This document shows, piece by piece, positions 1 through 64,000 of a DNA stretch of 64,000 nucleotides. The notes under the pieces were generated by a model. The model saw only the letters and a program-made list of their open reading frames with translations. It did not search any database and was not told the DNA's origin. How positions within the stretch are numbered: position 1 is the stretch's first letter; every line of letters starts with the position of its first letter. Origin of the DNA: Gonapodya prolifera JEL478. Its lineage: Eukaryota > Monoblepharomycota > Monoblepharidomycetes > Monoblepharidales > Gonapodyaceae. The position numbers and the translations under genes are program-made. Location: contig KQ965731.1 in NCBI GenBank assembly GCA_001574975.1, forward strand, positions 1,485,737 through 1,549,736, written 5' to 3'.

Positions 1-2321
1 TTCCCACCAACGTCGATATTTACGGCGTTTGTTGCGCTCTTCCTCGGCGGCTTTCCGACCAGCGTAGATACCAAATCCAACAATAAATACTGCGAAGGCT
101 GTGGCACCAACCACAATGCCTGCAATCGCGCCTGGAGACAATTGTGTGCCCGGAATAATGTAGTATGGGCCTTCGGCGACCCACTGCCACGACTTCGTTT
201 CAATGAACGAAAAGATGGGAGTTACTGCATTCTCTGGGTATGGCCATGGAGAAGGGACTTCAAGAATGTCAGGAACGGTTTCCCGTGTGTTCCAGGTTGG
301 TGGCAAAATGACCCCTAAAACCAATATATCGGGAGTGAAACCTGCGCTTTTATGACCACCGATGTAGCCGTAAATTGCTCACCACCCCATATCATCAACA
401 CACTGTGGTTCTTCTCCGCACAAATCTCAGAGTTCCAGTAAGCGCCTGGTCCACCTCCGGGACTAGATATACCATCCGAATCAAACGAGACACCTTGCTG
501 AAGTGACCATCGCCACGTAGAGGGACTGGAAGAAGTAGTGTAGCTGGTTACTGCCGGCCCAGCTGGTGTGTACCCATCCTGACGTGTTGACCTTCCTCCA
601 CCCAGATTGGCCGAAACACTGGCGACGACAGGAGACGCTGTGTCCATGATGTAGAGACCATCGGAAACTACGTATTTCCCCGAACCAGGAAGGGAAAAAT
701 AACCGTAACCCCCCTTTACCAAAATAGTCAACAAAATGATTGAACAGTTAAATGGTGTGAAGTTCGAGTGGATACGGAAATACTCACGAAAACGTAAACC
801 TTGGATCCGTCCGTTGTCACCGCTACTCCTCCCTTGTTGGTGCCTTCTGGCCAAGGCATACCACATGACTTGGTCAGATCATACTCTTGCCCGGTGAGGA
901 AATCGTACGTAAGGAGCAAACGACTTGCATTCTGCTCGGTAGGGTTCGTCACAGAGGGTTCACCAAAATTGAGAAAGAGCATTGAGGTGGATGCGGTGAC
1001 CTAATAGAGTGGGAGTCGTGAATAAACGGTTGATACAAGGTGAGGTTCCAAACATCTGTTCTGTGCATGGAATAACTCACGACGTGGGTATATCCGCCAG
1101 CTGGCACAAGGAAGTTAATCTTGGACCAGATATTCCACCCCTCCCTCATTCCTCCCATCAAATCCGCCGTTTCCGTTACCCAAATCTCTTTCGAGGTGTT
1201 ACTTGGCCCATTTCCAGGTCCCGTGCAATTGTAACCACCCGCGATGAAAAGCTGTCCCGCTGTCTCGACAGGATACGGCGGAGCCAACGAGATTGACATG
1301 TCGAAACAGCTGGGAGAACCACCGCTATACGTGACACGGGATGAATTATTTCCACCGGCGAGGAAGCGAGGGTCGGGGGGAGGACCGATGTAGCCCAACC
1401 AAGTCCAAGGATCCTCCCTGGTTGTCGCCGTCATATCTAAGATGGCAACTTGTGTCCCCGAATGGTCTCCACGACTTATCGAGTACAAAGAAAAGGCAAC
1501 ATAAGCCAGCTGCCGGGAGGTATTGGCATTTGTGACGGTGTCCGTCACAAACCGAGAAGCATACGCGATACCGCCTACGGTCGCCACAACATCCGGAGCC
1601 AGGGTGGGTGTGTTGAGAGGGGTTTTGTCTGACCATGCCCACGTCGACATTGTGTTTGCAAGGACGGAAAGGCGGGGGGTAAGTCGGATAGGGGTGGTGG
1701 CATTGAAGGAGTTGCCATACTGGCCTGTTGGAAAAGGGTCTACACGTTAGAAGAATCCAAACGACGGTCTCAAACGCATTCAAGTTGTGAATTCAAGACC
1801 CCAGTGTCGTTTACTGTCACCGTCAACGGTGCGACCTCCAGCTGTAGCTGCTTTCCCTAAACGCTTGTTTCGATGGCGAAATTCCAGTAATCATAGTGCC
1901 ACGGGCTCTACCAGTCATTCACAAGCACATTCGTACGCCAAATTAAGTGATCCGTCGTCAAATATAATGACTTTAGTACCGTGAAATCCTGACCTCGAGC
2001 ATCACCTGAACCTTCTTCGTCGTTCAACTAACCGATTGCGATCATGGTTTCGTTGTATGTGACGGCCAATCGAGCACCAAACGGTATTGCTGGAGCTCCC
2101 AGAAAAGCATTTGTCGATTGCAACGATGCCAACAAGGCGCCGAGGAATACCAGGGTCCCGAGTGGGGACAACCATCGCCGAGCCCGCGAGGCCACCCAGG
2201 CCCTCAAACGACCGTTGGTGTTCCTTGTGCGATATTGGCCGTGTGCGGACGCATAGGGAGCATCTTGCGCACAGCGACTCGCCACGTGCAGGGCCTCGCT
2301 GCGACCTCTTGATGGCGACAT
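1..2321 (-). CDS. Kelch-type single-pass membrane protein (partial, C-terminus beyond window)
   Basis: Multi-exon gene read right to left. The first exon (about 2033-2321) carries a hydrophobic signal or anchor segment (WLSPLGTLVFLGALLASL) ending in GARLAVTYNETMIAIG, the usual entry into a kelch propeller. Later exons (about 1060-1745, 790-1000, 340-720, 1-325) give kelch-like blades with several N-glycosylation sites and motifs such as LFIAGGYN and MIWGGEQ. Near position 100 a glycine/alanine-rich membrane helix (GAIAGIVVGATAFAVFIVGF) is followed by a basic KRRKYRRWW stretch, so the propeller faces out and a tail faces the cytoplasm. Introns near 1000-1060, 720-790 and 325-345 have clear GTGAGT/TAG-type borders; the first intron (about 1745-2033) is long and may hide a small exon. 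Fungal surface proteins of this layout are common but poorly characterised. The cytoplasmic tail is cut off by the window edge. Confidence 0.75.
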
Positions 2322-2807
2322 TAGAAACCACAGTTGATTTCTCCTTCTCTCGCCACGGTTGAGTGGCGATGTAGATGGCCTTTGAGGAGGTGGAGTAAGC
2401 CCAAAATTGGTGGAAGTGAACGAGATTAGGAGAGGGTTACGGAGTTTCGGAGTTGTGGCGCGCACATAATGACCTAACCCCACCCGCCTCACTTCATTTG
2501 TCTCCCTTCTAGAAAGGAAAGGAATGGACCACTTCCACTTCCCTTCTCCCCGTACATCATTGTTTCGGATGCTTTTTATAACAATTAATCTCATCAGCCG
2601 ACATGCTCCGGTGAATTTCCGGTGTACAACCGATTGCTCCTCAATCGTTCGGCCGTTCGGCGTTTAATGACAATTTCTCTTTCTCCCTTTTATGTAATCA
2701 CCCTTCATGCATAGTAACTTCTGCGAACCCAGCTCAACAAAACTATAAAAACGAAAAAGAAGATGGGGGGCAAACGGAATTGATTGCATCAGAACCATGA
2801 TTTCACA
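2322..2807. other. Intergenic stretch
   Basis: Upstream region of the kelch gene and downstream of the ZZ/EF-hand gene. It holds T-rich and AT-rich stretches but no convincing coding or RNA feature. Confidence 0.5.
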
Positions 2808-5588
2808 CTAGTAAACTCCACCAAAACTCTCAACCCATCCTATTAAATCCCACCCCTTTTCATTTGCTACCTCCACCGCCTCACCCCACTCCTCCCTTCC
2901 GATTCCATCTGATGCAACCTCCCTGAAAACACCTTCCACCACTGCCTCAATCGCTGCACCAGACAGATGTCCCATCAGGGGTGCCAACGATCCGGGGCTG
3001 GTCAACCCGGGGGAGTACAGCACTTGTGCCGAGGGAGGAGGTTGGGCTGTGGCCGGGGTGGCCAGTACTTCTCCGGCAGCAGGCAGGGAGAGAGCACGCT
3101 GAACTGCATCTGTCGGGACCTTGACGGCAAGGTTCAAGGGCGGAGGCAAGCGCATCGCTGAGCGGCGCCGCAAAGGTGATGAAGTAGAGGCTGCAGTGTT
3201 GGGGAGTGTTGCAGGTGGTGGCGGCGGGGGTGTGAGGGGGGGTAGAGGAGTAGTACTGGGTCTTGGTGGAGGTGGTAGTGTGGGAGGAGGCGGGTCGACA
3301 GATTCTCCACCTGTCCGTTCTGCCTCGCGCACCATGTCTGAAACCAATTGCGACGAGAGGGAAAAGTGCGCCCGTAAGACGGCGGTCAACGATGCTCGAG
3401 TGATATGTGGTTCGGCAAGAGAGTAGACGTGGAAAGCGACTGACCGAACGCCGAGTATTGACATCAAACCAAGTGTGAAATAAATTGCAAACTCACATTG
3501 TTCCCGCCAAGCTCTTCCAAGCTCCTCCTTCTCACACCAGCCACAAACTCCACGTATCCACTCGCCCCATCCGATTCTCCCGTCCCCATCTGCGTCCCAC
3601 CACTTCCAGCACACTTCTGCAATAACGTTTCGGCCTATTCCAAGTGGGCCAAGGCAAGCGTAGAACATCTGCGGTGGAATAGAGAAGGGGGGAGAGGCTG
3701 GGAGATCCAAATGTGTGGAGCGGGGGTTGACATTTGGGGGAGGTTCTGGAAGCGGAGTAGCATCGTTGGGAATGGCCAGGGAGCGGAATGTGTCGTAAAG
3801 GTGTTCCAGTTCAGGCGCCGATACTGTGATATAGTTCAATGTTGGAAATTTCATGATACTGTTGTCAATGTGACAACCTTTGCATAAAGGGCATCACTCA
3901 CACTGACACCACTCTTTCCCTCCAACGTCTGCCAGTTCATCCCATGCCAGTTTAGCGCTTCCTTGACAAAAGTCCCGCTGCAAGTAGAGCCCCGCACAAC
4001 CTTCTCCGTAGTCCGGCAACACAGCATTGCCTCCACTTAATGAAGCGGCAGCCCCACTTGGTGTTCCGGATCGTGTCGAGTTTGACGACGAACCTCGGTG
4101 GCCCCTACCGACAGCAATCGTTCCCGGCCCCGAGAATCGAGGGTTGGCCAACGGAGGAATTGGTATCCGGAGTTTCATCATCGGGTGCAGCCTGGTGTGA
4201 CCACCACGGTCTCCTGGTGGTGGCCCATCTCCTTGATCTCCCCTGGCTTCACACATTCCACACAGGTCGTAGCTGGGACAAACGCCGCACATATACCGGA
4301 TTCCACGGATTGGCGACATGTGGCACCCGTCACAGGTGATGTTACGATGAACACGAGCTGAGAGGAGGGATTGGTGTCGGGTGGAGCGGTGGAGAGTAGC
4401 AAGGAGAAGTAGAGTTTCTTGGGAAGGGGTCGGTAAAGGTTGGTTCATATCTTCCGGCGACTGCGGAGGGAACTCAGCTTCACGCAACGAAAGACCAGGT
4501 CTGATTTCCCTCACCTCTGGTGTAGGATCGTTGGCGGCAGCTTCAACAGTGTGGTCCCGTGCGAGAGCGGGGGATTTTGGCTCGTCCCGCTCTGTGTGAG
4601 ACATGTTCTCTTCATCCTGAGTGTATTCTATTCGAGGAATGCCTTCAACAACAGCGACGGTGTTTAAACCATCATCCTCCAGTGACGTTCGCTCATTCAC
4701 TTCCTCTCCCTGAGTCGACGCCGGACCTGCGCTTCTCTCCCCCAGGTCCAGCCCATCCGCAGAACTCCCCCCGTCACCCGAAACGTGCCCATCGGCTCGT
4801 TCTCCAATAGCGCGACGTGCGGCTATTGCCAATCTCGGTCCAACCGGGTATGTCGTCATGGGGCTCCCAACCGGCGTTGGATGGGGGGGAGGTGGGACGG
4901 AGGACGGGGAAGGGGGTGGCAGGAGGGATGTCGGCGACGTAGACGCCGTGGTCGGCGCCGAGCCATCAGGCCTGGTTGAGATTAAAAGTGGGAGGGGTGG
5001 GCGCGGGTGGGCAGGAGTAGGCGGGTACAGGGGTGGTAACGTGTTCTCCGGGACGTGCGAGGTGGGGGATGTTGGCGCCGAAACCGAAGTGGACGTCGCC
5101 GTCGATGGAGGAGGTGCGCGAGACACGAGAATCGTCGTCGTGGAGTCCGTGTCCCGATTGGGGCTCGGCTCGTCCGTGCGGAGATGCAGCTGCTCAGTTT
5201 CACGCTCCGTCCTCTGCCTGCCATGTTTACGCGTGTGCCGGTGCCTCCGACCATTCACATGGCCATTTGCATCAGCATCGTCGTGCGCGGTGTCTTCGTT
5301 TCCGTCTGGGGACGTTCCGTCGCGCTCTACGTTGGAGCTCCCACCGCGCTGTCGACTCTTCCTTTTTCGGATTGCGCGGTCACTATCTTCTGCTCCTCCC
5401 TCCTCGCCATTTTCAGCGGTGTGTCGCGGTCGCCGGTGTCGATGCTTGCGGCGGATACCTGTGCCATTTCGTTGGGGAGTAGCATCGTCCGTGGAGACAG
5501 TCTGGACCCCGGGTTCGTGAGAGGGTAGATTCGTAGGGGAAGAAGGAGCGGGAAACAAAGAAGAGAGGAGGAAATTCAAAAATGACAT
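2808..5588 (-). CDS. ZZ-type zinc finger and EF-hand protein
   Basis: Exon 1 (5588 to about 3897) encodes a long, low-complexity, Arg/His- and Pro-rich N-terminus of about 400 residues, then a ZZ zinc finger (CDGC, YMCGVC, YDLCGMC, with trailing His residues near residue 470). A short intron (about 43 bases, GTGTGA...ACAG) joins it in frame to exon 2, which starts ...CHIMKFPTLNY. Exon 2 has an EF-hand with a good loop (DADGDGRIGWGEW), a second EF-like pair after an intron near 3427-3485, a proline-rich linker and a C-terminal degenerate EF-hand (ASDGIGREEWGEA). With both introns removed the frame stays open from 5588 to the stop at 2808. ZZ plus EF-hand is a known combination, and it suggests a calcium-responsive scaffold. 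The true start could lie further downstream, because the N-terminus is disordered. Confidence 0.7.
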
Positions 5589-5798
5589 GGGAGAGTGTTA
5601 GGCATCGTGGGACTACAACCCAAATTATGCTCTAATAGAGGACTACAGAACACCTTGCACTTGGATTCGTATACCGCTACGCTGTCGGGCATGAAATGCG
5701 TGCGTAAAATTTCCCTGGTATGGTTTTTAAACATGATCTCTTCCCCATAAGTTCCATCAGTTCACATGGCAATACCTCACAATTCAAGTTCAGAAATA

Positions 5799-6997
5799 TT
5801 ATGGTTTATACTCAATTCTTCCCTGCAGACCAAATGCCTTACGTGTCATCCAATCAACAGTCCATCCTGGGAACCAACCGAAGATCCAGACAGCAATTGC
5901 TGAACTTCCCTGATGCACAGAACAAAGCGAAAAAGGGCTGAATGGGTAGCTTGGACATTCACTCAGCCGATAAAACTTACAAGCCACAAATCCCTGGGCA
6001 GATGGCGCTCGGGTGGCCAGACTCGACTGACAAGATCCGCGCAGAAGGGGGCTAAGTCATCGATACCTGGCGCTTCCTTTGGGTCAATGGAGTCTACTAT
6101 TTGTTGCCGTAAAGGCTGAAACGGTGCGTGAGTGCTGTGAGATGGCGGCGCAAATGCAATTCGTGTTGTCAGCTCACGCCTTACCTCGTAGAAGCTCTTC
6201 CGACCACCGTTGGCATCCCACCACGGCCAAAATCCTCCCAATAGCTTTCTTTGGAACTGTGTGTGAACTCTTCCGAATTCGACCAGAGTGGTCTCGATCC
6301 CCAGTGGCCAGAGCTCCGCGCGCAGACCATGTGCGAACGAGCGCAGGGCGTACTTTGAAGCTGAGTACGGCACAGAGAAGGGGAGAGTGAAATGTGACGA
6401 GAATGATCCAAAGATCAGGAGCTTAGAGGATTTGTTGTTATTGAGCGCATGGTGCGTCGAGAAACTTCGAACGACATGAATTGTTCCCCAAACTGAAAGA
6501 ACGTGATGTGTTCTGGATTAGCAAGGAGAAGTGCTTATTTCGGACGCACCATTCGTTTCGAAGCAGTCTCGCATGGCCTGTTCATCCAATTCTATGACAG
6601 GTCCTGGCGCTGGCCCGCTCCCCCTAACATTACAATATGACGTGTGGCATTCGATGAAAAGACAATGTGTAGCCTCACGCGTTGCTAATGCAATAGTCGA
6701 TTTTCCCTTCCAGTGCAAAGATTTTCTCGATTACCACCGCAACGGACTGCCTGTTTGTGATATCGAGCACTAGTCTCTCCACATTCTGGACCGATTCGAG
6801 CTCAGACATCGCATCTAGTCGGCGAGAGGTGGCATAGACCTTTGCGCCCCTGGAAAGATCATCCTGTCTGCCGTGAATGAATGACCAGAACAATCGGCCG
6901 ACAGCACATACCGCTTGGCAAACTCCTTTGCGACGCCAGAGCCAATACCCCCATCTGAACATCCCGTAACCAAGACAACAGTTGGCTTCTTGTCCAT
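5799..6997 (-). CDS. Short-chain dehydrogenase, Ayr1-like (1-acyl-DHAP reductase type)
   Basis: The N-terminus has the Rossmann signature VVLVTGCSDGGIGSG followed by AKVYATSRRLDAM, which favours NADPH. LVLDITN is the adenine-contact aspartate strand, and DYCISNA is the NNAG-equivalent. The catalytic YSASK (in MPYSASKYALRSF) is present with the following HGLRAELWPLGI helix. The C-terminal exon, after an intron at about 5915-5985, encodes a hydrophobic tail (IAVWIFGWFPGWTVDW) ending FGLQGRIEYKP and the stop at 5799. Family knowledge: Ayr1 reduces 1-acyl-dihydroxyacetone phosphate in the ER or lipid droplets during glycerolipid synthesis, and a hydrophobic C-terminus fits that location. At least five exons are needed. 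The start at 6997 fits directly before the Rossmann strand. It is divergent from the TPR gene, with a shared promoter of about 165 bases. Exact substrate is inferred. Confidence 0.8.
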
Positions 6998-7163
6998 TGT
7001 CCCAGAGTTCAGCGGGGCAATATTATCGGAGCTTGCCTGGCCACAGCTGCAGGTTTCCGAAGAACACGTTCAAACACGTATGTAGCGAGCATTCATCTCT
7101 TCTCTCTGCCATTGTTCCTCTGATCAACGTAGTATTACTTCACAATTGAATTGTTGATAAGAG

Positions 7164-9562
7164 ATGACTCAACAGTCTCGGCAAAACTGGCCCAACCGGC
7201 AATATCATTCCGCTTCTTCCACCACATCAATGGCGAGCGGCTGCTGCGCTCAGGTTCCACCTCCTGGCCCATACACCAATCCATACGCGCTGCCATCCGT
7301 GCTTACAATTGCGGCTGCCGCGCCCGCCGAGGATGGCTACCCCTTCACCCGTCTTGGGCCTTATACCCGGCATGTCCTCACATCCTCTCGCGAAGCAAAG
7401 AAATGGTTCGACCGTGGAGTCGCTTGGGTGAGTGGTATTGGGACCAATACTTGACACCAACAATGGGACGGGGTTAACAAACTCCGTTTAATGTTGTAGT
7501 CTTACGGGTTCAATCACGAGGAAGCGAGAGCGTAAGACTTACTTTTTCAGACACTAAAGCTGGTGGAGATGTTAAGGTGGTGCGTTTTGGGGCTCCAGAT
7601 GTTTTGAAAAGGCACTCCAAGCGGATCCGGATTTCGTAATGGGCTGGTGTGAGTCTATCACCCAACGCGATCAAGATATTCCCGCACGCTCACACTCTGG
7701 ATACTGAAGGGGGTGTCGCCTGGGTCACTTCTCCCAATTACGTGAGTGTAACAGCTCTCATCATGTCAATCCGCAACCAACAGCAACTGGCCGTGGTCTC
7801 AGAACAAGTATGACATGTCCCCAGACGAGCTCCAGGCCGGTCAAGCCGGCGCCGAAACCGCTCTCCGCCTCGCGAAACGAAATTTAGAGCTCCTGCAAGG
7901 TGTCGACGCCAAAGACTCGTTTCTATCCCTTCCGCCATCATCGCCGCACCAAACCCTCCTTTCCCTTGCCAAATTCGAGCTCGACCTTGCAGAATCCATG
8001 TATGTCCGTCATTTCAGCGTGTCCGCCGTGTGGCCACCGGCCACGAGGAGCTCAGAGGCGGGCAAGAAAGCGCTGGACCTGCAGTATAAGCAAAGTATGG
8101 AGAAGGTCTACGCGGAATGGGGCCAGAAAGATGTCGAGGCAGGAGCGCTGTACGCGGAGGCCATCATGCAGCTTAGGCCGTGGTCCCTATGGGCAAAGTT
8201 CCCCGTGAGTATGTGCACAATTCCCGCGGTGTCGAAGAGCCTCGCGTTGATTGGACTCGCGCGCGCTTTTCTACGCGACCAGAACAATCATCTCATGGAA
8301 GAGGGCACCGAGGAACTCATTGCGGTCCTCGACGCCAGCCTCGCCCTTTCCCCGCACCACATCGGACTCGTGCACTTCTACGTTCACGTATACGAGATGT
8401 CCTCCCACCCCGAAAAGTGCCTTCCCGTGGCCGACGTACTCCGCTGGATAGCCCCCGACTGCTCTCACCTTTTACACATGCCCTCTCACATCGACGTGCA
8501 GACTGCACGATACGGGCTCTCCCTCCAGGCGAACCTGGACGCAATCGAGTCGGGCAAATTGTGGGAGAAGTATGAAGGCGTCCCCAAGGGCTTTTATATC
8601 CTGTACCGCGCTCACGACTGGCATTTCGCCGTCTACTCGGCCATGATGGCGGGAAACTACGAGGTAGCCATGCGGTGCGCCGTGGAAATGTGCGAGCGTA
8701 TTCCGGACGCCATGCTCAAGAAGTTTCCCGACTTTATCGAGTCGTTTGTCGGGATGCCGCTCCACGTACTTGTCCGGTTTGGGAAGTGGAGCGAGATTCT
8801 CGCGTACCCGCCGCCGCCGGCGGACCCGGCGGACCCCCTTCTCTACATTGGTACAATATGCACGCTGCACTACTCGCGCGGTGTCGGGCTCGCCGTGCTC
8901 GGCAGAATCGAGGAGGCGCTCAGGGAGATGCAGCTGTACAAGGAGGCGTGGGAAAAAGTCCCGACCACGCGGACGAGGCACACCAACACGGTGCGAGACA
9001 TTATGGCAGTGGGAGGGAAGATTCTTGAGGGTGAGATTGAGTACAGACGTGGGAATGTGAATCGGGGATTTGACCTGCTGCAAGAGGCAATCGGTTTGAG
9101 CGGTGAGTACCAACCTGTGTCCCTTCTCATGTTTAGGGCCGCTGGACACTTTCCCCGATGACGACAGATAACTTGGCTTATGATGAGCCTCCGGGCTACA
9201 TGCAGCCCCCACGCCACGCTCTTGGCGCACTCCTCCTCGACCAAGGCGGGCTCGAGAACGTCCTTCGAGCGGAGTCGGTCTACCGAGAAGACATGCTCTG
9301 GACCAAGAATCCCGGCAATATTTGGGCATTGACCGGGTTGGAGGAGTGTCTTAGCTTCCGACTAAAGTGGTACAACGAGAGCGGTCGAGCACAGGGAGAG
9401 TTGAACGACTTGGAAAAGGAACTCGAGTACGTGAGGGGGAGACTTGCGGACTTGCGCAAGGACGCCGACGTCGATGTCAAGGTCTCCTGCTACTGCCGAG
9501 TGGGCGGAGTCAAGGTGGACAAGGTAAAAGTTTTGAAAAGGGATCAACGAGCAATTTTATAG
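7164..9562 (+). CDS. Tetratricopeptide-repeat protein (YGFNHEEA family)
   Basis: The first exon ends with SREAKKWFDRGVAW. After an intron comes SYGFNHEEAR, then CFEKALQADPDFVMGW and ISPNYNWPW, the start of a TPR protein family found in bacteria and fungi. The large exon from about 7815 holds TPR-like helices with the family signatures LRPWSLW, HIGLVHFYVHVYEMS and DCSHLLHMPSHIDV. An in-frame piece at about 8202-8279 starts GTGAGT and ends ACCAG; removing it restores the family spacing, so I read it as an intron. A second intron (about 9102-9170) joins AIGLS directly to DNLAYDEPPGYMQP, again matching the family. The last exon stops at 9562, within 45 bases of the convergent bestrophin gene. Probable soluble scaffold; no enzymatic residues seen. 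Confidence 0.8.
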
Positions 9563-9606
9563 CATTCCAAGAGCCACATTGTATCGAGATAACACGGATA
9601 TCTAAA

Positions 9607-11019
9607 CTAATATCGCTTATGTTTTTTCCGTGTTGTCTGCACTTCCGCGAAAATAACTGTAGGGTCTGGGTTCAGCGGCATCTCAAGCATCTGCATATGG
9701 TGACCACGTTCATTAGCACCTCGAAAAGGTACACTCCTTTGACGCGTAGTCACTCACTGCCTCGAACTCCTCTTTCAGCTCCCGGCAAAATCTGTCCAAG
9801 TCCAAATCCTCGTCGTCGAAGCCGAATGGCCCGTCAACAATGCCCGCGACCCACTCCACGCTCAGCAGGGCCCATGCAACAAGACCGACCACAACAGGGG
9901 TGGACCAGCGCAGCTCCAGGGCGTATTGCATCGGAAGCGTCAGGAGATGCAGGAACAGCAACCGGCGGAGCAGAACGGTGTAGGCGGGGGGAAGGGGAGT
10001 CGTGCTACGAAGGTGGTCAGAGGCAGTTCGGCAATGTGGGTGCACCTCGGACCTACTCTACTCTCTCCAAAGCTCCAAAGTCGTCGACTATTCCACCAAT
10101 ATAACCCCGAATGCAACTGATTTGGCTGTCGACCGCGACACGGTTTAGAGAGACAAGCAAGTCGACTTTGTAGTGGCTTTAGATTTAAACTCAGCGCGGG
10201 ATGTCGCCAAAATAGTTCTCACGCGGTAGTTTCCTAGGAGAAAGAATATCCAACCACCAATTCCGGAAAGAAAACATCCGGGAACCCTCACCTCGCTCCA
10301 GGCTTGTGCGTCGACGCTTTGTTCGACTGCGATTTGATGGTCACAAATTCTTCAAGGTCTGTCATGTTAGAAAGCGAATCTGCAAATTAGAGTGGTGTGG
10401 ATGATGATTGTTGTCCGATGTGTCAAATGTCTGGGTCTTACCTCCTCGAAGATAATGTTTCGTCGCATAAGCAATCGCTATCAATATTTTTGTGGTTTTT
10501 AGTTTCACTTTGCCTTCATCGGGGAAGCCTGATGCGGAGACCACGTCGATAACACAGAGGCGCAGCTTGGCGACGAGAGAAGTCCAGTGAAGGCGCCCCT
10601 CAGCGTAGCGAGTGAATGCCTGGTTCGATCTGAAACCAAGGAGGAGTGCGAGCGCAAGGCCAATCTAATGGTGAGTGTTCCCGACAGGGGCAGCGGGCAG
10701 TCACAATGGTGAATGACAGGCCATCACGCCAGCAAAATTGAATTCATCTGAATGGCGGCACTCACGAGATTGGAAAGTACCGGAGCTGGTAAGAGAAGAA
10801 CTCTGCTGCCTAATTGGGCACTAATCGTCACCAGAGTCGTCCACGCAACGATCAGACCAACCGATGGAAGGGTTTTCGACGATGATGATGGTTGGAGTGC
10901 GTATGTCCAAAATTCCTGAGAGGATCAAACGATTAATGCCCAGGAATGCAAAACGATTGAAATCACCGCGCGCTTGGCATTTATCTCACATATGTTTCCG
11001 GAAACAACGTTCGAAGCAT
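9607..11019 (-). CDS. Bestrophin-family anion channel (fungal UPF0187 type)
   Basis: About seven short exons. Translation starts MLRTLFPETY (11019). After an intron it continues EFWTYALQPS and a first hydrophobic helix, then IGLALALLLGFRSNQAFTRY with AEGRLHW, the hallmark bestrophin stretch. The last large exon (from about 10015) reads TTPLPPAYTVLLRRLLFLHL, a family signature, then another membrane segment and the acidic FGFDDEDLDLDRFC, which corresponds to the calcium-clasp/cytoplasmic region. A 50-base intron (about 10017-10067) joins ALERVD to TTPLPP. A final intron adds MLEMPLNPDPTVIF and the stop at 9607. Bestrophins form pentameric chloride or anion channels; fungal members are usually shorter, as here. 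The start is chosen from a clean splice (TAT|GAA) and could be further upstream. Confidence 0.8.
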
Positions 11020-11333
11020 GGTTGATGAATTTCAGCGATCGGTCGGCAATCGGAGGGGAGAAGGGGCTTTCTTGGGAGCGTACTAATGAAGTGTTGGCTT
11101 CCCAGTGCACAGTTAGGGGGGATGTTGTTTCCGACCACAGGCATGTTGCACACCAGCAGACCGACCGCGTCTGGCTGCACTGGACTAGGCGTCACTTCGA
11201 CCTTTGTGATCGTGACCTCAACATACATGCATAACTTCAAAATGTAGTAGTCCTAGAGTGTTAAAGACATCTCAAAAAGTCATCGGCCCTGCCATGGAAC
11301 CACGCAATTGCCCATTCAAAACATCTCGCAACA
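11020..11333. other. Short intergenic spacer
   Basis: Separates the PKC1-like gene from the next minus-strand gene. No protein-kinase motifs are present in any frame here. An intron-like GTCAGG...GCAG piece just below 11334 could give the PKC1-like protein a slightly different tail. Confidence 0.5.
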
Positions 11334-14300
11334 TCACCCTGACCTTGCCATACTCGACTCGGACTGCCCATCCGACGAATCACCCCAAGCAGTGATGCTC
11401 GAGAGGTGCGTTACTGGCCCAGACTTGCCGTTGGCAGAAGTCGACTCCACAGGTCTGCTGCTGTCTGAGAGCCCCAATTCAGCCAGCAAATCCATACCGA
11501 ACGAGCTCGACGCAGTGCCGACCGTAGTCTCGGAGAACCTTCCCAGCTCCGATTCCAGCTTGAACTTCATCTGGACGAGCTCGCTCTTCCACTTTTCCTG
11601 TGACTCATCGACGTCAGGAGATCTGGGGACCTCTGCACCATCGTCCTCTTCTGCTGTGTACTTTGTGCGCCGTTCGTCACCGCCCTCCCGTCCCGCGTTG
11701 ACCGTCTCCCAATCCTCCACCTCCTCTCGGCCGCTTTCGTTTCCACCCAGCATACTCCACGCGGTCCGCTCACCCTCACTTCTGTCCCTGGTCCTCCTTC
11801 TATCATCATCTGACCCTGTGCTCCCAACAGCCCGCGCTGCTCTGGCGAGTACTTCCATCTGCTGCTGGTGTGCCGCCATTCCCGCAGCTGCAATCTGCCT
11901 CGCCGTCTCCTCCGCGGCCTTTCTTGCCCTTTCAGCCGCCCATCGCGCCCTCTTCTCCTCCTCAGCCTTGGCTCTAGCCGCGACCCTCTGGGCCTCCGCC
12001 GCCTCCCTGGCCCTCCTGGCACGCTCCTCTTCCGCCCTTGCTCTCTCTTCCTCGGCCTCGGCAGCCTCGCGTTGCCTCTTGAGCTCTTCCTCCTGTGCAG
12101 CTTTGGCCATGAGCACCCTTCTCTTAGCCGACCTCTCCACCTCGATCTCCTCCATGGTGACCATGATACGCATCGTGTCATCCCTGGATAGACCGCACAT
12201 CCGGGGCACCAGGGGCTCGCACCGCTCGTGGCACGTGTCCCCGCACTCAGTGCACCGTTTGCTGTCGGCTTTGCCCAGAGACAGGAGGTGGCCGCAGTGC
12301 ACACACCAGTTACCTCCCAGGGGAGGATTGAAGAAGGGCGCAAAGCGGTGTGGGATCCGGTGCCGTTGCAAGATAGCGGGATTCGTCTCGTTTTCATCTG
12401 GCTGGGCCGCGAAGCACTTGGACACGACACGCTCGATACAATGCTTGTGGACCGTGTGCTGACAATCTATTGGAGGACGTCGTTGAGGGTCAGCCACGTC
12501 TTCTATCAAGCCTCACCTCATTCACAACCCACCTTCGCATGTCACACCACCGCCCATCAACAATTCCCCGCAAACCGCGCAGCGAACGAGCTGATACTTA
12601 ACCTTGCTCGCGAATCTGTGACCCCTCGCGTACAGAACCCTCTTGAAGCTGGATGGTCGCCTGCGGAGAGATCCCGATCCCGCAATGGACGGAGTGCGGA
12701 TGCGGGAGCCAGCGGGAACTAACCACGGCATAGAGTAGAATGCGTGGAGGGCAAGTGATGCGAATTAAAAGAAAATTAAATCCTGATTTCAAACCACTCC
12801 CACATCGCCATTCAACTCACCAAAGTTCAGCCTCAGCAGCACCTGTCCCCCCGGCTCGGCCTCCACCCAAACCATCATGCCACCATCCTCCAAGCCAGTA
12901 GCTCCCTCACCCTTAAGCCCTTTGACGCTAGCTTTTCTCGAAAACCCTCCCGGCGCATCTGCAAGGACACTTCCCGAGCGCTCCGCCAATAAGCCCTTTC
13001 GTGCACCAAGCACCTCGGCGACCTCTGAAAGAGCGAACCAAGCAACGCCAACGACCTGTGGCTCCCCTCCGGGCGCAGACGGGTTCTCACGAACGACAAC
13101 CTCAACTTCTCGCCCCCCCTCTACCTCCACGACCACGCCCTGTCTTGCTTGACCCTTGCGACCCCCTTGAGCATCCGGGTCGTGCCACACACCAGCCCTG
13201 GACCGCGCCGTGCGATGGACTTCGGCGCCATCGAGGGAGACACTGGACGACAGGCTCGTGCCAGCAGTACGGTGTGGGAGCGAAACGGCAGCCAGGACAG
13301 ACACGTGCAGGAGCCCGTGTACCGGCGGGGGAGGCGGGGGCCCGGTTGGTTCTGGGCGCATTTGAGCAGAGGCATTGTTAGAAATGTCCTTCAAATCGTT
13401 CGCCACCCTACCGCAACTCACCCCCACCCTCAGCAACGTCTTCGAACCCTTCTTCGGTCCCACCAGCCTCCTCCCATCTCCTCGCGTACTTGACTACTGC
13501 GCGTGCGAGTGCCACTTCCCTTCTTCGGGCTTCTCTACCCCTCTCCTCAACTTCGCGCATCCGATCAGTGTCCTCCGGGGTGGGGTTGGGCCTCGCCGCA
13601 AGGACGGCAAGGGCACGTTCAGAGGCGTCTCGCGCACGCCGCTCCAAACGGATGCGAAGAAGGAGAGAGCGCACACGGTGGCGCAGCTTGGAGGGCGTGA
13701 GCGGGTGGTCAGACAGCCAATAGTCTGCGGGGTGGTGGGGCAATTTTACGAACAAATAACATGAGCACGCTTCTCCCGCGCACAACCCTCAAACCACAAC
13801 CACAACTCACCGAACCCAGCCGCGCCCTCCCCATCATCCTCCTCTACTCCAACCTGGCTTGCGACCCTTGGCTCGGGCAACCCCGCTGCCTTGAGGATCT
13901 CTGTTGCACCCCACTCTTCCTCATCCGCGTCGTCGTCCGGATGCACAAGAGCCATGTCCTTCCCACTTGGCGTGTTGGGAACCTCTTTGGGCTCTTTAGC
14001 GACGGGTTTCGCCCCCTCCTCATCACTGTTCACAGGCGCCTCATAAGCCCTGAACAGTGCCTCGCGACCTGTACTCGCAGCAGCGGCATTTCGTCGGGCC
14101 TCCTTGACCCTCTCCAAAGTACCGTGACTCGCCCCATCCTCTCCCTCGATTCGTCCCTCTTTACCCTCTGTATCCGAAACGCCCGAATCCAATCCGCTCG
14201 CGCTTCCACCGAGTCGTGCGTCCCGGGGCAGAGACCTGGACTGTGTCCTCCCCACAGCGCTGACGCTGGACATCCGCGCGGCCGTTCCAGGCGTAGCATC

Positions 14301-16340
14301 GCGGGTCTGGCTTTGGGCTTCTCTCCCTCTCGCGCCACTGCTTCTCCGGCCCATTCCCAAGAACCCGCCGCCTCCAGAGGCAGCGCCATCCTCCGACACA
14401 GCGACGCTGGCCCCGCTGCCCTTGCGCGACCCAAACACTCTTCCCAACCCTCCTGCAACACCCGCAAGACCCCGCTTAGGGCTCGGCGGGCGACCGCCCC
14501 CAAACCCAGGCAGCGTGGTCGGAGCGCCCTGTCGCGCACGGGGCGGGGGCGGGTACGCACCACCACCCAAACCGGGCTCGCGTGAGGTGGCATTGAATCC
14601 ACCAAAGTTTCGCAAGAGGTGCACGTCGTCCGGCGGCGGCGATGGGGATCCTGGGAGCGCTGGCGCAGATCGGGACGTCGGGAGGGCGCCCGGGCCCGGA
14701 GTGTCGGGCGGCAGGGACGGGGACCGTGCGGAGGTTGCACGGTTCTCGCGCGGCGGTGCGCGTGCGGATGCTGCGCGCTTGACCCGGGACGAGGTGTCGC
14801 GGCTGTTAGTGGGCGGGTAGGCGGCGACGGGTGTGGGCGGGGAAAGCGTCGTGCCTCCGCCTGTGCCACTTGTGTATCGCATGGCGCGCATTGAGTTGTC
14901 ACTTCCGGACAGGTCCCCTGGCGAGCGGCCCCGGTCGCGCGTGTCGCGGTCAGTGGTGCGGTCCCGCTCGGGGCGGTCGGCGGTGCGGTCCCTCTCGGGG
15001 CGGTCTGCAGTTCGGTCTCTGTCTCTGTCGCCCCCTCTGTCCGCCGTCCGATCCCTCTCCCTGTTTCTATCCCCTTTCCTGTCTCGCTCGGCAGTCCTGT
15101 CCCTCTCCCCTGTGCGATCCCTGTCTCTGGCACCAGGAGCGGGAGCGGGAGCGCCGCCGCCACCGACGGGGGCCATCGCGTACGGGTTCGCAAACGCACC
15201 TCCTGCACCTGCACTTGCACCTGCGCCGGCACTTGACCCACCCGCGGGCGGAATGAAGGTCCGCGGGGGGTAGGACGGCTGCCGGCTGGGCATGGCGGGA
15301 ATGTGGTGCGCGTGCGGGGGTTCGGGGGGTGGGGAGGGGAGGTGGACTGCGCGGGAACCCGTCGCCGTCGAGGCAGACGCAGCCGACACCGAAGACGCCG
15401 ACGGTGCGGGCGCAGAGAGCGCGCCGGGCGGGGCGGTGTTGACGCGCTGCGCTGGCGCCATGTGTGACAGCGGTTGTGGGGCCGTATGTGATCGTGGCAG
15501 GTGGGATGGTGTGTGTGGTGGTGGTGGGAGTGGAGCGGCGATGGGGAGTTGGAGTGGGGCGGAGGCAGAGAGGGTTGGGAGTGTGGGGAAGGAGAGCGGT
15601 TGCAGAGGCGACAGGGGTTGGAAGGGAAGTGCGTGGGCGAGGGGTGTCGCGTCGTCAGGGGTCGTGGGGAGAAGGTGTGATGTGGGTGATTGGGGTTGCA
15701 GTGTGGGGGATAGGGTGGTGGACGTTGTTTGGGAGGACGTCAGGTGGTTTTGGAATTGGTGCAGTTGCTGCTGCTGCTGCTGCTGCGCTGATACGCCGCC
15801 CACGCGACGTCTGTACCGCGACTGGACGTGCGACTGCGTCCCCGCAGTCGCCGCGGGCTGCTGGGGTGCCGGCTGCCGTTGCGGGGTGTCCCTTTCGGCG
15901 GGCGCATAGTCCTGGTATGGCACGAAGTAGGACGCGTTCGAGTCCGGCGAGGACGGCGACGATATGGAGGGCGATGACGGGAGCGATGTGGATGACGGGG
16001 ATTGCGAGAGGCCCAGGCCGAGCCCGAGCCCAAGGTTGGGGATTGGTGCAAGTGCGAACGAGGGCGCTGTTGTTGAGCTAAGGGACGACGAGAGGTGCGG
16101 GAGGGACAGCGACGCCGGGATGTTCTGGTTGTTTGCCTGGCGGGCCAGCACCGCCAGTTCGCCCTCCATCCACGCGATGGCCCTGAGCGAGGCGGCGACC
16201 TCGCGCTCGATGACAGCGACGGCGCGGGTGTCGTTCTTGTGGGCCGACAGCATGATCTGGGCCGATGAGAGGGCCTTGCGCTCCTGCGCGAGCTGGGCGA
16301 GCAGCGCAGAGATGTCGAGGGTTTGCGGTTGGGCGAGCAT
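11334..16340 (-). CDS. PKC1-type HR1-HR1-C2-C1-C1 protein lacking a kinase domain
   Basis: The first exon (16340-13800) starts with an HR1-like coiled coil (ISALLAQLAQERKAL ... AIAWMEGELAVL), then about 650 residues of Pro/Ser-rich disordered sequence with a glutamine run and an Arg/Asp-rich repeat. A second HR1 (13720-13440: KLRHRVRSLLLRIRLE ... ALARAVVKYARR) follows, then a C2-like domain (13340-12810). C1a (12630-12440) fits H-x12-C-x2-C-x10-C-x2-C-x4-H-x2-C-x7-C once a short intron is removed; C1b (12390-12200) fits H-x14-C-x2-C-x13-C-x2-C-x4-H-x2-C-x7-C. This order is that of fungal PKC1. Instead of a kinase, the protein continues as an Ala/Glu/Arg coiled coil and an acidic tail to the stop at 11334. 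Likely role, by inference: a Rho- and lipid-binding adaptor related to PKC1. C1b is typical of diacylglycerol/phorbol-type domains, but lipid binding is untested. Confidence 0.75.
14895..15145 (-). repeat. Arg/Asp-rich tandem repeat inside the PKC1-like linker
   Basis: Imperfect repeats encoding RDRT, ERDRTA and DRPERDRTADR units, at DNA level repeated 'cggtc(c/t)c(g/t)ctc' blocks on the plus strand. They lie in the disordered linker between the two HR1 domains. Confidence 0.7.
15766..15786. repeat. (TGC)7 microsatellite coding a glutamine run
   Basis: Seven TGC/GCA units, read as a run of seven glutamines on the minus strand in the linker of the PKC1-like protein. Confidence 0.85.
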
Positions 16341-17859
16341 TGCGAGGCGTATGTGGTGCCTACGTGTGGCAGACAGGTGGTGTTTCAGTGCCTAGGGAGG
16401 GCAGATCGGAGGGGTAGAGGTCTAACAGACTACCAGGGTAGTCCCAGTGGGCGTCTCAGGTGTGGATGGGAAGGCAGCGTCGTCTGAGCAGGCAGCGTAA
16501 CACCGAGGTGTCGGAGCGTGTGTGGCAGACACAGTCCACACGCACTCACAATCGTTTCCTCCGCTGTCGCTCTTGTCTCTCTGCTGTCTACGACGATTTC
16601 CTGCGCGCTCTGACTCGCCTCCTTCCGTGCTTCCTTTCCTATAGCCTTTCCACTCGCTCACGCTCTCCCTCCCCCTTCACGTTTTCCACTCCTGCGCTGT
16701 CTTCCAATCAATCCTCTCCTCTCTTCTTCCTCTCTTCCTTGCGCCGTCTGCCTGCGATGGCGATTTCGCTTGGTGTCCAGTCTGGGCTCTCTGTGGCGTC
16801 CGGCCTCTCCTCACTCCGCACACCACCCTCTGCCTTGTGCCTCACTTTCAAAAAATCACACCCTATCTGCGACAAAACAGTGCAAAAACTCCGCTTCAGG
16901 GACAGACCCTCGCAGTCCCGCGCGGAGTGTAAGGTCACGGAAGTGATCTTGCGTTAAAATGCACAAAACGAGGGAACTAAGCGCCAACGCATCATCCCGC
17001 AATTGCATCCTCTGTTTTTTAAATGCGATCTATTCTCCCTCCACATCTCCTCTCACTCCCCGTCCTGCCACAATCCGTGCCAAAGTCTGATCGCCGCGTC
17101 CCTTCCCGACGCCTCACAACAAACACACCGCTCATTTTGGGTCAGAAAGGAGCACCCGCTGCCATAAGCCGCGTTGGAGTCACTGCTTGAATCAATGAGT
17201 CGGATGCTTGGGCTCATCTTCAGCATAGATTTACATCCGACCAACATTTCCACTTTCCCCTTACTGGTGATCAGCACCACACACTACGTGCACCGCGTGC
17301 GACCCTATCGTGCTACATCTTTTACCATGTGGTCGTGAGGATTCGCGCACTGGATTGGGATTCAGACTGATTCAGTTTTGTGTCAGGAGGCAGCGGTTAC
17401 CGGCGTCCCAAGCGTGGTCTTGCGGTCTTGAGACTGCGACTGCAACTGTGGATGTGGCTGGGACTGCGGATGTGACCATGGGGATGACCCGGTGCCATGC
17501 GTGCATGTCAGCCGGCAGGACCCAGCGGAGATGCCCCGGTGCACCACCAGAGGACCACGAGGCGATGCCACGGGACGTTGTCGATAGGTCTCAACACGGT
17601 GATAGGACCGTGGCTGTGGCATAGGGTCGTGTAGAGTGGTGGGAAGGTGGTGCGGGAGTGTGAGAATTGCGTACCAATGGTTGTGCAGGGAAGTGAAATG
17701 AATGCACGTTGAAGGACGGGCCAACTGCCGCAGCGCTGTGCTACGTGAGTATTTGACGCTTCGCCCCAATAACAACCTCCAGTAAAGCCCGCGGGCGCAT
17801 GGGGTGGAGAACATGAATAACAACTCCCCTGACTCGCCCCATTCATATTCAGCCGCCGC
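16341..17859. other. Long intergenic region
   Basis: CT-rich 5' flank of the PKC1-like gene followed by sequence with only short, low-quality reading frames. I see no supported gene. The 3' part (17400-17860) may include the untranslated end of the MYND-like paralogue. Confidence 0.4.
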
Positions 17860-18629
17860 CGGAGCCTGCTTCTCCATTTTATGCATTGACCAGTTGTCTT
17901 TTGGCATTCGGGGGAGCTGGGGGGAAGGGTGAGGGTCCGTGTAAGTACATCCTCACCAACGCGGCAAGGCGGACGACGTGGGTCGGGTTCTCCGCCGTCG
18001 CGCAGGAGTTTGGGCGCAAGGGTGCCCACGGTCTCGTCGAGGGGCATCATGTCCAGCTCGAAGATGCGCCATAGGACGGAAAGGGGTGCGGTGGGGAGGT
18101 GTTCGGAGAGGCGGAGGGTGCAGTCGTTGCAGACCCGGAAGTACATGAGCTCTGTGCCGTGGGGGAAGGTGGAGCGAGCGAGCGGGCAGGTACAGAAAAG
18201 GGCCGGGCGCGGCAGCGTGGTAGCTTCAGGGATGGTTCTCGACGCTCGGGGGGGGACGTTTGCCACCCACGACGCACCTTTAATCGGCGTCATGTTCATC
18301 TCCAAGCACTCCATGAACCTCTTCTCCGTAGGGTACGCCTTCCCCATAAAGTTCTTTATCTTCTGTTCTCCAGAGCGGGGGAAGAGTCAGTTTTCGTTCC
18401 CTGCGTCCGAAACGCCCGCGTTTCCCAAACACACCGGGTACAGCTCAGCGGCGATGGCACGCTCCTCGGTCGTAAGACAGGCCACCTTTCTTTCAGGCAT
18501 GGCCAGCGACTGAATCGGGACTTTGGCGGGGCCGCTGACCGCGTCGGCGCCGAGAGTCTCGAGGGCAGCAGATTCAGACGGACCCAGGTCGCCGTTGAGG
18601 TGGCGGAGTTTGGTGGATTTTCGCGGCAT
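17860..18629 (-). CDS. Uncharacterised family with MYND-like C-terminus, copy 1
   Basis: Exon 1 (MPRKSTKLRHLNGDLGPSES ... EERAIAAELYP) is joined, after an intron at about 18370-18440, to KIKNFMGKAYPTEKRFMECL, then after a second intron (about 18154-18281) to ELMYFRVCNDCTLRLSEHLP and FELDMMPLDETVGTLAPKLL. These blocks and both intron positions match copy 2 at 22375-23243. The end of the gene encodes SSPECQK in one frame and DNWSMHKMEK in the next, together the second half of a MYND zinc finger, so the frame breaks by one base at an AAAA run. This may be a draft-sequence error or a decaying copy. The upstream zinc ligands of a full MYND are not visible and the 3' end is uncertain. Function unknown. 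Confidence 0.5.
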
Positions 18630-19005
18630 GCGGCGTTAGTGGCGGAATTAAATGGTGATGTGGATGGTGGTTTTGGTTGGCCCTTTGTCTTGTGGAAGGC
18701 GATCGGTCGTCCGTCCACACTCAAGTACGTGCGACAGGATATGAATGTTTCCGTAAACTGGAAGACTCACTCTACACAGACTACACCACATTTGAATTTA
18801 TTCATTCATTCGACCAGTATTGCGCTTCTAAGAAGAAACGTGTTATCCTGGCATGGACATCAAGCGGCGCTGGCAACACTCTTACAATCGCCAGGACGCC
18901 GTGCCTTGTATACATACAGTGTGGGTATTGTACACGGCACATACCACCTTTGCCCAACACCGGGCAGGGCAAGTGGCAACTCCGAGGGCGTCTTCACCAT
19001 CCCAA
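18630..19005. other. Intergenic spacer
   Basis: Between the MYND-like copy 1 start and the cystinosin stop. It contains AT-rich sequence at 18770-18850 and no supported gene. Confidence 0.45.
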
Positions 19006-20275
19006 TCAGACCAACAAGGCCGTCCGCTCGTCCACCACCCCATCTCTCCCCTTCCGCCGCGTCGCTGCTGCGCTTTCAACGTCACCATCGTCCTCTGGAA
19101 CAACGACCTCCTCGTCTGCCTTCGGCTCCGGGAACGAAACGTAGTGCTGCACGGCGAACACCACGTCAAAGAACACGGATAGAATGCCAAGAAAGAGCTT
19201 GACAGGGTCCCCGAGAATCCCTCGCCAGCCGGAGCCGGTCGAGAGCGCGTCCAGAAGGAGTTGGGCGAGCGAGAAGAGGCCGCCCGCGAGGTCGAGGAGT
19301 ACACCCTGGGGAATGCCGACCGCGCGACGTTTGGTGTGAGACGAAAGAACAGCAAGTCCAAAGGACGATGGCCCCGGACGCGTACCTCGATGGACCATCC
19401 CACTGTGGACTCTCGTCGCCAGTTGTGGAGCACCTGGGGAACACACTTGACGACGACCGTCGCTAGTTTCACGTAGCTCAAGTAGTACAGCACGTCGATG
19501 GCCTGCGCAGACTCGGCAAAGGTAGCGACAAGGAGCCCCAAGGCGGGGAGAAGGGTGACGACAAGGAAGCTGGTGACAATGGGATGCGGCCGCGGGATTT
19601 GCGGGTGGTAGAGGAAGAATTGGAGGAGGGTGACGTACGACCAGACTAAGCAGGTTGGAGGGGAGTGTTTGCATGAGGGAATGTCGCAGGAATGGGGAAC
19701 CCCCCCCCCCCCCCTTTATACATCTTTCCCCNCCTCCCCCGAGGCCTCACACGTGGCATGGACGGCAAACACGACGTCTGCAAGGGTGACGAGGTTGTCT
19801 TCCCCGCCGTTCCGGTCCCGGTATTGCTGGCGCACGTCTTGATTCCCGTAGAAAGCCGCCGTGTAGATCTGGTGTTGGGTGGGGTAAGTTTTGGCTGATT
19901 CACCCAACACTCCGACCCCGTTCCGACTCCTCACCGCCAAAAAAAGCATGCCTTCACAGTTCATCACCACAAAGTCGCTAAATACATGATCGTGAGCGGG
20001 CATTTCGGTGCAGGTGCTGAGCAGTATCGGATGACCCACATGGACACCCCCGCCACCGATCGGTGAGAGTAATTCAGCCAGAATTGGGGGTATGCTGACA
20101 AGCTCCAACAAATGAAGTACGCCTGGAAGTTGAAGCGTTGGAACGGGGCGTGTAAGCGAGTGGGTCCACGATCGGGCCAGCCCCGGCACACGTGACTCAC
20201 CCATCCGAGAAGGGAAGAGAGAGATTCCAGCGTGGTTGGCGAGGATGGCAGCAGCGGCGTGTTTGTGGATTCCAT
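19006..20275 (-). CDS. Cystinosin-like lysosomal/vacuolar cystine transporter
   Basis: About six exons. The N-terminus MESTNTPLLPS has an acidic/Leu sorting look, and there is a matching ERTALLV end at the C-terminus. First PQ-loop: SLSAYPQFWLNYSHRSVAG, continuing after an intron as VSIDFVVMNCEGMLFLA. Then IYTAAFYGNQDVRQQYRDRN and VTLADVVFAVHA, and after an intron WSYVTLLQFFLYHP. Second PQ-loop: YVKLATVVVKCVPQVLHNWR with STVGWSIEGVLLDLAGG, then LAQLLLDAL and ILGDPVKLFLGILSVFFDV with VQHYV. This is the complete seven-helix cystinosin plan with both PQ motifs and the DxxGG segment. The intron at about 19630-19760 holds a long G tract with one N but does not affect the coding frame. Role: proton-coupled cystine export from the vacuole (family knowledge). 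The final 19006-19100 segment is an acidic tail. Confidence 0.9.
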
Positions 20276-20778
20276 CTGGCTTTTGGGTGGTGGACAGAGG
20301 GCGGTGAATCATTCGGTCGAAGTCCCTGAGGGGACAGTGCGGCTTGTGATGCCGCTGGTTGGACTTGTGGGCATCGGGCGTGTGCGAGGTGTGGTCGCGT
20401 GGACGAGTGGACGAGTGGGGGCGGGTGTGTGTAATGATTGGGATGAGTGTGTGACGAATGGTGAGTGAGGCGGGTCTTGGACGTGAATGTTGGATTGCCG
20501 TGTCTCCCGCCCATGCACTTGGTCATCATTGAACGCTCGTGACATCCGAAGCGTACACTCCTGTGACTATTTTGAGAGCACAAAGCCTTTCTTGGTTGAG
20601 AGAAGAGCAAATTATGTAAACCTGGTCTGCCATGTGATCCTCTTGCAAAGTGTTTTTTACGTTCATAGACAATGACTCTGTGCAACTGAGCGCAATTCTC
20701 GAATGACCGAAACCATGATTTCGACGAGCCACAAAATAAACTGTTCTTGATTGTCGGTGGGGCCCTCCCCTTTCTTTC
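20276..20778. other. Divergent promoter region
   Basis: Shared upstream space of the cystinosin (-) and thioesterase-fold (+) genes. No additional gene supported. Confidence 0.5.
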
Positions 20779-22221
20779 ATGACATTTGACGAAACCATCG
20801 CAACGCGATTCGATCGCCTAGGCCGGGATCGCACGCACATATTCAAGGCCCGTATCGACCCGATTTGGTGAGAGGAAGGATAAGGATTCACGGTGGATCT
20901 TCGGCCATCACCGCGCCGACCATCCCGAACCGCATCGCCCACATTCCGGCCTTGCTTCCGTCGCCGCTCACATATGTTTGCTCATCAGGGTCATTGGCGC
21001 GGCCCCGCATGGGGGTTACGCCTCGTGTATCCTCCTATCAGCATGCAAGCACTCACTCCAGCGTTCACCGGACGGGACACCCTTAACGGGCGACGGACGG
21101 TTTCCCGATCCTGTGTCTGCCAATTTCGTTTTTCTCGCTCCAGCTCGGTTCAGTAAAGATACCGGCGGGGATGTGGAAGTGGAGGTGGGAGTGCTGAGAA
21201 CAGGCGGTAGGATGGCGACGGTAGAGGCCACCTTGACGCAAGATCAAAGGGCTAGGGGTGCCGCGGAAGCCAAGATAGTTGTGTGCATCAAAGGTGGGTC
21301 GTACTTGAGTTCTGCGTCGATATTGGGTCGGATGGTTACCCTGCTTACTCTTATGGAACAGTCCTCGCGACGTTCGGCACGCTTTCCCCACAAGCCACTC
21401 CCGACGTACCCTTCTCGATGATTGCGAATCCACCTCCATCCATTCCATCTCCCGATGAGTGCCGCCGTCTTGCACCACCGCGGAAGTCACGGTTGACAGG
21501 TTTTACTGTTGTTTCGAGGCCCGATACAGTGCGGGTGGATTACAAGAACGCCGAAAGAGTGGACTGGATTAAATTCAAGTTGGTAGCTAATGTGACGTGA
21601 TGGAGGTGGGGGAAAGGGGGGGGGGTGATGATGACCACCAACTTCCACGCCTCTCAGTGACGAGACCACACCTTTCCCCATCGCCTTCTCCCTCTTCTGT
21701 GACGCCTACGCCCCTCCCCCGTACGTCCACGGGTTCCCCCTAGCTCAGTACTGGTTTCCCACCACGGACTACCACGTTCAATTCAGACGGTGGCCAGAAA
21801 CACCTCCCGGAGGGTGGTTCCTCGTGCATGGAGTGACGAGATACGTCACTGAGGGACGGTTCGAAAGCGATTGCGTTTTGTGGGAGCTGACGCACGAAGG
21901 GACTAAGGGTGATGTGCAGGATGAGCAAGGGAGGTCGTGGAGAGTTCTAGCGGTCGCGCGAGTGAGTCTTCACATTGTTGTACACTTTTACAGAGCATTT
22001 CTGTGACATTGTTATCTTGTTTTTTCCCTTCATATCTCGCAATATCAAAGCAAATGATGCTCATAGTACCGTTTCAGAAACAGTTAGGATCAGGGCTTTC
22101 AGAAGAAGAGAAGAAGGCTGAAGCAAAGCGCCGCGAAGAGGGTGCGCAGAGACGGAGGGAGAGAGTCGAGAGGGAGAAGAAGCAGTTGGAGGAAGAGAGG
22201 AAGAATGGGGGGAAGCTGTAG
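20779..22221 (+). CDS. Acyl-CoA thioesterase-like (hotdog-fold) protein with basic coiled-coil tail
   Basis: Exon 1 is MTFDETIATRFDRLGRDRTH followed by IFKARIDPIW. After an intron it continues VIGAAPHGGYASCILLSAC and DPVSANFVFLAPARF, the first hotdog domain of the fungal thioesterase-like (4HBT_3/TesB-type) superfamily. VEVEVGVLRTGGRMATVEAT follows. The next exon, TPDVPFSMIANPPPSIP, is joined through an intron after WIKFN to DETTPFPIAFSLFCDAYAPP. The second hotdog domain has QYWFPTTDYHVQF, PGGWFLVHGVTRYV and GRFESDCVLWEL. The final exon adds QMMLIVPFQKQL and about 45 residues of Lys/Glu/Arg coiled coil, ending at 22221, which is longer than the usual family end. Likely substrate is an acyl-CoA, but the catalytic residues are not certain from sequence alone. 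Confidence 0.75.
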
Positions 22222-22374
22222 AAGAATGGTGTTTTTTAAGGATTTACTGTAAGCTCACGTGAATTGAAGGCGATCCAACCGTGAATATTTCTCGTTTTGG
22301 AAGTAAAGAGGTTGGAGCTCTGCGGCCACGAGCACCACTTCGGTCGGTCGACGACTTTTCTCATCGAACCCGAA

Positions 22375-23243
22375 ATGGCCAAGAAGTCCACCAAGCGCCG
22401 TCATCTCACTGGCCAGCTCGATCCCTCGGAGGCTGCAGTCTTGGACCTACTCCGCAAGGCCAGCATTTGTGGCCCAAAGGTGCAAGTCCCGTTCCCAGCC
22501 GCATGTTCTGATAAAAAGAGATCTGATCTGACGGACGAGGAGCGCGCGATCTCACTTGAGCTGTACCCTGTGAGCTGAGCGCACTCGCCAACGTCGATGG
22601 TCGCAAATCGTCAAATATCTCACGGTGAAATTACCCTCCGATGCTAGGTAATAACAGAGTTCGTGGAGAAGTCGTACCCCGCCGAAGCGCGATTCTGCAC
22701 TTTGTGCAAGCGAAATTCACACCCATTCAAGGTTCGCGCATCCTATGCATTTCATCTGCCACAACCTTACCACTGACGCCCACTGCCCCCAGAACTCATG
22801 TACTTTCGAATGAAGTACGAGTGCACCGTGCTACTCTACACCCATCTACCCACGACGCCGACGAAAGCTCTGTCGCGTCTTTTCGAGCTTGACCACACAT
22901 CCCCATTGAAGACACATTTCGTCTAGTTGAGCCCGACCTGCCGGCGGACGTGGCAGCAGACAAGGACCGCCTCTTCCAATTGCGCTGGATGTGGACATAC
23001 ATCAATGGTTTGTGATGTGGCATGTATCGAAACTATACTCGTTGTCACAATTAGCGCGTCTACTAGGCTCTCAAACTGTGGGTGGGGTGCAAGAGGGCCA
23101 GGTACTGGTAGGTGGTGACGATAATGGAGCTTATGTTTTGAGAGCTTCTGACGCCGGGCGTCTGTGACAGCACGCCTGAATGCCAGAAAGAGCATTGGGC
23201 AGAGCACAAGACAAAGTGCATGAGCAGGCACAAGGGAAGCTAA
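22375..23243 (+). CDS. Uncharacterised family with MYND-like C-terminus, copy 2
   Basis: MAKKSTKRRHLTGQLDPSEA ... EERAISLELYP aligns along its length with copy 1. After an intron (about 22573-22668): EFVEKSYPAEARFCTLCKRN; after another (about 22731-22795): ELMYFRMKYECTVLLYTHLP and RLFELD. The frame then appears to slip at a CCCC run near 22900: the homologous reading continues IEDTFRLVEPDLPADVAADK. The last exon (from about 23169) reads TPECQKEHWAEHKTKCMSRH, a clear second half of a MYND zinc finger. The first half of the finger was not found. Function unknown; MYND modules usually bind proline-rich partners. It follows the thioesterase gene on the same strand after about 150 bases. Confidence 0.55.
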
Positions 23244-23970
23244 GGTAATGGGACATGTCATTGTACTCCTCCTTGTATTTTCCCAAGGTACACGTGCGTG
23301 GTGTTGATTATCAGGGGTCAGGCAACATGATAATGACTGTGGGGGGAATCATAGGGACCAAAACAGGCAGGGCGCTTGGTTAAACGACTATTTTGATAGT
23401 GCAGCTGTGGGGAGTCCACGGACAACGCGATCCTGTTCTGCCGCTCTGTCGTACTTGCGAGGACTACATTTGTATGCGTGGTGTACGCCGTGGTATCTAT
23501 TGTAGCGCGCCGGCTAATCTGGCTGGTGAAAAGTTTTCAGATCCCTTATCAGATCGCTTTTGGGGGGCGTCAAGGTTGCACGCCAAGATCGCAACACGCA
23601 CTGTGAAAACTTTGAAAACGGGAGGATAAAGTTGAACGGAATAAGCTCGACAAGATCTGAACGTAGATTTGGATCTTCAGATTCGGATATTAAATACCGA
23701 AATTGGTTGGACTCGGTGCACTGGAGATGAGATCTGCGAGGATGTGCGTTGGGGGCAACGCGATCTGCGAACTTTGGCAAAGATGGACGCTACTTCCGCA
23801 CCAGTGGTAAACTTTGATTGAACATTATTGGCAGGAGGAATGATCGTGAAATTCAGGGACGAGAGGTGCCCCAGGGTCTCGTGGTGACGCGTGAAAACCC
23901 AGGGTCATTATCCCTCACGCGTATAAAACCCTTTCCGACCCGATGACCGCTCACTCCATTTTAACTCCAT
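23244..23970. other. Intergenic region upstream of the secreted protein gene
   Basis: No coding sequence supported. AT-rich with a TATA-like element near its right end. Confidence 0.5.
23922..23928 (+). promoter_or_regulatory. TATA-like box
   Basis: TATAAAA lies 49 bases before the ATG of the secreted-protein gene, a plausible core promoter for a strongly expressed gene. Confidence 0.5.
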
Positions 23971-25487
23971 ATGGCTATCAAGTCTCTTGCTCTTGGCTTC
24001 CTCGCTCTCGTTGCTAGCGCTGGAAACAGCGATGCTCTGCCCGTCCTTCGTGAGTCCCGCTTGCCTCGATGATCGGCGGCTCCTTGACACTGAAACATGC
24101 CGATTTCGTCCACGCTTATGCCCATGCTCTTGTCCAACGACAGCGAGCCGCATTCCGGTTGGTGTTTGCCTGTTTCATCTGTCGGATTCCTCCTCTAATG
24201 GTCTCGTCTCGTCTCATGTAGGGCGTTGCCTACATGACCAACCACCCGTGGGGAGAGCCACTCAACGCAACCCAGACTGCCACACTCATCAAGGCCGCGA
24301 CTTCGGGAAAGCTCGCAAACTACGGAGGTCCCGTCATCAACAACGTGGAGGTCACTCTTCTCACCTGGGGAACCGGCGTTAACTATGTTTCGTCTGCTGG
24401 TAAGTCGGAAGTTGATCGAGGGTTCAACACGGCAGTCACACTGAACGCTCGGCATTCAGCACCAAACAACCTTCCGACTTTCTATGCGGGGGTTACGAAC
24501 TCTGCCTACTATGACATGCTTGCGCAGTACGGAACCTCGTCCCAGGGATCAATTGGACGTGGTACTTACAAGGGTGAGTTGCCGGTCGAGTGCATAAGTG
24601 AGAATTTGATCTTGGAGCTTACCTGCCTCACTCCCTCAGGAACGATCGCCCTCTCTGGAGTCCCCTCGGGCTCTTCTATCACCGACGCTCAGATTCAAAC
24701 ATACCTCAAGAGCCTCGTGACAAAGGGAACTATTAAGGTGAGATTTGTTCCACTGGGGGTGACGCGAGAGCGTCAGAACACTCACTATTCCATCTCTTGA
24801 ACAGCCAAACAAGAACTCTTACTACCCCATGTGAGTAAACCCACCGACATGCTTGTCAGTGCAGATCTATAATCGTGCATCTCTGTCTTCAGCCACTTTG
24901 CCCCCGGAATCACCATTGCTCTGTCGTCCAGCGACTCGTCCTGCTCCACCTTCTGCGCTTACCACGGCACCATTGACATCTCGTCGCTCAACGTTGGAAC
25001 CCAGTACCTCTTCTACGGTGTGATGCCCGACCAAGTAAGAGCTTTACTCCCGGCGTCCTTGTTAAACTCCCACTCAACTGATTGTGCACAGGGCGGAGCC
25101 TGCGCTGGTGGCTGCGGATCGGCGTCGTCGACGTTCAAGAACCTGTGCAGTGTGTCCTCCCACGAGCTTTTCGAGGCCGTCACTGACGCCGCCGTCGGTT
25201 TGGCTCAAACTTACGGACCCCCCTTGGCGTGGTACAACAACCCTGTAAGTTGTTTCGTCCTCAAGTATTGCCAGAATGGCCGCTCACACTTTTGGGTGCG
25301 CTTAGAACGGTGAAATCGGTGACCTTTGCAACGCCCAGCAAGCTACCATCACTGACGCCAACGGGCAGGCGTGGACCGTTCAGAAGGTTTGTGCGAGGTG
25401 CAAGTGAACCATCACAGAATGAATCTCACCTCTAACGTGTTCCGCAGCAATGGAGCAACTCCAAGGCCGCTTGCGCTTCTTCTTAAG
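23971..25487 (+). CDS. Secreted protein with HELFE motif, unnamed fungal/bacterial family
   Basis: The start MAIKSLALGFLALVASAGNS is a classic signal peptide. About nine short exons follow: VAYMTNHPWGEPLNATQTAT, INNVEVTLLTWGTGVNYV, PTFYAGVTNSAYYDMLAQYG with QGSIGRGTYK, GTIALSGVPSGSSITDAQIQ, PNKNSYYPIHFAPGITIALS with FCAYHGTID, YLFYGVMPDQGGACAGGCG, VSSHELFEAVTDAA, LAWYNNNGEIGDLC and QKQWSNSKAACASS. The layout (cysteine-rich, HELxEAxTD, GEIGDLC, QWSN near the end) fits a secreted family seen in fungi and bacteria; the HEL...E...TD region also recalls plant EXORDIUM-type proteins. HE plus a downstream acidic residue suggests a metal site, but protease activity is inference. The first intron borders are the least certain part. 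Confidence 0.65.
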
Positions 25488-25868
25488 GTATTCTACGATT
25501 TAGTTTAAATCTCCCGGCGAGATGTTTTGGAGGAGTCTAGTATCAGTGGTTTTTATGGGGCAAATATAAAGAAAGTTTTGGATCAATATTTCATGCGATC
25601 GATCTGTGTGCGAAGACCGATATTGCAGTGTTGTGTGCTTTGTACTTGCAATCGCCCAATGCATGTTACGGGAGGACGGGTATTATTGTAGGTCAAGTGC
25701 ACCACAGTGGTGACTAGCTCACATTGCCTGTCCCCAATATTTTCTTTAGCGAGAGAGATGGATAGACGAGAATGGGGAAATTGCGAAGGCAGTTGTGCTA
25801 AGTTGCGCTGTGGTCACCATTACCCACACACTTTCCGAAGTTTCATCAGGGCTCAGCGGTTTCTCAGC
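25488..25868. other. Intergenic spacer
   Basis: Between the secreted-protein stop and the copine start, both genes on the plus strand. No gene or clear regulatory site recognised. Confidence 0.45.
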
Positions 25869-29181
<3,313 letters not shown>

Positions 29182-29396
29182 TCCTACTCTCACTTTATAT
29201 TTTTCACGAAGTTTTGATTTCAATTGAAGTGTCCAAAGGCCCAATAAAGGCCACTGTTGTGAAAGAGGCACAGCAAGGTCCCCAATCTCGGATTGAGGCA
29301 TTCTCCCTCGCCCGTCACTCGCCGGCGCTTGAGCTTAAATCGCAGAGATTCCCCATCGTCGAAAATCGGATCATCTGGCCGCTATCTCTCCGTTCA

Positions 29397-30498
29397 ATGG
29401 CTCCAGTCCTTGCCAGTCTGGAGACCGTCGGGGCCATCGAGCATCATTCCAACGCCGATAGCCTCGATCTTGCCACCGTTCTGGGCTACACCTGCATCGT
29501 CAAACGCGACCTCTTTTCCGTCGGAGATTTGGTGGTCCTGATTCAACCAGACACCGTTCTTCCTGATGCGCCGTGGGCGGCCACATACAGGGCGAAATAC
29601 AACCGCGTTAAGGCCGTCCGCCTCAGAAACGAGTGGTCGTTCGGAATCGTGGAGAGTGTTGCCATCCTTGGGGACTACGCTGGGCCACGAGATGTCGGTA
29701 CAGACGTGACAGAGGTTCTTGGCGTGACCAAGTACGACCCTCCTCAGCTGGATGACGGAACAGGCCAGAGATTTGTGACCGGAATTAGGGGGGATGTTGT
29801 TGGGCGAGTCGGGCTGCCGTTCAACATCCCGAAAACAGACGAGGAGCGGTGGCAATCGCTGCCGGCCAAACGAATCCCGATTGGACTTCCTGTGGATATC
29901 ACACTCAAGATTGACGGCCAGTCGTGGACTGCGTGGGTACTTGATGTGCAATATACCATAGTGGCACTGACAAAACCTCCACCTGCCCCTAACTAGGTAT
30001 GTAAAGCTGCTCGAGAACGGAGAGGTCGCCTGTGGTATTACTGGAAGGAACGTGGAGTTCGACCTCGCTACTGCCGACAATGCTTACACCCAGCTTGACC
30101 GTGCTTATGGGGTGCTGGACAAACTCAAAGCCTACGTTCTCAAGACGGGGAAGTCTATTGCACTGAGGGGAGAGTCGTACGGTGGACAGATTCAAAAGGC
30201 CAAGCACAACCCGCATTCCAGTCTTCCCCGGGGGCTTGCTCTGTTTGGAGTGTATTTGATTGACGAGAAACGCTATGCCCACAAAGGAGACCCGTTTTAC
30301 TTTGTGGAAGTGGCGCGAGAGCTCGGTCTCCCCGCTGTTCCCATTGTTGAGAAGGACGTTCTGCTCACTCGCGAGCACATCAAACTCTACGACGAAGGGC
30401 TGGACAAAATCAATGGAAAGCCGTTCGAGGGGGTCGTTGTAAAGCATGCGAAGGGAAGTTTCAAGATTATCAATAAAAGCTACGACAGCAAAAAGTAA
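29397..30498 (+). CDS. Rnl5-like ATP-dependent RNA ligase (DraRnl/NgrRnl type)
   Basis: The N-terminal OB-type domain runs MAPVLASLETVGAIEHHSNA ... DLFSVGDLVVLIQPDTVLPD with KYNRVKAVRLRNEWSFGI. The ligase core follows with motif I KIDG in ITLKIDGQSW (lysine near residue 170). An intron (about 29932-29995, GTGGGT...CTAG) then joins SWTA to YVKLLENGEVACGITGRN. ALRGESYGGQIQKAKH supplies the motif III region, PFEGVVVKH motif IV and FKIINKSYDSKK motif V. All nucleotidyl-transfer motifs are therefore present. Family knowledge: the OB plus nucleotidyltransferase layout is that of Deinococcus DraRnl and Naegleria NgrRnl, which seal 3'-OH/5'-phosphate nicks in RNA-containing duplexes. The start could be a little upstream, but this one matches the family's N-terminus. 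It stops 181 bases before the oxidase gene on the same strand. Confidence 0.8.
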
Positions 30499-30679
30499 TT
30501 GTATTTGCACTATTGTGGATTAATGCACTGTTATGTAGACATTCTAATGATTTGATATCGATTGAATCTGCGTTGTGGAGTGGGGTTCTTCTCTCTCTTT
30601 AGGTTGGATGCCGGCAGAATTTCGACAGTGAGTGTGCTTTGGTTGCTCCATTGTACTCCTCTTCACAGCGACCCATCAC

Positions 30680-32256
30680 ATGGCATTACCCCACGAGAAT
30701 CCCTCGACATCTCTTTGGCTGGAGAATCCTCCGCTGGGAGAGATTCAACCCGCGATAGGGAATTTCACGCAGCCACCCCCACGCGAAACGGACATTCTTG
30801 TCATCGGCGCGGGGATTTCAGGCGCATCAGTCGCATACCATCTGCAAACACTCTCCCAAGACAAAACCACACGCCTCAAAGTCACCGTCGTGGATGCGCG
30901 TGGAATCGCTGGAGGTGCATCGGGCAGGAATGGTGGGATTCTATGGAACTCGCCTGGAGGGTGAAGATTTCCGCGATTTCTCGGTATCAAATGCAAAACT
31001 GACCACCCCACAGTCTGACGGACAGCAAGACTCCCACCCCCTCGGAACTCCGTCGCACACATGCCCTCCACTCATTTTACTCCGCCAATGTGGAGGCGTT
31101 GCAATCGTTCATCCGCGATTACCTCGCCCGCAGGATCTGCACGTCCGACCCAGACCCTGCAGATCCGCTGCTGTACTGGTACGAAGGCGGCGGCGTAACG
31201 CCGTTCTTGACGGCTGAAGAACGGGATTCGTCTCTCCACACCCTTGAGTTCTTGCTGAAGAACACGGAGAACCCACTCGGACTAGAGTACTGGGATGCAG
31301 ACCGAACTGTTACTGAGCTCTGCTGCGCGCCAAATGCTTTCCCTTACGGTGCGCTCCGACAACGCGAACAGGTCGGACGTGTTTGGGCCGCACGTCTCGT
31401 GCGTGCAATCGCGGAGGAGGCGATAAGACTCAGTGAGGGCAATGTCGATATTTATTGTGGCTGGCTGGTCGAAGAGGTGAAGGCCGGCACCGAACGAAGA
31501 CGATGGCAAGCAAAGCTTCGTCAAGATTCGGACGAACTTTGGGTTGACACGGACTACGTCGTCTATGCAACCAACGCGTACACGGGCGTAATACCGCGAG
31601 AAGCTGCAGATGGGCTTTCACTGGTTCCGGTTCGTAACCAAGTGGTTGCGTCAGACCCCTTGCCGCCGGAGGTCCTGTCTTCCTTCCGCGCTCGCAATTT
31701 TGCTATTTCGGCGGACCACGGTTATATCTACATGACGGTCCGTCAGGATGGCAGAATAGTTCTGGGAGGCATGAGAAATCTGGTCACCGACGGTGTCAGG
31801 AAGAGTGAAGGTCTTTACGTGAAAGAAATTGCGATGGATGAGGGAAACGCGGACGATAGAGGTGGCTCCTGGCTGAACCCGCTCGTCAGCACGCGGCTTC
31901 GGCAATGGGTGGGAGAGGTTTGGCCAGACCTCTCAGGAAAGGTTCACGTGAGTTCATGAACGCCGAGTTTCGTTTTCTCGGAGCAGCGATTCTAACCACC
32001 TTGCGCTCAGTTCACCCAGGAATGGTCGGGCATTCTTGGCTTCACCCCCTCTCACCATCCCTACGTCCGTCCTCTTCCACTCTCTGGGCAGTACCTGCTG
32101 GCTGGCTTCTCCGGCCATGGCATGCCGCAATGCTTCCTCGCTGGAAAGCTTATTGCAGCTTATGTTTTGGAAGATGCGTTGAAATTCCGCGGGGTTGTGA
32201 GTCAGGTAGAGCAGGAGACGGGCAGTTTATCTGAACTCTTTGGAATACATGCATAG
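30680..32256 (+). CDS. FAD-dependent oxidoreductase of the DAO family
   Basis: The dinucleotide-binding ILVIGAGISGASVAYHL sits near residue 45, followed by VTVVDARGIAGGASGRNGGI, the usual FAD site with the SGRNGG loop. The middle exon has FPYGALRQREQVGRVWAARL, DYVVYATNAYTGVI and LVPVRNQVVASDPLP. The exon boundary near 31949-32010 joins KVH to FTQEWSGILGFTPSHHPYVR, and the C-terminus has YLLAGFSGHGMPQCFLAGKL, the FAD-closing GFSGHG motif. This matches amine/amino-acid oxidases of the gamma-glutamylputrescine/glycine-oxidase type; substrate unknown. About three exons. The final codons run into SELFGIHA with the stop at 32256. Confidence 0.85.
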
Positions 32257-32436
32257 GATGGACTTTTTGCTAGAACGATGCGTGCATACGTAAACATGAT
32301 GCCTCAAAACACAACAAAGGTGGTGCCTCTTCGCCGTTTTTCTCAGGGTTTCGCGCCGCGGCCGGCTGGTTGCCTTCCTGCGCCTTGTCTCACCCCATTT
32401 TGACCAATCCCGGAGTCAGCACACAACCCGCCAGCC

Positions 32437-35400
32437 ATGCCGCGGTCTCTGGCGCTACTTGTGCGACTGACCACCGTCGTCGTGGCGGTCGCCGTTGCAG
32501 CCGTGGCGAAAGCGACTGCGACGCCGCGGGACCCTTCTGCACCAGGGATGGATGTGGTAGCTGTCTACGACGGACCGGATTGCGCCGGTGAGTGGATTTT
32601 CTGGCGGCTTCGAGTGGAATCGCGCAGCTTGCGGGCACTGGGCGCTGACCGTCTTTTTATTTCCGCTTATGGTAGGTGTGCCCTCGGCCATCCATGTCCG
32701 CTACCTTCAGGGGAAAGAGTCGGCGTCGGATGGTGAGTCGACCGTGGGAGAAGATCCGACAATAGTTGGAACAGCGAATGATCCTCGTTGTCCGTTCCTG
32801 TTCCGCAATTGTTTCCCCGTTGGTGTGGTGGCGTCTCTGTCGGCGGAAACCTCCCAAACCCTGCCACCAAACAACAAACTATGAAGCGCGAGAATGTCTG
32901 GAATCAATATCTGAAGCACACTGCAGCGTGGGCCTCGTTTCGCAAGGAGGCGCTCTCAGTCGGCGGAGAGGGAGTCGAATGAAGCTGACCGAGGGAGTGG
33001 TGAGTCACACGTACGCAGTAGCTTTGAGCTCAAATGGAGCCTAAAATAATCTACCTTTAGGCCAGTAAACGCATGGCGTGCATTCGCCAACAGCCCCTTC
33101 GGTCATTTCTGGCGTCGCTCAAAGTTGCCCATATTGGCAGCACTTCTCCGCCATACACTGCCACGCTCACCTACAAACCGTCGCAGCAGTCTTCGGACGT
33201 AGCGCTGACGTCGGATGACTTCCTTCCGACCAATGTAGCTTCGGAGTGCCATCCATCACAAATCTCCACCGTCTCGTTCCACCTCGCCGATGATGTTTGC
33301 CGACCCCACTTTGCTGATTTCGAAGACACCGCTCGACTTGCTGCTATGGGATGGGTGCGCAACTCGGCGGAAGTCGGGTGGGATGTGTATGCGAGGGAAG
33401 GATGCGACGGTGCCAGCTTCATGAAAGGTGGCAAGTACAGCTATGGAGTGTGTGCGGAAGAAACTGGACTTCAGGGATTCGGAAAGCAATACGTTACGCA
33501 CAAAGTGTGAGTGGAGTGGTGCGGACGCCATTGTACTTCACATCTTCAACTGATTGTTCGTCACACGCCCTTCAATTACTTCTAGAACCGACAACTTCCT
33601 TCTGAACCTCTCCCACGGTACCATACGTGGTGTTGCGGATGTCATTCAACGTTTTATTCGAGTGCATGCTTCCCCATCGATTAACATCGCCTCGCCTACC
33701 TTGAAGAAGAGACAAGCCCCATCAGGAGGTCAGCCAGAGAAATAAACCAACTTCAACTCTATTCGATTTTCATCATTCTTTTAAACAGATCCAAGTCCTC
33801 CCGCAACGCCACCGCCGCCACCTCCACCTCCACCACCTCCGCCTCCGCCACCTCCCCCGCCACCTCCTCCACGTAAGTTAAATGATAGCGGATTCAATAC
33901 CGAGAATCAATTGGACTTACATCCCGTTCTCTTGTAAAGCCCCACCGCCACCACCGCCACCTCGTGAGTTTCTTATATTTGGACCTGTCCATAAAACCTC
34001 GTAACATTGCCGTTTCCGCCGTCTTCATGACATCATCATGGACATCGCGTTTAGCTCCTCCCCCACCCCCTCCACCACCGCCTCCTCGTGAGTTAAAGTT
34101 CAAACGGTTACCTCCTTCACCCAGTCTGACCCCTCCTGTTTGTTCCCCTCCCTTGTAACTTCGTATTTCCACGCAACCTTTCAAATCCCTTGATCTGCCT
34201 AAAGCCCCACCACCACCACCTCCTCCCCCTGCCACTCCTCCTCCTCCTCCACCCCCAACGCCACCTCCTGGTATGTTGTGGTCTGAGTTCCCTGTTAGTT
34301 CCTAGTGGAGCTGAGCTCTCATCTAACAGCTCCCGCACCTCCTCCCCCTCCCCCTCCTCCTCCTCCCCCNGCCGCCACCCCCAGCGACTCCCCCACCAGC
34401 GACTCCCCCACCAGCTGCTCCGCCGGCGGCTGTTCCGCCACCAGCTGTTCCGCCTCCAGCAGTCCCACCGCCAGCAGGACAGCCGCCTCCTGCTGCCCCC
34501 CCTCCCGCTGCACCAAATCCAGCACCTCCCTCAGGCGCCCCTCCCGCTCCTGCGGCGTCAGAGGCAGGAGCTGCAACAAGTGCAGCTGGAGCCACGACAC
34601 AAACAGTAGCTCCTTCCCCATCCAGCGGAGGTGCAACGCGGGCGGCAGCGGCATTATCCTCCCCTGCATCCACGACAGACGCCAGCGGAGTCGCGGGCAC
34701 AGACTCGAATGGAGGGTCGAACTCTTCTGCTGGTTCTGGCTCGGGCTCTCCATCGGCGATGCGCAACGTACCCGCCATTGTTGGTGGTATCACGGGTGCG
34801 CTTGCCGCTGCAGTGATCCTTGGGGTCCTGATGGCGACATTCGTCCGCTCCAGACGTCGCGCCGCGAAACGTCGTGCTCATGCCATGTCAGGAACTCCGC
34901 GACCCATGAGTCAAATCGACCCCACAAGGTGGCCGGCCACTCCACGCACCCCCATGAGCACCTCAAGTCCGATGACGCCGGGAGGTGGAGACGGAAATCT
35001 TTCCTCGCCAGGCGGTTGGACTACTGCCTCATCCTCTTTGGGCTCCAATGACAGTGGATTCCTCATGACACCACCTTCGGCCAGGGCGGGTCCAGGCGTC
35101 GGCTTTGGAGATTTTGGCACAGGCAGGAACTTTGGAACACAATCCCAGCTTGCCACGTCCCCGACAGGGATCGGGATGAGGCAATCCTATTCCGGCGGCT
35201 CTCTTTCTCGTAGCGCCGCTGGGGTATTTTCTGATGCAAGCATCAGCAAGATGCTGCGGGTACCATCGCCTGAACCTGGCGAGGAACCACCGGAGGAGGT
35301 TCATGAAACGTACGTCGCCAAGAAGGCGTACAGGGCTCAGTTGCCGGATGAGCTGACCGTCGAAGTGGGAGATCAGGTGTTTGTTGACGTGGTGAGTGCA

Positions 35401-35560
35401 TTGAATAGTTTTCGGCACTTTCCTTGAAGTTTAATCGGCCACGTGTTCGCAGCTCATGCCCGACCAGTGGGCTACAGGGAAGAACCTTCGTACAACTCTA
35501 ATCGGATTTGTGCCTATGGTTGTTCTCGCAAAGGAATCTCAAAGTCCTGGAAGGAACTGA
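32437..35560 (+). CDS. Single-pass membrane protein with polyproline stalk and cytoplasmic SH3 domain, copy 1
   Basis: The signal peptide is MPRSLALLVRLTTVVVAVAV, then an extracellular domain with several Cys residues (exons between 32600 and 33650, e.g. AAMGWVRNSAEVGWDVYARE and SYGVCAEETGL). Next comes a long polyproline stalk made from mini-exons, then an Ala/Pro/Ser/Thr-rich mucin-like stretch. The membrane helix is NVPAIVGGITGALAAAVILG followed by RSRRRAAKRR, setting the C-terminus inside. The C-terminal SH3 domain reads YVAKKAYRAQLPDELTVEVG, DQVFVDV and, after an intron, LMPDQWATGKNLRTTLIGFV with PMVVLAKESQ. An N at 34370 in a C-rich run lies where the frame shifts by one, most likely a miscalled homopolymer. 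The exons at 32600-33000 are the least certain. Likely a cell-wall or adhesion sensor by inference. Confidence 0.7.
33789..34270 (+). other. Array of symmetric phase-1 polyproline mini-exons
   Basis: Exons at 33789-33872 (84 bases), 33940-33963 (24), 34055-34087 (33) and 34205-34270 (66) are separated by introns of 67, 91 and 117 bases, with a further 59-base intron before the next exon at 34330. Each intron has GTAAG/GTGAG/GTATG at the donor and AG at the acceptor, and each interrupts a codon after its first base. The 24- and 33-base exons encode 8 and 11 prolines and nothing else; the others are nearly pure proline with a few Ala/Thr. Confidence 0.75.
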
Positions 35561-36259
35561 AAAATCGTGCGACCGGAAGATGACCTATCGGGAGAGATGT
35601 GCACAATGATTGATCAAGTATGCCGGCGGTGCAAAATGATTGTACTTTAGAGCTGTACGGGGCGCGGGTCGCACCTTCGAGGGTAGGACGTCTGATTTAA
35701 TCGGTAATGGTGCACCTTTTTTCTGTTTTCTTAACAGGCAGAGGTAGCTTTGTTACTTCTCCTTTTAAGTTGAGATTTAGAATGTATGTTTTGACTTAAG
35801 ACTCTTTTTATTCCATACATACACGCCTGAGTTGGACGAAGATGGATTCTGCAAAGCATTGCCCGGAACTTGGGGGCCGGTGGGGGCTGAAAGAAAATGA
35901 CATCAGAGAGTATTTGAGAGGACGAAAATAGATGACGGCACATGAAACTTTCCCATATGCGATGCAATGGGATCCGAAGTTGCAAAGAAGATCGGAATTT
36001 GGAAGTGTTTGGGGAGACAAATGTCTTACTCATGCTGAAAAGGCTGAAGTGGAAGCTCACGGGAAATGGAACGAGAATTTGAGCACGCAATTATTGATGG
36101 ACCGATCGAAGCTCGTTGGTCGGACGTCCTTCTTGCTGTTTTGTGCAGACTGAGGTTTGTGCGCCTCCTCCCGGCTTGGCCGCATCAAATCAACTTTCCC
36201 TTTCCCCTTTCCGCCGAGACCATTTGCTCGTCCTTGCAGAGCGCCCGGAGTCGTTGACA
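35561..36259. other. Intergenic region between the two SH3 membrane proteins
   Basis: AT-rich 3' and 5' flanks. No gene supported. Confidence 0.5.
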
Positions 36260-38211
36260 ATGCGCCGTGGGAAAATGGGATCTCTGCGAATGCGGATTCT
36301 TCTGGCAGTTGTCGTTCTGGTTGCCGGTTTCGGGGTCGTCGTTGGAGTGGAAGGGGCGCCAAATGGACAGGTGGTGGCTGGTGAGCATCCAGCGTTCGAG
36401 TACAGATATTGGAAAGGACAAACGGGGAGAAATTGGCGGGGTTTGCGGAAAAGAGGAGAAGGTGTGCGAGATTGGCGGACCAGGATGCACGGAAGGAAGG
36501 GAAGACGGCTCGACGAACAGAGAAGCGGATACAGGAAACACTGCGATCAAGGCTAGGAATATTCTCCTCTGTGCAGATTGACTTTGAGCTTTCCTACCTG
36601 TGGTCTATCGCATTCTCATTCTCGTTCTCCTATCAATTGGTACTTACAGACAACCACCGGTTGTCTCCTTTGCACGCCTTTAAATCATTGATGAGGAGGT
36701 CTATCGGTGCTCTATCTCCTTCTACCTCTGGAGAGCAGATTCACCTACTGCGACGTCAGAACGCAAACGAAACATCCACAGCCAGCCCCACTGCCGCTCC
36801 AACTCAACAGGCGTCTACTTCCTTCTCTCCCAGTCCGACACCTCAACCTACTTCTGCCTCATCTTCTTCTCGCGCCGCATCCTCCACTAGAACGTCGTCG
36901 AACGTTCCAACACAAACAGCCCCACAAACATCACAGACTACTGCGGCTGCGCAACCAGATCCCACCACTTCCCAGGATCCAGGAAACGCAAATACGACAC
37001 CAGTACCTGACGTTACTTCGGACGTGGCTCCAACAACTACCGGGGATGCACAGACCGACTCTTCCACAACATCCACAACCCGAACATCAAGTTCCACCGC
37101 AAAGGCTGCTTCCACCGCTTCTTCGAGTTCATCCAACAATAATAAACCAGCGGATCCTTCGAACTTGGCACCTATTGCGGGCGGCATTGCAGCCGGAGCA
37201 GTTGCTCTCCTCGTTGGTGGCGGCCTCCTCCTTTATCGTCGACGCCGCTCTTCCTCGTCCTACTCTAGCGACTACGATATGAAGCCTAGCCGTCGCTGGG
37301 AAACTTCGGAGGAGCGAGATATCACACCTAAACGCCGCCCCACTCTCCAACCCATCCGCTCACCCTCTCTCGCTGCCGCACCACACCGCCGCAACACTCT
37401 CGCCAATGGATTCGCCCAACCCTTTGACAACTCCGTCACTCTTGTCACAGCAGGAGGGCAGGTCCTCCCCGCCACCGATGGCATGTACGCTTACCCCCCC
37501 AGCATGACCTCTTCCGCTGGTGGACTCTCCCAAAACATGTACTCGTACTCGGCGCCCACCACCCAACAGGCAATGTCTCGTGGCCAATCTCTCCGTGCGC
37601 CCTCGAGAACTTCGCGGAGAACATCATCGAATGGCAGCGTTGGCGGCGTTTCGAGGATTTCAGATGTGTCGCGTGGCGACCAGGCGTTAGTTTCGGGAAC
37701 CCAGGTGGCGCTGGCGCCGCAAACTGGGGTGACAGTGATTCAAGAGGTGAGCGATACGAGGCGACACGGAAAGATGGCACAATAAGGGACCGACGTTTTG
37801 TAACTGATGATACCATCTTAGACCTACTATGCCCACACCCAATATGTAGCCCAACTCCCCGACGAGCTATCAGTTGACCAAGGCGACCAGGTCTACGTTG
37901 ATTGCGCCATGCCCGACGGATGGGCCCGGGGTGAGCAGTTCGTTTTCCCTTCCACACCTTCTAGATCTAAGCCCGTCTTTCCAGCGACCAATGCGCGCAC
38001 CCGACAGATCGGGTTCATCCCCATGGTGGTGCTCTCCCGCACCCCTGCTGCGCCTTCGATCGACGTCCAGGGCCCCGCACCTTCCCTGGCTCTTCCCGGG
38101 ATGGGCGGGGGGATGCCCTTCTCGGGCGGCTTTTTGGCGCCAAGCGGAAGTCTCGCGAGCGTGGTGCCAGCCAGGAACGAGAGTATGAGGCTGGGAAGTC
38201 GTGGGTTGTAG
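36260..38211 (+). CDS. Single-pass membrane protein with cytoplasmic SH3 domain, copy 2
   Basis: The first exon encodes MRRGKMGSLRMRILLAVVVL and further hydrophobic residues ending ...VEGAPNGQVVA, a signal peptide. A long intron (about 36381-36650, ending TTACAG) joins it to DNHRLSPLHAF and a dibasic LLRRQ, then about 130 Ser/Thr-rich residues (mucin-like). The membrane segment is PIAGGIAAGAVALLVGGGLL followed by YRRRRSS. About 170 cytoplasmic residues rich in Ser/Arg lead to the SH3 domain YVAQLPDELSVDQGDQVYVD, and after a 54-base intron WARATNARTRQIGFIPMVVL. Its SH3 shares LPDEL(S/T)V, GDQV(Y/F)VD and IGF(I/V)PMVVL with copy 1, so the two genes are paralogues in tandem. The protein continues with a Gly/Pro/Ser tail to the stop at 38211. 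Likely a surface sensor by inference. Confidence 0.75.
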
Positions 38212-38487
38212 ACTGGGCCGTGGAAGATGAAGGCGCACTTCTCCGAGTCTTGATGGCGTGGGGAGTCGGGTGTGATAGAATCTGTTGGTTGGTGGGCTAT
38301 TGCGCGGCGGCATGTGCCCGTGAGCCATTGATTGTTTGTTCCTGTTTCACGTCATATTTTGTATGCAGCCGTCTTAGGCCACATATCCCCCGCAGTAAAT
38401 CGTTATGAATACGCACAGGGCTCTAATACAGAAATTTGATAAGCTCGAATGGCCAATCTTCCCGCGGTCCAGTGTCCCCATCCTTCA

Positions 38488-40060
38488 TCAGTACGTGGGT
38501 AACGGCCCCACGTGGCCCCTCATGCATGCAGACACAATGTTATAGTAGTTACGCTGGTAGAACAGGCTTCCAGGAGCAATGGGGGGAAATTCTACCACTA
38601 GTGCGTCAACTTTTTTACGGTAAAGAACCCAGGCCGGCCAGAAAACTAGATGCATGATTATATGATGTGAGAATATGCTGGGAAACGATTATAACTCTGC
38701 AGAGCACTTACTGATCCAGAGACACGATAAAACGCAGAGAGTTTTGACGAGACAGCTGTCAGTCGCCATTGCCAGACTGTTCGGGGCCTTGGCAGTGACG
38801 CGGTCCTTGTGTGTTGGGTATGTTACGCTTTCCAACAGGACAACGATGGAAGGGAAGCTTAGGAGCGGAGGGACAGTCGATAACGCGTACCTTATGTGTC
38901 CCCCATACCCCGTGCTTCGAACTGCAACCACAATGGCCGGTGTGAGCTGATCAAAGTCCCACAGAACCTGTTTGCGCAAATGAATCTCTTTGAGAAGGTT
39001 TTCTGACCTCGTGAATTCGCCGAGCACTTCCGCAATGGTTTTAGTTGGGACAACGCGAAGCGCGCGGGTGGGGTCGTAAGCTTGCAGGGCCACCATTTGT
39101 GACCATTGTGGACTTATATAGTTTGAAGCATCCATCATGATGTCGAAGTCAGTGACGGTGCGCTGGTGTTCTTGATGATTGGTGTGGTGGTGTCCGTTAG
39201 CGTCCTTGTCTGTGTGGAAGAAAAATGATAAACATCGAGGGACGTAAGCTTTCGACGCGGATACCAGCAGGTGTGTGTTTCGACCCAACGTTCTGGAAAG
39301 CAGGGTGAGGTTGGTGGTGCAGAGGCAAACGCGGATAGCGCTCACCAATATGTGATCCCATGACTCGTACGATGAGTTGTGGGCGATCCTGGGAGTCACG
39401 TAAGCTTTGAGAGGAGAGAAAAGGAAACAAATGCTCACCGAGTAACTGCAGCGAGAAAGCTCGCACGCATTGTTTCACGTTCACAGCCAAATCAAAAAGA
39501 GGACCCACGTCAGAAAGTACTTCAGAAGCTCATTAGGGTCGAAAGCCGTATGGACATCGTAAGTCCGGACGTCTCCGTCTCCATCCACTCTAGTTTCAGC
39601 TGTACTGGGGCCTCCAAAGTCGGGGCGTTGATCCCATCTCATCACAAGTTCTTGTGGAACTTTGCTCATATCATACACTGCGACTGGTAGTTGCACAACA
39701 TAAGTCGCTCCCCCTCCCAGAACTGGTTGAACCTGATTAGATGGCAAAGGACCGCCTTGCGGGACCTGGGAGGGGGGTGGAGCCACGTTCGCTAGAGTGT
39801 GCGCTTTTTCGTATGAGGGTGGAGCTGGAACGTTGGCCGGTGCCATCAGTGCCTCGGGAGGTAGTGGTGGTAGAGAAGCATGGTGAACATCACTGTGATC
39901 GGCAGTGTAGCTGTGATTTTTCGCCCTCCCTTTAGATTGTGTAATTCTTCGCTTAGGGATTAGAATCGCGAGATACTCACGCGACAAGGGGAGGTGCAGA
40001 TACTGGAGATACGCTGTACGCAGTTGTTGGGGAATCCCCCGGGAATGACGGTGTGGACAT
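38488..40060 (-). CDS. Uncharacterised PPxY/membrane family, copy A
   Basis: Starts MSTPSFPGDSPTTAYSVSPV, then after an intron YTADHSDVHHASLPPLPPEA with a PPSYEKA motif (PPxY-type), a Pro/Gln-rich segment, VYDMSKVPQELVMRWDQRPD, DVRTYDVHTAFDPNELLKYF, a middle domain with VTDFDIMMDASNYISPQWSQ and IHLRKQVLWDFDQLTPAIVV, then SCLVKTLCVLSCLWI. After a final intron comes IFWPAWVLYRKKVDALVVEF, then PPIAPGSLFYQRNYYNIVSA, ending at 38488. The last part forms one or two membrane helices. It aligns over most of its length with copy B at 43137-44738, including intron positions. Function unknown; PPxY sites often bind WW-domain ubiquitin ligases. Its start is only about 20-90 bases from the divergent AAA gene. 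Confidence 0.7.
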
Positions 40061-40079
40061 CTGGGTGTGATGTGATACG

Positions 40080-43000
40080 ATGACCAAAGTCACTGCGGCC
40101 CCACACCCCTCACCGAAAATCCATTCGAAACATGCTGAAGCTTTGTCCCTGATGTCTTCGAGCTGTGTATTGCGTCTCCTCAATGATGCCTCGCTTGCAT
40201 CAGCATCTGGCGCGGTGACGATCCCAACTGGACACATTTCCAAGGAAGATATTCTGCGACTCGCCCTCTTCACAACCTCCGACCCTCTTGGATGCACTAA
40301 TAGCGAGAATTTGAGCACACAAAAGGGATTCACTGATGTGAAATCATCGCTTTCGACGCTTAATCCGGATGCGACTGTTCTTGCTCGAACGTGGGGTCTT
40401 CTCTTGAAGGTTCCTGTTTTTTCCCAGGACGATGGCAAACAGGGTTTCATGAAACCACAACTGTTTATTCGCGGACGTGAAAACTCGAACTGGTCAAGGA
40501 AACTTGCACTCTTCAATGACCAATCCAGGGAAGGGCACGAGGAGGGCACTTATGAACACATGTTGTTGGAGCTCAAGCTTCTTCCTGAAATGATCGGCTC
40601 CAACTCCGCAAAGGCGCGGTCTGCAGCGGGAAAAGCACGGGAATCTCGAGACGATGCCGTGGAAGTTCTGTTCTCGAAAGAAGACATGCGCGCTCTAAAG
40701 TTCAAACCTGAGCTCAAGGTCCGTAGGCAATAGCTCATGTAATGTGTCCATTTCAAATACCAACTGCATTCGCTTCAGCTCTCTTGCCTCCTCATACCAT
40801 TCGCAAGGCTCCACAGAGTGTCACGGATCACCGTGTCTCCGCAGAATCCCCCACCGGCACACCCACTTCTTCCCTCATGGCCCTTCTTTCCGTTCACTCC
40901 CCGCCGAATTAGGGAAGTGCTGGTCGGAAAAGTTGTTGCCAGAGGATTGGCAGTGAAGATCCATGAGTGCGACGTTCGGAAAGCGAAACAAAGAAGCTGG
41001 GGAACGACTTCTTTCAAACGAGAACTCTCCATGGGCTCGGACTTATGGACGTTCAACGTATCTGAAGTATGCTGTGACACGAGCGACCGTTCCAGTCCCG
41101 ATGAGAAGCCCCTTTTTGCACTTGTAACAAACAACACCATCGTGGAACTCCAGGCTCCGGATGCAACTCCATTGAATGGGGAATCTCTACAAATCTCCAT
41201 TGACGACGATTCACTCGATGCCAAAGTGTCTGCCGTTGGAACCTACGATGGGGGTGAACGGTGAGAGTTCCCCTGCGAGGCATATTGATTTCGTCTTTTT
41301 TTTTTATTTTCGAATTTTGTGAACGGTAGATTCTTTCACCTAATCCGGCTCGCCCACCTACAATCATCGGCGCACCTGTTTGCCCGCCGCATCTCAGTCC
41401 CTGCACCGACCACAATTCTGCTCTCCGGGCCACCTGGCTCGGGCAAGTCCAGACTGTTGCACGTCGCCTCGCAAGCGCGTGGTGTTCGCCTTGAAACTAT
41501 CACTGCTGGGTCAGTGTTTGCGGCGGGACAGGCCGGATTTGTCGGTCCCCGGATTGTCGCCGCTGTTCGGCGTGCCATCGAAGTTCACAGCGTTCGCGAG
41601 CCGGGAAGAACACCTGCATCCCTTATTGTGGTTGCTCTAGACCATGTTGAATTACTGGTTGGCTCTCGCGCCGAGGCGGTGGCGACCACGGCTGACCCAT
41701 TTGAAGGGGATGAGGACGCGGTTGATGGGTTCCTCGAAGCGGCGATTCTCGTGTCCCGTTCCCACGAGCGACGGAATGAGGCGCTGGGAGCTGAGAGCTC
41801 AGACATTGGACCACGTGCTTTATTGGTTGGGCTCACCAGCACTGACCCGGGCAAGTTGCCCGCACGAGCGCTCGAGGTGTTTTCGCAGTCTGTCGCGCTC
41901 GGCCCGCCACCGACGCATCAATCGCCCGAATCTCTCCGCTCGCTGACTGACGAACCTGCAGCGGCTTTCGCAGGGCGGAAGGTGCCAGTGCACCCCACGT
42001 TGGAACCGCTAGTCCGCTCCCTCAAAGCGTCACCGATTCTGGCCAACTTCCGCATGGCACCCCCGCTCGGTGCCATGTTTTACGGGTCCTCCGTACCCAC
42101 CACCTTGAGCGACGATCTGGCCAGCGCTCTTGACTGGCGTTGCGCAAAGGTTAGATTGACAGATCTCGTCAAGGGGGAAGTAGGCGCGGGTGAACGGGCG
42201 GTTCGAGAAATATTCGGCCGATGTGAGAGGGAGGGCGGAGGATGGATTGTGTCGATGGAGGGAGTGGATGCGGTCATACGTTCGAATACGATGGGTGGGC
42301 AAGGAGTTGGGGACAAGGTGGGGACTTCTCTGCGGGGGGTTCTTGTCTTTCCTTGCTATCAGAGCCAACGACTGATTCTTGCGTTGCACGTCACGATAGG
42401 TTCTCACCCAACTTCTTGTCGAGTTGGATCGACTTGCACTCAAGGGCATGCGCCCAAAGACGAGGACATCGAGCGCAGGGCGTGCGACACTGTTCGTCGT
42501 CCTTTCCACCGATCGGCCGTGGGACATTGACCCAAGGCTGCTCCGGGCTGGTGAGTGTACGAGCGAGGACGCTCACCACCGTCACTGACGAACGATGTAC
42601 ACACAAACAGGCCGGATTGATCGACACGTGTACGTCAGGCCTCCGACAAACGAGCAACTCCACGCGCTGCTTGCGTCTTCCTTCCCCCCACTATCGCCCG
42701 CCACGCCACCGCCGACGCGCTCACCCTCGAGTCCCTTACCAGCTCACCCGGACGTGACTGCCGCGTTGCCAAGCATCGTCGAGCACATGTCGGGTCGTAA
42801 CGAGGGGGACGTGCGAGAACTTGTGCGAAGGGCCAGAGCTGGCGCGGTCCAGCGGGTCGTCGCCAAGGCGCGGCGAGGTGGCGGTGGCGGTGGCGTGCGT
42901 GTGGGAGATGGAGATGGCGGCGCGAAGGAGTTCTCTGGAGGTGAATTGTTGAAAGCCGCCCTGGAGGCGGCGATGGTGGAGGTGGAGGACGTGGAGGCGG

Positions 43001-43092
43001 CGATGCGATCATTGGGTGACGTTGAGAGGGTGGTTGAGGAAGAACGGTACAAGAACTGGACGCTATTCAAACGTCGTGTGCAACAAGAATAA
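40080..43092 (+). CDS. Double-AAA protein, AFG2/SPATA5-like, with degenerate ATP sites
   Basis: The start is either MTKVTAAPHPSP (40080) or MSSSCVLRLLND (40152). The N-terminal part resembles the substrate-binding region of CDC48-family proteins. After an intron at about 41263-41329 the first AAA module has a good Walker A (LLSGPPGSGKSRLLHVA), but its Walker B is LIVVALDHVELLV, with His where the catalytic Glu is expected. The second module reads PPLGAMFYGSSVPTTLSDDL, where a P-loop would be expected, so Walker A is lost; its Walker B equivalent is WIVSMEGVDAVI. Later parts are well kept: GAGERAVREIFGRC, VLTQLLVELDRLAL and LSTDRPWDIDPRLLRAGRID, with the sensor and arginine-finger region. The gene may code a regulatory or assembly AAA protein. 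AFG2/SPATA5-like is my best family guess; Pex1/Pex6 kinship cannot be excluded. Confidence 0.65.
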
Positions 43093-43136
43093 TGCATTCA
43101 AAACGATTGTTCAATGCGCTAATGCGTTGAACGGAC

Positions 43137-44738
43137 TCAATACGCTACGTTGACTCCACACCGGCGAGCAAGCACCGAATTGATAATATTGTAGTAATTT
43201 CGCTGATAAAAGACACTCCCGGGAGCGACGGGGAGGAATTCCAGGATGAGCGAGTCCACCTTTTTCCTGTACATGAGTTTCAGGGGCCAGAAGATGATGC
43301 ACAGACACGTGAGGACGCAGAATGTTTTCATGAGGCACGAGTCGGCCACGCGCGTGAGGACGTTTGGTGCTTTGGCGCTGACCTGAACCCAAAACCATCC
43401 GAGATGAGTATTGGCATGGGTGGGAAAAAAACGACACTGACACCGACACTGACCCCCCAGGCAACACACAAAAAAAAAAAAAAAAAAACACCAACCTTAT
43501 CCCTACTCGTCGGATACGACACCGCAACATGCCCGCCATACCCCGTCGACCTCACCGCGGCGACCAGCGCGGGCGACAACTGGTCATAGTCCCACCTGAC
43601 CTGTTTCCGCATATGGATCTCCTTCATCTTGTTCTCGGAGTGCGTGAAGTCGTCAAGGACGTCGCGGATCCATTTCGGTGGGGCGGGAGTGCCGCCGGCA
43701 GAGTCTTGGAGCGCGACGAGGGAGGACCATGCGGGTGAGAAGTAGTTGGATACGTCCTAGCGGGGTTTGTGAAAGTGAGAGCGTCACACGCATGGAAAGA
43801 GCTTCGTGATCGGCACCGCACCCAGCACACACCATTCGAAAGTCGAAGTCCGTGACCGTGCGCTGGTGCTGGACCACGCGGGTGTGCCGATGGCCCTGAT
43901 TGTCCGTGAAATGTTCGACGGTGGTGTAGTGTTCAACGTGCGTGCCGCATATCCGCACAAACACCGTTGGCCGATCGGCGTACGTCAAAAAGTAGTGGAA
44001 CAACTCGTCGGTGTTGGTTGCTGTGATGGGAGAGTACGTTTTGACGTCCTGGTGCACGCCGCACGCCGCATGCCGCACGGCGCATGGCGCATGGGAGGGA
44101 GATTTAAACGTGGGGTCGGTCGAGTGTGGGATCGAAGAGGTGACTTACACCGTCACTGTTGTGTTGGATTTCCACCACGCTGGGGTCGGTGAATATGGGC
44201 TGTTGACCTTGCAACATGACGAACCCCTTTGGGACGATCGAGATGTCGAATATTGCAGGCGGCTGCGACTGAAAGCTTGGAGGGGCTTGAGCTGGTACTG
44301 GTGCTGGTGCTGGAGAGGTCGGGGCTTGAGCAGGTGCGGGAGCAGGAGCAGGAGGAGGCGGAACCTGGTGCCCATCGTAGCTCGGGGTGCCTGGAGGTGG
44401 AGGGAACGGAGGTGGCGCGAACTGAGGCGCTGCAACTAGGGGAGGAGGTGCGTGTGCGATCTTGACCGCTTCCTCGTACGAGGGAGGGGGAGGCAAGTTT
44501 GGCGGGGCCATCACTGCCTCTGGAGGGAGCGGGGGAAGACCTGCGATGTCGGGTAAGGACTGCAAGTAGTTCTGGTAGCTTGTGCGGAGGGGTCAGGTGT
44601 TTGCATGCATGCGTGCGTGGACACAAAGGCGGCGACGTACTAGATGAGGCCATTGCCCGCGGACGGAGCGGCAGACGGCGACGGCTGGGTGAGCGTTTGC
44701 GGCGAGCCTGCGTCTGGCTGCGGCTTCTTTTCGTCCAT
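43137..44738 (-). CDS. Uncharacterised PPxY/membrane family, copy B
   Basis: Starts MDEKKPQPDAGSPQTLTQPS, then YQNYLQSLPDIAGLPPLPPE with PPPPSYEEA (PPxY), a long Pro/Ala-rich stretch, and AIFDISIVPKGFVMLQGQQP. VKTYSPITATNTDELFHYFL and DRPTVFVRICGTHVEHYTTV follow, then VTDFDFRM, DVSNYFSPAWSSLVALQ and IHMRKQVRWDYDQLSPALVA. After an intron containing a T19 tract on this strand comes KAPNVLTRVADSCLMKTFCV with a hydrophobic stretch, then YRKKVDSLILEFLPVAPGS and RNYYNIINSVLARRCGVN, stop at 43137. Homologous to copy A across the gene. The stop lies within 45 bases of the convergent AAA gene. Likely one or two membrane spans near the C-terminus; function unknown. Confidence 0.75.
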
Positions 44739-45115
44739 GTCTGCCGGTGGCGTGCGGTGATCGGTGCGGACAATCAGATGTGGCCGCGGGTGCCAAGCTG
44801 CGAAGCTGCGTGCGAAGGTTGGAAGCCCCGCTGAAATTCTGCCGGTCATCCAATCATATTCGACCACGTTGGAAGGTCTAGTCCGATAAGCTGGTAGTCT
44901 ATCCTTTTCTCTTGTCTTCGTTCTCCGACATAATCACATTCACGGGTGTGAACGGGCTACATACAACTCAAACATGTTCGTCTGCGGTTCAAAGACGCGC
45001 AAAACGGGCGAGGAAAAGCCCCGCGGGAACAGTCGGGAGAAAAAGAGACAAATAAAATGAATTACTCGTCAACAATATTTTGCCATACGATGCCTAGCAG
45101 TAGACTCGGCAAGTC
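44739..45115. other. Intergenic region
   Basis: Between copy B and the GDSL gene. AT-rich downstream flank of the GDSL gene. No gene supported. Confidence 0.45.
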
Positions 45116-46863
45116 CTATGATACATATCGGCTCACCAGCAGCTGCACCGCAGCCCACAACCCCGCGCCCGCGCCCATCCACAACCCGTAGTTCCACGTC
45201 TTCCTCGAGTCAGCTGCGCCCGTCTTTGTAGTGCTCGACGCAGGCGAAGACGACGCCGGCCCCGACGCGGTCGACGACCCCGTGCTGGGGCCCGCCGGGT
45301 TCAGCTGCGTGAGGATGGCGTCGGCCAGCGCGCTGTGGGCTTGCGTGGTCGGGTGGAGGAAGTCCCAGTACCAGCGTGAACTGGACGGGAGGAGAGAGGT
45401 GAGGTGTCGTCACGAATTTCGGAGATTTGCGCTGACTTACTCGGGATCAGTGCATGCTGTGTATGGACCCGTACTGCGACGGTTGAATATTTTAAAGGAA
45501 TTGCATATATGATCATCAGGGCACTCATTCACGACGAAGACGAAGACGAAGACGTGTGCAGCGCACTCACAGATCCACAGCGTCAGTCTTGGACGATGTC
45601 AAGCACGCCGCGGTCGTCGAGAACTTGCTGCGGGCGGCCGCGACGGTAGGGTCCGAGTTCATATTGACGAATTTCAGGCGGTACCCCGACGTGGAGGAGG
45701 AGGGCGTGACGGTTTTGGCGTAGTTGGAGAGCGACGTCTGGATCTTGGCGTTGTGCTTGGTCGCGATGTCGCTGAGGGAGGACGTGAAGAGGGTTCCGAC
45801 GGCCGCGGAGGATTTTTGGACAACGTTGACGAACTACAGATAGCAGTAGAGAGATGAATGATGAAGGATAACCGAGAGTACCAAAAAAAAGCAAAAGAGA
45901 GCAGTGGCACTCACGGGCAGCGTTGACAAGTCCGGCAGCCCAAGCACCACAATAGTGTTCGCCCCCTGGGTTGTAAGCCTCGTCACAGCCGCCGTAATAT
46001 TAGCCACCACATTGGTCGTAATCCTATCCGTATCAGGTGCTCCACCCGACCCCGATGCCACGTTGCTCAGGTAGTTCAAGTAGTCAAACAGCCCGATGTT
46101 GATCAGGTGGATCGTGCCCGGGTTCTGGATCGTGTTGGGCGACGAGATGTACCGCTCGACTTGGCCCGCAAGTCCGAGCTCGGTCACGACGATGCTTGCA
46201 GCGCCGGGGAGGTTTTGGACGGCCTTTTTGATTTAAGGGGTTGCCACTAGTCAGAGCCTTGTCGAGGGTCAACCCCCCCCCCACAGCAGTGCAACCCACC
46301 GCCGTCGAGTCCGGCCCCGTCGTGGCACCCGCGTACGCGAAATTGACCAAATGCGCTCCCGTCATGTTGGCCATGTACTCGATGTACACGGGCCCGTTGC
46401 TGAATCGGCCCGTGAAGTAAGGCGCGACGGGGAACTTTTTGCTGCTCGCCGCGTAGTAATTGCCTGCCGTGAGGTGCCCAGACGTACAGCCGACGACAGG
46501 TCCGAGCCAGGGTCGGATCAGCGGTTATTCGTGGGTGCACAGTGATGCCCGGCACCAGAATTGCGGGAAAAACGGGTAATGTGTCAGTCAATTTAAGTTT
46601 TTTTACACCGCCTCCAGCAGCAAGACCAGCCAGCACACACCGCTATCCGTAACCGAATCCCCAAACGCCGCAATGCTATCAATGGCCACACTATCGATCG
46701 TGAGTGAGCGCACTGTTCCTTTTGGGTTCAGCACCACCTGGCGAGCATCCAGTCTCGATCCGAGCGAGGGCGAGGGTAAGGCCAGGAGCGGGAGGAGGAG
46801 GGCGGAAATCAGGAAGGTGGAGAGGCGTGCGCCAGCGCAGCGTGTTCGGGGTGGGGATGGCAT
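45116..46863 (-). CDS. GDSL/SGNH esterase-lipase, secreted or membrane-anchored
   Basis: The start MPSPPRTRCAGARLST precedes a signal peptide (FLISALLLPLLALPSPSLGS). Block I is IAAFGDSVTDSG with the nucleophile Ser. After an intron: NYYAASSKKFPVAPYFTGRF with SNGPVYIEYMA and NFAYAGATTGPDS. Further exons hold IHLINIGLFDYLNYL, TIVVLGLPDLSTLP, and the final block WDFLHPTTQAHSALADA, the D-x-x-H pair of the catalytic triad. A Ser/Thr/Ala/Pro tail and a hydrophobic WMGAGAGLWAAVQLLVSRYV end suggest membrane or GPI-type anchoring. Several introns; the 46480-46610 intron lies right after the nucleophile block. Family: GDSL lipase/esterase of the plant-type; substrate unknown. Confidence 0.85.
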
Positions 46864-47270
46864 CGCTTGCGCCAATGGATGGGACGGGGAACGCAAAGTG
46901 GGCAAGCTCACGCCAAATGAAACTGCGGCCACCCAATTACTATTCCAAAAATGGCCAATTTTCACCCCCGACTCAGCGGGTCAATGGCCCGACAGAAATG
47001 CTTCGTGTGCGTAAAGAGACCCCTTTGTGGTGGAATTGCGCTGGGATGGCTTGTTTTGCTTATGAACTGTGTGGGTGTTCTTTGTTAACTTTGCGGGTAT
47101 GTATGTGTATCTGGAAGGCTGTTTCATTTCATTGCGGAAAGGAAACCAATTTCATTGAAGAACAAACTCAGTGTAAACTATTGGTTGGGAACAACTTCCT
47201 TTGCAACTTTGCAACTCTATGTACAATCGCCTGCCATGCAAACTAATCTAAATATATGTAATAAAACCAT
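46864..47270. other. Intergenic region
   Basis: Between the GDSL start and the first hydrolase stop. AT-rich at the left of the hydrolase 3' end. No gene supported. Confidence 0.45.
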
Positions 47271-48560
47271 CTAAGCTGTTACCGCTGCCACACCCGCACC
47301 CGCACCGTCTCTCGGCGGACCCGCAATCTCCTCCACAAAGTCCACAATCATATTAATCACTTTCGCATCTCGCAGGATCCGCTGATGACCCAACCCCTCC
47401 GTCTCCACATACCGGAACTCAAACTTGGCAAACTCGTCGTCCGCGCCACCTGCACCCTCACGCGCCTTCTGCCGCTCATCGACGATTGCTTGCGCGACCG
47501 CGACGATGTTTCGGGAGTTGGACACGTTGACTTCCTTGTCTGCGCTGTCGTGGATGAAGAGGACGGGCACGTTGATGTTCTTGATGTGTTGAGACGTCAC
47601 GATGGTTTTGACGTCCACTGGGAAGTGGGAACGGTCACGTGAGCTTCTTGTCCACTTCCCCTCCTCCACCTCCACCCCCCCAAAAAGTGAACTCACAATC
47701 TGCGGTCCGTTTCTGCAACTCGGGCAGCAAGAGCTCGGCCGCCGCCGTCCCGGAAACACCGACCATCTCGCCAAACAAGTTCAAAAAGTCAACTGCTGAA
47801 TCCTGTGTCCCCACAACCGCGATGCGTTCCAGCTTGTCAAGGTACGGCGAGCGGCGACACAGTGACGCAAAGAAGATGCTTACGAGGGCGCCCATCGAGT
47901 GCCCGATCAGGATGTTGGGGTGGATACTGAAGAGCAAGAACAAGAATAAAAACCGAGGTGAAGGTCAAGGTCTGCCCGGTTTGTCATCGGGACTTGTTCT
48001 GCGCGAACTCACCTGTTGGCGCGTATCAAGGCCTCGAGGGCGTTAGAGAAGGTTACGGGATTGGCAATGTCGCCGGGCGAAGCGCCGCATGCGGGCATGT
48101 CCAACGCAATGACTCTGTAGCCGCGAGCGGCAAGAAGGGGTATCAAGGCGTAGAATTGCGTGGCTGCACTCGGGAAGAGATGGGACGGTGAATGAGTCAG
48201 CTACACAGTAGGCCAGGTTGTGTCTTGGCAACCATTGTGTGACACACCTCGACCCGAGTATCCATGAATGAGTACCGCTGTCCCCTTCCCACCATCTTCC
48301 GGTCCGTACTCGTATCCTTGAAGCCAGGTCTGGCACTCGTAGGACGTACTGGGCGTGAAGAAGTCCTCGGTCATGGGTGCCAGCTCGAACTTCTTCACCC
48401 GCGCGAGCGCCTCGGACTGCTTCTCCGCCTCGGGTATGGGCCGTTTCTGCGTCTGCCCGAACATGTCCACGACCCGTTTTGCAGTGTAGTCGGGGAAGAG
48501 ATAGCCCATGACGCACATTTGCGCCCGGAAGAGTTTCTGCGCGAGTGTTAGTTCCACCAT
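47271..48560 (-). CDS. Alpha/beta hydrolase, copy 1 of three
   Basis: MVELTLAQKLFRAQMCVMGY starts the gene; CQTWLQGYEYGPEDGGKG leads into AVLIHGYSGRG, the oxyanion loop. Then QFYALIPLLAARGYRVIALD and ILIGHSMGALVSIFFA with a canonical G-x-S-x-G nucleophile elbow. NVPVLFIHDSADKEVNVS gives the catalytic Asp and VETEGLGHQRILRDAKV the His. The protein ends in an Ala/Gly-rich tail at 47271. Less similar to copies 2 and 3 than they are to each other, but the exon layout is the same (introns near 48200, 47980, 47690). Likely a small-molecule or lipid esterase. Confidence 0.8.
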
Positions 48561-48994
48561 GATGGGGGAGTTGTGTTGGGTGGGGGTGTGGTTTCTGGAG
48601 GGGATGTGGCAACGATGGCAGGCGCTCTCAGTCTTTTGCGATAGGAATCGACGATTGCTGCATATGAAACCCCGGTGCTTTATTCACTTGGGCCGAACAG
48701 TTCAGAGCTCTTATACAGCATACTGGCGTGCGTCCTCAAACAAGGAGACGGTGGCTGCCAGCAAAAGAATGATCCGGAATAATGAAATATAACTGGAAGT
48801 ATCTGCCCTTGACCCCTCGTCAGTGGACCGGCACGTAAATGGTGGGGGAAGACCAAGGCAAGAGAGAAAATATTCCGGTCAATATATTGGACATGTATAT
48901 ATACCCCTCAAGGGCCAAATCTAATGAATTCTACGCAGTAACATTGTCCCGCTCTGTAATTCTAGAGGGCAGAAGAACATCATCTCTCCCTGCA
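48561..48994. other. Spacer and 3' flank of hydrolase copy 2
   Basis: Contains the start (about 48911) of the duplicated unit shared with 51040. No extra gene supported. Confidence 0.5.
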
Positions 48995-50458
48995 TCACAG
49001 CATCGCAGCATCACCTCGCATCGTCCCCACTCCTGCGGCCTGCGGCTTTTGAAGGAACCTTATTCCACTCTCATCCACAAAATCCAACACCATCTCCACA
49101 ACCTTCGCATCCACAAGAATCCGCTTATGTCCCAGCCCCTCTGTCTCCACGTACCGCAACTCCAACGCGCGTGCGTGCCCAGACGAGTTTGCGTTTTTGT
49201 CGTGGCGGTGCGCGACGGACAGTTTCTGCGCCGACGCTGCGATGGTTCGCGATGCAGAAACGGGGACCTCTTTGTCCTTGGAATCATGCACGAGTAGAAG
49301 GCGTGTGGAGAGCTTGTCGAGCATACTCGATGTGGTGAAGTCGACGGAAACTGAAAAGGAACGAAAATCGAGTCGTAAGACGTGAAACCCAACTCTTTCG
49401 TTGCGGGATGCTCCAGAAGTGCAGCTCATCCGACACTCACATGTATCTCCCATCCGAACCTGCAACTCTTCCCTCAACAGCTTACTGGCTCTAGACCCGC
49501 CGACGCCAACGGCATTGCCGAAACCGCTCAAGGCATTCAGGAGCGATTCGGGCGGGCTGATCGCCACCAGACTGCTCAGTCGGTCGAGATACGGCGAGCG
49601 CCGGCAGTAAGCGGCAAAGAGCAGGGCAGAGCCGGCTCCCATGGAGTGCGCGATGATGCTTGACGGGTGGATGCTAGAATGCGGCATGTGCAAGTGAACG
49701 GGGTATTGTACGTGTCCAAGTGAAAAAATGAATGGGAGGCGTCGAACATCAACCACTTAAAAGTCCGCGCACGCACTCATTAGCCCTCACAAACGCTTCC
49801 AGCGCATTCGCGAACACGACTGGGTTGGAGTACACTCCCGGCGACCCCCCACATCCCGGCATATCCAGCGCAATGACGCGGTAGCCCCGCTGGACGAGGG
49901 GTTGAAGAAAGGCGTGGAATTGTAAGGCTGTGTTATGGTAGAGATGTTATGAGCACCATGAAAATTGTACCATGAACGAAAAAGAGAATGGCACTTGGCA
50001 GTGGCAGTACGTACCTCGCCCTGAGAATCCATGCACGAACACAACGGTTCCTTTCAGGGTCGCGGTGGGGGTTTCGAACTCGTACCCCCTGAGCCACGGC
50101 GGGATGTCGAAGTTTGTGCATGGCGTGTCGAACGCGCGGGAGAGAGGCGCGAGCGGGAAGTTGCGCACGCGAGCAGAGGAGTCGCATAGACGCTCGACTT
50201 GGGGGGCTGGGATGCTGGGGGGGGGGGGATGGGGGAGGAATAGAGGGGCATCGTGCGGGCACGAGCATGCCACGGAATATCAATCAAATCTTTTCAAAAT
50301 CCCACTCCGATACTACAAGACCAACAAGAGACTCACCGGTACGTCCGCGAAAACAGCTCCACGACTCTTCGGGCGGCTGCTCGTGGAAACAGTTGTGCGA
50401 AGGCGTACATGAACCACCGACCGAGCTGGAACCTGTAGTACGATATGACGGCCCCCAT
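48995..50458 (-). CDS. Alpha/beta hydrolase, copy 2 of three
   Basis: Starts MGAVISYYRFQLGRWFMYAF, an amphipathic or membrane-leaning N-terminus not in copy 1. TVVFVHGFSGRG is the oxyanion loop; QRGYRVIALDMPGCGGSPG and SIIAHSMGAGSALLFA follow, the latter with A-H-S-M-G in place of G-H-S-M-G. RLLLVHDSKDKEVPVSASR carries the Asp and VETEGLGHKRILVDAKV the His. It ends QAAGVGTMRGDAAML. Four to five introns. Lies in the 2.0 kb duplicated unit A and is the closest relative of copy 3. Confidence 0.8.
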
Positions 50459-50669
50459 TGTGGAGGGGAGTGGAGGGAGCGGTAAAATAAGAGCGGTGAG
50501 GGGAGAGGAGAGAGGCCACAGAGGTGGGATCTGGCGAGTTTTATGCGTGCGCATCGGTGGGAACAATTGCATTGTTGCGGAGTGGTCTGGAGTGGTCAAA
50601 CAGAAATGATATATTTATGGGATGATTTCACAGATCGCCGATTTGCGCGGTGCCTTTTTTTTAGAGCAC

Positions 50670-50917
50670 ACGTACACGTGTGAAGATGTCGCGCCGTGCG
50701 ATTGAGAGACGTCCAGGGGTGGTACAACGGATGCGTAATATTAATACGATGATTTCACAGCTCGCTCGCTTAACGGCACGCAATTTTCTCACGACTGCAA
50801 GTGCAAAGATGATTTGCAGTGAGGTTGGAAAGCCACACCGCGTTTCGTTGAGTGTTTTGCGTTGATTGCCATTTCCAGAATGTCTATTGCTCTGGCACAC
50901 ACACGGTCAATACCTCG
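50670..50917 (-). promoter_or_regulatory. Conserved upstream block of hydrolase copy 2 with CACGTG E-box
   Basis: Sequence acgtacacgtgtgaagat and the following 230 bases align with 52869-53104 upstream of copy 3. It contains CACGTG at 50675-50680, about 215 bases before the ATG, a bHLH-type site. It could be conserved for regulation or simply reflect recent duplication. Confidence 0.5.
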
Positions 50918-51154
50918 ATCCTCTTCCCACCATTCGTCAATACCTTGTTCCACCTATTCTTATGTGCCCTTAATCAGGGAGAATGGAGGCTGAATCAGAA
51001 GTACCACAAAATTATTATATTATTGATATCCATCATCGGGCGGCCAAAATCTGATGAATTTAATGTAGTGGAATTGTCCCGCTCTGTCATCCTGAAACGC
51101 AGAACATGTGCATCTCAGCATCAGGTCCTCACCCCTGCCGGCCACTGCTGCTAC

Positions 51155-52677
51155 TTATTGGTCCCGCGTCTCATCAACAAAATCCAACACCATCTCCACA
51201 ATATTCGCATCCACCAGAATGCGCTTGTGTCCCAGCCCCTCTGTCTCCACGTACCGGAACTTCAACTGTCGCGGTTGCCAAGAAGAGTTTGCGGTTTCGT
51301 CGCGGCTGTGTTCTTGATCAACGACGTTCTGCGCCGACGCTGCGATCGCTCTCGATGCCGAAACGGGGACCTCCTTGTCCTTGGAGTCGTGCACGAGTAG
51401 GATGCGTGTGGACAGCTTGTCAAGGAGACTCGATGTGGTGAAGTCCACAGAAACTGAAAAGATCAGACGTCAACCCCATCTTTTTCGTTGCGGGATACAA
51501 CATGCAGCTCATCACACGCACACGTATCTCCCATCCGACCCTGTAACTCTTCCCTCAACAGCTTACTGGCTCTGGATCCGCCGACGCCCACAATATCTCC
51601 AAACCCGTACAAAACATTGAGGAGCGATTCGGGCGGACTGATCGCCACCAGACTGCTCAATCGGTCAAGGTACGGCGAGTGCTGGCAGTAAGAGGCAAAG
51701 AGAAGTGTGGAGCTGGCCCCCATGGAGTGCGCGATGACGCACGACGGGTTGATGCTGTAAATGCGACGCGTTTGAGAGTGAACGGGTGCGAACGAAAGGG
51801 TTCCCGGGTGGTGGGACGTATGAGTGAACGGGTGCGAGTGAATCAGTGCCGGGGGCGTTTGGAACGGGGGGGGGGGNGGGGCGGGATAGTGAGTGAACGG
51901 GAGCGATTGACCGTGCAAGTGAGCGGGAGAGAGCACAGTGCAAGTAAGCTTGTGAACGGGGTGTGCATAACCGCAGCAAAGTTTGCTCAACGCACTCGTT
52001 AGCCCTGACAAAGGCTTCCAGCGCGTTCGCGAACACGACCAGGTTGGCGGACTCTCCCGGCGACCCCCCACATCCCGGCATGTCCAGTGCAATCACACGG
52101 TAGCCCCGTTGCGCGAGGGGCTGAAGAAACGCGTGGAATTGCGTGGCTGTGGAGAGGGTGGGTTCCAATTTCCATGCGCATGAGTACCACAGGAAGAAGT
52201 GTAAGATGAATAAAGAAAGAGAAAGGCACTTGGCAACACGTACGCACCTCGTCCCGAGAATCCATGCACGAACACAACGGTTCCTTTCGGGGTCCCCACG
52301 TTTTGGGGTTCGAACTCGTACCCCTTGATCCACGGCGGGATCTGGAAGTTGGTGCACGGTGTGTCGAACGCGCGAGAGAGAGGCGCGAGCAAAAAGTTGC
52401 GCACGCGGGCGGAAGATTCGCACAGGCGCTCGATTTTGGGGGGTGGGATGCTTGAAGGGGGAGGTTCGGGTTGGGATTGACACCGGCCGATTACATACCA
52501 ATCGAGTCTTTTCCAAATCCCACATCAATGGTCGTAGACCAATAAAAAGGCTCACCGGTACGTCCGTTGGAACAGCTCCACGACTCGCCGGGCGGCTGCC
52601 CTTGGAAACAGTTGGGCGAAGGCGAACATGAGCCACCGACCGAGATGAAACTTGTAGTACGATATGACGGCCCCCAT
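51155..52677 (-). CDS. Alpha/beta hydrolase, copy 3 of three
   Basis: Starts MGAVISYYKFHLGRWLMFAF, nearly identical to copy 2. TVVFVHGFSGRG, QRGYRVIALDMPGCGGSPG and SCVIAHSMGASSTLLFA follow, again with A-H-S-M-G. RILLVHDSKDKEVPVSASRA gives the Asp and VETEGLGHKRILVDANI the His. It ends DFVDETRDQ, shorter than copy 2 because the C-terminal tail has diverged. The intron at about 51760-51995 is longer than in copy 2 and carries purine-rich repeats and the G tract. Confidence 0.8.
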
Positions 52678-52868
52678 TGTGGAGAGGAGTGCAGCGGAGC
52701 GGGGAGAAAATGAGAGGGGAGACGGGGAGACGGGAGAGGGGAGAGGCCACAGAGGTGTACCTGATGGAGGGAGGGTCTTTCGCTCGGAAGAATAATTGCT
52801 TTGACAGGTGCCAAAACTAAACAAAGATTTGCACCATTTATAAGCCGGTATGCGCGCAGCGGTTTATT

Positions 52869-53104
52869 ACGTACACGTGTGAAGATAACGCGCGGTGTAA
52901 TGGGAGGCCGGCCGTCGTGGAACACAAGTAGAATATTAATACTGTGATTCGCAGCTCGCAGAATCGCACGCAATTTATCGAGTCCGCGAGTGCAAAGATG
53001 ACGTGCGGTGCGGGTGAGACATCACCACGCGTTCGTTGATTGGTTGTGTTGATTGTCCATCCCAGCGTGTCCATTGCAGAGGCACACAAGCCGTCAATAC
53101 CTCG
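52869..53104 (-). promoter_or_regulatory. Conserved upstream block of hydrolase copy 3 with CACGTG E-box
   Basis: Counterpart of the block at 50670-50917. CACGTG lies at 52874-52879, about 197 bases before the ATG. Retained among surrounding substitutions. Confidence 0.5.
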
Positions 53105-53234
53105 TCCCACCCTTCCTCAGCGCTCACGACACACTCATCGCCCTCGCCACGCGCTGACCGGTTCGAAAGCACGCTTCGCACAGAATCTCGCTGTCTTGTC
53201 CTGTTTTCATATGCCCCAATTTATTCATCAAACA

Positions 53235-54275
53235 TCAACCGTCACACGATATCCGCCAACCCACCCCCACGACGACAGGAGCCTCACCTTTGAGTATGGC
53301 AGGCGGTCCACACTTGGAGCACAGCATCCCGCTCTCACACGCTCTGCACAGCGCGCCCCCGAGTGCTGTCAGCGCCGAGAGGCCCGGGTCGCATACGATG
53401 CAGCCGGGAAGCAGCCGGATGCAGTAGGAGCACGTGCGCGGGGCGGAGAATGCGGTGTGGTAGGCGCAGGCATGTGCTTTCACTCCGCACGTGGCACATC
53501 GGTCTCCCGTGCCGCCATTGTAGCTCAATAATCTGCCGCAATCCTCGGCTGCACATGTCGGCGTGCTGAGTGATTCAGGGGGTACGTTGAGGCGGCCCCA
53601 GGCCCCGGATGTGGGAGACATCCATGTGACGTGTCCGTGGACGGTGTAGAGGTTCATGAGGTTGACACCGACGATGCCGAGCTTCCGGAGAGATCGCTTC
53701 AGCAGAGGTGCAGGCGCGCCCCATTGTGGGGTGTCGCGCGGAGTCTCCATCGACAGAACCATATGTGGACCAGCGTCGCGAGTCGATCGTGGAGCCGGCG
53801 CAGCACCAGTAGCAGGAGCAGGGTCGACCATGTAGGTGCTGCAGATTTCGCGCAGATCCCGCTCGGACATTATGACGTCGTGGCAGTGGCACACCGACAG
53901 CTCCTGCAGCTCGCTGAGGCCCTCGAGCGCCAGTCGCACGCCGCGCATGGTGACTCTGGACACGTCGAGGACCATTTTTTTCACGGCGTGTGGGTTCCCG
54001 CAACGATTGAGTTGATTTAAGAGATAGGAAACCGTCCTGTCGCCCACGCGCTCGATGTTGCAACGTCCGGCGGGGTCTACATTCCGGAGTGCGAACTGGC
54101 TTGCGTAAAAATCGAGGGATGAGATTAGCGAGGGCTCGGAAAGAACGAATTGACGGTGTGCGGTGGACGAGGATGCGAAGAGGAGCAACGACGACAGCGG
54201 AAGCCACAGCAGCACGCGGCACAAGAGCTCTGGGGGGAGTGACTGGAGACGGGCTGCGGGTGTAGTGTCGGTCAT
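53235..54275 (-). CDS. F-box protein with cysteine-rich C-terminus
   Basis: MTDTTPAARLQSLPPELLCR with VLLWLPLSSLLLFASSST is a clear F-box (residues 8-50), the Skp1-binding module. LALEGLSELQELSVCHC suggests one leucine-rich repeat. The last 110 residues are Cys-rich: CAAEDCGRLL, CATCGVKAHACAYH, CSYCIRLLPGCIVC, CRACESGMLCSKCG, likely zinc-binding. One continuous open frame of 346 residues. The last codons (KGEAPVVVGVGW) follow a GTGAGG, so a further exon is possible. Probable substrate receptor of an SCF ubiquitin ligase; target unknown. Confidence 0.75.
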   Translation of the reverse strand: MTDTTPAARLQSLPPELLCRVLLWLPLSSLLLFASSSTAHRQFVLSEPSLISSLDFYASQFALRNVDPAGRCNIERVGDRTVSYLLNQLNRCGNPHAVKKMVLDVSRVTMRGVRLALEGLSELQELSVCHCHDVIMSERDLREICSTYMVDPAPATGAAPAPRSTRDAGPHMVLSMETPRDTPQWGAPAPLLKRSLRKLGIVGVNLMNLYTVHGHVTWMSPTSGAWGRLNVPPESLSTPTCAAEDCGRLLSYNGGTGDRCATCGVKAHACAYHTAFSAPRTCSYCIRLLPGCIVCDPGLSALTALGGALCRACESGMLCSKCGPPAILKGEAPVVVGVGWRISCDG

Positions 54276-54453
54276 GGCTGATTAGCTGCCAGGATCACGA
54301 GGGAGAGGGTTCAAGTGACCGCGGCAAGACACTACCACAGAAGTCATCGCCTGTGTCCACCTCAGAGCAGGAGTCGAGTGCTTACTTAGTTTCTTCCTTT
54401 CTGCAGTACACTATGTCTCATGTCATAATGATCCCATTGCATGCCGCTATAAA

Positions 54454-56521
54454 CTAAACCTCGCTCATCAGCACCCTCCATTTCCTCTGCACAGCCTTCA
54501 TCTCAGTTACCACTCGTCTCTTTGCATCATGGTACTTGCGAACACGCTCGTCTCCCGACGGAGCCACCACCCGTTCCGCCGGCGCTGACCCCATCAGCAG
54601 CATCGTGGAGAGAAATGTCGGCGGAGGAGATTCGGGTGGACTGCTGCTGACACGGTGTGCATGCGCCGCACAGATGGCGGAGCCAATAAGAGGAGAGGAA
54701 GTGGAGGACGGGGGGACAATGAGAGGTCGGCCTTGCACCACATCGTGTAAGCGTGAGTTCCCGACCACACTCCTCCATGCGAAAGTGGCCCTTACCAGTC
54801 ACGTCCGCAACCGTCCGACAAAAAAGGTCGTTCGCGGCAATGCCCCCACACGCCACCAGTTCACGGATGGCGTAGCCTTCCTTGCCGTCCCCCTTTTCAA
54901 TCGCGTCCAGAACGTCGGCGAAGCCGTATGCGAGGCCCTGCAGGCATGAAAGATACTCAAGGGCGAGATGGTCGATCGAGTTTGCAGGATGGAGTCCAAG
55001 TCCCGACACCGCCCCAAGGAGGTGCGGGTCGGGGTCGGGAGAGCGTAGCCCCAGGAACGTGGGAAGTGTATGGAGATGGCGAGTGAGAAACCCTATGGCC
55101 AAGTCGGGTGAGAACACAATCGCGAAGCCAGCTCATTGACAGCCTTACTCTCGTCCTCTACAGCTTCCCGCTCTGTCATCGTTCGCAAATGCCGATTAAG
55201 GAACTCATGCACCGAAACACCCGCCTCTTCAGCAGCACCCTTGAGCGAGTCATATGCCGCCGACGTCGTCAGTACATGGTCAATTGCAGCGCCCGTGAGG
55301 CTCTGCCCGCCTTCCGCACACCACGCGCCCTCCAGTCCAAGCACGCCCCCATACGGTCCCCACACGCCGGGAACATCAACCGCGCCAGCGCGTGACGCGA
55401 GAAAGCACGCCGACGTGCCCAAAATCGCTACGAGGCGGCCATGAAGCGCCGCTGCAGAATCCGCCCCAGCCTCCACATTGGCAAGACCGCGTCCGCCACC
55501 GCCAGAACCGACTGCAACACACCCAACCCACCCCGCGTGCGCGTCCACCATCCCCGCGGCCACGACGGTGCGCGTCGGGTCGAGCCCCATTGCAGATGCC
55601 GCATCCGGGCTCAGGGGGCGCAGGGGGGTTCCCGGCGGCACAAACACCGTTCCTGCTGGATGGTGCGCCGCGGGGTCGGCCGGGGCAATCTCGGGGAGTC
55701 CAATCGCGGCAAAAAAGTCCCGCGGCCATCTATCCCCCGGTCGCGCAACCCCCTGCGCCGTGGGGACTTCTGGTGGTGCAAGGCACCATTTGCAGACTGT
55801 GGAAGTGTCGGAGCGTGCGGTGGACCCGCACGCTCGGTGTGAAAGGTAGTCGCACAGGTCCCATACGGACCCTGCGGCGATGCGCGGCCAGGTGGAGGAG
55901 TTTTTGCGGAGGTGGAGGAGTTTGGAGATTTCGTGCTCGGGTGAGATGGATGAGCCAAGGTGCCGGAGCGGGCTGAAGGGGATGTGGACCTCCGTGGGTG
56001 ACGATGGAGAAAAGGGTGGCAGGAGGTAGGTGGATGTGGCCGTCAGCGCGGTTATTTGGGTGGCCTACAGGGGGGAGGGGACCGCATTCGACCTGTACTG
56101 AAACCCGATCCACCACCCCCAACGGCACGAAACAACGTCCCACCTCTTGCACGGCGCGATGATCCATCCACATCACGACATCTTGCTCCTGCCAGTCCGG
56201 ATCCGTTTCTCGCTGTCCGTCGGGGCCGATGGGCACGCCAACCCCATCCATATCGACGCAAACAAGCGAGCATGTTGCGTCAAATGAAATTGCGCGAATC
56301 AAGCGTTTGTCGATATTCGAAAGCGCCACGGCGGTGCGCACAGCGACGCACGTTTGCGTCCATATGTCGCGCGAGCTTTGTTGGAAGAAGTCAGGCTGCG
56401 GGTTGAAGATGCGGATCGTTTGCGTGGAGGAAGACACGATATGGCCAGTTTCGGAAACGACAGCCGCGCGAACGGACGCGGTGCCCACATCGACGCCAAT
56501 GAAGAATGGGGAATTAGCCAT
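54454..56521 (-). CDS. FGGY-family carbohydrate kinase (ribulokinase-like)
   Basis: MANSPFFIGVDVGTASVRAA is the N-terminal phosphate-binding segment; RAISFDATCSLVCVD and WMDHRAVQE follow, typical of FGGY kinases. The second half has VAAGMVDAHAGWVGCVAVG, RLVAILGTSACFLAS, VPGVWGPYGGVLG and EGGQSLTGAAIDHVL. The C-terminus has VACGGIAANDLFCRTVADVT, LHDVVQGRPLIVPPSSTSSP and LIGSAICAAHAH. Introns include those near 56050-56090, 55090-55130 and 54760-54790. Length (about 550 residues) and motifs match D-ribulokinase/FGGY (yeast Ydr109c type). The sugar is not certain. An upstream in-frame ATG at 56554 is possible. Confidence 0.85.
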
Positions 56522-56654
56522 CGGCTTAGTGGGCCAAAGCAGGCGTGTTTGCATATTTCAAGTGGAGTTTATTGTTGCGTTATGATCGACAGAAACTTAT
56601 AATGCAAAGACAGAAAACATGCAGTTGTGCCCAATCTACTCTGTGGATGAATGT

Positions 56655-58972
56655 TTATGACGCCATGGCAATCTCAGTCCCCTTTGGCAACTTGGCGCGC
56701 TTCACGAAAAAGGTACCAATCAAATACAAGCCCGCAAACGGAACCACCAGCAGAAAGATTTTCGAGAGGCCCTGCACGTAGGAATGAATCACGCCATCGA
56801 GCTGCTCGGGCGGAATGAGATCCACAGGTGCATGACGCAGCGCCGAGGGTGAGTTCTTGACAAACTCAACGCTGGCGCCTGGCGCGAGCTCGGCGAGGCT
56901 GCGCGTGAGCTCGTTCGAGAAAACCGAAGAGTTGATGGCAACGCCGAGCACAAAGCCGATTTGTTGCCAGAAGTTCACGTTGGCCGTCACCAGCTAGATG
57001 CGGTTAGGGTCAAAAAGGGATGGGAACGACCATGGACGCAATGGGTACGTACCGAAAGTTGATCTGCTGTGGTAGCGGCTTGTGCGGCAATCAAGATTCC
57101 TTGCCAGCTGAGACCGAGCCCTGCACAACAATAGAAAGGAGCCGATTCGTATGTGGGGGTTTCAAACGAACGTCATGCTCCAAGGCCACGCACCTCCACC
57201 AACAATAATGAGGTACCCGACCTTCTGTCCCGTCGACGAGTGCTCATTCAAGGTGTACAACAGCCCCCCACCGACAATCTCCATCACCGCGCCGGCGTAA
57301 AGAATTGGGTGGTAGTACCCGGTAGCGGTGATCACGACGCCTGCGATGATCGACAAAACTACCAGGCCCAAAATGAGCGGCAGAGTGTCGATTCCCGCCT
57401 GCACGGGGGTGTCGCCGTTGACGACCTGGAAGAAGGTCGGGGTGTAGCTGAGCANGGAAAAGAAGCTCATGCCGTTGAAGAAGGCGCAGTAGAACACGGC
57501 GGCGACGAAACGGTTACGGAATAGGGATAGGGGAATGACGGGTTCCACGGCAAAGCGGGCCTCCACNAGAAGGAAGAGGCCGAGAACGACAACTAGAGCG
57601 GGACGAGACATTGGTACANGCGCTTAAAAAGAAAGCTGGGCAAAAGAGCCAGAAACACTCACTGCCGGCGATCAGGAAGCCAATGACGAAGCCCGAGTTC
57701 CAGGNGTACTCCGTACCGCCCATGCTGAGCGCGATCAAGACAAAGACGATCCCCAGAACAAGAAGCGCTGTTCCCAAGACATCGAGCTTTTTCGCTTGGG
57801 CTTTCAAATCTCCCGAACCGACCTAGAAAGAAGATGGAGCCGGCGTAAGGCAAGGCACCAGCNNNNNNNNNNACCAAGTACTGAGGCTTACAGGAAGCTG
57901 GAGGAGGAACACGACGGCGACAAGGGTGAGCGCGCCGATGGGAAGGTTGATGTAGAAGCACCAACGCCATGAGACGCGGTCACTGGTATGTTGGAAAGTC
58001 GTGAGATTTTGGGGCAAGAGGTTCTATGACGGGGAGATTCACTCACGTAAAGGCACCACCCATGAGAGGACCAGCAACAGAAGCAAGCCCAAAGACAGCT
58101 GGAGGTGGGAAGAATCGGGTTTGTACATGGGCTAACACAGCGAGTTGAAGGCGACGAACCTCCGATGACACCCTGGTACATCGGTCGCTTTGCAATGGGG
58201 ACAATATCACTGAGATGGGTAGGAAGAAGTAAGTCGGTGAGCTGTTGAACGGTTTCATGTGTAACTCACGAGATGATAACAATGACAAGCGAGAAGATGC
58301 CACCACCGCCCAGGCCGGCGACTTCGTGTTAAAACACAAGGCGACACGGTGAGACGATCGAAAATATAAATTCTTGAACGAGTGCCACGTACTGGCCCTT
58401 CCCACGATGAGTGTGGTCATGTTAGGCGCGGCTCCACAAATAGCGGAGCCGACCTCGAATATGACGATGGCCACGATGATGACAGATTTCCGCCCGAAGA
58501 CGTCAGCCGCTTTGCCATATGTGGGAATGAATGCTGTCGCGGTCAGGAGGTATGCGGTGAAAATCCTGGGGAGAATGGGGCCGGCGGTGTCATAGATGTG
58601 ACTTGAGGCGATGTTCACATTCGGCGACGCAACGTACCATGAGAGACCGCTGAACGTTTGGAAGTCTGTGACGATTGACGGGATTGCAACGGAGAGGATT
58701 GTCTGATCCAGTGCAGCGAGGAATACCGCGAGGGCGAGACTGCGGTGGGCAATTACGTAACAAGTGAGTGCACATTCCTGGAAGGAAAACGCTGAAATCC
58801 ATGAAGCTCACCCGACAAAGAGAAGAAAGAATGCGCTGGGGGTGTACTGGGGGCCAGCGCGAGCATCGTCGGACAAGGGGACGGTGTCATCGGTGGTGGC
58901 GAACTTGGTGAGTTCGGCAGCGGGTACGTCCTCCTTCGCAGGCATGTTGAGAGTGGATTCCGTTTCTTCCAT
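56655..58972 (-). CDS. MFS transporter, DHA2 (14-helix) drug:H+ antiporter family
   Basis: [13 protein letters not shown] begins an acidic N-terminus. Motif A-like [15 protein letters not shown] and motif C-like [13 protein letters not shown] are present, as is [17 protein letters not shown], characteristic of DHA2 transporters. Further helices include [20 protein letters not shown] and [10 protein letters not shown]. The C-terminal part is [20 protein letters not shown], then [20 protein letters not shown], ending at 56655. Some ten introns. Contains single Ns at 57455, 57567, 57619 and 57705 and a run of ten Ns (57863-57872), so exons in 57400-57900 are less reliable. Likely exports toxic compounds or siderophore-like molecules. 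Confidence 0.85.
57863..57872. other. Assembly gap (10 N)
   Basis: Run of ten Ns inside or beside an intron of the MFS gene; true size unknown. Confidence 0.95.
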
Positions 58973-60666
58973 GATTCTATTTGTTGTTGCGGAAGAGATG
59001 TACCAATAAATGGGTGATGAATTGATTTGGAACACGCAAGGATTGATTGGGGATGTGAGATTCAGATTGAAAGTGAGTGCATCTTTTAAAGTGAACCGCA
59101 CGCAAATTTACTATTCGCCGTGCTTACCAAACGGTGTACGATGTGGCGGAGAGGTGAAGGTGGCCGCGCAAGTTGCCCGTATCAAATGGTTTATCCCGCA
59201 GAAGGTACGTGGCGTCGCCGAATTAATTTCTTCAGCTGACCTCACACAGTCCGAGGCAAACTGCTGATTTCATCGATAGCAGGAAAATGGCGCAATGGCA
59301 CAGCACACCAAGGTGGAAAATATTCGGAGCATTCAAAAAACCTAAAAGACTGTGTGAGGTCTCTGAGGTTATATATATACAGCCGAAAATATTGTTCTGC
59401 CCGCAAAGAGAGTGAGGCCTTGACCAGAGACGTCGGTGATCTCCAAACACAAGGCCACAGATGAGTGGAGATATGCGTAAGCCCTTACCAAACGAAGAGC
59501 CGTGGATTGTTGGATGCGCGATGAATGTGCCGTAATTGCTCGCCCGTATAGTGACCGAAGTGGGAGTGCAAACCTTGGCGGTGAAGGGAAGAATCGGAAG
59601 TCATCCAACCGTCCTCAGTCTGTCGAAACAAAAGTTTCAAAACTCCTCACAGATTCCCTCGGTTTTCACCCCGTCCGTTCTATTTACTAGGCTTATTCGA
59701 GGTGCCCGTTGCGCTATCATGGCCGGATTACGTTCGTGGAAGGTTGCCGAAGGTTCGTGATCATGGTTTCGAGAAACCAGGCCAAATTCCTTTGCGAGTG
59801 GCTACAAGAGCTTGATGCGTGCCTGGAGGAGGACGTTCCAGCAAACAAGGACATGGAGTATCGGTACTTTGCGGAATCAATTAGCAAGGACTGCTTGAGC
59901 TGGAGGGATAGGAAAACGGCAGCCTAGGATGAGGAGCCTCTCTAAAAGGGACGTAGCACCAGTCAAGGAAACACGAAAAGACTACGTATTCTAATGTTAC
60001 GTTAATATACATGATACTTCCGTTTTTTTCATGGCGGACGCACCAATCTCACTTAACCGTGCCCTCCCAAAACTAATTCATGCCGAGACGCGTGAATCAC
60101 TACATCAGTTCGCTAGCGGGTGAGCTTCAGGGCATAGCCCCACCATCTTTGTAAAAGAGAAGGTGTTGAAGTTTGGGTGGGTCAACCGCGCCGGTGCAGT
60201 TCTGTTTGCCGGTGTGGGGAGGCAGAACGAACACAACCCCGCCCCATCTAGAAACAAACGCGCATACACTTAAAGGAGGACACAGCCGCAAGAAAATTTA
60301 GGCTCAGGCCCACTGAAAGCTAGGCCCGTGATGGAGAACGAAGGCGAACGGAGACGGGAGCGGCGGAGAAGCGAGCGAGCTGTCGAGGGTTTGCGGGCAG
60401 AAGCGGAAATCGATGGGGAGAGAGTGAGTTAAGGACTGATGGCTGATGGCAGATGGGAAAAATGCTTGGAGAAGCTAGGGACGATGAGATGTGGTTGATG
60501 GGACTGGTTCGAAGCCAAGACAGAAGGTAGCTGGTGGATGGGGACACCGGGGCACGCGCGAACACACGGTCAAGCTGGAAGAAATAGCTTTAGCAACGTG
60601 ATGCTCCCATTGCGACACTGAGGAGCGCCCAATCCCCCATCATCACCACGTCCGGACCATCGGTGG
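58973..60666. other. Long intergenic region with two short unexplained frames
   Basis: 59709-59927 (+) encodes a 72-residue frame ending LCEWLQELDACLEEDVPANK and then SISKDCLSWRDRKTAA. 60031-60123 (+) encodes MADAPISLNRALPKLIHAET ending at a GTGAGC that could be a splice donor, so this could be the first exon of a small gene with a second exon unlocated. Neither is recognised. No RNA gene seen. Confidence 0.3.
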
Positions 60667-62990
60667 ATGCTGACCAAATCCCTTCCACAGCCAATATTCC
60701 AAAGACCCTCCCAAGCCTCTTCTCTCCCAACGGATGCTTTTCTCTCAAACCACTCGCGAACACCCTCCCGCGCTCTGCTCTCCATTTCCCGCCGTGCATC
60801 CCTAGACGAAACCGAGCCATCACTCCCAGGCGCGTTCGTCCCCTCGCAAGTTCACGACAACCGCACCCATCCGCATATGGGACGCTCGCAGAGTGGCCGA
60901 CAGCAGCTGCTGCCTGGTACAGTGCTCAACGTTCCGAAACCGGACGGGAAGGTCCATCCGCAGAGGTGAGCATTGCTTCCTTCTCCATCACCTCAGCTCT
61001 TACCAAATCTCTTCGTCTTGATTTACTGCTCTCCACTCTCTCATACCCTTGCCCCCCCCGCCCGACCAACCACACACCAACCTAATTCGCCCACTTAAAC
61101 ACACTAGAACCACAAAGACCACACAAAAACTTGTCGCTCTGCCCTCCCTCGCGCCCCTCGCCCTTCTCGATGACGCTTCCTCCTCGCCCACCCCAACCCG
61201 TGTCCTTCGGCACCCCTCCGAAGCTACTGTACCTCCCTTCGCTTCCACCTTCTACGACCACGCCGAGGACGACGCGCTGTTTCATAGGCAGGACCATGAC
61301 GGATACCCCGACGCGGACTTGGACCTTGACGAGCGGGACGTGTTTGTGCGGGACTTGGTCGTTGCGGAGAACGAGATTCTCGTGCCTGATGTCGAGAGGG
61401 GATATGTGAGTACAGGGTCGGAGCAGGTTTGCAGTTTGAACGGATGCTCACCTTCCCCACTCCAGGCACCTCCACCCTCGCCCACACCGTACCCTCGCGT
61501 GACTGGGTACTGCACAGCGGACTCGTACGGTATGCCGCGACTGCAGTCTATGTTCGAAGGGAGAGGCCGGAAGTGGCGACAGTATGACGAGGCGGCGTAT
61601 GTTGTCATTGAGGGCGAGGGGTGAGTTTTGTGATGCTGGGCAGGGGCAGAAAACGGCGATTGTGACAGGCGAAGGTCATAGTGAGGAAGGTGGTTGGGAG
61701 AGTGAAGGTGGTTCAGGAACGAGACAATGTGTGGGCAAGGGAGTTTTTCGAAAGCTTTCTTACATCTCGTAATCGTAAAAGCAGCTGAATCACTGACCCC
61801 CTTGCCTAACATCCACAGCGATCCTCTTGCCCCCGCCACGTCCCCACCCACTTCCCCCACCCGCTCCACACGCCCCCTCCTGGTGTCACCCTCAACCCCA
61901 CCCAGAACGATCCCTGGACCTTCGCCTTCGACGCACGCTTCGTTCCCTCCCAGGGCTCTGTTCCTTTTCGCATTCGGTGTGGCTGTATTTTGGGGCTTCT
62001 CCGAAGCGGACGAGAGGAGAGTGCTGGAGGTGGTGCAGGAGGAAGCTCAGGGTGGGCTGGCTCAGGGCGAGTGGCAGGTGGAGGATTTGAGGTTTGAATA
62101 TGAGGAGGGCCAAGAAGGAGAGGGTGGCAGGTGAGTAACGGGTTGTTCGAGGTGCCAGCGCGGTAGCTAATCTTTGAGCAAACTAATTCCAGGATTTACA
62201 ACGACGTTCTCACCTTACGCACGCCCCATCATCTGGCGAAGCTTGCCCTGTCCCACGCGATCGCCCAATCGGTGAAACTCGCCGTGTACGAGTCACTCCT
62301 GTTGTCGACGCTGTCGGACACTCGGACGATCCCGCAACAGATGGCCACCAAGGGCGAGGTGGACATGTCCAGGGGGGACGTTGTGCGCGTCGTCGGGGGG
62401 CTCTTCAGGGTCCGCACCGAGGTGAATCTCGTCAGCAATGTCCTGGACAGCCCAGAGGTGTTTTGGGACAGGCCCGAGCTGGCTCCGCTGTGAGTGGCTG
62501 CGAAGATGAAGAGAAGGACGGCTCGCCTGGACGAAATGCTCATGAAATCTTTCCATTTCATAACAGGTATAACTCGATGCGTGGTATGTATCTGCCGTGG
62601 ATGATCTCTTCTTCACACCGCCCCTCACATTTGAATTCGTATAGTGTACCTGGAGATCACTCAACGCGCTTCTGTGCTGAACCACCGTGCTCTGGTGATA
62701 TCTGACCTTGTGGACGTACTCACGGAGCATCTAAATCATTCCAAGATGGACACCATCACATGGATCATCATATGGCTCATTGTGGTCGATGTGGTCGTCA
62801 TGGTCATGGAGGTTGTCGTCAAGGTGTGTGCAGGGGTCTCGGGGGATGATTGGCATTGTGACGTGTTCGACTGACGTCTGCGTGATGATAGGCGTTCAAG
62901 GCGACGAAAACTGTTGATGTGCTTGCAGGCGGTGTGGGCCTGAGAACTCTCAAATGGATTGGGGGCAGAGTGGCGGGGGTTGCCATGTAG
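60667..62990 (+). CDS. DUF155 family protein (Rmd1/Rmd8, Sad1-interacting factor type)
   Basis: The N-terminus (MLTKSLPQPIFQRPSQASSL ...) is Ser/Pro-rich. Exon 2 starts TTKTTQKLVALPSLAPL after an intron at about 60966-61107, leading to a predicted disordered acidic region. The next exon gives VTGYCTADSYGMPRLQSMFE. The DUF155 core begins ALFLFAFGVAVFWGFSEADE and RRVLEVVQEEA, then IYNDVLTLRTPHHLAKLALS, HAIAQSVKLAVYESLLLSTL and VNLVSNVLDSPEVFWDRPEL with PLYNSMR. The last exons give VYLEITQRASVLNHRALVIS, DLVDVLTEHLNHSKMDTIT and WIIIWLIVVDVVVMV, a C-terminal membrane helix, ending at 62990. Members are mitochondrial or vacuolar/nuclear-envelope proteins; this one matches the Rmd8/Sif2 branch by its N-terminal extension, inferred. 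Confidence 0.85.
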
Positions 62991-62993
62991 CCG

Positions 62994-64000
62994 GTGTCAT
63001 TGGCAATACGAAGTGCTATGATTATGTATATTCGGTTCCATCCTCGGGAGACCCCACGTTTTCCTGCACTTTCCGCTACGATTCAATCCTCGTCTCCCTG
63101 GAGGGGAAGGCGGCTAAACTTTTCGGGCAAGACCGCTGCCCGCAAATCGATTGTGCAACTAGAGCGTTTCACCTAAGGAGATGCACGACGGGAACGCACG
63201 CTCGAGCGAGGATATTCTATGGGACGTGAGTGCGTCACCCACCTCTTGCGTCTGGCAAAGCAACCTTTGGCATCAGATCAGCAGCCAAACCTCCACGAAC
63301 AATCACAACTCTTCACATTTTGTGGGATCCCCCCTCCACAAAATCACAGCAAAGCATTCGAACCAGTCGAAGAGTACATTCGCGGAAATTTCAGCCTCCA
63401 TACGGGCGATTTTGTCACATGTACCGTTTTTGTCGTGTGAACCATCCAAAAAGTGCAAGGGCCCAACTGGACCAGGAAAAATTTTGTCATTGAGACCAAG
63501 GGCGGCATTTTGAATAAGAGTTTGCGCAACCTCGACGACACTACTACCCTCGCCATCTACCTATTCGCGATGAATGGGTCTGCGAAGGGAGTCCTTGGTT
63601 GGGACATTCTTAGTGGGCCTGTGACGGTCAAAGTGACGATTACGTCGCAATTCGTCTCACGTGATGTTACGTTGCGGGTTTGTTTCCTATCATTGCAACA
63701 CTGTTTTCGGGTTGTTGACGGTCGATCCCCTATATCCAGCCACGATTCAATCGGGCAACAACGACACAACTTTCCCCTGTGGGCTCAAATCCCTCTTATC
63801 GACGCACTCTCAACGATCACTCGAATCACTGTGTCAGCCCCCGATTCCACGACTCTCACTGGAGGCACGATCTGTGTCGCCAAGATTAAAATGAGGCCGC
63901 CACACGCCAGCAAACAAAAGAGAATAGATTCAATAATGACACCATTCTCTGATCCCATGACTCCACTTGACCAAATCGCGCAGAGAGTGCGGAAGAGAAT
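62994..64000 (+). CDS. Unrecognised gene, start uncertain, runs off the right edge
   Basis: Possible first exon around 63015-63172 (MYIRFHPRETPRFPALSA ... IVQLERF), then EMHDGNARSSEDILWD (to about 63227), an intron, and QPNLHEQSQLFTFCGIPPPQ with EYIRGNFSLHTGDFVTCTVF. A short intron (about 63438-63462) leads to NWTRKNFVIETKGGILNKSL, RNLDDTTTLAIYLFAMNGSA and VLGWDILSGPVTVKVTITS; a later exon reads WAQIPLIDALSTITRITVSA. The beta-strand-rich pattern suggests a C2-like or adhesion domain, but I cannot name it. Exon borders are provisional and no stop lies within the window. Confidence 0.35.

Follow-up and report, generated by a model that had tools for sequence, protein, structure and literature searches.

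Tropoelastin is a secreted, cross-linked polymer of animals, and the hydroxyproline-rich pherophorins, which are algal matrix proteins, form polyproline-type rods outside the cell, as the stalk described here would. Elastin and titin have a symmetric-exon linker, and the stalk is best read as a variant of that design. Like the stalk, tropoelastin has many phase 1 exon borders and extracellular segments in which proline and glycine, with other residues, are abundant (excerpts of PMC3458006); unlike those of the stalk, its exons are not pure proline. Homology to elastin or titin is not something that sequence of such low complexity would settle. In the PEVK and I-band region of titin, spring length is set by exon inclusion (excerpts of PMC11040099), as is proposed for a stalk tuned by splicing; titin is intracellular, however, and undergoes documented splicing under the control of RBM20, whereas the stalk has no known splicing variation. 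The AGL proteins of Glomeromycotina are, like the stalk proteins, proline-rich fungal surface proteins with fast-changing repeats, but according to sections of PMC8786786 their genes are small and have one or two introns, placed close to the signal sequence, and gaps between putative AGL orthologues are not codon multiples, unlike the whole-codon changes in the paralogous genes examined here. Trains of polyproline mini-exons were not named among the matches listed from the open-licence full-text literature.

The locus lies in the window, the whole stretch of 64,000 nucleotides of Gonapodya prolifera JEL478 that was analysed, and its features are collected in Table 1. It probably encodes (at a rough probability of 0.72) a constitutively spliced, rigid, extracellular juxtamembrane stalk in a type I single-pass membrane protein with an SH3 domain.

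Table 1. Features of the stalk gene, in positions of the window.
Feature	Positions	Strand	Description
First coding exon	32437-32587	+	Start codon, signal-like peptide (by eye); 151 nt, ends in phase 1
Exon 2	32676-32732	+	57 nt, phase 1-1; borders by eye
Stretch without fixed exon borders	32733-32999	+	Two open frames; by eye
Ectodomain exon	33061-33506	+	No relatives found
Ectodomain exon before array	33586-33728	+	Ends in phase 1; donor GTCAGC
Mini-exon 1	33789-33872	+	84 nt, phase 1-1; DPSPPATP...P
Array intron 1	33873-33939	+	67 nt; donor GTAAGT, end AAAG
Mini-exon 2	33940-33963	+	24 nt, phase 1-1; 8 prolines (split codons included)
Array intron 2	33964-34054	+	91 nt; donor GTGAGT, end TTAG
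Mini-exon 3	34055-34087	+	33 nt, phase 1-1; 11 prolines (split codons included)
Array intron 3	34088-34204	+	117 nt; donor GTGAGT, end AAAG
Mini-exon 4	34205-34270	+	66 nt, phase 1-1; proline with A and T
Array intron 4	34271-34329	+	59 nt; donor GTATGT, end ACAG
Exon 5	34330-35391	+	Remainder of proline stalk, linker, transmembrane segment, tail, start of SH3; 3' border by eye
Predicted transmembrane helix	34771-34845	+	PAIVGGITGALAAAVILGVLMATFV, then RSRRR; from translation, by eye
SH3, first part	35314-35391	+	PF00018
Last exon	35453-35560	+	Remainder of SH3, stop codon; borders by eye

The four consecutive proline mini-exons of the original prediction, each phase 1 at both ends and followed by a GT-AG intron, were confirmed in their coordinates, as were the two that consist purely of proline. 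All four are multiples of three with equal phase at both ends, which is the layout of a symmetric-exon linker. The expectation that mini-exons could be skipped without a change of frame also held: each of the 16 inclusion subsets stays open, and the residues that precede the single N at 34370 then number between 13 and 82. The donor GTRAGT is present at three of the four array introns. The proline frame is fixed from both sides, by the phase 1 end of the upstream exon and by the downstream transmembrane frame after 34371. When the window was scanned on both strands for exons of 15-150 nt that run from AG to a GT[AG]-type donor and are at least 60% proline, the array locus was the sole match.

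Edges of AG and GT are easily placed by eye in low-complexity DNA, and the N at 34370 breaks the assembled frame. It might be supposed, then, that the array is one unspliced low-complexity stretch or a decayed locus whose GT and AG borders arose by chance. This is highly improbable: the retention of any single array intron brings in an in-frame stop, and GC content is 37-47% in the array introns against 71-79% in the mini-exons. The excess of donors across the genome and the codon-wise evolution of paralogous trains, both described below, argue against it as well.

The genome (47,557,447 bases in 207 contigs) was searched with a phase-1 donor pattern of five proline codons, then C, then GTRAGT, and with the reversed pattern as a control. 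This combination of polyproline and phase-1 donor gave 20 matches, three of them the array in the window, versus two for the reversed pattern; the corresponding figures were 17 versus none for phase 2, and two versus one for phase 0. On the acceptor side, phase 1 was the sole phase in excess (88 versus 35), with 37 versus 44 for phase 2 and 25 versus 80 for phase 0. Poly-threonine or poly-alanine followed by a phase-1 donor was absent, as were the reversed patterns, but this control is weak because such tracts are much rarer than polyproline: tracts of at least five codons numbered one for poly-threonine, four for poly-alanine and 21 for polyproline in 107,905 bases covering the window and five loci.

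The regions around the donor matches were merged into 29 segments and scanned for symmetric exons only, with trains counted by hand. In 10 of these segments, that of the window included, two or more symmetric polyproline mini-exons follow one another as a train. The mini-exons of these trains are 15 to 84 nt long; a 12-nt candidate in C9 and a 9-nt one at C1:252k are less certain. Phase-1 trains are found in the window, at C1:252k and on contigs C30, C102, C35 (two) and C58 (three), and phase-2 trains on C9, C59 and C121. The phase-2 trains open with asymmetric exons (phase 1-2, or 0-2 in C9), and asymmetric exons also stand alone at other loci. A candidate microexon of 9 nt lies at 1577-1585 on the minus strand of locus L015; its flanking introns are about 60 and 62 nt long, and with the split codons it encodes three prolines. 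Clusters of transmembrane genes with polyproline stalks, phase-2 donors and mini-exons lie at C121:36500-52200 and C59:272900-281100. Since other predicted surface proteins of this genome are built similarly, the split polyproline stalk is very probably a genuine design rather than an accidental reading.

For the stalk of the window itself no paralog turned up, and the comparative tests consequently rest on other genes. Three pairs of paralogous contigs, which may include haplotypes, were aligned (C35/C58, C30/C102 and C59/C121). Splice sites coincide within the pairs, save for one C58 acceptor with two possible sites 12 nt apart, and the number of mini-exons is equal in the compared stretches of all three. 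Length differs in five of the eight exon pairs measured, by 24, 12, 3, 18 and 24 nt, all multiples of three; with the alternative C58 acceptor the first exon difference becomes 36 nt instead of 24. Paralogous introns differ in length in four of five pairs, by 2, 8, 1 and 12 nt, three of which are not multiples of three. A codon-by-codon alignment of the paralogous mini-exons in the CCN frame places 19 substitutions at codon positions 1, 2 and 3 in the numbers 1, 2 and 16, and the ungapped pair of 72-nt exons alone gives 0, 1 and 4. Change in the paralogous trains is codon-wise, as predicted for coding proline exons separated by introns. An NCC frame, which would make the array a serine-, threonine- and alanine-rich stalk, was rejected because both flanking frames read proline and because substitutions in the paralogous trains fall at the N of CCN. 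Array anatomy, recurrence across the genome and the codon-wise evolution of paralogs were taken together, and the mini-exons are therefore very probably real.

The origin of the trains was approached through intron similarity and intron phase. The six pairs of array introns in the window show no similarity (z from -1.9 to 1.25), whereas paralogous introns gave z of 2.8, 7.1, 11.0, 14.1 and 15.1 in the same test, for which the baseline was 222 pairs between unrelated arrays (99th percentile 2.72, maximum 3.24). Two of 24 within-array pairs reach the 99th percentile, namely introns 1 and 2 of C9 (3.00) and a pair at C1:252k (2.72) in which the longer 'intron' includes the candidate 9-nt exon. 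Array intron 3, the sole intron searched against the genome, matched only itself, and an introner-like mobile intron was set aside on this ground.

Phase tells more for duplication: all 11 non-seed introns share the phase of their own train (rough p of 3e-4, with genome donor phases as weights), in a test that is prone to selection, as the trains were hand-listed from the symmetric-exon scan with paralogous copies left out, and that counts only introns between two proline exons of a train; in C9, C59 and C121 the border ahead of the first proline exon has another phase. Such constancy favours the spread of exon-intron units, or in-register exchange between CCN runs, over independent insertion. 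The original prediction had named exon duplication as the likely source of the array; phase constancy within trains supports this, the dissimilar introns of the window do not, and duplication is left as a plausible origin. Because array introns mostly lack similarity, any duplication would mostly be too ancient to leave a visible trace. An alternative, which concerns origin and not function, is that introns were inserted repeatedly into a single long polyproline exon. It seems somewhat unlikely: independent insertions should mix phases, as the 11 non-seed introns do not, even though the window introns are unlike each other, array intron 3 has itself as its only genomic match and each intron is flanked by proline codons on both sides.

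The gene around the stalk is predicted to encode a type I single-pass membrane protein with a cytoplasmic SH3 domain, the signal peptide and transmembrane orientation having been read by eye from translations. The SH3 domain (PF00018) scores 23.3 bits, just above the Pfam cut-off of 22.9. For the ectodomain there was no Pfam match, a protein search yielded 446 candidates with none at E 0.01, and a search of the genome returned the ectodomain itself plus one match at E 0.49. The donor at 33729, which closes the last exon before the array, is weak. The N at 34370 lies inside exon 5, with proline read on both sides of it in different assembled frames; counted as one base, it leaves the upstream and downstream anchored parts out of frame, so the length of the exon 5 stalk is unreliable, and since the frame is anchored on both sides the N was taken as a gap or error. 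Single-base N occur at seven positions of the window (19732, 34370, 51877, 57455, 57567, 57619 and 57705); runs rich in C or G hold three of these.

Runs of proline form a stiff polyproline-II rod of about 0.31 nm per residue. The protein would consist, in order, of a signal peptide, an orphan ectodomain, a polyproline stalk, one transmembrane helix and a cytoplasmic tail with SH3, the stalk being spliced from the four symmetric phase-1 mini-exons and the start of exon 5. At 0.31 nm per residue, the stalk up to the N, with its 82 residues, would be about 25 nm long. The mini-exons are most likely always included, and the length of the stalk would shift mainly in evolution, through whole CCN codons gained or lost inside exons, while the introns between stalk exons hold one phase throughout.

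The original prediction had instead pointed to a linker tuned by alternative splicing, with the mini-exons as cassettes whose regulated skipping gives stalks of varied length. Such use is unlikely. The array introns are 59-117 nt long and their splice sites mostly near consensus, whereas longer flanking introns and weaker sites are more typical of skipped exons, and exon skipping is comparatively low in fungi (parts of PMC6142364); moreover, several phase-2 trains begin with an asymmetric exon, of phase 1-2 or 0-2. The open frame of every subset is what a cassette array would need, symmetric trains are also present in other genes, and skipped exons tend to be shorter, short exons being skipped more often across eukaryotes (the same parts of PMC6142364). 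On balance, alternative splicing of the stalk may be possible but is not favoured, and constitutive splicing appears the likelier mode.

Other proteins of the genome would share this architecture. The cellulose-binding module CBM_1 adjoins polyproline exons at C9, where there is a train, and at C142, where there is a single long proline exon, and an EB-like module below its Pfam cut-off lies on the membrane side of the stalk at C30; these modules would each be spliced into one protein with the stalk. Radial_spoke was above its cut-off in the genome and, together with the fungal CBM_1, was taken to indicate a fungus having flagellar genes. Of the 29 segments, 20 were put through a crude hydropathy scan, and in 11 of these it picked out a transmembrane segment next to a basic flank, among them three of the seven train segments scanned (C9, C59 and C121); C1:252k and C30 also have one such segment by eye. 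The genes on C35 and C58 seem to encode type II proteins that start with the membrane segment; their C-terminal domain matched DPBB only below the Pfam cut-off. The common role of the stalks would be that of a stiff extracellular spacer. A more far-reaching proposal, which we regard as quite unlikely, is a fungal class of surface proteins with combinatorial stalks, in which differential inclusion of phase-locked mini-exons, perhaps down to 9 nt, sets the distance of a binding domain (cellulose-binding, Cys-rich, or the ectodomain of the SH3 receptor) from the cell surface at each life stage.

Several neighbouring loci of the window were recorded. The next gene (36261-38100, plus strand) is an apparent tandem relative with a signal-like peptide, a Ser/Thr-rich stalk, a transmembrane segment and an SH3 match at 37819-37938; its stalk lies in one open frame, with no split into mini-exons. 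On the minus strand, by eye, two groups of reading frames (38689-40089 and 43653-44592) have PPPPSYE and QRTVTDFD stretches in common and are likely duplicated genes, and several similar hydrolase-like reading frames stand in tandem at 47271-52816.

Genes with polyproline mini-exons are likely to come out broken in gene predictions and assemblies, and the trains offer a test system for the evolution of introns and microexons in low-complexity coding DNA. If splicing varies, the array would be a simple ruler for cell-surface reach. Within this one fungal genome, polyproline interrupted by introns that keep to a single phase within each train would constitute a design for a rigid extracellular spacer, and such split spacers would span several apparently unrelated families of surface proteins.
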